The position numbers and the translations under genes are program-made. Under the pieces are notes generated by a model. The model had not been told where the DNA came from. It saw nothing but the letters and a program-made list of their open reading frames with translations, and ran no database searches. A DNA stretch of 32,179 nt, from NCBI GenBank assembly GCA_017302035.1, contig JAFLEA010000028.1, forward strand, positions 1 through 32,179. Direction: 5' to 3'. Positions 1 to 32,179 of this stretch are shown piece after piece. The stretch is from Lysobacterales bacterium (GTDB lineage: Bacteria > Pseudomonadota > Gammaproteobacteria > Xanthomonadales > Xanthomonadaceae). The first letter of the stretch is position 1, and each line of letters starts with the position of its first letter.

Positions 1-105
1 CCGCCGCGCACCGAAGAACGCCTGCGCAAGAACCCCCTGGGCATCTACGTCAACGGCCTGTCGTGGAGCCGCGAACTGGATTCTTCCGAAGGAGCCAAGC
101 CATGA
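1..105 (+). CDS. trbF: TrbF conjugal transfer protein, C-terminal end (partial)
   Basis: An open frame runs from the window edge to a TGA at 103-105 and encodes 34 residues containing NPLGIYVNGLSWSREL. This matches the C-terminal tail of TrbF (VirB8-like), an inner-membrane scaffold protein of conjugative type IV secretion systems. The stop overlaps the trbG start as ATGA, so translation is probably coupled. The assignment rests on the tail sequence and on the position immediately before trbG, the normal trb order. The start is outside the window. Confidence 0.75.
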   Translation, partial: PPRTEERLRKNPLGIYVNGLSWSRELDSSEGAKP

Positions 106-1094
106 ATGATCTTTTCCGTAAATCCGCTTTGCCGGTGATCCTGCTTGCCTTGGCGGGCTGCGCCACGCAGGGCAAACCGCCGCCGACCATCTCACTCGAT
201 GAGCCGGTACAGGCCCAGCCGCTGCCAGAGCCGCCCGCGCCGGTAGAGGTGGTGGCCGTGCCCGAGGTACTGCCGATGCCCGCGCAGTTGAAGCCGGCTC
301 CCGAAGCCGAGGACGCCAAGCCTGTGCCGGAGCCGGCAGACGAGAAGGTGCGCGTTTCGCGTGCCAATGCCGAGGCGCGCGTCGCGCCCACGCGCGAGGG
401 CTACGTCAACGCTATTCAGGTGTGGCCGTATAGCGATGGTGCGCTCTATCAGGTCTATGCGGCCGTGGGCCGCGTGACCGTGGTGTCGCTCCAGCCTGGC
501 GAGGAACTAGTGACGGTGGCCGCCGGCGATACCGTGCGCTGGATCGTGGGCGACACGTCCAGCGGCAGCGGCGCCGACCTGCGCGTGAACGTGCTGGTGA
601 AGCCCATCCGCTCGGGCCTCAAGACCAATCTCGTCATCACCACCAACCGCAGAACGTACCTGCTGGAGTTGGCTTCGACAGAAAAGACGTGGATGGCATC
701 GGTGTCGTGGGAGTACCCGCGCGACCGGATGCTGGCCTTGCAGCGCCAGGCGCAAGCGGCCAGCACCGCAGCGCCGGTCGATAGCGGCCTGTCGCTGGAG
801 AACCTGCGCTTCCGCTACGCGATCAGCGGCAGCAATCCGCCGTGGAAGCCGCTGCGCGCCTTCGACGACGGGCAGAAAGTCTATATCCAGCTTCCCGCCG
901 GCATCGCGCAGGGCGATCTTCCGCCGCTGTTCGTGATCGGGCCGGAAGGCGACGGGCAATTGGTCAATTACCGCTTCCGCTCGCCGTACTACATCGTGGA
1001 TCGGCTGTTCGGAGCCGCCGAACTGCGCTTAGGTGGCGACAAGGGCGATGTGGTGCGAATCGAGCGCACGGATGGCGTGGCACGGAGGAACTGA
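102..1094 (+). CDS. trbG: TrbG, VirB9-family outer-membrane-complex lipoprotein
   Basis: This 330-residue protein is the VirB9-like part of the outer-membrane core complex of a conjugative type IV secretion channel. It begins with a short lipoprotein signal peptide ending in a lipobox (LLALAGC, Cys about residue 21). A proline- and alanine-rich linker follows to about residue 85. The TrbG/VirB9/CagX beta domain comes next, containing VWPYSDGALYQVYAA and the later RTYLLELAS. The start at 102 is chosen over the longer open frame because it gives the signal peptide directly, overlaps the trbF stop (ATGA), and has GGAG 9 bases upstream. trbI follows after 2 bases. Confidence 0.92.
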   Translation: MNDLFRKSALPVILLALAGCATQGKPPPTISLDEPVQAQPLPEPPAPVEVVAVPEVLPMPAQLKPAPEAEDAKPVPEPADEKVRVSRANAEARVAPTREGYVNAIQVWPYSDGALYQVYAAVGRVTVVSLQPGEELVTVAAGDTVRWIVGDTSSGSGADLRVNVLVKPIRSGLKTNLVITTNRRTYLLELASTEKTWMASVSWEYPRDRMLALQRQAQAASTAAPVDSGLSLENLRFRYAISGSNPPWKPLRAFDDGQKVYIQLPAGIAQGDLPPLFVIGPEGDGQLVNYRFRSPYYIVDRLFGAAELRLGGDKGDVVRIERTDGVARRN

Positions 1095-1096
1095 CC

Positions 1097-2371
1097 ATGA
1101 GCCAGGACGACACCCCCGACCTCGCCACGCCGCAGGCGGGCAAGGTCGCGCCCGAGGCGGTGGCGCTGCGCGCCCAGCCGCGCCCGGTCACGCGCCTGAA
1201 CCGGCGCACGCTGGCCGTCCTTGTCGGCGGCCTGTCGGTCGCCGTGCTCGGGGCCACGATCTGGTCGCTGCAACCGCAACGGCGCGGCGCCAATGAGCAG
1301 ACCGAGCTTTACAACGTCGATCGCGTGTCGAAGTCCGAAGGGCTGGATGGCCTGCCTTCGGACTACTCGAAGCTGCCGCCGAAGGTGTCCGAGCTGGGGC
1401 CGCCGCTGCCGGGTGATCTCGGCCCGGCCATCGTGAACTCGCAGCAGCCGGTGACGCCGACGTATGTACCGCCGGGCCATGATCCCGAGGATGCCTTGCG
1501 CAAGGAGGCCGACGCGGCAGCGGCCTCGTCGGTGTTCTTCCGCTCGGGCGGCCAAAGCCAGGCCGCCGCCACGGTGACGCAGGCGGTGCCGGGTGCGTCT
1601 GGTGGCGCAAGCACGCTGGCGGCCTTTGACCCGCTCGCCGCTGGGCCGGCCTCGACGGCGGCCCAGCCTGCCGACCCGACCGCCGTGCAGAACCGGCAAG
1701 ACCAGAAGGAGGCGTTCCTGAAAGCAGGCTCTACGGAAACCCGCAATTCCGGCAATCTGGCGCTGCCGGTGTCGCCCTATCAGGTGATGGCCGGAACGGT
1801 GATCGCGGGCGCGCTGGTGACGGGCATCAAGTCCGACCTTCCGGGCGACGTGATCGCCACGGTGACGGAGCCGGTCTATGACACGGCCACGGGCAAGTTC
1901 CTGCTGATCCCGCAGGGATCGCGCATCCTCGGGCGCTACAACAGCCAGGTCAGCTACGGGCAGAGCCGTGTGCAGGTGGTGTGGAACCGGGTCATCCTGC
2001 CCGATACGTCCTCGCTGACGCTCGACAGCCTTGTCGGCACCGACCCGGCCGGCTACGCCGGCCTGGAAGACGACGTGGACTGGCATTGGAATCGCATCGT
2101 CGCGGGCGCGGTGCTGACGACGCTGCTGGGCGTGGGCGCCGAGCTGGCTGCGCCGGAGAACCGTCAGGACGGCAACCGGATCGTCATCGCCGGGCGCGAT
2201 AGCGCACAGGACAGCATCAATCAGGTCGGGCAGGAGATCACCCGGCGCAACATGAACATCCAGCCGACGCTGACCACGCGGCCGGGCCTGCCGGTGCGGA
2301 TCATCGTCAATCGGGATCTGGTGCTTCGGCCCTACCAGCCACTGTTCTTCAATCGGGGAGCTTCGCAATGA
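1097..2371 (+). CDS. trbI: TrbI, VirB10-family type IV secretion protein
   Basis: This 424-residue protein spans the envelope: a short cytoplasmic N-terminus, one membrane helix (LAVLVGGLSVAVLGATIW, about 37-54), a proline-rich periplasmic stretch, and the C-terminal VirB10/TrbI beta-barrel domain from about residue 225. The family core is visible as PYQVMAGTVIAGALVTGI, then LIPQGSRILGRYNS and the hydrophobic WHWNRIVAGAVLTTLLGVGAE, which corresponds to the antenna helix region. It links inner-membrane energy to the outer pore. The ATG at 1097 has GGAGG 8 bases upstream; an open frame extending further 5' lies inside trbG and is not used. The stop overlaps the next start as ATGA. Confidence 0.93.
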   Translation: MSQDDTPDLATPQAGKVAPEAVALRAQPRPVTRLNRRTLAVLVGGLSVAVLGATIWSLQPQRRGANEQTELYNVDRVSKSEGLDGLPSDYSKLPPKVSELGPPLPGDLGPAIVNSQQPVTPTYVPPGHDPEDALRKEADAAAASSVFFRSGGQSQAAATVTQAVPGASGGASTLAAFDPLAAGPASTAAQPADPTAVQNRQDQKEAFLKAGSTETRNSGNLALPVSPYQVMAGTVIAGALVTGIKSDLPGDVIATVTEPVYDTATGKFLLIPQGSRILGRYNSQVSYGQSRVQVVWNRVILPDTSSLTLDSLVGTDPAGYAGLEDDVDWHWNRIVAGAVLTTLLGVGAELAAPENRQDGNRIVIAGRDSAQDSINQVGQEITRRNMNIQPTLTTRPGLPVRIIVNRDLVLRPYQPLFFNRGASQ

Positions 2372-2610
2372 GCGCGACCAAGAAGCTGCGGCTCGGGCCG
2401 CTGCCCAAGACCGAGAACGTCAAGTTGACCTTTGCCTGCCCGGCCAGTCTGAAAGCCGACCTCGACCGCTACGCCGCGATGCACGCGCAGGCGTATGGCG
2501 AGGTGGTCGATGCAGAGAAGTTGATCCCGCACATGCTGGAGGCGTTCATGGCGGGGGATCGGGGCTTCAAGCGCACACAGTCCAAAAACGGGAAAGCCGC
2601 CCCTGCGTGA
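2368..2610 (+). CDS. DUF2274-family small protein, end of trb operon
   Basis: This 80-residue basic protein starts in an ATGA overlap with the trbI stop, with GGGGAG upstream. The sequence (KLRLGPLPKTENVKLTF, then LKADLDRYAAMHAQAYG and LIPHMLEAFMAGDRGF) matches the small DUF2274 proteins that commonly follow trbI in Tn4371-like ICEs. Part of it looks like a short ribbon-helix-helix-type fold, but no function is known to me. It is the last gene before the tRNA at the ICE end, and its stop codon lies inside a strong hairpin. Confidence 0.8.
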   Translation: MSATKKLRLGPLPKTENVKLTFACPASLKADLDRYAAMHAQAYGEVVDAEKLIPHMLEAFMAGDRGFKRTQSKNGKAAPA

Positions 2611-2622
2611 ACAGGGGCGGCT
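2595..2622. terminator. Bidirectional hairpin terminator between trb operon and ICE tRNA-Leu
   Basis: A perfect 11-bp stem (AGCCGCCCCTG / CAGGGGCGGCT) has a 6-nt loop that includes the stop codon of the DUF2274-like gene. On the minus strand the stem is followed by a T-rich run (TTTCCCGTTTTT), so it best serves as the terminator of the tRNA-Leu transcript. On the plus strand it would also end the trb operon, though no T run follows there. Confidence 0.7.
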
Positions 2623-2628
2623 CTGGAT

Positions 2629-2945
2629 TGGTGCCCGAGGCCGGAATCGAACCGGCACGCCTTTCGGCGAGGGATTTTCTTACCACTTCGACTTTCGCCG
2701 CCGCCTTGCTCAACGCAGGGCGTTCGTGGTCTGGAGCACGCCTTCACCATAGCCTTGCGGCCGTAGGTGCCCGCCGTCTGCTCTCTACACCTTCCCAAGC
2801 TGTGGCTTGGGCTTGGCTCGGCGTTGGCTCGGGTGCAAAAGCATCCAGGGCGTTCGCCGACTTTGACGGGCTTCACTTCGGGCGTTTCCCCCCGAAGGCT
2901 CAAATTGTTCAAGTCCCTTGTGTCTACCGATTTCACCACTCGGGC
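2629..2945 (-). tRNA. tRNA-Leu(UAA) interrupted by a group I intron, ICE-borne
   Basis: This is a complete leucine tRNA in two exons. Exon 1 is 2945-2911 (5' acceptor GCCCGAG, D arm, 5' anticodon stem, C32-U33-U34). Exon 2 is 2678-2629 (A35-A36-A37-A38, 3' anticodon stem UCCCU, a variable arm as in class II tRNAs, T arm GCCGG-UUCGAUU-CCGGC, acceptor CUCGGGC, encoded ACCA). The joined molecule is 85 nt with all stems fully paired and anticodon UAA. The intron falls between U34 and A35, the position used in cyanobacterial tRNA-Leu(UAA). It is not a duplicate of the native gene: the acceptor stem and D arm differ from the remnant at 3108-3148. It probably replaces the function of that broken gene. 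Confidence 0.93.
2679..2910 (-). ncRNA. Group I self-splicing intron (IC3-like) in the tRNA-Leu anticodon
   Basis: A 232-nt insert lies between U34 and A35 of the tRNA. The 5' exon ends in U and the intron ends in G, as group I introns require. The internal guide GAG (2901-2899) can pair with exon C32-U33-U34, giving the conserved U-G pair at the 5' splice site. A P2-like hairpin follows (CTTCGGG 2897-2891 with CCCGAAG 2882-2876). Blocks resembling the Anabaena tRNA-Leu intron, as I recall it, occur in order: a TTGAGCC start, a GTCAAAGTCGGCGAACGCC block, GAGCCAAGCC, GAAGGTGTAGAG near 2784-2795 (P7 region), and an ending of GAAGTGGTAAG. There is no open frame for a homing endonuclease. The subgroup is inferred from this resemblance. 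Confidence 0.88.
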
Positions 2946-3091
2946 GTAGTGCTCAACGCACCGAAAACACCTACCTCCATCTACTGGCGCCTAGCTGGCC
3001 CCTGATCGTCAAGCCAAGCAGCAAAGCTACAGCATGGACGCTCGCAAACCGTTGTCGCTATTGACCTTCTGGCTCGGTAGTTCTAGCAGAA

Positions 3092-3119
3092 AGGACTTGA
3101 CAAAACAGATTTTAAGTCC
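3092..3119. repeat. Inverted repeat at the ICE/chromosome junction (attachment core)
   Basis: GGACTT (3092-3097, ICE side) and AAGTCC (3114-3119, native tRNA side) are perfect inverted arms. Just inside them, AAAA and TTTT also pair around a short TCTG/CAGA centre, with three unpaired bases on the ICE side. One arm is the 5' anticodon stem and loop of the native tRNA; the other comes from the ICE. This is the form expected of tyrosine-recombinase core-binding arms flanking a crossover in the anticodon loop. The role is inferred. Confidence 0.5.
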
Positions 3120-3148
3120 CCTGTGTCTACCGGTTTCACCACCCGGGC
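3108..3148 (-). pseudogene. 5' half of the native tRNA-Leu(UAA), truncated by the ICE
   Basis: On the minus strand from 3148 the sequence reads as a leucine tRNA 5' half: acceptor GCCCGGG, D arm with GTAGACAC, anticodon stem GGGGA and loop CUUAAAA, then TC. There the match stops: the expected 3' stem strand UCCCC is replaced by ICE sequence, so neither anticodon stem, T arm nor acceptor can form. It differs from the ICE-borne tRNA in the acceptor stem and D loop, so it is the host's own gene. The missing 3' half should lie at the far end of the ICE. Its promoter, to the right, may still transcribe leftward into the intact ICE tRNA about 160 bases further on. Confidence 0.88.
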
Positions 3149-3264
3149 GTGGCCGAAGGCATTGTGCCACTGGCACCGCGCCAGGCGCAGGAGGGAACCT
3201 CCGGCGGTCCCGGACCGGGGGCCAAGGGCTAGACTGGCGCGCAGCCGCAAGCCACGGAGCCAGG

Positions 3265-4902
3265 ATGAGCCGCTATTCCGCCTACATCGCCAGCTGGATC
3301 CTGCTGCTGGCCTCGTTGCCGCTGGCGCTGCGCTGGCCGGGCTGGTGGTGGGGCGCGGGCATCGCCGCGGTGCTGGTCGCGCTGGGCAGCTGGGACGTGC
3401 TGCAGACCCGTACCACCCTGCGCCGCAACTATCCGATCCTGGCCCACTTCCGCTATGGGCTGGAGTCGGTCGGCCCGGAGATGCGCCAGTACTTCATCGA
3501 GAGCGACACCGCCGAGGCACCGTTCTCGCGCCAGCAGCGCGCCCTGGTGTACCGCCGCGCCAAGGGGGTAATGGACGTGGTCCCGTTCGGCTCGCTGCAG
3601 GACGCCTACGCGGTGGACTACGAATGGATCAACCACTCGCTGGCGCCGACCCGGATCGAAGGCCACGACTTCCGCGTGCCGGTCGGGGCGGACACCGCGC
3701 AGCCGTATTCGGCCAGCCTGTTCAACATCTCGGCGATGAGCTTCGGCTCGCTGTCGGCCAATGCGGTGCGCGCGCTCAACGAAGGCGCGCGCCGTGGCGG
3801 CTTCTACCACGACACCGGCGAGGGCTCGATCTCGCCCTACCACCTGGAGTGCGGTGGTGATCTGGTGTGGGAACTCGGTTCGGGCTACTTCGGCTGCCGC
3901 GACCCGGCCGGGCGCTTCGATCCGCAGCGCTTCGCCGAGCAGGCGGCACGACCGCAGGTGAAGATGATCGAGATCAAGCTCTCGCAGGGCGCCAAGCCCG
4001 GCCACGGCGGGGTGCTGCCGGCGGCCAAGGTCAGCGCCGAGATCGCCGCCACCCGCGGCGTGCCGATGGGCGTGGACTGCGTGTCGCCGGCCCGCCATTC
4101 GGCGTTCGATTCGCCGCTCGGGCTGCTGGATTTCATCGCCCGGCTGCGCGAGCTGTCGGGGGGCAAGCCGGTGGGCTTCAAGCTGGCCATCGGCCATCCC
4201 TGGGAATGGTTCGGGATCGCCAAGGCCATGCACGAACGTGCCGCGCGCGAGCCCGGGTCACTGCCGGACTTCATCGTGGTCGACGGCGCCGAGGGCGGCA
4301 CCGGCGCGGCGCCGGCCGAGTTCATCGACCATGTCGGCCTGCCGATGCACGAGGCGCTGCTGCTGGTCCACAACACCCTGGTCGGTCTGGACTTGCGGGA
4401 ACGGGTGAAGGTGGCGGCGGCCGGCAAGATCACCAGCGCCTTCGATATCGCCCGCACCCTGGCGCTGGGCGCCGACTGGTGCAACGCCGCGCGCGGCTAC
4501 ATGTTCGCGCTGGGCTGCATCCAGTCGCTGAGCTGCCACACCGATCGCTGCCCGACGGGCATCGCCACCCAGGATCCGGGGCGCTGGAAGCACCTGGATC
4601 CGGCCGACAAGGCCGCCCGGGTCCACCGCTTCCATGACCATACCCTGGCCGCGCTGCGCGACCTGTTGTGCGCGGCAGGGCTGAGCGACCCGAGCGAACT
4701 GGGGCCGGAACACATCCTGCGCCGGGTTTCGCCGGTGGAGATCCGTTCGCTGGCTTCGTTGTACCGCTACCTGCGTCCGGGCGAGCTGCTGCAGGGCATC
4801 CCCGAACACGCGGTGTTCCGCGACTATTGGGGGCAGGCGCGCAGCGACGCCTTCGTGCCGCCGGTCCGGCTCGAGGCGCTGCGCCGGAGCAAGGTCCGCT
4901 GA
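3265..4902 (+). CDS. FMN-binding glutamate synthase family protein
   Basis: This 545-residue protein has a membrane-anchored N-terminus (two hydrophobic segments, about 8-45) followed by a glutamate-synthase-type TIM-barrel domain. Visible family motifs are AMSFGSLSANAVRALNEGA, DTGEGSISPYH, IKLSQGAKPGHGG, VVDGAEGGTGAAPAEF (FMN phosphate region) and the cysteine cluster C-x5-C-x4-C in ALGCIQSLSCHTDRCPTG, which binds the 3Fe-4S cluster in GltB. There is no glutaminase domain, so it is not the full GOGAT large subunit; the natural substrate of this family is not settled. The ATG at 3265 has GGAG upstream. It is the first chromosomal gene next to the ICE junction and has no operon partner. Confidence 0.85.
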   Translation: MSRYSAYIASWILLLASLPLALRWPGWWWGAGIAAVLVALGSWDVLQTRTTLRRNYPILAHFRYGLESVGPEMRQYFIESDTAEAPFSRQQRALVYRRAKGVMDVVPFGSLQDAYAVDYEWINHSLAPTRIEGHDFRVPVGADTAQPYSASLFNISAMSFGSLSANAVRALNEGARRGGFYHDTGEGSISPYHLECGGDLVWELGSGYFGCRDPAGRFDPQRFAEQAARPQVKMIEIKLSQGAKPGHGGVLPAAKVSAEIAATRGVPMGVDCVSPARHSAFDSPLGLLDFIARLRELSGGKPVGFKLAIGHPWEWFGIAKAMHERAAREPGSLPDFIVVDGAEGGTGAAPAEFIDHVGLPMHEALLLVHNTLVGLDLRERVKVAAAGKITSAFDIARTLALGADWCNAARGYMFALGCIQSLSCHTDRCPTGIATQDPGRWKHLDPADKAARVHRFHDHTLAALRDLLCAAGLSDPSELGPEHILRRVSPVEIRSLASLYRYLRPGELLQGIPEHAVFRDYWGQARSDAFVPPVRLEALRRSKVR

Positions 4903-5001
4903 GCCGGCCCGCGGGGCGCCGCAAGGCCTCGCGGCGTTGACCCGGTCGCGGCCTGCCATTAACATGCGCAGCCCCGCATCCACCGGTGCGGCGCACGATC
5001 C

Positions 5002-5076
5002 GGGCGGTTAGCTCAGCGGTAGAGCATTGCCTTCACACGGCAAGGGTCACAGGTTCGATCCCTGTACCGCCCACCA
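5002..5076 (+). tRNA. tRNA-Val(CAC), hybrid of chromosomal 5' half and island 3' half
   Basis: A 75-nt tRNA with encoded CCA. The acceptor stem is GGGCGGT/ACCGCCC, the anticodon stem TTGCC/GGCAA, and the loop TTCACAC gives anticodon CAC (valine, GUG). All stems pair. From loop position 32 (5032) to the CCA it is repeated at 16488-16532, so this copy's 3' half was supplied by the island while the native 3' half now sits at the other end. The two differences between the copies form one T-stem base pair (A-T here, G-C there), so both are functional forms. Confidence 0.95.
5032..5076 (+). repeat. Left attachment repeat (attL) of the island
   Basis: The 45-bp block from tRNA position 32 (anticodon loop) to the CCA end matches 16488-16532 with two substitutions, both in the T stem. 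Identity starts exactly at the anticodon loop; the base before it differs (C at 5031, A at 16487). This is the anticodon-loop sublocation known for many tyrosine integrases that target tRNA genes. Confidence 0.92.
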
Positions 5077-5094
5077 TAAAATCAAGAACTTAGA

Positions 5095-5120
5095 GAAGCC
5101 GGCCCAGTGCCGGCTTCTTT
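5095..5120 (+). terminator. Terminator of tRNA-Val, island-supplied copy
   Basis: The stem GAAGCCGGC / GCCGGCTTC has a 5-nt loop and is followed by TTT and a T-rich stretch, 18 bases after the tRNA CCA. The native terminator downstream of the right repeat (16540-16564) has nearly the same stem, so the island seems to bring both a tRNA 3' half and a matching terminator. Confidence 0.8.
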
Positions 5121-5412
5121 GTTGTGGTGCAGACGTGGTGCGTTTCGGGTAGTCGGGGAACGCTAGTGCCGTTGGCGCTGATAGCCAAACGCACGGGCAC
5201 TGATCTGACCTCCGGCGAGGAATTACCCCTACCCGTCGCCGCGCTGCGCTCCGAGTGACCCTGCAAGCCACGTGCGGGACCATGTAGCACCCCCGCCTCT
5301 CTTCCTCTGTTGTCTGACTGGTCCGGCAGCTATAGGACGCGCGCCCACCTGTGTTCCCCGCAGCGGTATGCTTTCCGAACATCTCAAAAAGCATCCTTCG
5401 GGGAGGGATTGC
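5121..5412. other. Noncoding leader between tRNA-Val terminator and the cargo operon
   Basis: About 290 bases separate the tRNA-Val terminator from the first cargo gene. Open frames through it are short and partly read through the tRNA, so I do not accept them as genes. A weak promoter-like pair exists (CTGTTG, 18 bases, TATAGG near 5331-5336) but is not convincing. A strong Shine-Dalgarno sequence (GGGGAGGG) lies at its right end, just before the GTG start at 5413. Confidence 0.4.
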
Positions 5413-6357
5413 GTGCCGACAATTAACAGGACGTTGCTACTTAAGCGAGTGGTCCAAGTTGCGACGGATCGCTACCCAGCGCTTCCGTCACTCGCATTGC
5501 ATACCGCAATGGCGGCTGTTTTCGATGCTTGCGAAACCGTTTGGGATCGGCACTATCCTCGCCGCGACAAGATCAAGCCGGGAAAGCGATGCGTCTTCTT
5601 CAAGCGCGTGAATCGCAGAGGCGCCGCCGTGCTTTTTCATGCTTACTCCTACATCGCTGGTCTTACCCCGGATCAGGCTGTTCTAGATGATCTTGAAGAG
5701 TCGATCACCGCCGATCCGATCGTCACGGATGACGGCGACCATGTGGAGATCGTAGAACGCTTTGCAGTAATTGTGATCGGCGAGGTAATGATCATTGAAT
5801 CCGCCCGTGTAAGTGGCAGCGGCCCTCTCGCCGTGCATGCGATGCGTGACATGATTCGACGCCACTATATGGCGAAGCATCCTAACCTGCGCCTCGAAGA
5901 TGCTCCTACCCTTGAGTTCAGGAGGATGGCCGACTTGCACAACGGCGTGAAGAGCGTGACCGCACGCCTACAAAGCGGATTCAATGCAGAGCCGAACACA
6001 TTCGGCAACGCGCTGGAAACACTCATTGAAGGCAAGGGATTCAACAACCCGAAAATCAGCACGACTATCGAAGCCCCCGGCAATGGCGAGCTTGATACGG
6101 ACACCGTCGAAGCGATGCTTGAGGAAAGCGAGGCCGGAACCGGCCTTTCCAGCATTACGATCAAATTCCGAGACGGTACATCTCTCGGCGATCTATTGAA
6201 GTATCGTGAAAAGTCGCCTATTACTGTTCAGGAAGTCAGGCCCGGAGTCCCGGCTGTCACAGAAATTGAGACAGGGATCGTCGACTATTTGCGATCCCTA
6301 GCGCAAGCCGATGATGGCGGCTATCAGCTAATCACGCACGACGGACAGTTCACATGA
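5413..6357 (+). CDS. Unknown 314-aa protein, first gene of the SPARTA operon
   Basis: I do not recognise this family. The protein is soluble-looking, with no signal peptide or membrane helix. The N-terminal half (to about 165) is mixed alpha/beta, with a hydrophobic strand pair around VERFAVIVIGEVMIIESARV. The C-terminal half is acidic and reads like a second domain (SSITIKFRDGTSLGDLLKYRE, about residues 253-273). The start is the GTG at 5413, chosen for GGAGGG six bases upstream; an in-frame ATG at 5368 has no such site. The stop overlaps the next start as ATGA, so the two proteins are probably made in coupled amounts. The position suggests a sensor or partner for the membrane protein, or an accessory of the Argonaute system; both are inference. 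Confidence 0.75.
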   Translation: MPTINRTLLLKRVVQVATDRYPALPSLALHTAMAAVFDACETVWDRHYPRRDKIKPGKRCVFFKRVNRRGAAVLFHAYSYIAGLTPDQAVLDDLEESITADPIVTDDGDHVEIVERFAVIVIGEVMIIESARVSGSGPLAVHAMRDMIRRHYMAKHPNLRLEDAPTLEFRRMADLHNGVKSVTARLQSGFNAEPNTFGNALETLIEGKGFNNPKISTTIEAPGNGELDTDTVEAMLEESEAGTGLSSITIKFRDGTSLGDLLKYREKSPITVQEVRPGVPAVTEIETGIVDYLRSLAQADDGGYQLITHDGQFT

Positions 6358-6950
6358 CAATGGCGCTCAGCTTTCGCCACTTGCCGCCCGAGATCGAAGC
6401 CGCAAAGCAGACGCTTTCGGCTGCGTGCAAGGATGCAATGCCTACTCGACGCACTAGGCTAAATCGAGTGCTCTTGTACGTCTTGATCCTGGCGCTTGGC
6501 ACGCTGGTCGGCTCGATTCTTGTCTCGCTTGGCATCGTCTCGCCCATCGACAAGGAGTTTTGGCGTGCCGGCATGACAACCGTCGCCGTCCTTAGCGGCT
6601 TCATGATCACGACAATGATCTTTACCGGGAAGATCGAAGCTGCGAAGAGTCTGAGTGTCACAGAATTGCGCGAAGTCACGACCAAGGTTACGCATCTACT
6701 GCTGTACCAGTTTGGCACCCTCGGCAATCACTTGCTTTGTTTGTTTGCAATGTTCGTTGCGCCGTCACTCGCAACTCGCTGGCCTATCGCCGGCGACTCT
6801 ATCACCATCGCTTGCCTCTCGCTCTTCTTTGTTTCGATCATCCGCAGCATCTTTGTGCCAATGCAGATTATCGAGCTTCATCGCTTCACTCATGCGGCAT
6901 TGCTCCGTGATAAGCGAGACGAAGCGAAGAAAGATGCTGAGAAGATGTAG
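6354..6950 (+). CDS. Four-helix membrane protein of the SPARTA operon, unknown function
   Basis: This 198-residue protein has a soluble N-terminus (about 1-38), four predicted membrane helices (about 39-61, 72-91, 114-138, 149-172) and a charged C-terminal helix rich in Lys, Glu and Asp. It starts in an ATGA overlap with the preceding gene. The TIR-APAZ start lies 18 bases after its stop. No family is recognised. Small multi-helix membrane proteins paired with a soluble partner are common effectors in bacterial anti-phage systems, so it could be a membrane-damaging effector controlled by the 314-aa protein. It has no motif that proves this. Confidence 0.75.
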   Translation: MTMALSFRHLPPEIEAAKQTLSAACKDAMPTRRTRLNRVLLYVLILALGTLVGSILVSLGIVSPIDKEFWRAGMTTVAVLSGFMITTMIFTGKIEAAKSLSVTELREVTTKVTHLLLYQFGTLGNHLLCLFAMFVAPSLATRWPIAGDSITIACLSLFFVSIIRSIFVPMQIIELHRFTHAALLRDKRDEAKKDAEKM

Positions 6951-6968
6951 ACACCACGCCAAAATGCA

Positions 6969-8345
6969 ATGACGTCAGCAGAGAATAGAACGGCGATCTT
7001 CATATCGCACGCGACGCCGGAAGACAACGCATTTGTGCGGTGGCTGGGAGCCAAGTTGACTGCGCTTGGCTACGAAGTTTGGGCGGATTTGTTCGCTCTG
7101 CGGGGTGGCTCCGACTGGTCTAGGAAACTAGAAGATGCTCTACGCCACCGCGCGATAAAGATGCTACTCGTCTGCACACCGGACGGCTTGGAGAAACAAG
7201 GCGTCCGCAACGAGATTGAGATTGCGACGGCAGTTGGAAAGTCGATCTCCGATCCGGAATTCATCATTCCGCTTCGTTTAAGCGCCTACGACGCTCCCTT
7301 TCGCATCGCGCATCTTCAATACATTGATTTTTCGCACGGATGGGCTGCCGGATTTCTTGAGCTTTCCGATCTCCTAACCTCGAACACTGCCATTCCACGA
7401 TCTAGCACGGGAACTGCATTAGACGAATGGCTGGCTGATCAAACCGATGGCGCGGCGAAACTGATCGATCGCGCTGAGTCTCTCATCTCGAATTGGCTTC
7501 GGATCAAATCGATTCCTCAGACGCTCTACTACTGCGAACCGCCCTTCGGCTTCGACCTTCAACGGTTCCAGATGCGCGATATCGAGGCTTATCCTCTCAT
7601 CCCGTTTAAAGGTGGAGTGCTCACCTTCGCCTCTCCAAACGATGCCGGCGAACTGCGCTCAGGCGTTCCGGCAAAAATCGTTGCAGAAATTTCGCTCTCG
7701 AAGTTCCAAGCCGAAGGATGGCCGGATGAAGGAATTGAGAAGTACGTCGCGAGCCGTCATTTCTCTGATCTCGGCAATCAAGCGTTCGACCTTTATATGC
7801 ACCGACTTGGAATGTCGGCGTTCGTTAATCAAAAAGGTCGAAACGCTTGGTGGACGAACATCAAGCTTGCACCAAAGACAAGAGTCTCTTTCGATTGGCT
7901 ATATACGAAAGGCTCGCGAAAGATCATGGGCCAATCTGGAAAGCGTGGCGTCTTTTGGCATTACGGACTGAACGCCCAGGTTCGTGACTACCCGAAGCCG
8001 CACATCCGTTTATCGCCTCGCTTACTGTTCTCTGAAAACGGATTAGACATTATCGGCGACCCGAAAAAGTCTCATCGCCTCCGAAGATCATTCGCTGCAA
8101 GTTGGAGAAACGCGCGCTGGAGAGACATGCTTCTTGCCTATCTCTGGTGGACCTCCGGCGGCATGAGCGAGATCGCTCTTCCGGTGTCTTCGACGGAAAG
8201 TATCGTCGCTGCACTTCCGCCGTTCTCGCCGGTCGCAAAGTTCGGCACGCAGGAAAGCGGAGATGCTGAAATCGTCGACGATGACGACCCAGATATCGAC
8301 TACGGCGCATGGTATGAAGATGAGGACGAAGGCAATGAACAATAG
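6969..8345 (+). CDS. TIR-APAZ protein of a SPARTA (short pAgo) defence system
   Basis: This 458-residue protein has an N-terminal TIR domain (about 8-140: AIFISHATPEDNAFV, YEVWADLFALRGG, LVCTPDGLEKQGVRNEIEIA). Glu82, in the RNEIE motif, sits where TIR NADases have their catalytic Glu. The APAZ region (about 165-420), specific to short-Argonaute partners, shows VFWHYGLNAQVRDYPKPHIR, then LRRSFAASWRNARWRD. The last 22 residues are strongly acidic. In characterised SPARTA systems the TIR-APAZ/pAgo pair binds guide RNA and target DNA, assembles into oligomers and depletes NAD+, killing or arresting the infected or plasmid-bearing cell. The gene overlaps the pAgo start by 11 bases. No clear Shine-Dalgarno precedes the start, so translation may couple to the upstream gene. 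Confidence 0.92.
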   Translation: MTSAENRTAIFISHATPEDNAFVRWLGAKLTALGYEVWADLFALRGGSDWSRKLEDALRHRAIKMLLVCTPDGLEKQGVRNEIEIATAVGKSISDPEFIIPLRLSAYDAPFRIAHLQYIDFSHGWAAGFLELSDLLTSNTAIPRSSTGTALDEWLADQTDGAAKLIDRAESLISNWLRIKSIPQTLYYCEPPFGFDLQRFQMRDIEAYPLIPFKGGVLTFASPNDAGELRSGVPAKIVAEISLSKFQAEGWPDEGIEKYVASRHFSDLGNQAFDLYMHRLGMSAFVNQKGRNAWWTNIKLAPKTRVSFDWLYTKGSRKIMGQSGKRGVFWHYGLNAQVRDYPKPHIRLSPRLLFSENGLDIIGDPKKSHRLRRSFAASWRNARWRDMLLAYLWWTSGGMSEIALPVSSTESIVAALPPFSPVAKFGTQESGDAEIVDDDDPDIDYGAWYEDEDEGNEQ

Positions 8346-9894
8346 ACGCCTTGCGTTCGATCTACTGCATATTGAAGAGCCGGAGCTTGAATTTCGCTTC
8401 GGTCAAAGGGTGACGTATCCGCGAGATGGCCTCTATCTGTTCGGGCCGGTAGATGCCGGCGAAATTCCTCGCTCCATCCGTTACGGCTTTATCGGAACTC
8501 CGCAATCCTTCGAGTGCTTTCAGGAGTGGGCGTCCAGCGTCTCGGCCTATATTCCAATACCGCCAAAAGGTCGCGCGTCCAAGGAAAACGCCCCTCACCA
8601 TGTCCCGTTCCCCGGCTTCGCCGAGGCATTCTTTTCGCACTGGTCGGCGACGCCTGCATGTGCGATTCGGGACTTGTCCGAAGATGATTTGAGACGCAAA
8701 GCGCACATTGGCAACAGGCACGAAGCGATTAAGGAGCTAGTCGACACATACGTCGATAGGCTAATTTCTGAGACGAAGCGACTCGAAGACCCTCCGCAAT
8801 TCTGGTATGTCGTTATCCCTGAGTTCGTTTACGAGCTTGGTCGGCCGCAGTCGACAGTGGCGAAGGCGGACCGGGTTGAGGGAAAAATCCTCTTGAGCGA
8901 AAAGCAAGCATCGAAGCTTACCTATCAATCATCTCTCTTCGCCCAGGACGAGAAGGATGCTGAGGTCTATCAGTATGAAAAGAACTTTCGGCGCCAGCTA
9001 AAAGCTCGTTTGCTCGACCACAAGATCGTCACTCAGATTGTTCGTGAAACGACATTGGCGCCCGCAAGGTTCCTGAAAGCTGGAACAGATCAGCCGAAAC
9101 GCAGAGTCGAAGACCCGGCTACCATTGCATGGAAGCTATCGACAGGCTCCTATTACAAATCTGGCGGCAGACCGTGGCAGCTAGCAGGCGTGAGGCCCGG
9201 AGTTTGCTATGTGGGACTGGTCTATAAGCAGCAGCCTTCGCATGAAGACCAACGCTATGCCTGCTGCGCGGCTCAGATGTTCTTGTCGGATGGTGAAGGG
9301 GTTGTCTTTCGCGGTGCGCTTGGCCCTTGGTACAACCCTGAGACGAAGCAGTATCACTTGGATGCCGATGCGGCTTATCGATTGGCGACGACTGTCATTG
9401 CAGAGTACAAAAGCCAACACGGACAAGAACCTACTGAGCTTTTCATACACGCACAGTCGCGTTTCGATAACGACGAGTGGGACGGGTTCGCGAGAGCTTG
9501 CAGCAATGCGACGAATCCCGTCGGCGTCCAGATCGCAGATGCGTGGGATGATCTGAAGCTATTCCGACCAGGTGAGTATCCAGTAATCCGGGGAACCGCA
9601 CTCGTGGTCAGCGAGCGCGCGGGCTACCTATGGACATCCGGTTTCGTTCCACGCTTGGACACGTACATGGGGCCGGATACACCCAACCCGTTGCATATCA
9701 CCATTCGACGGGGCGAAGCGCGGATTCAAACCGTCATGGCAGACGTGCTCGCGCTGAGCAAGGTCAACTTCAATAGCTGCCTGTTCAATGACCGCTTCCC
9801 GGTCACGCTTCGATTCGCGAATGCTATCGGCGAGATTCTCGTCGCCGCACCGCTTCAATCCGAGCCGATGCTGCCCTTCAAGCACTACATCTGA
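8335..9894 (+). CDS. Short prokaryotic Argonaute (MID-PIWI) of SPARTA, catalytically inactive
   Basis: This 519-residue protein has MID and PIWI domains only, with no PAZ. The MID region has the short-pAgo nucleic-acid-binding pattern around DHKIVTQIVRETTL (about 228-241) and AWKLSTGSYYKSGGRPWQL (265-283). The PIWI domain follows from CYVGLVYKQ (291-299) to the family-typical C-terminal end. The first catalytic Asp of active Argonautes is absent (GLVYK), and no DEDX tetrad is evident. This agrees with short pAgos that sense guide-target duplexes rather than cut them. The ATG at 8335 lies inside the end of the TIR-APAZ gene. The gene is last in the operon and converges on the xre-like gene with a 9-base gap. 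Confidence 0.92.
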   Translation: MNNRRLAFDLLHIEEPELEFRFGQRVTYPRDGLYLFGPVDAGEIPRSIRYGFIGTPQSFECFQEWASSVSAYIPIPPKGRASKENAPHHVPFPGFAEAFFSHWSATPACAIRDLSEDDLRRKAHIGNRHEAIKELVDTYVDRLISETKRLEDPPQFWYVVIPEFVYELGRPQSTVAKADRVEGKILLSEKQASKLTYQSSLFAQDEKDAEVYQYEKNFRRQLKARLLDHKIVTQIVRETTLAPARFLKAGTDQPKRRVEDPATIAWKLSTGSYYKSGGRPWQLAGVRPGVCYVGLVYKQQPSHEDQRYACCAAQMFLSDGEGVVFRGALGPWYNPETKQYHLDADAAYRLATTVIAEYKSQHGQEPTELFIHAQSRFDNDEWDGFARACSNATNPVGVQIADAWDDLKLFRPGEYPVIRGTALVVSERAGYLWTSGFVPRLDTYMGPDTPNPLHITIRRGEARIQTVMADVLALSKVNFNSCLFNDRFPVTLRFANAIGEILVAAPLQSEPMLPFKHYI

Positions 9895-9903
9895 GAGCTT
9901 GAG

Positions 9904-10197
9904 CTATCTAGATGGGAGTCGTCTAGAAGCCTTCTTCGCGCTGATCGCGGGACGACGAAGCCTTAAATTTAAGAATTCGGTGAGGATGTCTACAGGGTTC
10001 ACTCGCAACGCTTCCGCGAACTCGACAAGCTCGACTACATCAATCCGACGTTCGCCGCGCTCACATTTTGAGACAAAAGTTTGCGTGTTCCCCAATCTCT
10101 CGGCCAATTCAATCTGAGTTACACGCTGCCTCTGCCTCACAGTGCGCAACACTGTGAGCAGAAGTTGATAGTCAGCGTTGTGCGTTGACTGGCCCAT
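9904..10197 (-). CDS. Xre/Cro-family helix-turn-helix regulator
   Basis: This 97-residue protein consists mostly of one HTH_3 domain (about 11-73; RQRVTQIELAERLGNTQTFVSKCERGERR carries the two helices) plus a basic tail. The start is taken as the ATG at 10197; a TTG at 10224 would add nine residues. It converges on the Argonaute gene and diverges from the zinc-ribbon gene. An operator-like palindrome lies in the shared upstream region. It probably represses itself and perhaps the neighbouring gene; control of the SPARTA operon is possible but the operon promoter is 4.8 kb away. Confidence 0.85.
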   Translation of the reverse strand: MGQSTHNADYQLLLTVLRTVRQRQRVTQIELAERLGNTQTFVSKCERGERRIDVVELVEFAEALRVNPVDILTEFLNLRLRRPAISAKKASRRLPSR

Positions 10198-10239
10198 GCC
10201 GCCACTTCGAGGAGATAGCGGCAAACTACGACCAGTTGC

Positions 10240-10260
10240 GGACTAGTCCAAAATGGACTA
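10240..10260. promoter_or_regulatory. Operator-like palindromes between the xre-like gene and zinc-ribbon gene
   Basis: TAGTCCA (10244-10250) and TGGACTA (10254-10260) form a perfect 7-bp inverted repeat around AAA. It overlaps a second palindrome, GGACTAGTCC (10240-10249). The half-site GGACTA thus appears twice in direct orientation 15 bases apart and once inverted. Its position in the divergent intergenic region of an Xre gene suggests the regulator's operator. A T6 run follows at 10261, so a weak intrinsic terminator is an alternative reading. Confidence 0.5.
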
Positions 10261-10289
10261 TTTTTTCCCGGAACTACTGGGGGCTACTT

Positions 10290-10727
10290 ATGGCTATGAC
10301 AGGATGCAAGGATTGCGGTGGGACTGTTTCGACAAACGCCAGAACATGTCCTCACTGTGGGCTGAAACTTAAGCCTCTTATCACTGGGCCACGAATTCTG
10401 ATTTTTTTCGTTGCGGTGATCCTTACGCTCATGGCCTTCTCTAGCCATCTAGCAAAGAAGGAGGAAGCAAGGCGACAGGCAGAAACAGAACGGGTGCTAC
10501 GTAACCTCCAGAATGCTATCGATAGAAGCGACGAAAGCATCCAAGATAGCGTGGTAAGGGATGCGCTAAAGCAGTATGACATTGCCGTTCGTCAAGGCGA
10601 TCCCATGCAAATTTGCGTACAAGCAGGGTTTGTTACCGCCGCCTACCTGCAAGCACACGATGAGGAAAATTATCGCAAGTTCAAGGAGTATCAGAGGGTG
10701 CGGTGCAAGATAGCCGGCCTTCAATAG
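10290..10727 (+). CDS. Zinc-ribbon membrane protein, unknown function
   Basis: This 145-residue protein has an N-terminal zinc ribbon with two CxxC pairs (Cys6/Cys9 and Cys20/Cys23, in GCKDCGG and TCPHCG). One membrane helix follows (about 34-52), then a charged, probably coiled-coil stretch and a C-terminal helical domain of about 70 residues. The start at 10290 is chosen because the ribbon begins there and a G-rich site lies 7-8 bases upstream. It diverges from the xre-like gene. Similar proteins occur in phages and bacterial accessory regions, but no role can be assigned. Confidence 0.75.
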   Translation: MAMTGCKDCGGTVSTNARTCPHCGLKLKPLITGPRILIFFVAVILTLMAFSSHLAKKEEARRQAETERVLRNLQNAIDRSDESIQDSVVRDALKQYDIAVRQGDPMQICVQAGFVTAAYLQAHDEENYRKFKEYQRVRCKIAGLQ

Positions 10728-10929
10728 CTAGGGGCTGCCCAAGCAACAGCAAAATTGTCCAAAACCGCGCTCGGCGCGACCCCCGGTACACGTTCGAGGC
10801 CGGGAGGGACCCACTCTCAATAGAGTGCCTTCGATAAACAGCGACGCGCTGTAACGCGCTACAAGCCCCGTTTAGGCACGAGACGCGGGGTAGGCGCACC
10901 CGCCCCACGCTCGCCCCACACAACGCCAC
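10728..10929. other. Noncoding gap with several small stem-loops
   Basis: These 202 bases have no convincing gene. They contain a perfect hairpin CACTCT-CAAT-AGAGTG (10812-10827) and GC-rich imperfect inverted repeats around 10842-10862 and 10868-10892. They separate the plus-strand zinc-ribbon gene from the minus-strand coiled-coil gene, so some of these may be terminators. No T run supports a specific one. Confidence 0.35.
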
Positions 10930-11514
10930 TCAGCGCGCAAGAGGGGTGCCCAGCAGGCCATCCGTGATCCGGTGCAGGATTGCTTCGCGCTCATTGCCCG
11001 GCAGCCGCAAGGGATCGGAGGGAAAGAGGGTCTCGGCAATGGCAAGTCTCGCATCGGTCCAACTCTGCCAGGACGATCCCTCGCGATGCGCAAGCGCACA
11101 GTTGGTCAACTCGTCGCGGAGACGCCCGGCTAGTTCGGCTACAGCAGCCTTCCCGACTTCGCGAAGGTGAAGCTCTTCGAGACGGCGAAGCGCGCCGTAT
11201 CGTTCCCGTTTTGCTGCCTCTGCCGATGCACGCTCCGCTTCCAGACGCGAGATCATCGCGTCGAGATCTTCCTTTCTCTGAATCAGTTCAGCGACGTTGC
11301 GATCATGCGGCCGCAGCTTGGCGTATGCCTCGTCGCTGTGTGCCGCCATCGCCACGAGTTCGGAGCGCACAGTGTCAAGGCGTTCGAGGTCGGCTTCGAG
11401 TTCGGTGCGTTCCGGGTAGAACGAATCGAGTCGGCCAGCGACACGGGCGAGATCGCCATCGATCTGCACGATGTACGCCTGCTGCGATTGAATCTGCTTA
11501 ACATAGTCACTCAT
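10930..11514 (-). CDS. Coiled-coil protein, unknown function
   Basis: This 194-residue protein is strongly charged, with long heptad-like helical stretches between about residues 8 and 135 (SQQAYIVQIDGDLARVAGRL, then EADLERLDTVRSELVAM and LIQRKEDLDAMISRLEAERA). A globular-looking C-terminal end follows. The ATG at 11514 is preferred over a longer frame because GGAG lies about 10 bases upstream and the coiled coil begins directly. It lies downstream of the repeat cluster and the RepA-like gene, on the same strand. It may act in replication, partition or mobilisation of the island; no family is recognised. Confidence 0.7.
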   Translation of the reverse strand: MSDYVKQIQSQQAYIVQIDGDLARVAGRLDSFYPERTELEADLERLDTVRSELVAMAAHSDEAYAKLRPHDRNVAELIQRKEDLDAMISRLEAERASAEAAKRERYGALRRLEELHLREVGKAAVAELAGRLRDELTNCALAHREGSSWQSWTDARLAIAETLFPSDPLRLPGNEREAILHRITDGLLGTPLAR

Positions 11515-11589
11515 TGGTCTGTCTCCATGCGGGCCGGTGGTGTGTCGGCCTGACCAGCGCCCTTGCCCGGTCACGCCCTACAGGGGATG

Positions 11590-11793
11590 GCCGGCAAACG
11601 TGCCAATCCCCCCGTAGGGGGAGCGATTTGCCGGACATCTTTCCCCTTGCGAATCAATGAGTTATGTCCGGCAAAATCGTTGCCTGTGTGCCGGACATAG
11701 ACTCCAATGGAATCAATGGCTTATGGCCGGCAACTTGGCTGCCAGACACGTGCCGGACTGCCCGTTGCCGGGCATCAGCCGGACATGCCGGCA
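11590..11793. repeat. Iteron-like repeat cluster, probable replication origin of the island
   Basis: An 11-bp motif TTGCCGGACAT recurs in both orientations over about 200 bp. Copies are exact at 11628-11638 and, inverted, 11664-11674; near-exact at 11689-11698, 11723-11733 (inverted) and 11765-11775; and partial at 11590-11598, 11751-11758, 11778-11786 and 11785-11793. Two copies sit in a longer 23-bp direct repeat beginning AATCAATG (11652-11674 and 11711-11733, 59 bp apart). The cluster lies just downstream of the RepA-like gene and runs into its last codons. This is the expected layout for a Rep-bound origin; function is inferred. Confidence 0.6.
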
Positions 11794-13040
11794 CGATTGG
11801 CGGGCTGCCGGCCAGGCGTTCCGGGTCGCGACTCGAACTCCCCGGCACTGGCGGACAACACTTCCGCCGGCCGGTTGCGAGCGTCGACACCAGGCACAAG
11901 CGCAAGCTCACCGGTTGCCAGTAGCGATGCGATTAGCGAGCGCATACGCTTTTCAGCGACACCTAGTCGCCCGCCCTTACCCCCGTGCGCTTCGATAAAG
12001 GCATTCTTCGTGAAGCGCCTCCCCTCAGTCTCAGAATCTCTCACCGCCTCGACGATCAGGCCGACATCGGCATGGAAAGCCGCATCGCCGGCAAGCGCAA
12101 GCGATACAGGCGCCAGCACGCCGCCAGCGAGGCGCTCAAGCCATTGCGGTGCGCGGGGAGGCGCGTAGTTCGATTTGGTCACGTCGAAGCGTACAAAGCG
12201 CCGGGTATCGTCCGCGCTCAAACCGTAGTCCGGCGCCTCGTCGACCGTCATGCTCCGCAACTGCGCTTGCCACCGCACACCATCCGTCAACGCGGAACTG
12301 CCGCGCGCTGCTGCCTGACTTCCGTCGCCCGCACGGATGGCACCCTTGTTCGCGTGGTGAACCGCAAGCACGGTCGCGCCGGTCGCCTTCCTCAGCGTTT
12401 CGAGCATCTCGACAACCCGCGTTGCGTCTTCCGCGCTGTTCTCTTCACCGCCACTGAACCGCGACAGGGGGTCGAGCACGATCAGCCGAAGATCGGGGAT
12501 GTCGCAAAGCCAATTGCAGAGTTGCTCGAAAAATGCAGTGCGGGCAAGTGCGCGCGACTCCGAATCGCGTCGCAGTAGTCGACTATCCTCGCCAACGCGC
12601 GCGACAACATAGATGCGCCCCTGTGCGCTCGACACGACGTCCGATGCTTCGTCGTCAGACAAGAAATCGACCTCATGCCGCACGATGGGAACTAGTCGGC
12701 GATGCAACTCATCAAGATCGTCTTCGGCGGCAATGATCGCGACACTTCCCGGCTCTTCAATGGCTTGACCGATGAACTCGCGTTTAGTTGCCACCGCGAC
12801 CGCGAGCGAGAGCGTGAGAAAGCTCTTGCCAGTTCCTCCTGGCGCGATGATCAAACCGCAGATCGGATGCGGCAGCAAGCCAGCGACTAGGTATCGCCTT
12901 GGCTTCGGAGCGCATGCCAGCTTGATTGCTCCGCGCGCTGACTCGTGTGATGGCAACGGCGATGTCCGTCCATCTTCGAGTTGCTCGAAAGTCGTCTCGT
13001 GCGTCTTGGGTGTATAGACCGGACGAAGATAGTCGCTCAT
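11775..13040 (-). CDS. RepA-like AAA/RecA-fold replicative helicase
   Basis: This 421-residue protein has a RecA-type ATPase core of the RepA/AAA_25 family (plasmid RSF1010 RepA-like helicases). Walker A is APGGTGKS (66-73), Walker B LIVLD (186-190) within LRLIVLDPLSRFSGG, and a conserved VHHANKG (227-233) precedes the family-typical ARGSSALTDGVRW. The C-terminal 120 residues may hold a winged-helix DNA-binding part. It overlaps the upstream primase gene by 4 bases, so the two are co-translated and probably form the island's primase-helicase pair. The iteron-like cluster lies at and beyond its 3' end. Confidence 0.85.
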   Translation of the reverse strand: MSDYLRPVYTPKTHETTFEQLEDGRTSPLPSHESARGAIKLACAPKPRRYLVAGLLPHPICGLIIAPGGTGKSFLTLSLAVAVATKREFIGQAIEEPGSVAIIAAEDDLDELHRRLVPIVRHEVDFLSDDEASDVVSSAQGRIYVVARVGEDSRLLRRDSESRALARTAFFEQLCNWLCDIPDLRLIVLDPLSRFSGGEENSAEDATRVVEMLETLRKATGATVLAVHHANKGAIRAGDGSQAAARGSSALTDGVRWQAQLRSMTVDEAPDYGLSADDTRRFVRFDVTKSNYAPPRAPQWLERLAGGVLAPVSLALAGDAAFHADVGLIVEAVRDSETEGRRFTKNAFIEAHGGKGGRLGVAEKRMRSLIASLLATGELALVPGVDARNRPAEVLSASAGEFESRPGTPGRQPANRAGMSG

Positions 13041-14026
13041 GCGCGCTGCTCGTTCTGACGAATCGCGAATGAGATGCAGCGAATCCGATAGTCAAGGCGA
13101 CCGTGCCACTTCTCGCGCTGACCCAAGGCAGACATCCCGAAGATGCGCTCGATCTGCACGGCACTTTGCGCATAGAACGCGATCATGCCAATCAAGGCTT
13201 GATCAGCGCGCGAATGATCGCCGTCGAAGTAGCTCAGATTACCCTTGTCGAAAAGAGCATTGAACTTGTGTCGATTGTTCGCACGCCTGCAGATCGAGAT
13301 GATGTGCTGATCAGGAAGCTCGGCCTTCCCCGCCATTCGGGGATATGGGATGTCTTCGACAGATTCCGGCAGGCCGACCGAACTAAGCGAGGAACGATCC
13401 GCCGTCTCACCGATAGCGGTTTCTATGTCGCTGAGAACGAGACCGCCATTGGCGACCTCGTTCCCGCAGCCGGGGAACTTGTCGAAGGTCAGGCTAATGA
13501 ACCTCTTCGACGAGTACCTTTCGATCAGCAGGCCTTGATAGCTGCGGCGACCGAAGTTCGGATAAGCCTCTTCGGCGTTCTTCTCGCTCAAGAAGAGATG
13601 GACGCCTTCTCCCGACGATGAAACCTCCGCGAAGGAAGTCGACATCTTGATCCAGTCGAGCATGGCCGGATGCCATCCATCAAACGGGTCGAGCGCGTGA
13701 TCGAAGTCAACGCAGATGATGTCGCTCTTTCCGCCAAGGATGATGCCGATACCAATGGCCTGCGGGTTCTTCTCGAACGCACGGAGTGCCTTTTCGATGT
13801 CGCGAACCCCGTACTCAGGAACCGGCGGAATAAAGTTGCCCGTGGTCGGCGATGCTAGGCGCTTCGCAAGGCGCCCATTACGTGCCTCGGCAATCGAGAG
13901 GCCGAAGGCGACCCGATGACTCAGAAAAGTTGGGGGAATGGTGGCGGGCATAACGAAGCGGGCGCGGCGCTCGGCGCTCAGTGCGGCCACTTGATCTTGT
14001 GAGACAGGCGCAATAGGGTCATGCAT
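13037..14026 (-). CDS. PrimPol-type (AEP superfamily) primase
   Basis: This 329-residue protein has the archaeo-eukaryotic primase motifs in order: the metal-binding Asp pair in CVDFDHALD (Asp107, Asp109), SSSGEGVHLFL (Ser138 to His143) and RFISLT (175-180). A C-terminal helical bundle (DHSRADQALIGMIAFYAQ to RLDYRIRCISFAI) follows, as in phage NrS-1-type primase-polymerases, which lie next to or are fused with a helicase. It would synthesise primers or short DNA for replication of the excised island. The start ATG at 14026 is followed by HDPIAP; the stop overlaps the helicase start. The AEP assignment is from motifs only. Confidence 0.8.
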   Translation of the reverse strand: MHDPIAPVSQDQVAALSAERRARFVMPATIPPTFLSHRVAFGLSIAEARNGRLAKRLASPTTGNFIPPVPEYGVRDIEKALRAFEKNPQAIGIGIILGGKSDIICVDFDHALDPFDGWHPAMLDWIKMSTSFAEVSSSGEGVHLFLSEKNAEEAYPNFGRRSYQGLLIERYSSKRFISLTFDKFPGCGNEVANGGLVLSDIETAIGETADRSSLSSVGLPESVEDIPYPRMAGKAELPDQHIISICRRANNRHKFNALFDKGNLSYFDGDHSRADQALIGMIAFYAQSAVQIERIFGMSALGQREKWHGRLDYRIRCISFAIRQNEQRA

Positions 14027-14114
14027 AGCGACGGTCGCTCCCGTTGCTGGTGAGAAGTCCGGACAGAGGGAGGGCGGCGGTCAGATCGGGGTCCTGGCCG
14101 TCGCTCTTTTTCTT

Positions 14115-14339
14115 TCAGCGTGTCCGGCGGCCTGGCATTCCGGCACCCTCATGGATGCGAATCCATTCCTGCGCCGCCTGTGCGCTCACGAAGCGGCGCC
14201 TGCCATGCTTGAAGGTGCGTAGGGAACCGTTCGCAACTGCCTCATAGGCAGCAGTGCGAGTCAGGCCCGTTGCTTCGATGAACTCCGCGAGGGAGTAGCT
14301 AAGGCGCGTCGGCTCGCGATGAGCTGGCTTGTTTGACAT
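14115..14339 (-). CDS. AlpA/excisionase-type helix-turn-helix protein
   Basis: This 74-residue protein contains one MerR-like winged helix (about 14-61: YSLAEFIEATGLTRTAAYEAVANG then KHGRRRFVSAQAAQEWI), typical of HTH_17 excisionase and AlpA regulators. It lies between the primase and integrase genes on the same strand. In P4-like satellites AlpA activates integrase; in many ICEs such proteins are directionality factors for excision. Either role is plausible here. Confidence 0.85.
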   Translation of the reverse strand: MSNKPAHREPTRLSYSLAEFIEATGLTRTAAYEAVANGSLRTFKHGRRRFVSAQAAQEWIRIHEGAGMPGRRTR

Positions 14340-14413
14340 CGGACAGGCTCAATTGGTGGACAACGGGTCCACTCTGAACGCTGCCGGACTCACAACTGGG
14401 GGGAACGAAATCC

Positions 14414-15100
14414 CTAGGCTCTGCGGGCGTCGTTGTTGCGTCGCTCGATCAGGCGGATGTTCCTCAAGACATCCTTGATCACGTCGCGAATCTCATGCCT
14501 GCCAGCGTAGCTCTTGCCTGCATCGCGCCAAACCGCATCTATCCTAGCGCGAAGGCTGCGCGGTAGCAGCCCGCGAGGCGTAGACTCAAGCGCGCGCTTA
14601 GCAGCGCCGTACAGCGACTCTCCATCCGATCGGCAATGCACAATCGACTCAAAGTAACAACGCTCTTCCAAGTCTCCCGCTGCCGCGCCGCCCTTGCTCG
14701 TGTTCGTTTTCCGACCGTGTTGCCCGCGCTTCCTGACGACAGTTCCGCTCCTAATCTTGTCTCTAATCCGGCTGTACGTTTCAATCGCATCGAAAGCCGA
14801 GAACTCGGCAGTGGTAGCGATGCCTAGCTGATCCCATGCTAGCTCCCAGCCGTCTAGGACGAAGCGCGAAGTTCGATAGATTCCATCCGCGCATAGCATC
14901 TCGAATGCGAGACCGGCTCGATTGACCGACAAGGAATAGCACGCAAAACGGATAACCCCACCGGCTGCGGGCAATACGCACTGAACTTCGCGAGCCATTC
15001 GCCCCCACTGTGGCGCATACATGGGAAGCACAAGACTTTCGCCTACGCACCCCGTAGATGGCATGCAGTAGATGGTGGCTGCTACCGTTGGGAGAGTCAC
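14414..15100 (-). CDS. Unknown protein translationally coupled to the integrase
   Basis: This 228-residue protein is of no family I recognise. The N-terminal half is mixed strand and helix (VIRFACYSLSVNRAGLAFEML, then FVLDGWELAWDQLGI). The C-terminal part is basic and helical, ending in KDVLRNIRLIERRNNDARRA. The GTG start at 15100 overlaps the integrase stop as GTGA, so the pair is co-translated; an in-frame ATG at 15064 is an alternative. Coupling to the integrase suggests a role in integration, excision or its control, but nothing in the sequence shows it. Confidence 0.6.
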   Translation of the reverse strand: MTLPTVAATIYCMPSTGCVGESLVLPMYAPQWGRMAREVQCVLPAAGGVIRFACYSLSVNRAGLAFEMLCADGIYRTSRFVLDGWELAWDQLGIATTAEFSAFDAIETYSRIRDKIRSGTVVRKRGQHGRKTNTSKGGAAAGDLEERCYFESIVHCRSDGESLYGAAKRALESTPRGLLPRSLRARIDAVWRDAGKSYAGRHEIRDVIKDVLRNIRLIERRNNDARRA

Positions 15101-16365
15101 ACCGCTACTCGCTTTTTGTCGAGCACCGAAACGGCATCGGCGAGATGATCGGGCGCCAAGTGCGCATATCGCAGCGTCATGACAGGAGAAGAATGCCCGA
15201 GCAGCTCGCGCACTGTGTTTAGATCAATCCCGCCCATGACCAGGCTAGAGGCGAAATGGTGCCGGAGATCGTGAAAGCGGAAGTCCTTGAGCTTTGCCGC
15301 CTCTGCAACAGCTTTCCATCCCGTCTTGATTGAGTGCACGTCGAAGAGCTTTTCGCTTGGCGCTGGCGTCTCCCGTCCCATCTGCATATTGGCTAGGACC
15401 CGGATCGCCTCCTTGTTCAAAGGCACGTGTCGCGCCTTGCCGCTTTTAGCGTTGGATGAGCGCACAGTGAGCATCTTGTGCGCTTCGTTAATGTCGAACC
15501 ACATGAGCGAGGTCAGTTCGCCACGCCGTAGCCCAGTATTGAGCGCCAGCAGGATCATCGGCGTGAGATGGTCCGGGTAGCCATGTAGCGGGATTGCGGG
15601 CAGCGGTTCCATGCCTCGCGACTTGCACCATGCGTTGCGATTCGCTCGCTCTTGCCGACGCCGTGCGTCACGTGCGCTCAGCACGTCGCGCAGGCGCTTT
15701 TCCTCGTCCGCCGACAGGTACCGGACGCGAGTCAACTTATCCTCCTTGCTCGCCTTGACCGCGCGCATCGGATTGGCTCCTAGGTGGCCCCACTCGACCG
15801 CCTTGGAAAGTGCGCCGCGCAGCGCAGCGAAATCCCGGTTCACGGTTGCGGGCGAGACGCCATCTGCAAGGCGGTCCCGACGCCACCGTTCCAACTGCAA
15901 CGGATTGACATCGGCGAGTCGGGTATCGAGCACGCTGGCGAAGGCGGACAGCAGCCGATTCCGGGTCGCCTTGCCGCTCTTCCGGTTGGCCTCGGCCCAA
16001 TCCCCGTAATCGCCCGAGATCAAGTCGCGAAGGGTCTCGACCGCGTTGCCCTTGTCGGCCGCATCCCGGCCACGCTTCAGGAGCACAAGTTCAGGAACAG
16101 GCCCAGGCCCGCCGGCTCGGCTATGCCGCTGCCGGTCCAGGTAGTCGGCCAGCACTTCGGTCGCGACAGCGCGGGCGCGTGCTAGCGTCGTGATCGGGTA
16201 GTCCCCGATCAAGTAGCGTTGGCCGCGCTTCCATTCGACGTAAAACACGCGCCGACCAGAAGGATGGACACGGCATAGCAGTCCACGTGTCTTCGAGTCA
16301 CGGAGATCGACCGGGGAACGGCCCACTTGGGCTGTCTCGATTCGAGATTGAGTGAGTGCGGGCAT
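15097..16365 (-). CDS. Tyrosine site-specific integrase of the island
   Basis: A tyrosine recombinase of about 422 residues. The N-terminal part holds the DUF4102-like arm-binding region (SPVDLRDSKTRGLLCRV) and a SAM-like core-binding domain (about 100-200). The catalytic domain shows Arg in TGLRRGELTSL, HxxR in FHDLRHHFASSL, the second His in ELLGHSS and the Tyr nucleophile in TLRYAHL. It would recombine the tRNA-Val attachment site. The start at 16365 (MPALTQ) is a choice; in-frame ATG at 16380 and GTG at 16392 would add 5 or 9 residues and none has a clear ribosome site. The gene points away from the adjacent right repeat. Confidence 0.92.
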   Translation of the reverse strand: MPALTQSRIETAQVGRSPVDLRDSKTRGLLCRVHPSGRRVFYVEWKRGQRYLIGDYPITTLARARAVATEVLADYLDRQRHSRAGGPGPVPELVLLKRGRDAADKGNAVETLRDLISGDYGDWAEANRKSGKATRNRLLSAFASVLDTRLADVNPLQLERWRRDRLADGVSPATVNRDFAALRGALSKAVEWGHLGANPMRAVKASKEDKLTRVRYLSADEEKRLRDVLSARDARRRQERANRNAWCKSRGMEPLPAIPLHGYPDHLTPMILLALNTGLRRGELTSLMWFDINEAHKMLTVRSSNAKSGKARHVPLNKEAIRVLANMQMGRETPAPSEKLFDVHSIKTGWKAVAEAAKLKDFRFHDLRHHFASSLVMGGIDLNTVRELLGHSSPVMTLRYAHLAPDHLADAVSVLDKKRVAV

Positions 16366-16487
16366 CGGTCTGTGGTGCATCCTGTGGTGCACTTTCGACC
16401 ATATAGCGGTATCTAACGGAACTCAATAGGACGATAAGTTGTTGTTCTTTAAGGCAAACACTTGATGGGTAAGGGCGGACGAATGCA

Positions 16488-16532
16488 TTCACACGGCAAG
16501 GGTCGCAGGTTCGATCCCTGCACCGCCCACCA
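16488..16532 (+). repeat. Right attachment repeat (attR): native 3' half of tRNA-Val
   Basis: This copy of tRNA-Val positions 32 to CCA lacks a 5' half, so it is not a gene. It is followed by what must be the original terminator (16540-16564) and chromosomal genes. The two differences from the left copy (A to G at 16505 and T to C at 16521) pair with each other in the T stem. Confidence 0.92.
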
Positions 16533-16539
16533 GTTCCGA

Positions 16540-16564
16540 AAGCCGGCCCATGGCCGGCTTTTTT
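16540..16564 (+). terminator. Original tRNA-Val terminator, now stranded beyond attR
   Basis: The stem AAGCCGGCC / GGCCGGCTT has a 3-nt loop and runs into T6. It lies directly after the native tRNA 3' half. It now insulates the alpha-2-macroglobulin gene from any transcript coming out of the island. Confidence 0.85.
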
Positions 16565-16611
16565 CTTGTACGCCTCCTATACTTCCGGCAACGGAGCCGG
16601 GAGCGCGAGGC

Positions 16612-19600
16612 ATGGAGCGGATCAACGCGGGTTGTCCACAGGCGGCACGGGACCTGGGCCGGACGGGCCCGTGGCGACTGGCGCTGGTCCTGACGGCGCT
16701 CGCGGTGCTGGCGCTGGCCGGCTGCCGCCGCGATCCCGGCGGGCAGTTGCCGCAGGTCGGCGGCGAGAAGCTGCAGGCCACCCGCGCCCCGGTCGAGGGC
16801 TTCGGCCTGGTCCGCGCCTGGCCGGACCAGCGGGACGGCAGCCTGGCCCTGGCCCTGGAGTTTTCCCGGCCGCTGGTCGGTACCCAGGACTTCGATGCCC
16901 TGCTGAAGGTCGAGCCGGCCGGCTCCGGCGACAGCGGCTGGTCGCTGTCCGACGATGGCAAGACCTTGCGCTATCCCTACGTCGAGCCTGCGCGCGACTA
17001 CACCGTGACCGTGGCCGCCGGCCTGCTCGCCGCCGACGGCGGCCGCCTGGAGCGGGAACTGGTCCAGGTCGTGCACACCGGCGAACTGGACCCGGTGGCC
17101 GGCTTTGCCTCGCAGGGCAGCGTGTTGCCGGCACGCGACAGCCGCGGCCTGCCGGTGGTGTCGGTGAACGTGCCGGAAGTGGACGTGGAGTTCCTGCGCG
17201 TGCGCGAAAGCGAGCTGCCGCGCTTCTTCGCCCAGTTCCAGCGCGGCGGGCGCCGCGGCGGCTGGGAGCTGGACCGCGACTACGACGACAACGCGCCGCT
17301 GCGCGACCTGGCCGACCCGGTCTACCTCAACCGCTTCGTGCTCGGCGGGGAGCGCAACGAGCGGGTGCTCAACTACCTGCCGATCCAGGAGATCGCCGAG
17401 TTGCAGCAACCGGGCCTGTACTTCGCGGTGCTGCGCCGGGTCGGCACCTTCTCCAACCAGTTCGATACCGCGTTCTTCAGCGTCAGCGACATCGGCCTGC
17501 ACGCACGCGCCTACCGCGACACGCTGTACGTGCACGCCGCCTCGCTGCACGACGGCTCGCCGCTCAAGGGCGTGGAGTTGCGCGTGCTCGATGCGAAGGG
17601 CGAGGCGCTGCTGAAGTCGGCCACCGACGGCAACGGCAACGCGCTGCTGGACTACCGCATGGACGCCTCGCAGGTGCTGGTGGCCCGGCGCGGCAAGGAC
17701 GTGTCGCTGCTGCCGTTCAACCAGCCGGCGCTGGACCTGTCCGAATTCGCGGTGGGCGGGCGCCCGCAGGCCGCGTTCGACGTGTTCGCCTGGTCCGGGC
17801 GCGACCTGTACCGACCGGGCGAGAGCGTGCGCCTGTCGGCGCTGCTGCGCGACTTCGACGGCCGGCCGCTGGCCGGTGGCAAGGACGGACAGGCGCAGCC
17901 GCTGTTCCTGCGCCTGAAGCAGCCTGACGGGCGGATCTTCCGCGAGACCCGGCTGGAGCCGGGGGCGCAGGGCTATTACGCCTTCGAGCAGGCGATCCCC
18001 GCCGACGCGCCGACCGGGCGCTGGCAGGTCGAGTTCCGCACCGATCCGGCGGCCAAGGATGCGGTGCAGGGGATGACCCTGCGGATCGAGGAATTCCTGC
18101 CGGAACGGATGAAGCTGGAGCTGTCCACGCCGCAGGCGCAGACCACGCTCAAGCCCGGCGAGCCGCTGAAGCTGCAGGCCGAGGCCGCTTATCTGTATGG
18201 AGCGCCGGCCGCCGACAACCGCTTCACCGCGAAGATGGCCCTGGCGGTGGCGCGCGAGCCGCTGGAAGGCTTCCCGGGCTACGCCTTCGGCGATCCGACG
18301 GTGGACCTGCCGAAGGAGCCGCGCGAGGTGCTGGACACGCAGTTCGACGCCCAGGGCCGGATCGAGGCGGCCCTGGAACTGCCGGAGGAGGCGGCCAAGG
18401 CGAAGACGCCGGTACGGGTGACCATCGCCGGCAGCGTCCACGAGAGCGGCGGGCGGCCGGTGAACCGCACCCTGCAACGGGTGCTGTGGCCGGCGCCGGC
18501 GCTGGTCGGCGTGCACCCGCTGTTCGACCCGGAGGATGGCGCCGACGCCAATGCCAACGCGCGCTTCGAACTGGTGCGGGTGGATGCGGCGGGAAAACCG
18601 CAGCCGGTGCAGGGCCTGAAGGTTACCCTGGTGCGCGAACTGCGCGACTACCACTGGCGCTTCGACGACGACGGCGGTTGGGACTACGACTTCACCCGCC
18701 GCTTCGAGACCGTGGAGACGCGCACGCTCGATGCCGGCACGACCGCGACGCGCTTCGATGTCCCGGTGGAGTGGGGCGAGTACCGGATCGACGTGCTGGA
18801 TCCGGCCACTGGCCTGACCATGCGCTATCCCTTCCGCGCCGGCTGGAGCTGGGGCGACGACAACCGCGGACCGGACGCGCGCCCGGACCGGGTCAAGCTG
18901 GCCCTGGACCGCACCGGCTACCGCGCCGGCGACACCCTGGAGGTCACCGTGACCCCGCCGCACGCCGGTCGCGGCGTGCTGCTGGTGGAGAGCGACCGGC
19001 TGCTGTACGTGCACGACATCGAGTTGAAGGGCGGCGAGGGCAAGGTCGCCGGCACCTTCCGGATCCCGGTCACCGAGGACTGGGAGCGCCACGACGTCTA
19101 CGTCACCGCACTGGTGTTCCGCGGCGGATCGGCAGCCAGCCAGGTCACCCCGGCACGCGCGGTGGGCGTGGCCCACGTGCCGATGCGCCGCGACGAACGC
19201 CGGGTCGCCGTCGGCCTGAAGGTGCCGGCGCAGACCCGGCCGCAGCAGGATCTGCCGGTGACGGTCAGCGTGCCGCAACTGGCCGGACGGCAGGCGCACG
19301 TCACCGTCTCGGCGGTGGACGTGGGCATCCTCAACATCACCCGTTTCCCGGTGCCGGATGCCGGTGCCCATTTCTTCGCCCAGCGGCGCCTGGCCACCGA
19401 TGCCTGGGACGTGTACGGCCGGGTGATCGAGGCCTTCGCCGGCGGGACCGCGCGGCTGCGCTTCGGCGGCGACCTGGCGCTGGAGGCCTTGCCGCAGGCG
19501 CGGCGACCGACCGCGCGGGTGCAGACCGTGGACCTGTTCTCCGGGCCGGTGGTGCTGGACGCACAGGGCAACGCGCGGCTGAAGCTGGCGCTGCCGGACT

Positions 19601-21606
19601 TCAACGGCACCCTGCGGGTGTCGGCGCTGGTGTATTCGGACGACCGTTACGGCAAGCGCGATGCCGAGGTGCTGGTGCGCGCGCCGGTGGTGGCCGAGGC
19701 CGGGATGCCGCGGGTGATGGCGCCTGGCGACCGCGGTGCGGTCGCGCTGGACGTGCAGAACTTCAGCGGCAAGGCCGGCGAGTTCCGGGTGCGGGTGGAA
19801 GGCGAGGGCCCGTTGTCGGTAGGCGATGGCGAGCGCCGCCTGCGCCTGGAGGACGGAGCCAAGGCCACGCTCGAGTTCCCGTTGCTGGCCAAGCCCGGCC
19901 ACGGGGTGGCGAAGGTACGGGTGCGCGTGGACGGCGGCGGCTACGCGGTGGACCGGCGCTACGAGCTGCCGGTGCGCGCGGCCTGGCCGGGCGTGCTGCG
20001 CGGACGCACCCAGGTGCTGCAGGCCGGGGTGCCGCTGGCGCTGGACGCCTCGCTGGCCGAAGGGTTGATCCCGGAGACGGTGCAGGCGCACCTGCGCATC
20101 ACCGCTTCGCCGCCGATCCCGTTCGCCAGCGCGTTGCGCGGCCTGTTCGACTATCCCTACGGCTGCGCCGAGCAGACCACCAGCAAGGGCTACGCGGCGC
20201 TGGTGATGGACGCGGACACCGCCGCGCGCCTGGGCGTGCCGGCACTGGACCCGGCGGTCCGGCGCGCGCGCATGGAAGGCGCGTTCGGGCGGCTGGCGGC
20301 GATGCAGGCCGGCAACGGCCACTTCTCGATGTGGGGTGGCGGTTCGGGCGACGCCGAGCCGGCGCTGACCCCGTATATCGCCGAGTTCCTGCTGGACGCG
20401 CGCGAAGCGGGCTTCGCGGTGCCGGAAGGCGTGCTGCAGAAGGCGCTGGACCGGCTTGCGGAGGACCTGCTCTCGGGCGGTCCGCAGTTCTACGGCCGCG
20501 ACCACCGCGAGCACCTGCGCTTCGCCAACCGCGCCTATGCCGGCTACGTGCTGGCGCGGGTCAACCGCGCGCCGCTGGGCACCCTGCGCGCGTTGTACGA
20601 CCAGGAGAAGGACCGCAGCCTGACCGGCCTGCCGCTGGTCCAGCTGGGCCTGGCGCTGGAACTGCAGGGCGACGCCAAGCGCGGCGCGGCGGCGATCGCC
20701 GACGGCTTCGCCCGCGATCCGGACAAGCGCCCGGCATGGCTGTGGGATTACGGCAGCCGGATTCGCGACGACGCGCTGATGATCGCGCTGCTGCACGAGC
20801 GCGGCCGCGCCGATGCGAAGTACGACGCGCGCGCGATCGATCTGGCCCGCGCGGTGCAGGTGCGCCGCGACGGCGACGGCCAGGGCCGGCTGTGGCTGAG
20901 CACCCAGGAGCAGATGGCGCTGGCGCGGCTGGGCAAGGCGCTGGAGGCCGGCGGCGGACGCACCCTCTCAGGGCGCTGGCGTGTCGGCGGCGAGGCGGAG
21001 ACGGTCGTCGCGCCGGCCGCGGCATTCGCGCGCACCCTCGATCACGCGGCGTTGGCGCGCGGCGCGCGCTTCGAACCGGAGGGTGGCCCGTACTACGTGA
21101 GCCTGGAGGTCGCCGGCATCCCGCGCCAGGCGCCGGCCGAGGACAAGCGCCGGGTCGGCATCGTCCGCGACTGGTTCCTGCCGGACGGCTCGCCGTGGAA
21201 GGGCGGCGAACTGAAGGAAGGCCAGGTGCTGGTCGTGCGCCTGACCTTGCAGGCCGAACAGGCGATGCCCGACGCACTGGTGGTGGACCTGCTGCCGGCC
21301 GGGCTGGAGGCGGAGAACCTCAACCTCGGCGATGGCGCGCAGTGGGACGGGGTGCAGGTCGATGGCGTGGCCCTGTCGGATCGCGGCGAACAGGCGCAGC
21401 TGCGCCACGAGGAATACCGCGACGACCGCTACGTGGCCGCGCTCAACCTGGGGCAGGGCGGCACCGCGCGGCTGTACTACCTGGTGCGCGCGGTCACCCC
21501 GGGCACCTACACGGTGCCGCCGCCGCAGGCCGAGGACATGTACCAGCCCAGCCTGCGCGGCACCGGTGCCGCACGGCCGGCGACGATCAAGGTCACGCCG
21601 CCCTGA
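16612..21606 (+). CDS. yfhM: Bacterial alpha-2-macroglobulin lipoprotein with thioester motif
   Basis: This 1664-residue protein is of the YfhM class, a periplasmic lipoprotein thought to trap foreign proteases when the envelope is breached. It has an N-terminal signal ending in lipobox LALAGC (Cys about 39), MG-type beta domains (including VFAWSGRDLYRPGESVRLSA), and the central A2M domain. The thioester motif CAEQ (Cys1185 to Gln1188, in PYGCAEQTTSKGYAAL) is followed by the terpenoid-cyclase-like helical domain and the C-terminal receptor-like domain. Length is normal for the family. The ATG at 16612 is chosen because it begins directly ahead of the signal peptide. In enterics it pairs with pbpC; no such gene is adjacent here. 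Confidence 0.93.
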   Translation: MERINAGCPQAARDLGRTGPWRLALVLTALAVLALAGCRRDPGGQLPQVGGEKLQATRAPVEGFGLVRAWPDQRDGSLALALEFSRPLVGTQDFDALLKVEPAGSGDSGWSLSDDGKTLRYPYVEPARDYTVTVAAGLLAADGGRLERELVQVVHTGELDPVAGFASQGSVLPARDSRGLPVVSVNVPEVDVEFLRVRESELPRFFAQFQRGGRRGGWELDRDYDDNAPLRDLADPVYLNRFVLGGERNERVLNYLPIQEIAELQQPGLYFAVLRRVGTFSNQFDTAFFSVSDIGLHARAYRDTLYVHAASLHDGSPLKGVELRVLDAKGEALLKSATDGNGNALLDYRMDASQVLVARRGKDVSLLPFNQPALDLSEFAVGGRPQAAFDVFAWSGRDLYRPGESVRLSALLRDFDGRPLAGGKDGQAQPLFLRLKQPDGRIFRETRLEPGAQGYYAFEQAIPADAPTGRWQVEFRTDPAAKDAVQGMTLRIEEFLPERMKLELSTPQAQTTLKPGEPLKLQAEAAYLYGAPAADNRFTAKMALAVAREPLEGFPGYAFGDPTVDLPKEPREVLDTQFDAQGRIEAALELPEEAAKAKTPVRVTIAGSVHESGGRPVNRTLQRVLWPAPALVGVHPLFDPEDGADANANARFELVRVDAAGKPQPVQGLKVTLVRELRDYHWRFDDDGGWDYDFTRRFETVETRTLDAGTTATRFDVPVEWGEYRIDVLDPATGLTMRYPFRAGWSWGDDNRGPDARPDRVKLALDRTGYRAGDTLEVTVTPPHAGRGVLLVESDRLLYVHDIELKGGEGKVAGTFRIPVTEDWERHDVYVTALVFRGGSAASQVTPARAVGVAHVPMRRDERRVAVGLKVPAQTRPQQDLPVTVSVPQLAGRQAHVTVSAVDVGILNITRFPVPDAGAHFFAQRRLATDAWDVYGRVIEAFAGGTARLRFGGDLALEALPQARRPTARVQTVDLFSGPVVLDAQGNARLKLALPDFNGTLRVSALVYSDDRYGKRDAEVLVRAPVVAEAGMPRVMAPGDRGAVALDVQNFSGKAGEFRVRVEGEGPLSVGDGERRLRLEDGAKATLEFPLLAKPGHGVAKVRVRVDGGGYAVDRRYELPVRAAWPGVLRGRTQVLQAGVPLALDASLAEGLIPETVQAHLRITASPPIPFASALRGLFDYPYGCAEQTTSKGYAALVMDADTAARLGVPALDPAVRRARMEGAFGRLAAMQAGNGHFSMWGGGSGDAEPALTPYIAEFLLDAREAGFAVPEGVLQKALDRLAEDLLSGGPQFYGRDHREHLRFANRAYAGYVLARVNRAPLGTLRALYDQEKDRSLTGLPLVQLGLALELQGDAKRGAAAIADGFARDPDKRPAWLWDYGSRIRDDALMIALLHERGRADAKYDARAIDLARAVQVRRDGDGQGRLWLSTQEQMALARLGKALEAGGGRTLSGRWRVGGEAETVVAPAAAFARTLDHAALARGARFEPEGGPYYVSLEVAGIPRQAPAEDKRRVGIVRDWFLPDGSPWKGGELKEGQVLVVRLTLQAEQAMPDALVVDLLPAGLEAENLNLGDGAQWDGVQVDGVALSDRGEQAQLRHEEYRDDRYVAALNLGQGGTARLYYLVRAVTPGTYTVPPPQAEDMYQPSLRGTGAARPATIKVTPP

Positions 21607-21618
21607 CGGGGCGGCGCA

Positions 21619-21642
21619 CCGGCGCGCCTGCGGGCGCGCCGG
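21619..21642. terminator. GC hairpin between convergent genes
   Basis: A perfect 10-bp stem CCGGCGCGCC / GGCGCGCCGG has a TGCG loop and lies 13 bases after the alpha-2-macroglobulin stop, between convergent genes. There is no T run, so it may act only as a weak bidirectional or Rho-assisted end. Confidence 0.5.
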
Positions 21643-21649
21643 GCACGAG

Positions 21650-22951
21650 TCACGGCGTGGGGCCTTGGGCTTCCTGTTCGGCTGCGCGCTGCGCCGCCCC
21701 GGCTTCGACCAGCTGGCCCATGACCTGGTCCAGGCGCGCCTCGTAGTCTGCCGGGAAGGTCCAGTACTCCAGGCCGGCATCGGTCTCGTTGCGCGCCAGG
21801 CCACGCTGCGGCGGGTCGAGGTGGAACAGCATCTTCAGCACCACGTCGCTGCTGACCCAGGGGTGGTCGTACCAGAACACGTGCGAACGCTTGTCCATGC
21901 CGGGCAGGTCGGCCGCGCGCGCGTCGATCAGGTCGAAGCCCAGCCGGTTGGAGGCTTCGACCATCCAGCGTGCGTCCTCCTCCGACAATTCGGTCGGGTC
22001 CGGCCGGCCGGTGCGCGAGCCGCGCTGGTGCAGGCGCGAGAGCACCAGCACCGAGTCGCGCATGTTCACCGTCACCGTGATCCGCTTGGGCAGGCTGTGG
22101 TAGGCCTGCAGCTCGGTCGTCCACTGCCGGAAGTCGGCATCCGGGGCCGGGTAGTAGACCTCGCCCAGGCGCACCGATTGCGGGTCGTAGCCCGGCGCCG
22201 GCGTGCCCAGCAGGGCCATGCCGGGCGAGACGACCATCGCCCCGGAGCTGTAGCCGATCAGGTTGATGTGGCGGGCGCGGGTATGGCGGGCCAGCAGCCG
22301 GACCAGCTGGGCCAGCACCGGCCCGGCCTGGCCGGCCTTGGACACGTCGTGGCCGAAGCGCAGGAAGTTCTCCGCCGAGGGCCACAGGTAGGACAGCACC
22401 ACCGAGTTGCGCCCGGTGAAGTGGCGGTACTGCGCGGCCTGCGCGGTGGCGCGGCCGATGCTGGTGTTGGCGCCGTGCACGTAGATGGTCAGGTCCGGAT
22501 CGGCGCTGTGGGCCAGTGCCTCGTCGATCGCCTTGAAATAGGCCAGGGCTTCGGCGCCGGGCGCGTCGATGCCGGCTCCCACGGGCACGGAGGCCTGGCG
22601 CTGCATGGATTCGAGCAGGATCTGCGGGCGCCGGCCGCTGGGACCGGTGGTGGACTGTTCGTACAGCCAGTCCCAGGTCTGGCCGCCGCCGCCCATGTCC
22701 AGGGTGGCCACCCCCATGTGCAGGTCGTCGCCGGGGAACACGGTGTATACCGGTGCCCCGGCGGGGCCCAGGGCGGCGCGGTTGGTGGCGTAGAAGACCT
22801 GGATCCTGGGGCTCTGGTCGAGGTTGGCGTTGGCGCCGAACAGGTTGTGCTCGCCGTTGAGGAACAGGGTCGGCGGCGGCATCAGCCGCACCGGCGGCTG
22901 GCAGGCGGTCAGGACGAACGCGGCGAGCAGGCAAGCGAGGAGTCGGATCAT
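21650..22951 (-). CDS. Alpha/beta-hydrolase lipoprotein (DUF900 family)
   Basis: This 433-residue protein starts with a lipoprotein signal (MIRLLACLLAAFVLTAC, Cys about 17). The DUF900-type alpha/beta-hydrolase domain shows QVFYATNRA near its start, LTIYVHGANTS (oxyanion region) and the nucleophile elbow LIGYSSGAMVV, with Ser in GYSSG. It is an envelope-anchored hydrolase or esterase of unknown substrate. The start at 22951 is chosen because it begins the signal peptide; the open frame extends 26 residues further but adds nothing family-like. It is convergent with the alpha-2-macroglobulin gene and divergent from the lipase-like gene. Confidence 0.85.
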   Translation of the reverse strand: MIRLLACLLAAFVLTACQPPVRLMPPPTLFLNGEHNLFGANANLDQSPRIQVFYATNRAALGPAGAPVYTVFPGDDLHMGVATLDMGGGGQTWDWLYEQSTTGPSGRRPQILLESMQRQASVPVGAGIDAPGAEALAYFKAIDEALAHSADPDLTIYVHGANTSIGRATAQAAQYRHFTGRNSVVLSYLWPSAENFLRFGHDVSKAGQAGPVLAQLVRLLARHTRARHINLIGYSSGAMVVSPGMALLGTPAPGYDPQSVRLGEVYYPAPDADFRQWTTELQAYHSLPKRITVTVNMRDSVLVLSRLHQRGSRTGRPDPTELSEEDARWMVEASNRLGFDLIDARAADLPGMDKRSHVFWYDHPWVSSDVVLKMLFHLDPPQRGLARNETDAGLEYWTFPADYEARLDQVMGQLVEAGAAQRAAEQEAQGPTP

Positions 22952-23269
22952 CGGGGTCTCGGGGTGCGATGCCGATCGCGGCATCGGGGCATGGGATGGC
23001 GCATTCTTGCAGATACGGGCGACGGTCATGGTCTCCGGGTGCGGTCATGGGGCCTGCCGGGTCGCAGGCGCCCCGGCGCGATGCATGGCGTCGCGGATGT
23101 CCCCGGCCCTGGCCTGCGGCCAGGACCTCCGCCTTTGCCTCCCATGGGCTGGCAGGGCGCCCGGTCGCCTCAGACGTGCCGGCCTGTCAACGGCGAAAGC
23201 CGGAGCCCGTAGAATCGCAGGGCTCCGCATCGCCGCGGGGCGGTGGCGTCCCCGATGAAGGATCTTTCG
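22952..23269. promoter_or_regulatory. Divergent intergenic region with candidate promoter for the lipase-like gene
   Basis: These 318 bases separate two divergent envelope/secreted hydrolase genes. A TAGAAT hexamer at 23210-23215 lies 17 bases after TCAACG and about 55 bases upstream of the lipase start, and could be its -10 element. GAAGGA before the ATG is the ribosome site. I see no gene and no clear operator in the rest. Confidence 0.35.
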
Positions 23270-24211
23270 ATGCGCACGGCTTTTCGCTTCCATGTTTCGC
23301 GGCACCGGGTGCTCGTGGCCGCCGGATTGGCGGCGCTGTTGCCGTGGTTGGCGGTCGGCATGGCCGGCGCGCAGTCGCTGGAAGCGGAACTGGACGAACC
23401 GCAGCACGGCCCGGTGGATGGGCAATGCGTGGTGCTGCTGCACGGGCTGGGCCGGACCCATCGCTCGATGGGCCGGATCGAATCGGCGCTGCGCGAAGCC
23501 GGCTTCGCCACCGCCAACATCGACTATCCGTCGCAGAGCCAGTCCATCGAGGCCTCGGCCCTGCAGGCCGTGCCGGAGGGCCTGCGCGAATGCCGTGCCG
23601 CCGGGGCGCACACCGTCCATTTCGTCACCCATTCGATGGGTGGGCTGGTATTGCGCTACTACCTGTCCGGGCACAAGGTGCCCGAGTTGGGCCGGGTGGT
23701 GATGCTCGGCCCGCCCAACCAGGGCAGCGAGGTGGCCGACGCGCTGGCCGGCACCGCGCTCTACGACCGGATCAACGGGCCGGCGGGGGGGCAGCTGGTG
23801 ACCGGGCCGGAAGGCATGCCCGCGCGGCTGGGGCCGGTCGGTTTCGCGCTGGGTGTCATCGCCGGCAACGAGCAGACCGCCATCGACAGCGTGATGGCCA
23901 CCCGCATCCACGGCGCGAACGACGGCAAGGTCGCGGTGGCGCGGGCCAAGGTGGAGGGCATGCACGACTTCCTGGTGCTGCCGGTCAACCACACCTTCAT
24001 GGTGATCAACGACGTGGTGATCGGGCAGACCCTGCACTTCCTGCGCCACGGCGCGTTCGTGCATGAAGTTCAGCCGCGCGCCAACCCCGCCACCAGCGCC
24101 GGCAACCCGGCCGAAGCGGCCGCCACGTTCTCCAGCACTTCGGCCAGGGTGATTTCCCCGGCATCGCCGCAACCGGCGGCCCAGTTGGCCACGATCGCCA
24201 GGCAGGCGTAG
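23270..24211 (+). CDS. Secreted lipase-like alpha/beta hydrolase
   Basis: A 313-residue protein with a Sec signal peptide (about 1-36, ending AVGMAGAQS). The alpha/beta-hydrolase domain has the oxyanion motif VVLLHGLGRTHRSM and the nucleophile elbow FVTHSMGGLVLRYYL (Ser in HSMGG). A late Asp (HDFLVLPVNH) and His (NHTFM) complete a plausible triad. It resembles short triacylglycerol lipases. The ATG at 23270 has GAAGGA 8 bases upstream. The domain ends about residue 265; the last roughly 48 residues are low-complexity and antisense to the end of the next gene, with a 142-base convergent overlap. This suggests a lost stop or a frameshift at the 3' end. Confidence 0.85.
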   Translation: MRTAFRFHVSRHRVLVAAGLAALLPWLAVGMAGAQSLEAELDEPQHGPVDGQCVVLLHGLGRTHRSMGRIESALREAGFATANIDYPSQSQSIEASALQAVPEGLRECRAAGAHTVHFVTHSMGGLVLRYYLSGHKVPELGRVVMLGPPNQGSEVADALAGTALYDRINGPAGGQLVTGPEGMPARLGPVGFALGVIAGNEQTAIDSVMATRIHGANDGKVAVARAKVEGMHDFLVLPVNHTFMVINDVVIGQTLHFLRHGAFVHEVQPRANPATSAGNPAEAAATFSSTSARVISPASPQPAAQLATIARQA

Positions 24212-24810
24212 TCCAGGCCCAGTTCGCGGGCCAGGCCGGCTTCGGGCATGCCGGTCATGCCGACCAGGTCGCAGCCGTCGCGGCGCATGCGCGCGATCTC
24301 CGCGTTGGTTTCCAGGCGCGGGCCCTGGGTGGCGCCGTAGCAGCCGCCGTCGAGTACGGCCACGCCGGCGGCCTGTGCCGCGGCCAGCACCTGGCCACGG
24401 AACGCCGGGCTGTAGGGCTGGCCGAAGTCCACGTGCAGGGCCTCGCCCTGGCCATCCCAGAAACTGGACTCGCGGCCCCAGGTGTAGTCGATCAACTGGT
24501 CCGGGCAGGCCAGCACGCGCGGGCCGTAGGCCGCGGTGATGCCGCCCACGGTGTTCAGTGCCAGCACCCGGCGCGCACCGGCCTGCTGCAGCGCGTGCAG
24601 GTTGGCGCGGTAGTTGACCCGGTGCGGCGGCAGCGCGTGGCCCTCGCCGTGGCGGGCCAGGAAGGCGACCCGGGCGCCGCCGAGGCGACCGAGCCGCAGC
24701 GGGCCCGACGGTGCGCCGTAGGGCGTGTCGAAATGTCGGGCCTGGACGTCCTCGAGTGCGGCCAGGCGATACACGCCGGTGCCGCCGATCACGGCCAGGG
24801 CGATGTCCAT
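24070..24810 (-). CDS. S-methyl-5'-thioinosine phosphorylase (MTIP)
   Basis: This 246-residue member of the PNP/MTAP family cleaves methylthioinosine to hypoxanthine and methylthioribose-1-phosphate in purine and methionine salvage. Motifs are IGGTGVYRL (phosphate loop, start), ARHGEGHALPPHRVNYRAN, NTVGGI, GPRLETNAEI and DLVGMTGMPEAGLARELGLDYACL. The purine-binding region reads VANWAAG rather than the Asp-containing motif of true MTAP, which in Pseudomonas-type enzymes goes with inosine preference; that step is inference. It starts 5 bases after the hpt stop, so the two form an operon that feeds hypoxanthine directly to HPRT. Confidence 0.87.
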   Translation of the reverse strand: MDIALAVIGGTGVYRLAALEDVQARHFDTPYGAPSGPLRLGRLGGARVAFLARHGEGHALPPHRVNYRANLHALQQAGARRVLALNTVGGITAAYGPRVLACPDQLIDYTWGRESSFWDGQGEALHVDFGQPYSPAFRGQVLAAAQAAGVAVLDGGCYGATQGPRLETNAEIARMRRDGCDLVGMTGMPEAGLARELGLDYACLAIVANWAAGCGDAGEITLAEVLENVAAASAGLPALVAGLARG

Positions 24811-24815
24811 CCGGC

Positions 24816-25400
24816 TCACGCCTTCAGCGCGTAGATCGCCGGCAGGTTGCGGCCCTGCTCGTAGTAGTCCATGCCGAAGCCGAACACGTAGCGGTCGGGC
24901 AGGTGCAGGCCGACGTAGTCGGCGCGCACGCCCTGCACGCAGCGGTCGTGGTCCTTGACCGTCATCGCCGCGATGCGCACGTCGGTGGCGCCTTGCTCGA
25001 TGCACCAGCGGCGCACCTCGGCCAGGGTGTGGCCTTCGTCGAGGATGTCGTCGGCGATCAGCACCCGGCGCCCGTACAGGGCGGTGGCCGGGCGGTGCTT
25101 CCAGACCAGTTCGCCGCCCTGGTTGTTGCCGCGGTAGCGGGTGGCGTGCAGGTAGTCGAACTGCAGGTCCAGGCCGCGCGCGCCCAGCTCCAGCGCCAGC
25201 TGCCCGGCAAAGGGCAGGGCGCCGTGCATCACGGTCAGGAACACCGGCACGAAGCTGTCGCCGAGGCGATTGGCCGGGACCTCGCCGATGTAGTCGGCGG
25301 CGATGGCGTCGGCCATGCCGGCGATGGCGGCGTCGATCGCCGCACGGTCGTACAGCAGGTCGGATTTTTCCAGGGCTTCGGCGATCAGGAGGTCGGACAT
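24816..25400 (-). CDS. hpt: Hypoxanthine-guanine phosphoribosyltransferase
   Basis: A 194-residue cytoplasmic purine salvage enzyme that joins hypoxanthine or guanine to PRPP. The type I PRTase loop is VLIADDILDEGHTL (about residues 112-125), followed by the base-binding KDHDR and a C-terminal YVFGFGMDYYEQGRNLP typical of HPRT. It is 5 bases upstream of the MTIP gene, which makes its substrate, and 45 bases downstream of nagZ on the same strand. No clear ribosome site precedes its ATG. Confidence 0.93.
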   Translation of the reverse strand: MSDLLIAEALEKSDLLYDRAAIDAAIAGMADAIAADYIGEVPANRLGDSFVPVFLTVMHGALPFAGQLALELGARGLDLQFDYLHATRYRGNNQGGELVWKHRPATALYGRRVLIADDILDEGHTLAEVRRWCIEQGATDVRIAAMTVKDHDRCVQGVRADYVGLHLPDRYVFGFGMDYYEQGRNLPAIYALKA

Positions 25401-25445
25401 CGGTTCAGGGTACCGGAAACGGGTGCAAGGGGAGGGCGGGTGGAT

Positions 25446-26462
25446 TCAGGCCAGTGACGCGGGCGGCAGGCGCGACTGCGCGTCGCCGTAGCGGGCGTCC
25501 GCGAGCAGGCCGTCCCAGCCCAGCGCGCCGCGGCCGATCAGGCCGGCCAGCGCGGCGGTGTTGAGCCTGCGGCCTTCGACCGCGCGCAGCGATTCGTCGA
25601 CCAGTTCGGGATGGCAGACCAGGACCACGTCGCAGCCGGCATCCAGGTGGGCGTCGATGCGCGCCCGGATCCCGCCGGCCGAGTATGCGGCGGCCATGCC
25701 GATGTCGTCGGAGAACACCACGCCGCGGAAACCGAGCCCGCCATCGGCGCGGTCGCCGCGCAGGATCTCCTCGATCCAGCGCCGGGAATAGCCGGCCGGC
25801 TCCGGCGCCACCGCCGGGTAGGCTACGTGCGCCATCATCACCGCGTCGGCCCCGGCCTCGATGCCGGCGGCGAACGGGACCAGGTCCTGCGCGCGCAGCG
25901 CCTCCAGCGGGCGTGGATCGACCGCATCGTCGAAGTGGGTGTCCTCCAGCACGGTGCCGTGGCCGGGGAAGTGCTTGAGCGTGGCCGCCATGCCGACACT
26001 GTGCATGCCGCGCACGTAGGCGCGGGTGAACGCGGCCACCACCTGCGGGTCGTCGCTGAAGGCGCGGTCGCCGATGGCGCGGTTGCCGCGGGCCAGGTCC
26101 ACCACCGGGGCGAAGCTCAGGTCCACGCCGCTGGCGCGGATCTCGCTGGCCATCAGCCAGGCGTGCTCCTGGGCCAGGGCCAGGGCGGCGTCCGGGTCGC
26201 GGCGGTAGATCGCGTCGAAGCTCTGCAGCGGCGGCAGGTCGCTGTAGCCGTCGCGGAAGCGCTGCACCCGGCCGCCTTCCTGGTCCACGCAGATCAGCTG
26301 CGGGCGCGGCGCGGCGGCGCGGATCGCGGCGGACAATTCGGTCACCTGCCGGCGCGAGGCGAAATTGCGCTTGAACAGGATCACGCCGGCCACCGCGTCG
26401 TGCTGCAGCCAGGCGCGCTCCTGCGCGGTCAGTTCGGTGCCGGCGACGCCGATCACGAGCAT
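25446..26462 (-). CDS. nagZ: Beta-N-acetylhexosaminidase NagZ (peptidoglycan recycling)
   Basis: A 338-residue glycoside hydrolase family 3 enzyme that removes GlcNAc from anhydro-muropeptides in the cytoplasm. It shows the family core KHFPGHGTVLEDTHFD (the PGHG loop with the catalytic His), LICVDQEGGRVQRF, FAPVVDLARGNRAIGDRAF and the nucleophile Asp in VVFSDDIGMAAAY. There is no signal peptide, as expected. The start at 26462 (MLVIGVAG) is preferred over a long upstream frame that merely reads through the dsbA-like gene. The arrangement nagZ-hpt-MTIP recalls the nagZ-MTIP neighbourhood of Pseudomonas. Confidence 0.94.
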   Translation of the reverse strand: MLVIGVAGTELTAQERAWLQHDAVAGVILFKRNFASRRQVTELSAAIRAAAPRPQLICVDQEGGRVQRFRDGYSDLPPLQSFDAIYRRDPDAALALAQEHAWLMASEIRASGVDLSFAPVVDLARGNRAIGDRAFSDDPQVVAAFTRAYVRGMHSVGMAATLKHFPGHGTVLEDTHFDDAVDPRPLEALRAQDLVPFAAGIEAGADAVMMAHVAYPAVAPEPAGYSRRWIEEILRGDRADGGLGFRGVVFSDDIGMAAAYSAGGIRARIDAHLDAGCDVVLVCHPELVDESLRAVEGRRLNTAALAGLIGRGALGWDGLLADARYGDAQSRLPPASLA

Positions 26463-26550
26463 GCGGAAGGACTCCGTTCGTGCGCCGTCCGCGCACCCGG
26501 CCATTGTCGCAGATGCGGCCGGGCCTCCAGAACCCGTCCCGCAGGCGGCG

Positions 26551-27243
26551 CTACACGGAGCAGCCGTCGGGCCCGCAGCTGGCGTCGCCGGGGGCTGCGG
26601 TTGCCGGGGCGGCATCGGCCAGGGCCTGGCGCAGCGCCTGGGCGAACACGTCCGGCGCCTGCCCGCCCTGGACCGCGTAGCGGCCGCCGATGACGAAGGT
26701 GGGTACCGCGCGGATGCCCATGGCCTGGGCCTGGCCGAGCTGTGCGCGCACCTCCGCCAGGCCTTCGTCGGAGTCGAGCATGGCGCCGATGCGGTCCGGC
26801 GCCAGCCCCCCGGCGGCGCCGGCCTCGGCCAGGGTCTGCGGATCGGCCAGGTTGCGGCCTGCGGCGAAGTGGGCACGGAACAGTGCCTCGGCCACCGCCT
26901 GGGCGTCGCCTTCACGGGAGGCCAGCCACATCAGCCGGTGCGCGGGCAGGGTGGTGACCCGGACCTGACCGCGGTCGAAGTCCATGGGCAGGCCCTCGGC
27001 GCGGGCCGTGGCCTGGGTCTGGGCCAGGATCTGCTCGGTGCGCTGGGCGCCACCGAACTTGGCCGCATAGGCCTGGCGCAGCGGCACCGGCTCGCTGCCG
27101 GCGTCCGGATCGAGCTGGAACGGGTGCCAGTGCACGTCCAGCGGCGGCGCCTCGGCGCCGAGCAGTTCCACGCCGCGCTGGAACCGGTGCTTGCCGATCC
27201 AGCACCAGGGACAGACCACGTCGGACCAGATATCGACTCTCAT
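26551..27243 (-). CDS. DsbA-family (FrnE-like) dithiol oxidoreductase
   Basis: This 230-residue cytoplasmic thioredoxin-fold protein has the active-site motif CPWC in DVVCPWCWIGKHRF (about residues 10-13). The helical insertion and C-terminal RAVPTFVIGGRYAVQGGQ (cis-Pro loop) are typical of the FrnE/2-hydroxychromene isomerase-like group. It has no signal peptide. The start is put at 27243 (MRVDIWSD), the usual family beginning; ATGs at 27249, 27273 and 27279 are in frame and no site clearly decides. A C-terminal CGPDGC pair of cysteines is common in close relatives. Confidence 0.88.
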   Translation of the reverse strand: MRVDIWSDVVCPWCWIGKHRFQRGVELLGAEAPPLDVHWHPFQLDPDAGSEPVPLRQAYAAKFGGAQRTEQILAQTQATARAEGLPMDFDRGQVRVTTLPAHRLMWLASREGDAQAVAEALFRAHFAAGRNLADPQTLAEAGAAGGLAPDRIGAMLDSDEGLAEVRAQLGQAQAMGIRAVPTFVIGGRYAVQGGQAPDVFAQALRQALADAAPATAAPGDASCGPDGCSV

Positions 27244-27387
27244 GGCCATGAAGATGGGGCCGCTGGCCGGCATGCGCAAGGCCCGGACGAACGTGGCGCC
27301 GCGCCGGTTTCGCAGTGCCGGTCATGGACGCTCCGGCGGGCATCGTGTATTAAGGCCGCTCCCCCGTCGCATTGTCCGGTCCCCTGA

Positions 27388-29454
27388 ATGCAGAAAGACA
27401 GCGCGATCCGCCTGTTGATCGTCGATGATCGGGTCGAGGACGCCGAAGCGATCGTCAGCGCCCTGCGCAACGGTGGCATCGCGGTGCGCCCGCTGCGGCC
27501 GCAGAACGCGGCGGAGCTCGAACACATGCTCGCCAGCCAGCCGGTGGACCTGGTCCTGGCCGCCGCCTCGGCGGCCATGCCGCTGGAGCAGGTGCGGGCG
27601 CAGGTGGCCGCCAGCGGCAAGGACCTGCCGCTGCTGCTGCTGCTGGACCGGATCGACGACGCCGCGGTGCTGGGCATGCTCGAGGGTGGCGCGCGTGCGC
27701 TGGTGCTCAAGCACCGGCCCGAGCACCTGCTGGAGACCCTGCGCCGCGAATGGGCCGATCTCGAGGCGCGCCGCGGCCTGCGCCGGCTCGAAGCCCAGGT
27801 GCGCGAGACCGAGCGCCGCTGCGATTCGCTGATCGCCTCCTCGCGCGATCCGATCGCCTACATCCACGAGGGCATGCACATCCGCGCCAACGACGCCTAC
27901 CTGGAGATGTTCGGGTTCGAGTCGTTCGAGGACGTGGAGGGCATGTCGCTGCTGGACCTGGTCGGGCCGCAGCACATCGAGAGTTTCAAGCAATTGCTCA
28001 AGTCGCTCTCGCGCGGCGAGTCGCCGCCGCCGGAGTACCTGATGGAGGCACGCCGGATCGACGGCAGCACCTTCCCGGCGAAGATGGAATTCGCCACCGC
28101 CACCTACGAGGGCGAGGCCTGCGTGCAGGTGGTGTTCCGGCGCCGCGAGGAACTGGACCCGGAACTGGCGCGCGAGGTCGAGGAACTGCGCCAGCGCGAC
28201 CAGGCCACCGGCCTGCTCAACCGCCAGACCTTCATGCGCCTGCTCGAGGACGCGGTGGCCGTGGTCGGTCGCGATGGCGGCCAGTACGGGTTCCTGCTGG
28301 TCGAGCCGGACCACTATGCGCGGCTGCTGCCCGATATCGGCCTGGATTCGGCCGATGCGCTGGCCGCGGCGCTGGCCGAGCGCGTGCGCGGGGCGCTGGA
28401 CCCCGACGTGCGCACGGCGCGTTTCGGCGAACACAGCTTCGCGGTGCTCCTGGAGGGCAACCACGCCCGTACCCGGGCCGCGGCCGATGCCCTGCGCCAT
28501 GCCTTCTCCGCCGAAGTGCTGGCCGTGGGCGAACGCTCGCTGGCGGTAACCGCCAGCATCGGCGGCGTGCAGGTCGGCGAGAAGATCGCCAGCGTGGCCC
28601 AGGTCCTGGCCAAGGCCAGCCAGTGCCAGGCCGCCGCGGTCGAGCTGGGCGGCAACACGGTGCAACTGTTCGATCCCGGCGCGGCCGACCGTGCCGAGGA
28701 GGAGCGCATCGCCCTGTGGGTGGCGCGGATCCGCGAGGCGCTGGCCGGCGAAGGCTTCGTCCTGCACTGGCAGCCGGTGATGAACCTGCAGGGCGAGCCG
28801 GGCGAACTGTACGAGGCCTGCCTGCGGGTGGACGCCAATGGCGAACTGGTCACCCCTTCCGGATTCCTGGGCATTGCCGAGGAGCATGGCCTGCTCGGCG
28901 AGATCGACCGCTGGGTGGTGCGCCGGGCGATCGCCGTGCTCGGCGAGCGCGAGCGCGCCGGCCACCGCACCCGGTTGATCGCGCGGGTCAGCCCGGCGTC
29001 CTTCGCCAGCGCCGAATTCATCGAACTGGTGCGTGGCGAACTCGGCGCCCAGGGCGTGCCCGGCGAGCGGCTGTGGCTGGAGGCGCCCGAGGCCCGGGTC
29101 TTCACCCACCTGCGCAACGCCCAGCAGTTCCTGGCCGCGCTGGCGCCGCTGGGGTGCCGCGTCGGCCTGGAACAGTTCGGCTCGGGACTGGATTCGTTCC
29201 AGTTGCTGGCGCACTTCAAGCCGGCCTTCGTCAAGATCGATCCCGGCTTGACCGAAGGCATCGGCAAGACCGGCGACGGCCAGGACAAGGTCCGCGAGAT
29301 CACCGCGCGCGCGCGCGCGGAGGGCATCATCGCCCTGGCCGAGCACGTGGACGACGCGCATGCGATGAGCCAGCTGTTCAGCGCCGGGGTGGACTACGTA
29401 TCCGGCGACTTCGTCGCCCCGGTGGGTGCGGCGATGAATTTCGACTTCGGCTGA
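27388..29454 (+). CDS. FimX/Filp-like protein: receiver-PAS-degenerate GGDEF-EAL c-di-GMP receptor
   Basis: This 688-residue protein has an N-terminal receiver-like domain (about 6-125, with acidic VDDR but Ala where the phosphorylated Asp is expected), a PAS domain (about 150-255, DPIAYIHEGMHIRANDAYLEMFG), then GGDEF and EAL domains. The GGDEF motif reads GEHSF (347-351). EAL reads EAC (476-478), the later DDFGTG equivalent reads EQFGSGLDS, and KxD is KIDPGL. It is therefore expected to lack cyclase and phosphodiesterase activity and to bind c-di-GMP, like FimX and Xanthomonas Filp, which control type IV pili and twitching. It is monocistronic and divergent from the dsbA-like gene. Confidence 0.9.
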   Translation: MQKDSAIRLLIVDDRVEDAEAIVSALRNGGIAVRPLRPQNAAELEHMLASQPVDLVLAAASAAMPLEQVRAQVAASGKDLPLLLLLDRIDDAAVLGMLEGGARALVLKHRPEHLLETLRREWADLEARRGLRRLEAQVRETERRCDSLIASSRDPIAYIHEGMHIRANDAYLEMFGFESFEDVEGMSLLDLVGPQHIESFKQLLKSLSRGESPPPEYLMEARRIDGSTFPAKMEFATATYEGEACVQVVFRRREELDPELAREVEELRQRDQATGLLNRQTFMRLLEDAVAVVGRDGGQYGFLLVEPDHYARLLPDIGLDSADALAAALAERVRGALDPDVRTARFGEHSFAVLLEGNHARTRAAADALRHAFSAEVLAVGERSLAVTASIGGVQVGEKIASVAQVLAKASQCQAAAVELGGNTVQLFDPGAADRAEEERIALWVARIREALAGEGFVLHWQPVMNLQGEPGELYEACLRVDANGELVTPSGFLGIAEEHGLLGEIDRWVVRRAIAVLGERERAGHRTRLIARVSPASFASAEFIELVRGELGAQGVPGERLWLEAPEARVFTHLRNAQQFLAALAPLGCRVGLEQFGSGLDSFQLLAHFKPAFVKIDPGLTEGIGKTGDGQDKVREITARARAEGIIALAEHVDDAHAMSQLFSAGVDYVSGDFVAPVGAAMNFDFG

Positions 29455-29580
29455 GTTCCGCGGGCGACCGCCCGTCGGCACCCGCGGACGACGCCCGCAG
29501 CCAGTGGGCGCCTGCGACCGAGCCCCCGTCCGGCGGCCACGTGCGGAACCGGCCGCTGGTCGGCTGCCCTTCGCCGCGGA

Positions 29581-31386
29581 TCAATCCAGGAACTGCAAAC
29601 GCGCGAGCTCGGCGTAGAGCCCGTCCTGGGCCAGCAACTCGGCGTGGGTGCCTTCGGCCACGATCCGGCCACGGTCCATCACCACGATCCGGTCCGCGCG
29701 CAGCACCGTGGCCAGGCGGTGCGCCACCACCAGGGTGGTGCGCCCGCGCATCAGGTTCTCCAGCGCATGCTGCACGGCGCGCTCGCTCTGCGCGTCCAGG
29801 GCGCTGGTGGCCTCGTCCAGCAGCAGCACCGGCGCGTCCTTGAGCAGGGCGCGGGCGATGGCGACGCGCTGCTGCTGGCCGCCGGACAGGCGCGCGCCGC
29901 GCTCGCCCAGTTCGCTGGCATAGCCCTGCGGCAGCGCTTCGATGAAGCCGTCGGCCTCGGCCGCGCGCGCGGCGGCACGCACTTCTTCGTCGCTGGCTTC
30001 CAGCCGGCCGTAGCGGATGTTGTCCATCGCGCTGGAGGCGAACAGCACCGGCTGCTGTGGCACCAGCGCCACCTGCGCGCGCAACGGCGCCGGGTCGACG
30101 TCGCGCAGGTCGATGCCGTCGATCCGCACCGCGCCGGCCTGGGGGTCGTGGAAGCGCAGCAGCAGCGACAGCACGGTGCTCTTGCCCGCGCCCGACGGCC
30201 CCACCAGCGCGACCGTCTCGCCGGGGCGCACATGCAGGTCGAAGCCGTGCAGGGCCGGCGCATCCTCGCGTTCCGGGTAATGGAACTGCACCTGCTCGAA
30301 GCGGATCTCCCCACGCAGCGGCACCGGCAGCGCAAGCGGGTGCGCCGGTGCGGCGATCGCCGGCCGTTCCTGCAGCAGTTCGGAAATCCGGCCCATGCCG
30401 CCGGCCGCGCGCTGCAATTCGTTCCATACCTCGGCCAGGGCGCCCACCGAGCCGCCGCCGATCAGGGCGTACAGCACGAACTGGCCCAGGGTGCCGGCGC
30501 TCATCGTGCCCTCGATCACTTTGTGCGCGCCCGACCACAGCACCAGCACGATCGCGCCGAATACCAGCACGATCGCGGCGGCGGTAACGGCCGCCTGGGC
30601 GCCGATGCGCCGGCGCGCGGTGGCCACGGCCACCTCCAGCGCCTGGCCGAAGCGGCCGCGCTCGTAGGGTTCGCGTGCGTAGGCCTGGACCGTGCGCACC
30701 GAGGCCAGGGTTTCGGCGGCCAGCGCATTGGCATCGGCGACCCGGTCCTGGCTGGCGCGCGAAGCCTTCTCCAGCCGCCGCGCGCCCAGGACAATAGGCA
30801 GCACCGCCAGCGGGATGCCGACCAGCGCATACGCGGCCAGCCGCGGGCTGGTCACGAACAGCATCACCAGCGAGCCGACCACGGTGACGGTGCTGCGCAG
30901 GGCCACGGACATGGTGGTGCCGATCACGCTGCGCAGCAGTTCGCTGTCGGCCGACAGGCGCGAGACCAGTTCGCCGCTGCGGCTGCGGTCGTGGAAACCC
31001 GGGTCCAGCCCGACCAGGTGCGCGTACAACTGTCCGCGCAGATCGGCCACCACTTTCTCGCCCAGCAGCGACACGAAGAAGAAGCGCGCGGCCGTGGCCA
31101 CCGCCAGCACCACCGCGACCACGAACAGCAGGCCGAAGGCCTGGTTGATCTGGGAGCCGCCACCGAAGCCGTGGTCGATCATGTAGCGCACCGCCACCGG
31201 CAGGCTCAGGGTGGCAGTGGAGGACACCGCCAGGGCCAGCAGCCAGGCGCTGAACAGGCCGCGGTGGCGGGCCACGAACGGCCACAGGGTGCGCAGGCTG
31301 CCGAGCTTGCGCATGCGCCCCTCGCGCCCGGCCTCGGGAATGGCGGCGGGGGTGGCGGTGCCGTCCGCCGAGCCGTGGAAGGCCAT
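29581..31386 (-). CDS. ABC exporter, fused membrane and ATPase domains (MsbA-like)
   Basis: This 601-residue half-transporter has six membrane helices (about 40-330) followed by the nucleotide-binding domain. Walker A is GPSGAGKST, the Q-loop lies near VALVPQQPVLFASS, the signature is LSGGQQQRVAIARALL, Walker B is PVLLLDEATSALD, and the H-loop is VVAHRLATV. It functions as a dimer; the substrate cannot be told, with lipid or drug export usual for this group. The start at 31386 overlaps the yigZ stop (TGATG), so the two are translated in series. A downstream in-frame ATG before RKLGSLRTLW is an alternative. Confidence 0.92.
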   Translation of the reverse strand: MAFHGSADGTATPAAIPEAGREGRMRKLGSLRTLWPFVARHRGLFSAWLLALAVSSTATLSLPVAVRYMIDHGFGGGSQINQAFGLLFVVAVVLAVATAARFFFVSLLGEKVVADLRGQLYAHLVGLDPGFHDRSRSGELVSRLSADSELLRSVIGTTMSVALRSTVTVVGSLVMLFVTSPRLAAYALVGIPLAVLPIVLGARRLEKASRASQDRVADANALAAETLASVRTVQAYAREPYERGRFGQALEVAVATARRRIGAQAAVTAAAIVLVFGAIVLVLWSGAHKVIEGTMSAGTLGQFVLYALIGGGSVGALAEVWNELQRAAGGMGRISELLQERPAIAAPAHPLALPVPLRGEIRFEQVQFHYPEREDAPALHGFDLHVRPGETVALVGPSGAGKSTVLSLLLRFHDPQAGAVRIDGIDLRDVDPAPLRAQVALVPQQPVLFASSAMDNIRYGRLEASDEEVRAAARAAEADGFIEALPQGYASELGERGARLSGGQQQRVAIARALLKDAPVLLLDEATSALDAQSERAVQHALENLMRGRTTLVVAHRLATVLRADRIVVMDRGRIVAEGTHAELLAQDGLYAELARLQFLD

Positions 31387-31988
31387 CAGTCCGTCTCCGC
31401 GGTCATGGGCGTGGCGATCCGCACCCGGTCGCGGGTGGCGTCGCGCAGGCGCGCCTGCAATGCGGCAGCCTCGCTGGCGGGCAGGCGCAACGACAGGTGC
31501 GCGCCGTCGGTCTCGAAGCGTTCGCCGGTCTTCTCCGCCGCATGCGCGTGCAGGGCCGCATGCACCGTGCCCAGGTCCTCGAAGGCGCAGGCCAGTTCCA
31601 GTTCGGCCATCGCCACCAGCGGCTGGCGTTGCGCCAGGCGCAGGCACTCGGCCGCCGCGCCGCCGTAGGCGCGCACCAGCCCCCCGGCGCCGAGCTTGAT
31701 TCCGCCGAACCAGCGGCTCACCACCACCGCGATCCGGTCGTAGCCCTGGCCATCGATCGCCGCCAGGATCGGGCGTCCGGCGGTGCCGGCCGGCTCGCCG
31801 TCGTCGCTGGAACGGTAGTCCTGGCCGATCCGCCAGGCCCAGCAGTTGTGGGTCGCGTCGGGATCGGACGCGCGGGCGATGAAGTCCATCGCCGCGGCCG
31901 GCGCGTCCGCGGCGGCGGCCTGGGCCAGGAAACGGCTGTGGCGCACGTCGAGGAGGTGGCTGGCCGGGGCGGCGAGGGTGTCGGTCAT
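31386..31988 (-). CDS. yigZ: YigZ/IMPACT-family protein
   Basis: A 200-residue protein with the UPF0029 N-terminal domain: SRFLAQAA, ATHNCWAWRIG, SSDDGEPAGTAGRPIL and VVVSRWFGGIKLGAGGLVRAYG, the highly conserved family signature. A ferredoxin-like C-terminal domain follows. The E. coli homologue is poorly understood; relatives of eukaryotic IMPACT bind translation factors. The start at 31988 (MTDTLAAP) is chosen because the conserved domain begins right after; the longer frame is low-complexity. The stop overlaps the ABC exporter start. Confidence 0.92.
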   Translation of the reverse strand: MTDTLAAPASHLLDVRHSRFLAQAAAADAPAAAMDFIARASDPDATHNCWAWRIGQDYRSSDDGEPAGTAGRPILAAIDGQGYDRIAVVVSRWFGGIKLGAGGLVRAYGGAAAECLRLAQRQPLVAMAELELACAFEDLGTVHAALHAHAAEKTGERFETDGAHLSLRLPASEAAALQARLRDATRDRVRIATPMTAETD

Positions 31989-32047
31989 CGTCGGCCATTG
32001 TAGCCGCCGGCGCCGGGCCGCCCCGATCCCCGGATCGGCCGCGCCGC

Positions 32048-32179
32048 TCAGGGCAGCAGCGGGCGCAATTCGGCCGGGACCGGAACCTCGGGGTGGGCAT
32101 GGACGAAACGCGCCAGGCTGGCCCGCGCCAGCTCGGTCTCGCCGCGCTGCCGGCGCTCGCCGATGCGCTGCAGCCACTG
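32048..32179 (-). CDS. C-terminal end of an unknown protein (partial)
   Basis: An open frame runs from the window edge to a TGA at 32048-32050 and encodes 43 residues: a helical WLQRIGERRQRGETELARASL segment followed by a proline-rich tail. The pattern (WLxRIxxLRxxG then A-x3-L-x2-F and a short Pro tail) is common at the end of small hypothetical proteins in Xanthomonadaceae. Nothing more can be said without the rest of the gene. It lies 59 bases upstream of yigZ on the same strand. Confidence 0.6.
   Translation of the reverse strand, partial: QWLQRIGERRQRGETELARASLARFVHAHPEVPVPAELRPLLP

Follow-up and report, generated by a model that had tools for sequence, protein, structure and literature searches.

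The DNA analysed here, a stretch of 32,179 nt referred to as the window, holds one end of a Tn4371-family ICE of the ICEKKS102Tn4677-like branch. Judged from sequence comparisons, ICEs of this kind almost certainly break the tRNA-Leu(UAA) gene of their host and replace it with a copy of their own, and a group I intron in that copy probably serves to hide it from the ICE integrase. In the mechanism proposed, the tyrosine integrase of the ICE recombines the 9-bp core CTTAAAATC, part of the anticodon loop in the host tRNA-Leu(UAA) gene. As comparison of genomes shows, the gene is thereby split, with its 5' half left at one ICE end and its 3' half at the other, and neither end rebuilds it. The ICE brings a complete tRNA-Leu(UAA) of its own, situated about 160 bp inside its end, and a group I intron splits the anticodon loop of this copy; after splicing, a normal tRNA would result. 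By means of the intron, the element would retain a working version of its target and yet present no second integrase target about 200 bp from attP. Excision of the ICE would restore the native gene, and where the ICE decays first the intron-bearing tRNA would stay as the only copy of the host, a route by which, as remnants suggest, the intron could spread.

Organization of the ICE end

The ICE side of the window (Table 1) also holds the end of a VirB8 gene, and this end, CagX/TrbG, TrbI and DUF2274 are trb-type mating-pair genes, which together with the tRNA-Leu att core GATTTTAAG/CTTAAAATC mark a Tn4371-family ICE of the ICEKKS102Tn4677-like branch. In the complete relative of G003, genes for a TrbE-like protein, a T2SSE-family ATPase, a coupling protein and a DUF3363/relaxase protein are present. 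A tyrosine integrase adjoins attL in relatives; the contig of the window (C47) begins inside the ICE. The truncated native tRNA-Leu 5' half that the sequence-only reading had placed beside the ICE copy is indeed there, as a 40-nt, 90% repeat of the ICE tRNA, 203 bp apart from it, which runs from 3148 to 3108 and ends in GGACTTAAAATC, after which non-tRNA sequence begins.

Table 1. Features of the ICE end and of the adjoining chromosomal flank in the window
Feature	Position	Strand	Parts	Basis
CagX/TrbG conjugation gene	63..1094	(+)		Pfam E 1.4e-67
TrbI conjugation gene	842..2371	(+)		Pfam E 1.2e-60
DUF2274 gene at ICE end	2368..2610	(+)		Pfam E 2.7e-25
Terminator-like hairpin directly 3' of tRNA CCA	2593..2624	(-)		14-pair stem and T tail
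ICE-borne tRNA-Leu(UAA), encoded CCA	2629..2945	(-)	5' exon 2911-2945, 3' exon 2629-2678	ARAGORN, introns allowed
232-nt group I intron, between U34 and A35	2679..2910	(-)		ARAGORN; Rfam Intron_gpI; covariation over 32 introns
162-bp ICE end, att core to replacement tRNA	2946..3107	(-)		Conserved among ICEs while native halves vary
9-bp att core CTTAAAATC, ICE/chromosome junction (called attR here)	3108..3116	(-)		Common to both ICE ends; reverse complement of published GATTTTAAG
Native tRNA-Leu(UAA) 5' half, broken in anticodon loop	3108..3148	(-)		Repeat; coordinates; diverse counterparts in 25 other loci
Chromosomal flank, glutamate-synthase-like gene	3266..4902	(+)		Pfam Glu_synthase E 2.8e-83

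The start codon of the glutamate-synthase-like gene was picked by eye inside ORF 3034-4902. Further along the right-hand, chromosomal side there is a tRNA-Val at 5002-5076 and, about 2 kb from it, a gene for a TIR-domain protein followed by one for a short prokaryotic Argonaute (6969-9894, (+) strand; PADLOC Aga_TIR E 7e-148, pAgo_I E 1e-205), which we take to be a SPARTA-like defence pair and which is perhaps on another island.

The replacement gene and its intron

The complete tRNA-Leu(UAA) with a 232-nt intron at U34/A35, first noticed in the bare letters, is called by ARAGORN at c[2629,2945] when introns are allowed; default ARAGORN and Rfam at gathering scores miss it. The Rfam check proposed for 2620-3160 succeeded in one respect and fell short in another: Intron_gpI matched the intron in a permissive scan (E 6.6e-6), but at 30.9 bits, below the gathering score of 50. 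In a wider Rfam scan (E<=0.001), three of nine other sources gave Intron_gpI, namely L143 and L101 with 40-41 bits and L196 with 32, none of which reaches gathering; at the same threshold there was no match in the tRNA-Leu(CAA) introns described further on.

The group I structure was named from the window together with the Rfam alignment. When 32 introns are aligned (30 of the UAA and two of the CAA type), P3 is near-invariant and P7 is invariant and paired in 32/32. A P3-P9 core with P7, covarying helices and a terminal G, as in group I introns, is seen, with an Rfam score that stays below gathering. The structure pairs in 96.0% of cells, against 30-40% when it is slid by 1-3 columns, and two-sided changes occur at 20 pairs, in 101 cells against 32.2 in shuffles (0/500 shuffles reach 101). 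The introns of ICE copies are 224-247 nt long. As for signals around the gene, the single terminator-like hairpin near the CCA compares with a shuffle mean of 0.9, and a search for the sigma-70 promoter consensus upstream of the intron-split gene found none.

In the DNA of the window the 9-bp att core occurs once, at attR only; the anticodon loop of the replacement copy is split by the intron, and the core is therefore absent from that copy. The joined exons of the 34 parsed ICE copies (32 distinct) contain the full core, a figure that is partly built into the parse, in which only loci cut off at the end failed. Without its intron, such a copy would thus present a perfect attB some 200 bp away from attP.

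Recurrence of the layout and the far end of the ICE

An exact pattern for the intron-bearing 5' part matches at least 118 stretches in public genomes. ARAGORN reads 114 of the 118 listed matches as intron-bearing tRNA-Leu(UAA), the others being three that run off the locus and one called Phe. The sequence-only reading had proposed that truncated tRNAs be sought next to intron-containing ones at other ICE ends, and the same layout was found at 9/9 ends selected by att sequence (window included; see below) and in 25 of the 118 listed loci, where, as in the window, a truncated native half stands upstream of the intron tRNA at a spacing of 198-207 or 232-235 nt and CTTAAAATC or a near variant is joined to the ICE end. 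Recurrence on this scale is not a matter of chance. Within a spacing class the ICE side is conserved, except that L143 and L116 diverge, whereas the native halves vary by host; DUF2274 is on the ICE side within the fetched locus in 18 of the 25. By a looser test, 34 of 122 parsed copies were labelled ICE, or 32 without two duplicates (L183 = L107, excluded from the tree discussed below; L184 = L106, kept in it). L082, L095 and L146 are unparsed since the locus ends there, L117 was labelled native only through N letters and is an ICE copy, and L102 and L205 are tRNA-Phe according to ARAGORN, although L205 reads as tRNA-Leu(UAA) with an intron starting in A.

The opposite end, attL, was sought in 31 genomes, namely the 25 with the attR layout and six whose loci contain ICE genes although the first test saw no half there. 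The pattern for the tRNA-Leu(UAA) 3' part matched in 25 of them, and reading of the matches gave a true attL in 24, with the ICE end, the core and then a host-specific tRNA 3' half; the ICE end is conserved in 23 of these 24 and divergent in G015. In 11 genomes a single contig holds both ends, at a distance of 41-83 kb; in G017 the distance is only 1.5 kb, and in G019 the ends are on opposite strands. Three candidates for attL were rejected: L181 and L182 are separate intact tRNA genes, and L169 (a match in G007) was dropped. No tRNA is called from either native half alone, and ARAGORN reads 19/19 true attL/attR joins as tRNA-Leu(UAA). Two false joins (L181, L182) read as tRNA-Leu too, which means that ARAGORN is not a strict test, and an acceptor-stem control was therefore added. 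Halves from the same genome form 7/7 acceptor-stem pairs in 20/20 cases scored (of 24; G019, G027, G029 and G030 were unparsed), against 169/380 mixed pairs, and 0/10000 permutations reach the observed sum.

These results bear on a reading that takes the intron tRNA for an ordinary gene of the chromosome and the adjoining half for an unrelated fragment or pseudogene, with no ICE boundary between them. Many intron tRNA loci do lack ICE genes nearby, as that reading would have it, but one conserved ICE end joins diverse native halves at a single point and the matching 3' halves lie at the distances given above on the same contig in 11 genomes. For these ICEs it is refuted by the attL 3' halves and the acceptor-stem fit, and we give it practically no credence.

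Exactly two tRNA-Leu(UAA) 5' parts, one broken and one intron-bearing, about 200-235 nt apart, were found in 26 of 32 genomes; among the other six, two have a third 5' part (an intact gene in G011, a tRNA-Leu-like one by pattern in G024) and four have the intron copy only. A separate intact intronless tRNA-Leu(UAA) is present, by a second pattern, in only 2 of 31 genomes, G011 and G015, the extra copy of G015 escaping the first 5'-part pattern. The ICE copy is thus the only tRNA-Leu(UAA) found in most hosts examined, within a set of genomes many of which are drafts or metagenome bins. The claim that the ICE destroys its target and complements it is strongly supported by these 3' halves at the far end (24/31), by the stems that fit wherever scored (20/20) and by the scarcity of extra intact copies (2/31). 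The rule used by Islander, that an island end rebuilds the split tRNA, does not describe these ICEs, in which neither end gives a tRNA and a separate full gene is carried. As for the accompanying claim that the host depends on the ICE, it stands only for the integrated state because excision would rebuild the native gene; once the native half has decayed, dependence on the ICE copy would be lasting.

In the draft genome to which the window belongs (2.9 Mb, 125 contigs), the native 3' half pattern TTAAAATC..GGTTCRA has no match and no integrase was found at E<=1e-90, so that the 3' half expected at the far ICE end was not recovered there; contig C47 starts inside the ICE. The proposed search of this draft for another tRNA-Leu(UAA) turned up none, in an assembly that is also missing tRNA-Leu(CAG) and therefore has gaps.

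Ends selected by att sequence and by integrase

ICE ends were also sought by att sequence alone in two sets of genomes, 398 from the order of the window and 399 from another order (797 in total). With an att pattern that was derived from intron-bearing ICEs, and that a different ICE end could escape, nine ends were found, the window included, and 9/9 carry an intron tRNA-Leu(UAA) within about 240 bp. Four of them were already in the list obtained with the intron pattern (L058, L106, L107, L148) and four are new (L185, L186, L204, L205). Matches of the att pattern in viral contigs were discarded, as 5/5 are in unrelated sequence without a tRNA half or an intron tRNA.

The integrase of the Lysobacter concretionis ICE, used as query, has matches in 16 of the 398 genomes. 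Five integrases at 83-93% identity are found at a CTTAAAATC attL with a tRNA-Leu(UAA) 3' half (5/5), ten at 64-69% identity (seven genomes) at TTTTTCAT-like sites, a label given on the strength of a loosely defined pattern of 8 bases whose distance from the integrase is constant at 174-175 nt, and two at tRNA-Leu(CAA) 3' halves (G407, 68%; G142, 61%). G407 and G142 each have a broken native tRNA-Leu(CAA) 5' half and, 226 bp further inside the element, a complete tRNA-Leu(CAA) interrupted by a 244- or 230-nt intron. A third tRNA-Leu(CAA) case, G824, was found via its intron, and the same genome also has a UAA-type ICE. BLAST with the window gene found no intron tRNA in the seven genomes with a TTTTTCAT-like att. 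An intron-split, anticodon-matched replacement is present in 6/7 genomes with a tRNA-Leu attL versus 0/7 with TTTTTCAT-like sites (Fisher p 0.0047), in a table that leaves out the mixed cases G269 and G392 (counting G269 as TTTTTCAT-type gives 1/8) and takes G383 as a miss. G383 has the integrase and attL without an intron tRNA and without a tRNA-Leu(UAA) 5' part by pattern, and its missing intron tRNA is likely an assembly gap. In G269 an intron tRNA with a decayed half was found, together with an integrase match that lies at a TTTTTCAT-like site and contains an in-frame stop. G392 has two intron tRNAs, one of which adjoins a broken native half, and its integrase (79% identity) is located outside any tRNA gene.

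The tRNA-Leu(CAA) introns (L230:1258-1501, L232:1272-1501, L255) have C, not U, as the last base of the 5' exon, which could form a C-G pair at the splice site. A C in this place is unusual for a group I intron, and because of it splicing of the CAA introns is less certain than that of the UAA type.

That the intron shields the replacement copy is supported because splicing would restore the att core from the exons in all parsed ICE copies, because all nine att-selected ends have the intron and because the two integrase-selected tRNA-Leu(CAA) breakers carry an intron-split tRNA-Leu(CAA). The same samples weigh against the main alternative, in which the ICE does break and replace the gene while the intron, as a passenger, has no protective role, an ancestral ICE having captured a chromosomal tRNA-Leu(UAA) that was already intron-split. 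Such genes are to be had, since Proteobacteria commonly have intron tRNA-Leu(UAA) genes that show no att remnants (at least 82 loci labelled native, one of them wrongly). Nevertheless, the intron is present at 9/9 att-selected ends though hosts offer intronless tRNA-Leu genes, the tRNA-Leu(CAA) breakers have it in the matching isoacceptor (2/2 integrase-selected, plus the one found by its intron) and an ICE copy without an intron was not seen in these searches.

Origin, decay and possible spread

The tree of introns can be read in both directions with regard to this passenger role. Among 121 introns, ICE and non-ICE copies are mixed, with 17 label changes against a shuffled mean of 28.2, which is what capture from native genes might leave; however, ICE introns stand at several places, starred (well-supported) branches forcing at least six ICE-label changes in either direction, and a passenger would thus need repeated capture or loss. 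On balance we regard the passenger role as rather unlikely, though deserving of some weight, and prefer a shielding intron. Identical introns are found in Lysobacter, Pseudoxanthomonas, Castellaniella and Tepidicella. Five alphaproteobacterial loci (L056, L077, L093, L127, L131) form an intron branch of their own, which is well supported, and are without an att remnant in the upstream scan.

The intron could instead be the mobile unit itself, homing into tRNA-Leu(UAA), its closeness to att being a coincidence. Group I introns can indeed be mobile, and they occur in cyanobacterial tRNA-Leu(UAA). However, the ICE introns are too short for a homing endonuclease, their spacing to the att core is near-constant within the two classes given above, and identical introns are shared by beta- and gammaproteobacterial hosts of the ICE, all of which makes homing very improbable.

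For 50 genomes with an intron gene beside which the first test saw no att half, an intronless match was sought; 46 of them lack one, and the four matches are a real extra intronless copy (L200), an attL (L201) and two sequences that are not tRNAs (L198, L199). A scan for broken halves upstream of the 82 genes labelled native and in G269, in which intact ICE halves score 68-110 and the shuffle maximum is 36, found altered halves at five loci. L067, L109 and G269 are clearly decayed (scores 44-51), whereas L073 and L123 are mildly altered (79 and 74) and fall inside the range of intact ICE halves, so that only three are clear decays. Within the available 0.5-3.2 kb there is no trb or DUF2274 beside four of the five altered halves; L109 has a DUF2274 match.

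A more complete remnant is that of G017 (L196), where 1.5 kb hold attL, a DUF2306 membrane gene, an intact intron tRNA and attR, without int or trb. Together with the decayed native halves it suggests domestication of the intron tRNA. G392 has an ICE end, complete with intron tRNA, at an imperfect core in what appears to be a non-tRNA site, and the integrase 58 kb away bounds, in our reading, the same ICE; from this we infer that the shield held there against a second insertion.

Spread of the intron by ICEs is an idea that we hold tentatively, at somewhat less than even odds. The same reserve applies to the broader proposal that tRNA-Leu-breaking Tn4371-type ICEs keep a group I intron as an att mask on an anticodon-matched tRNA (UAA for UAA, CAA for CAA), and that their decay leaves the masked tRNA as the only copy of a host that would then be immune at that gene, the intron having spread in Proteobacteria in this way without a homing endonuclease.

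Relation to known systems

The att core GATTTTAAG has been published for ICEKKS102Tn4677 and ICEbphKF708, the main target of which is tRNA-Leu, and excision and conjugative transfer are reported for ICEKKS102Tn4677 (excerpts of PMC11448139, PMC6563109, PMC9960961). This core is the exact reverse complement of CTTAAAATC, and these two members of the Tn4371 family, like the ICE studied here, have trb genes. They were compared by description only, and in the same excerpts neither an intron nor a replacement tRNA is mentioned, the word intron being absent from those of PMC11448139 and PMC9960961. The Pasteurellaceae ICEs of P. multocida and M. haemolytica break tRNA-Leu in the anticodon loop and bring an intact copy (excerpt of PMC6028734); by description only, their att core GATTTTGAATCAA differs and the excerpt mentions no intron in the replacement gene. 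Replacement of a broken tRNA-Leu by an ICE is already known from the Pasteurellaceae, and what appears to be new is the intron-split replacement: no report of an ICE with an intron-split, anticodon-matched replacement tRNA was found in the open-access literature. The CAA elements, the remnants and the link to ICEKKS102Tn4677 go beyond the earlier reading of the window.

Classic Tn4371 ICEs with a TTTTTCAT-type att (excerpt of PMC2789088) have a related integrase, at 64-69% identity for the ten found here, and belong to the same ICE family according to the literature. In contrast to the ICEs described above, they insert at TTTTTCAT-like sites and not in a tRNA gene, and 0/7 such genomes have an intron tRNA. 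In cyanobacteria and plastids the tRNA-Leu(UAA) intron has the same insertion point, U34/A35, and the genes concerned are ordinary chromosomal ones, outside integrative elements. It is the same tRNA that group I introns occupy in these lineages (excerpt of PMC4033280). Randau and Soll hypothesized that archaeal tRNA introns or split genes block integration (as cited in excerpts of PMC4090602 and PMC4033280). In both cases a tRNA att site is split, but there the host shields itself, whereas here the element would shield its own replacement copy with a self-splicing intron. Genomic islands, for their part, normally restore their target tRNA with a fragment (excerpt of PMC4383910).

If the mask operates as proposed, it would be a concrete bacterial case of a tRNA intron guarding a gene against integrases, the protection belonging in this case to a mobile element. 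It would offer a route for endonuclease-free group I introns, whose patchy distribution is otherwise without explanation, to become fixed in essential tRNA genes, and conjugative elements would be obligatory suppliers of an essential tRNA while integrated. Finders of islands that rely on tRNAs may miss such ICEs, as default searches do not see the replacement gene of the window and no tRNA is rebuilt.

Intron tRNAs on plasmids and other cargo

Two plasmids (L152 3001-3250, L155 1117-1365) carry, beside aac(3)-IId, a stretch that reads as tRNA-Leu with a group I intron (tRNA-Stop with an intron according to ARAGORN), and in both a GGACTTAAAAAGTC stretch lies about 170 bp upstream of the intron tRNA. 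The same search matched 1396 plasmid records, mostly enterobacterial, and the plasmid segment adjoining aac(3)-IId may have originated as the end of an integrated element of a similar kind. An intron tRNA-Leu(UAA) is also found on a Mycetohabitans megaplasmid (L153 4001-4342), with no listed gene under it, and on a Bradyrhizobium conjugative plasmid (L154 4001-4284), about 750 bp from trbI. Finally, the cargo of the L. concretionis ICE includes a SIR2-HerA defence pair (L195:7476-10597).
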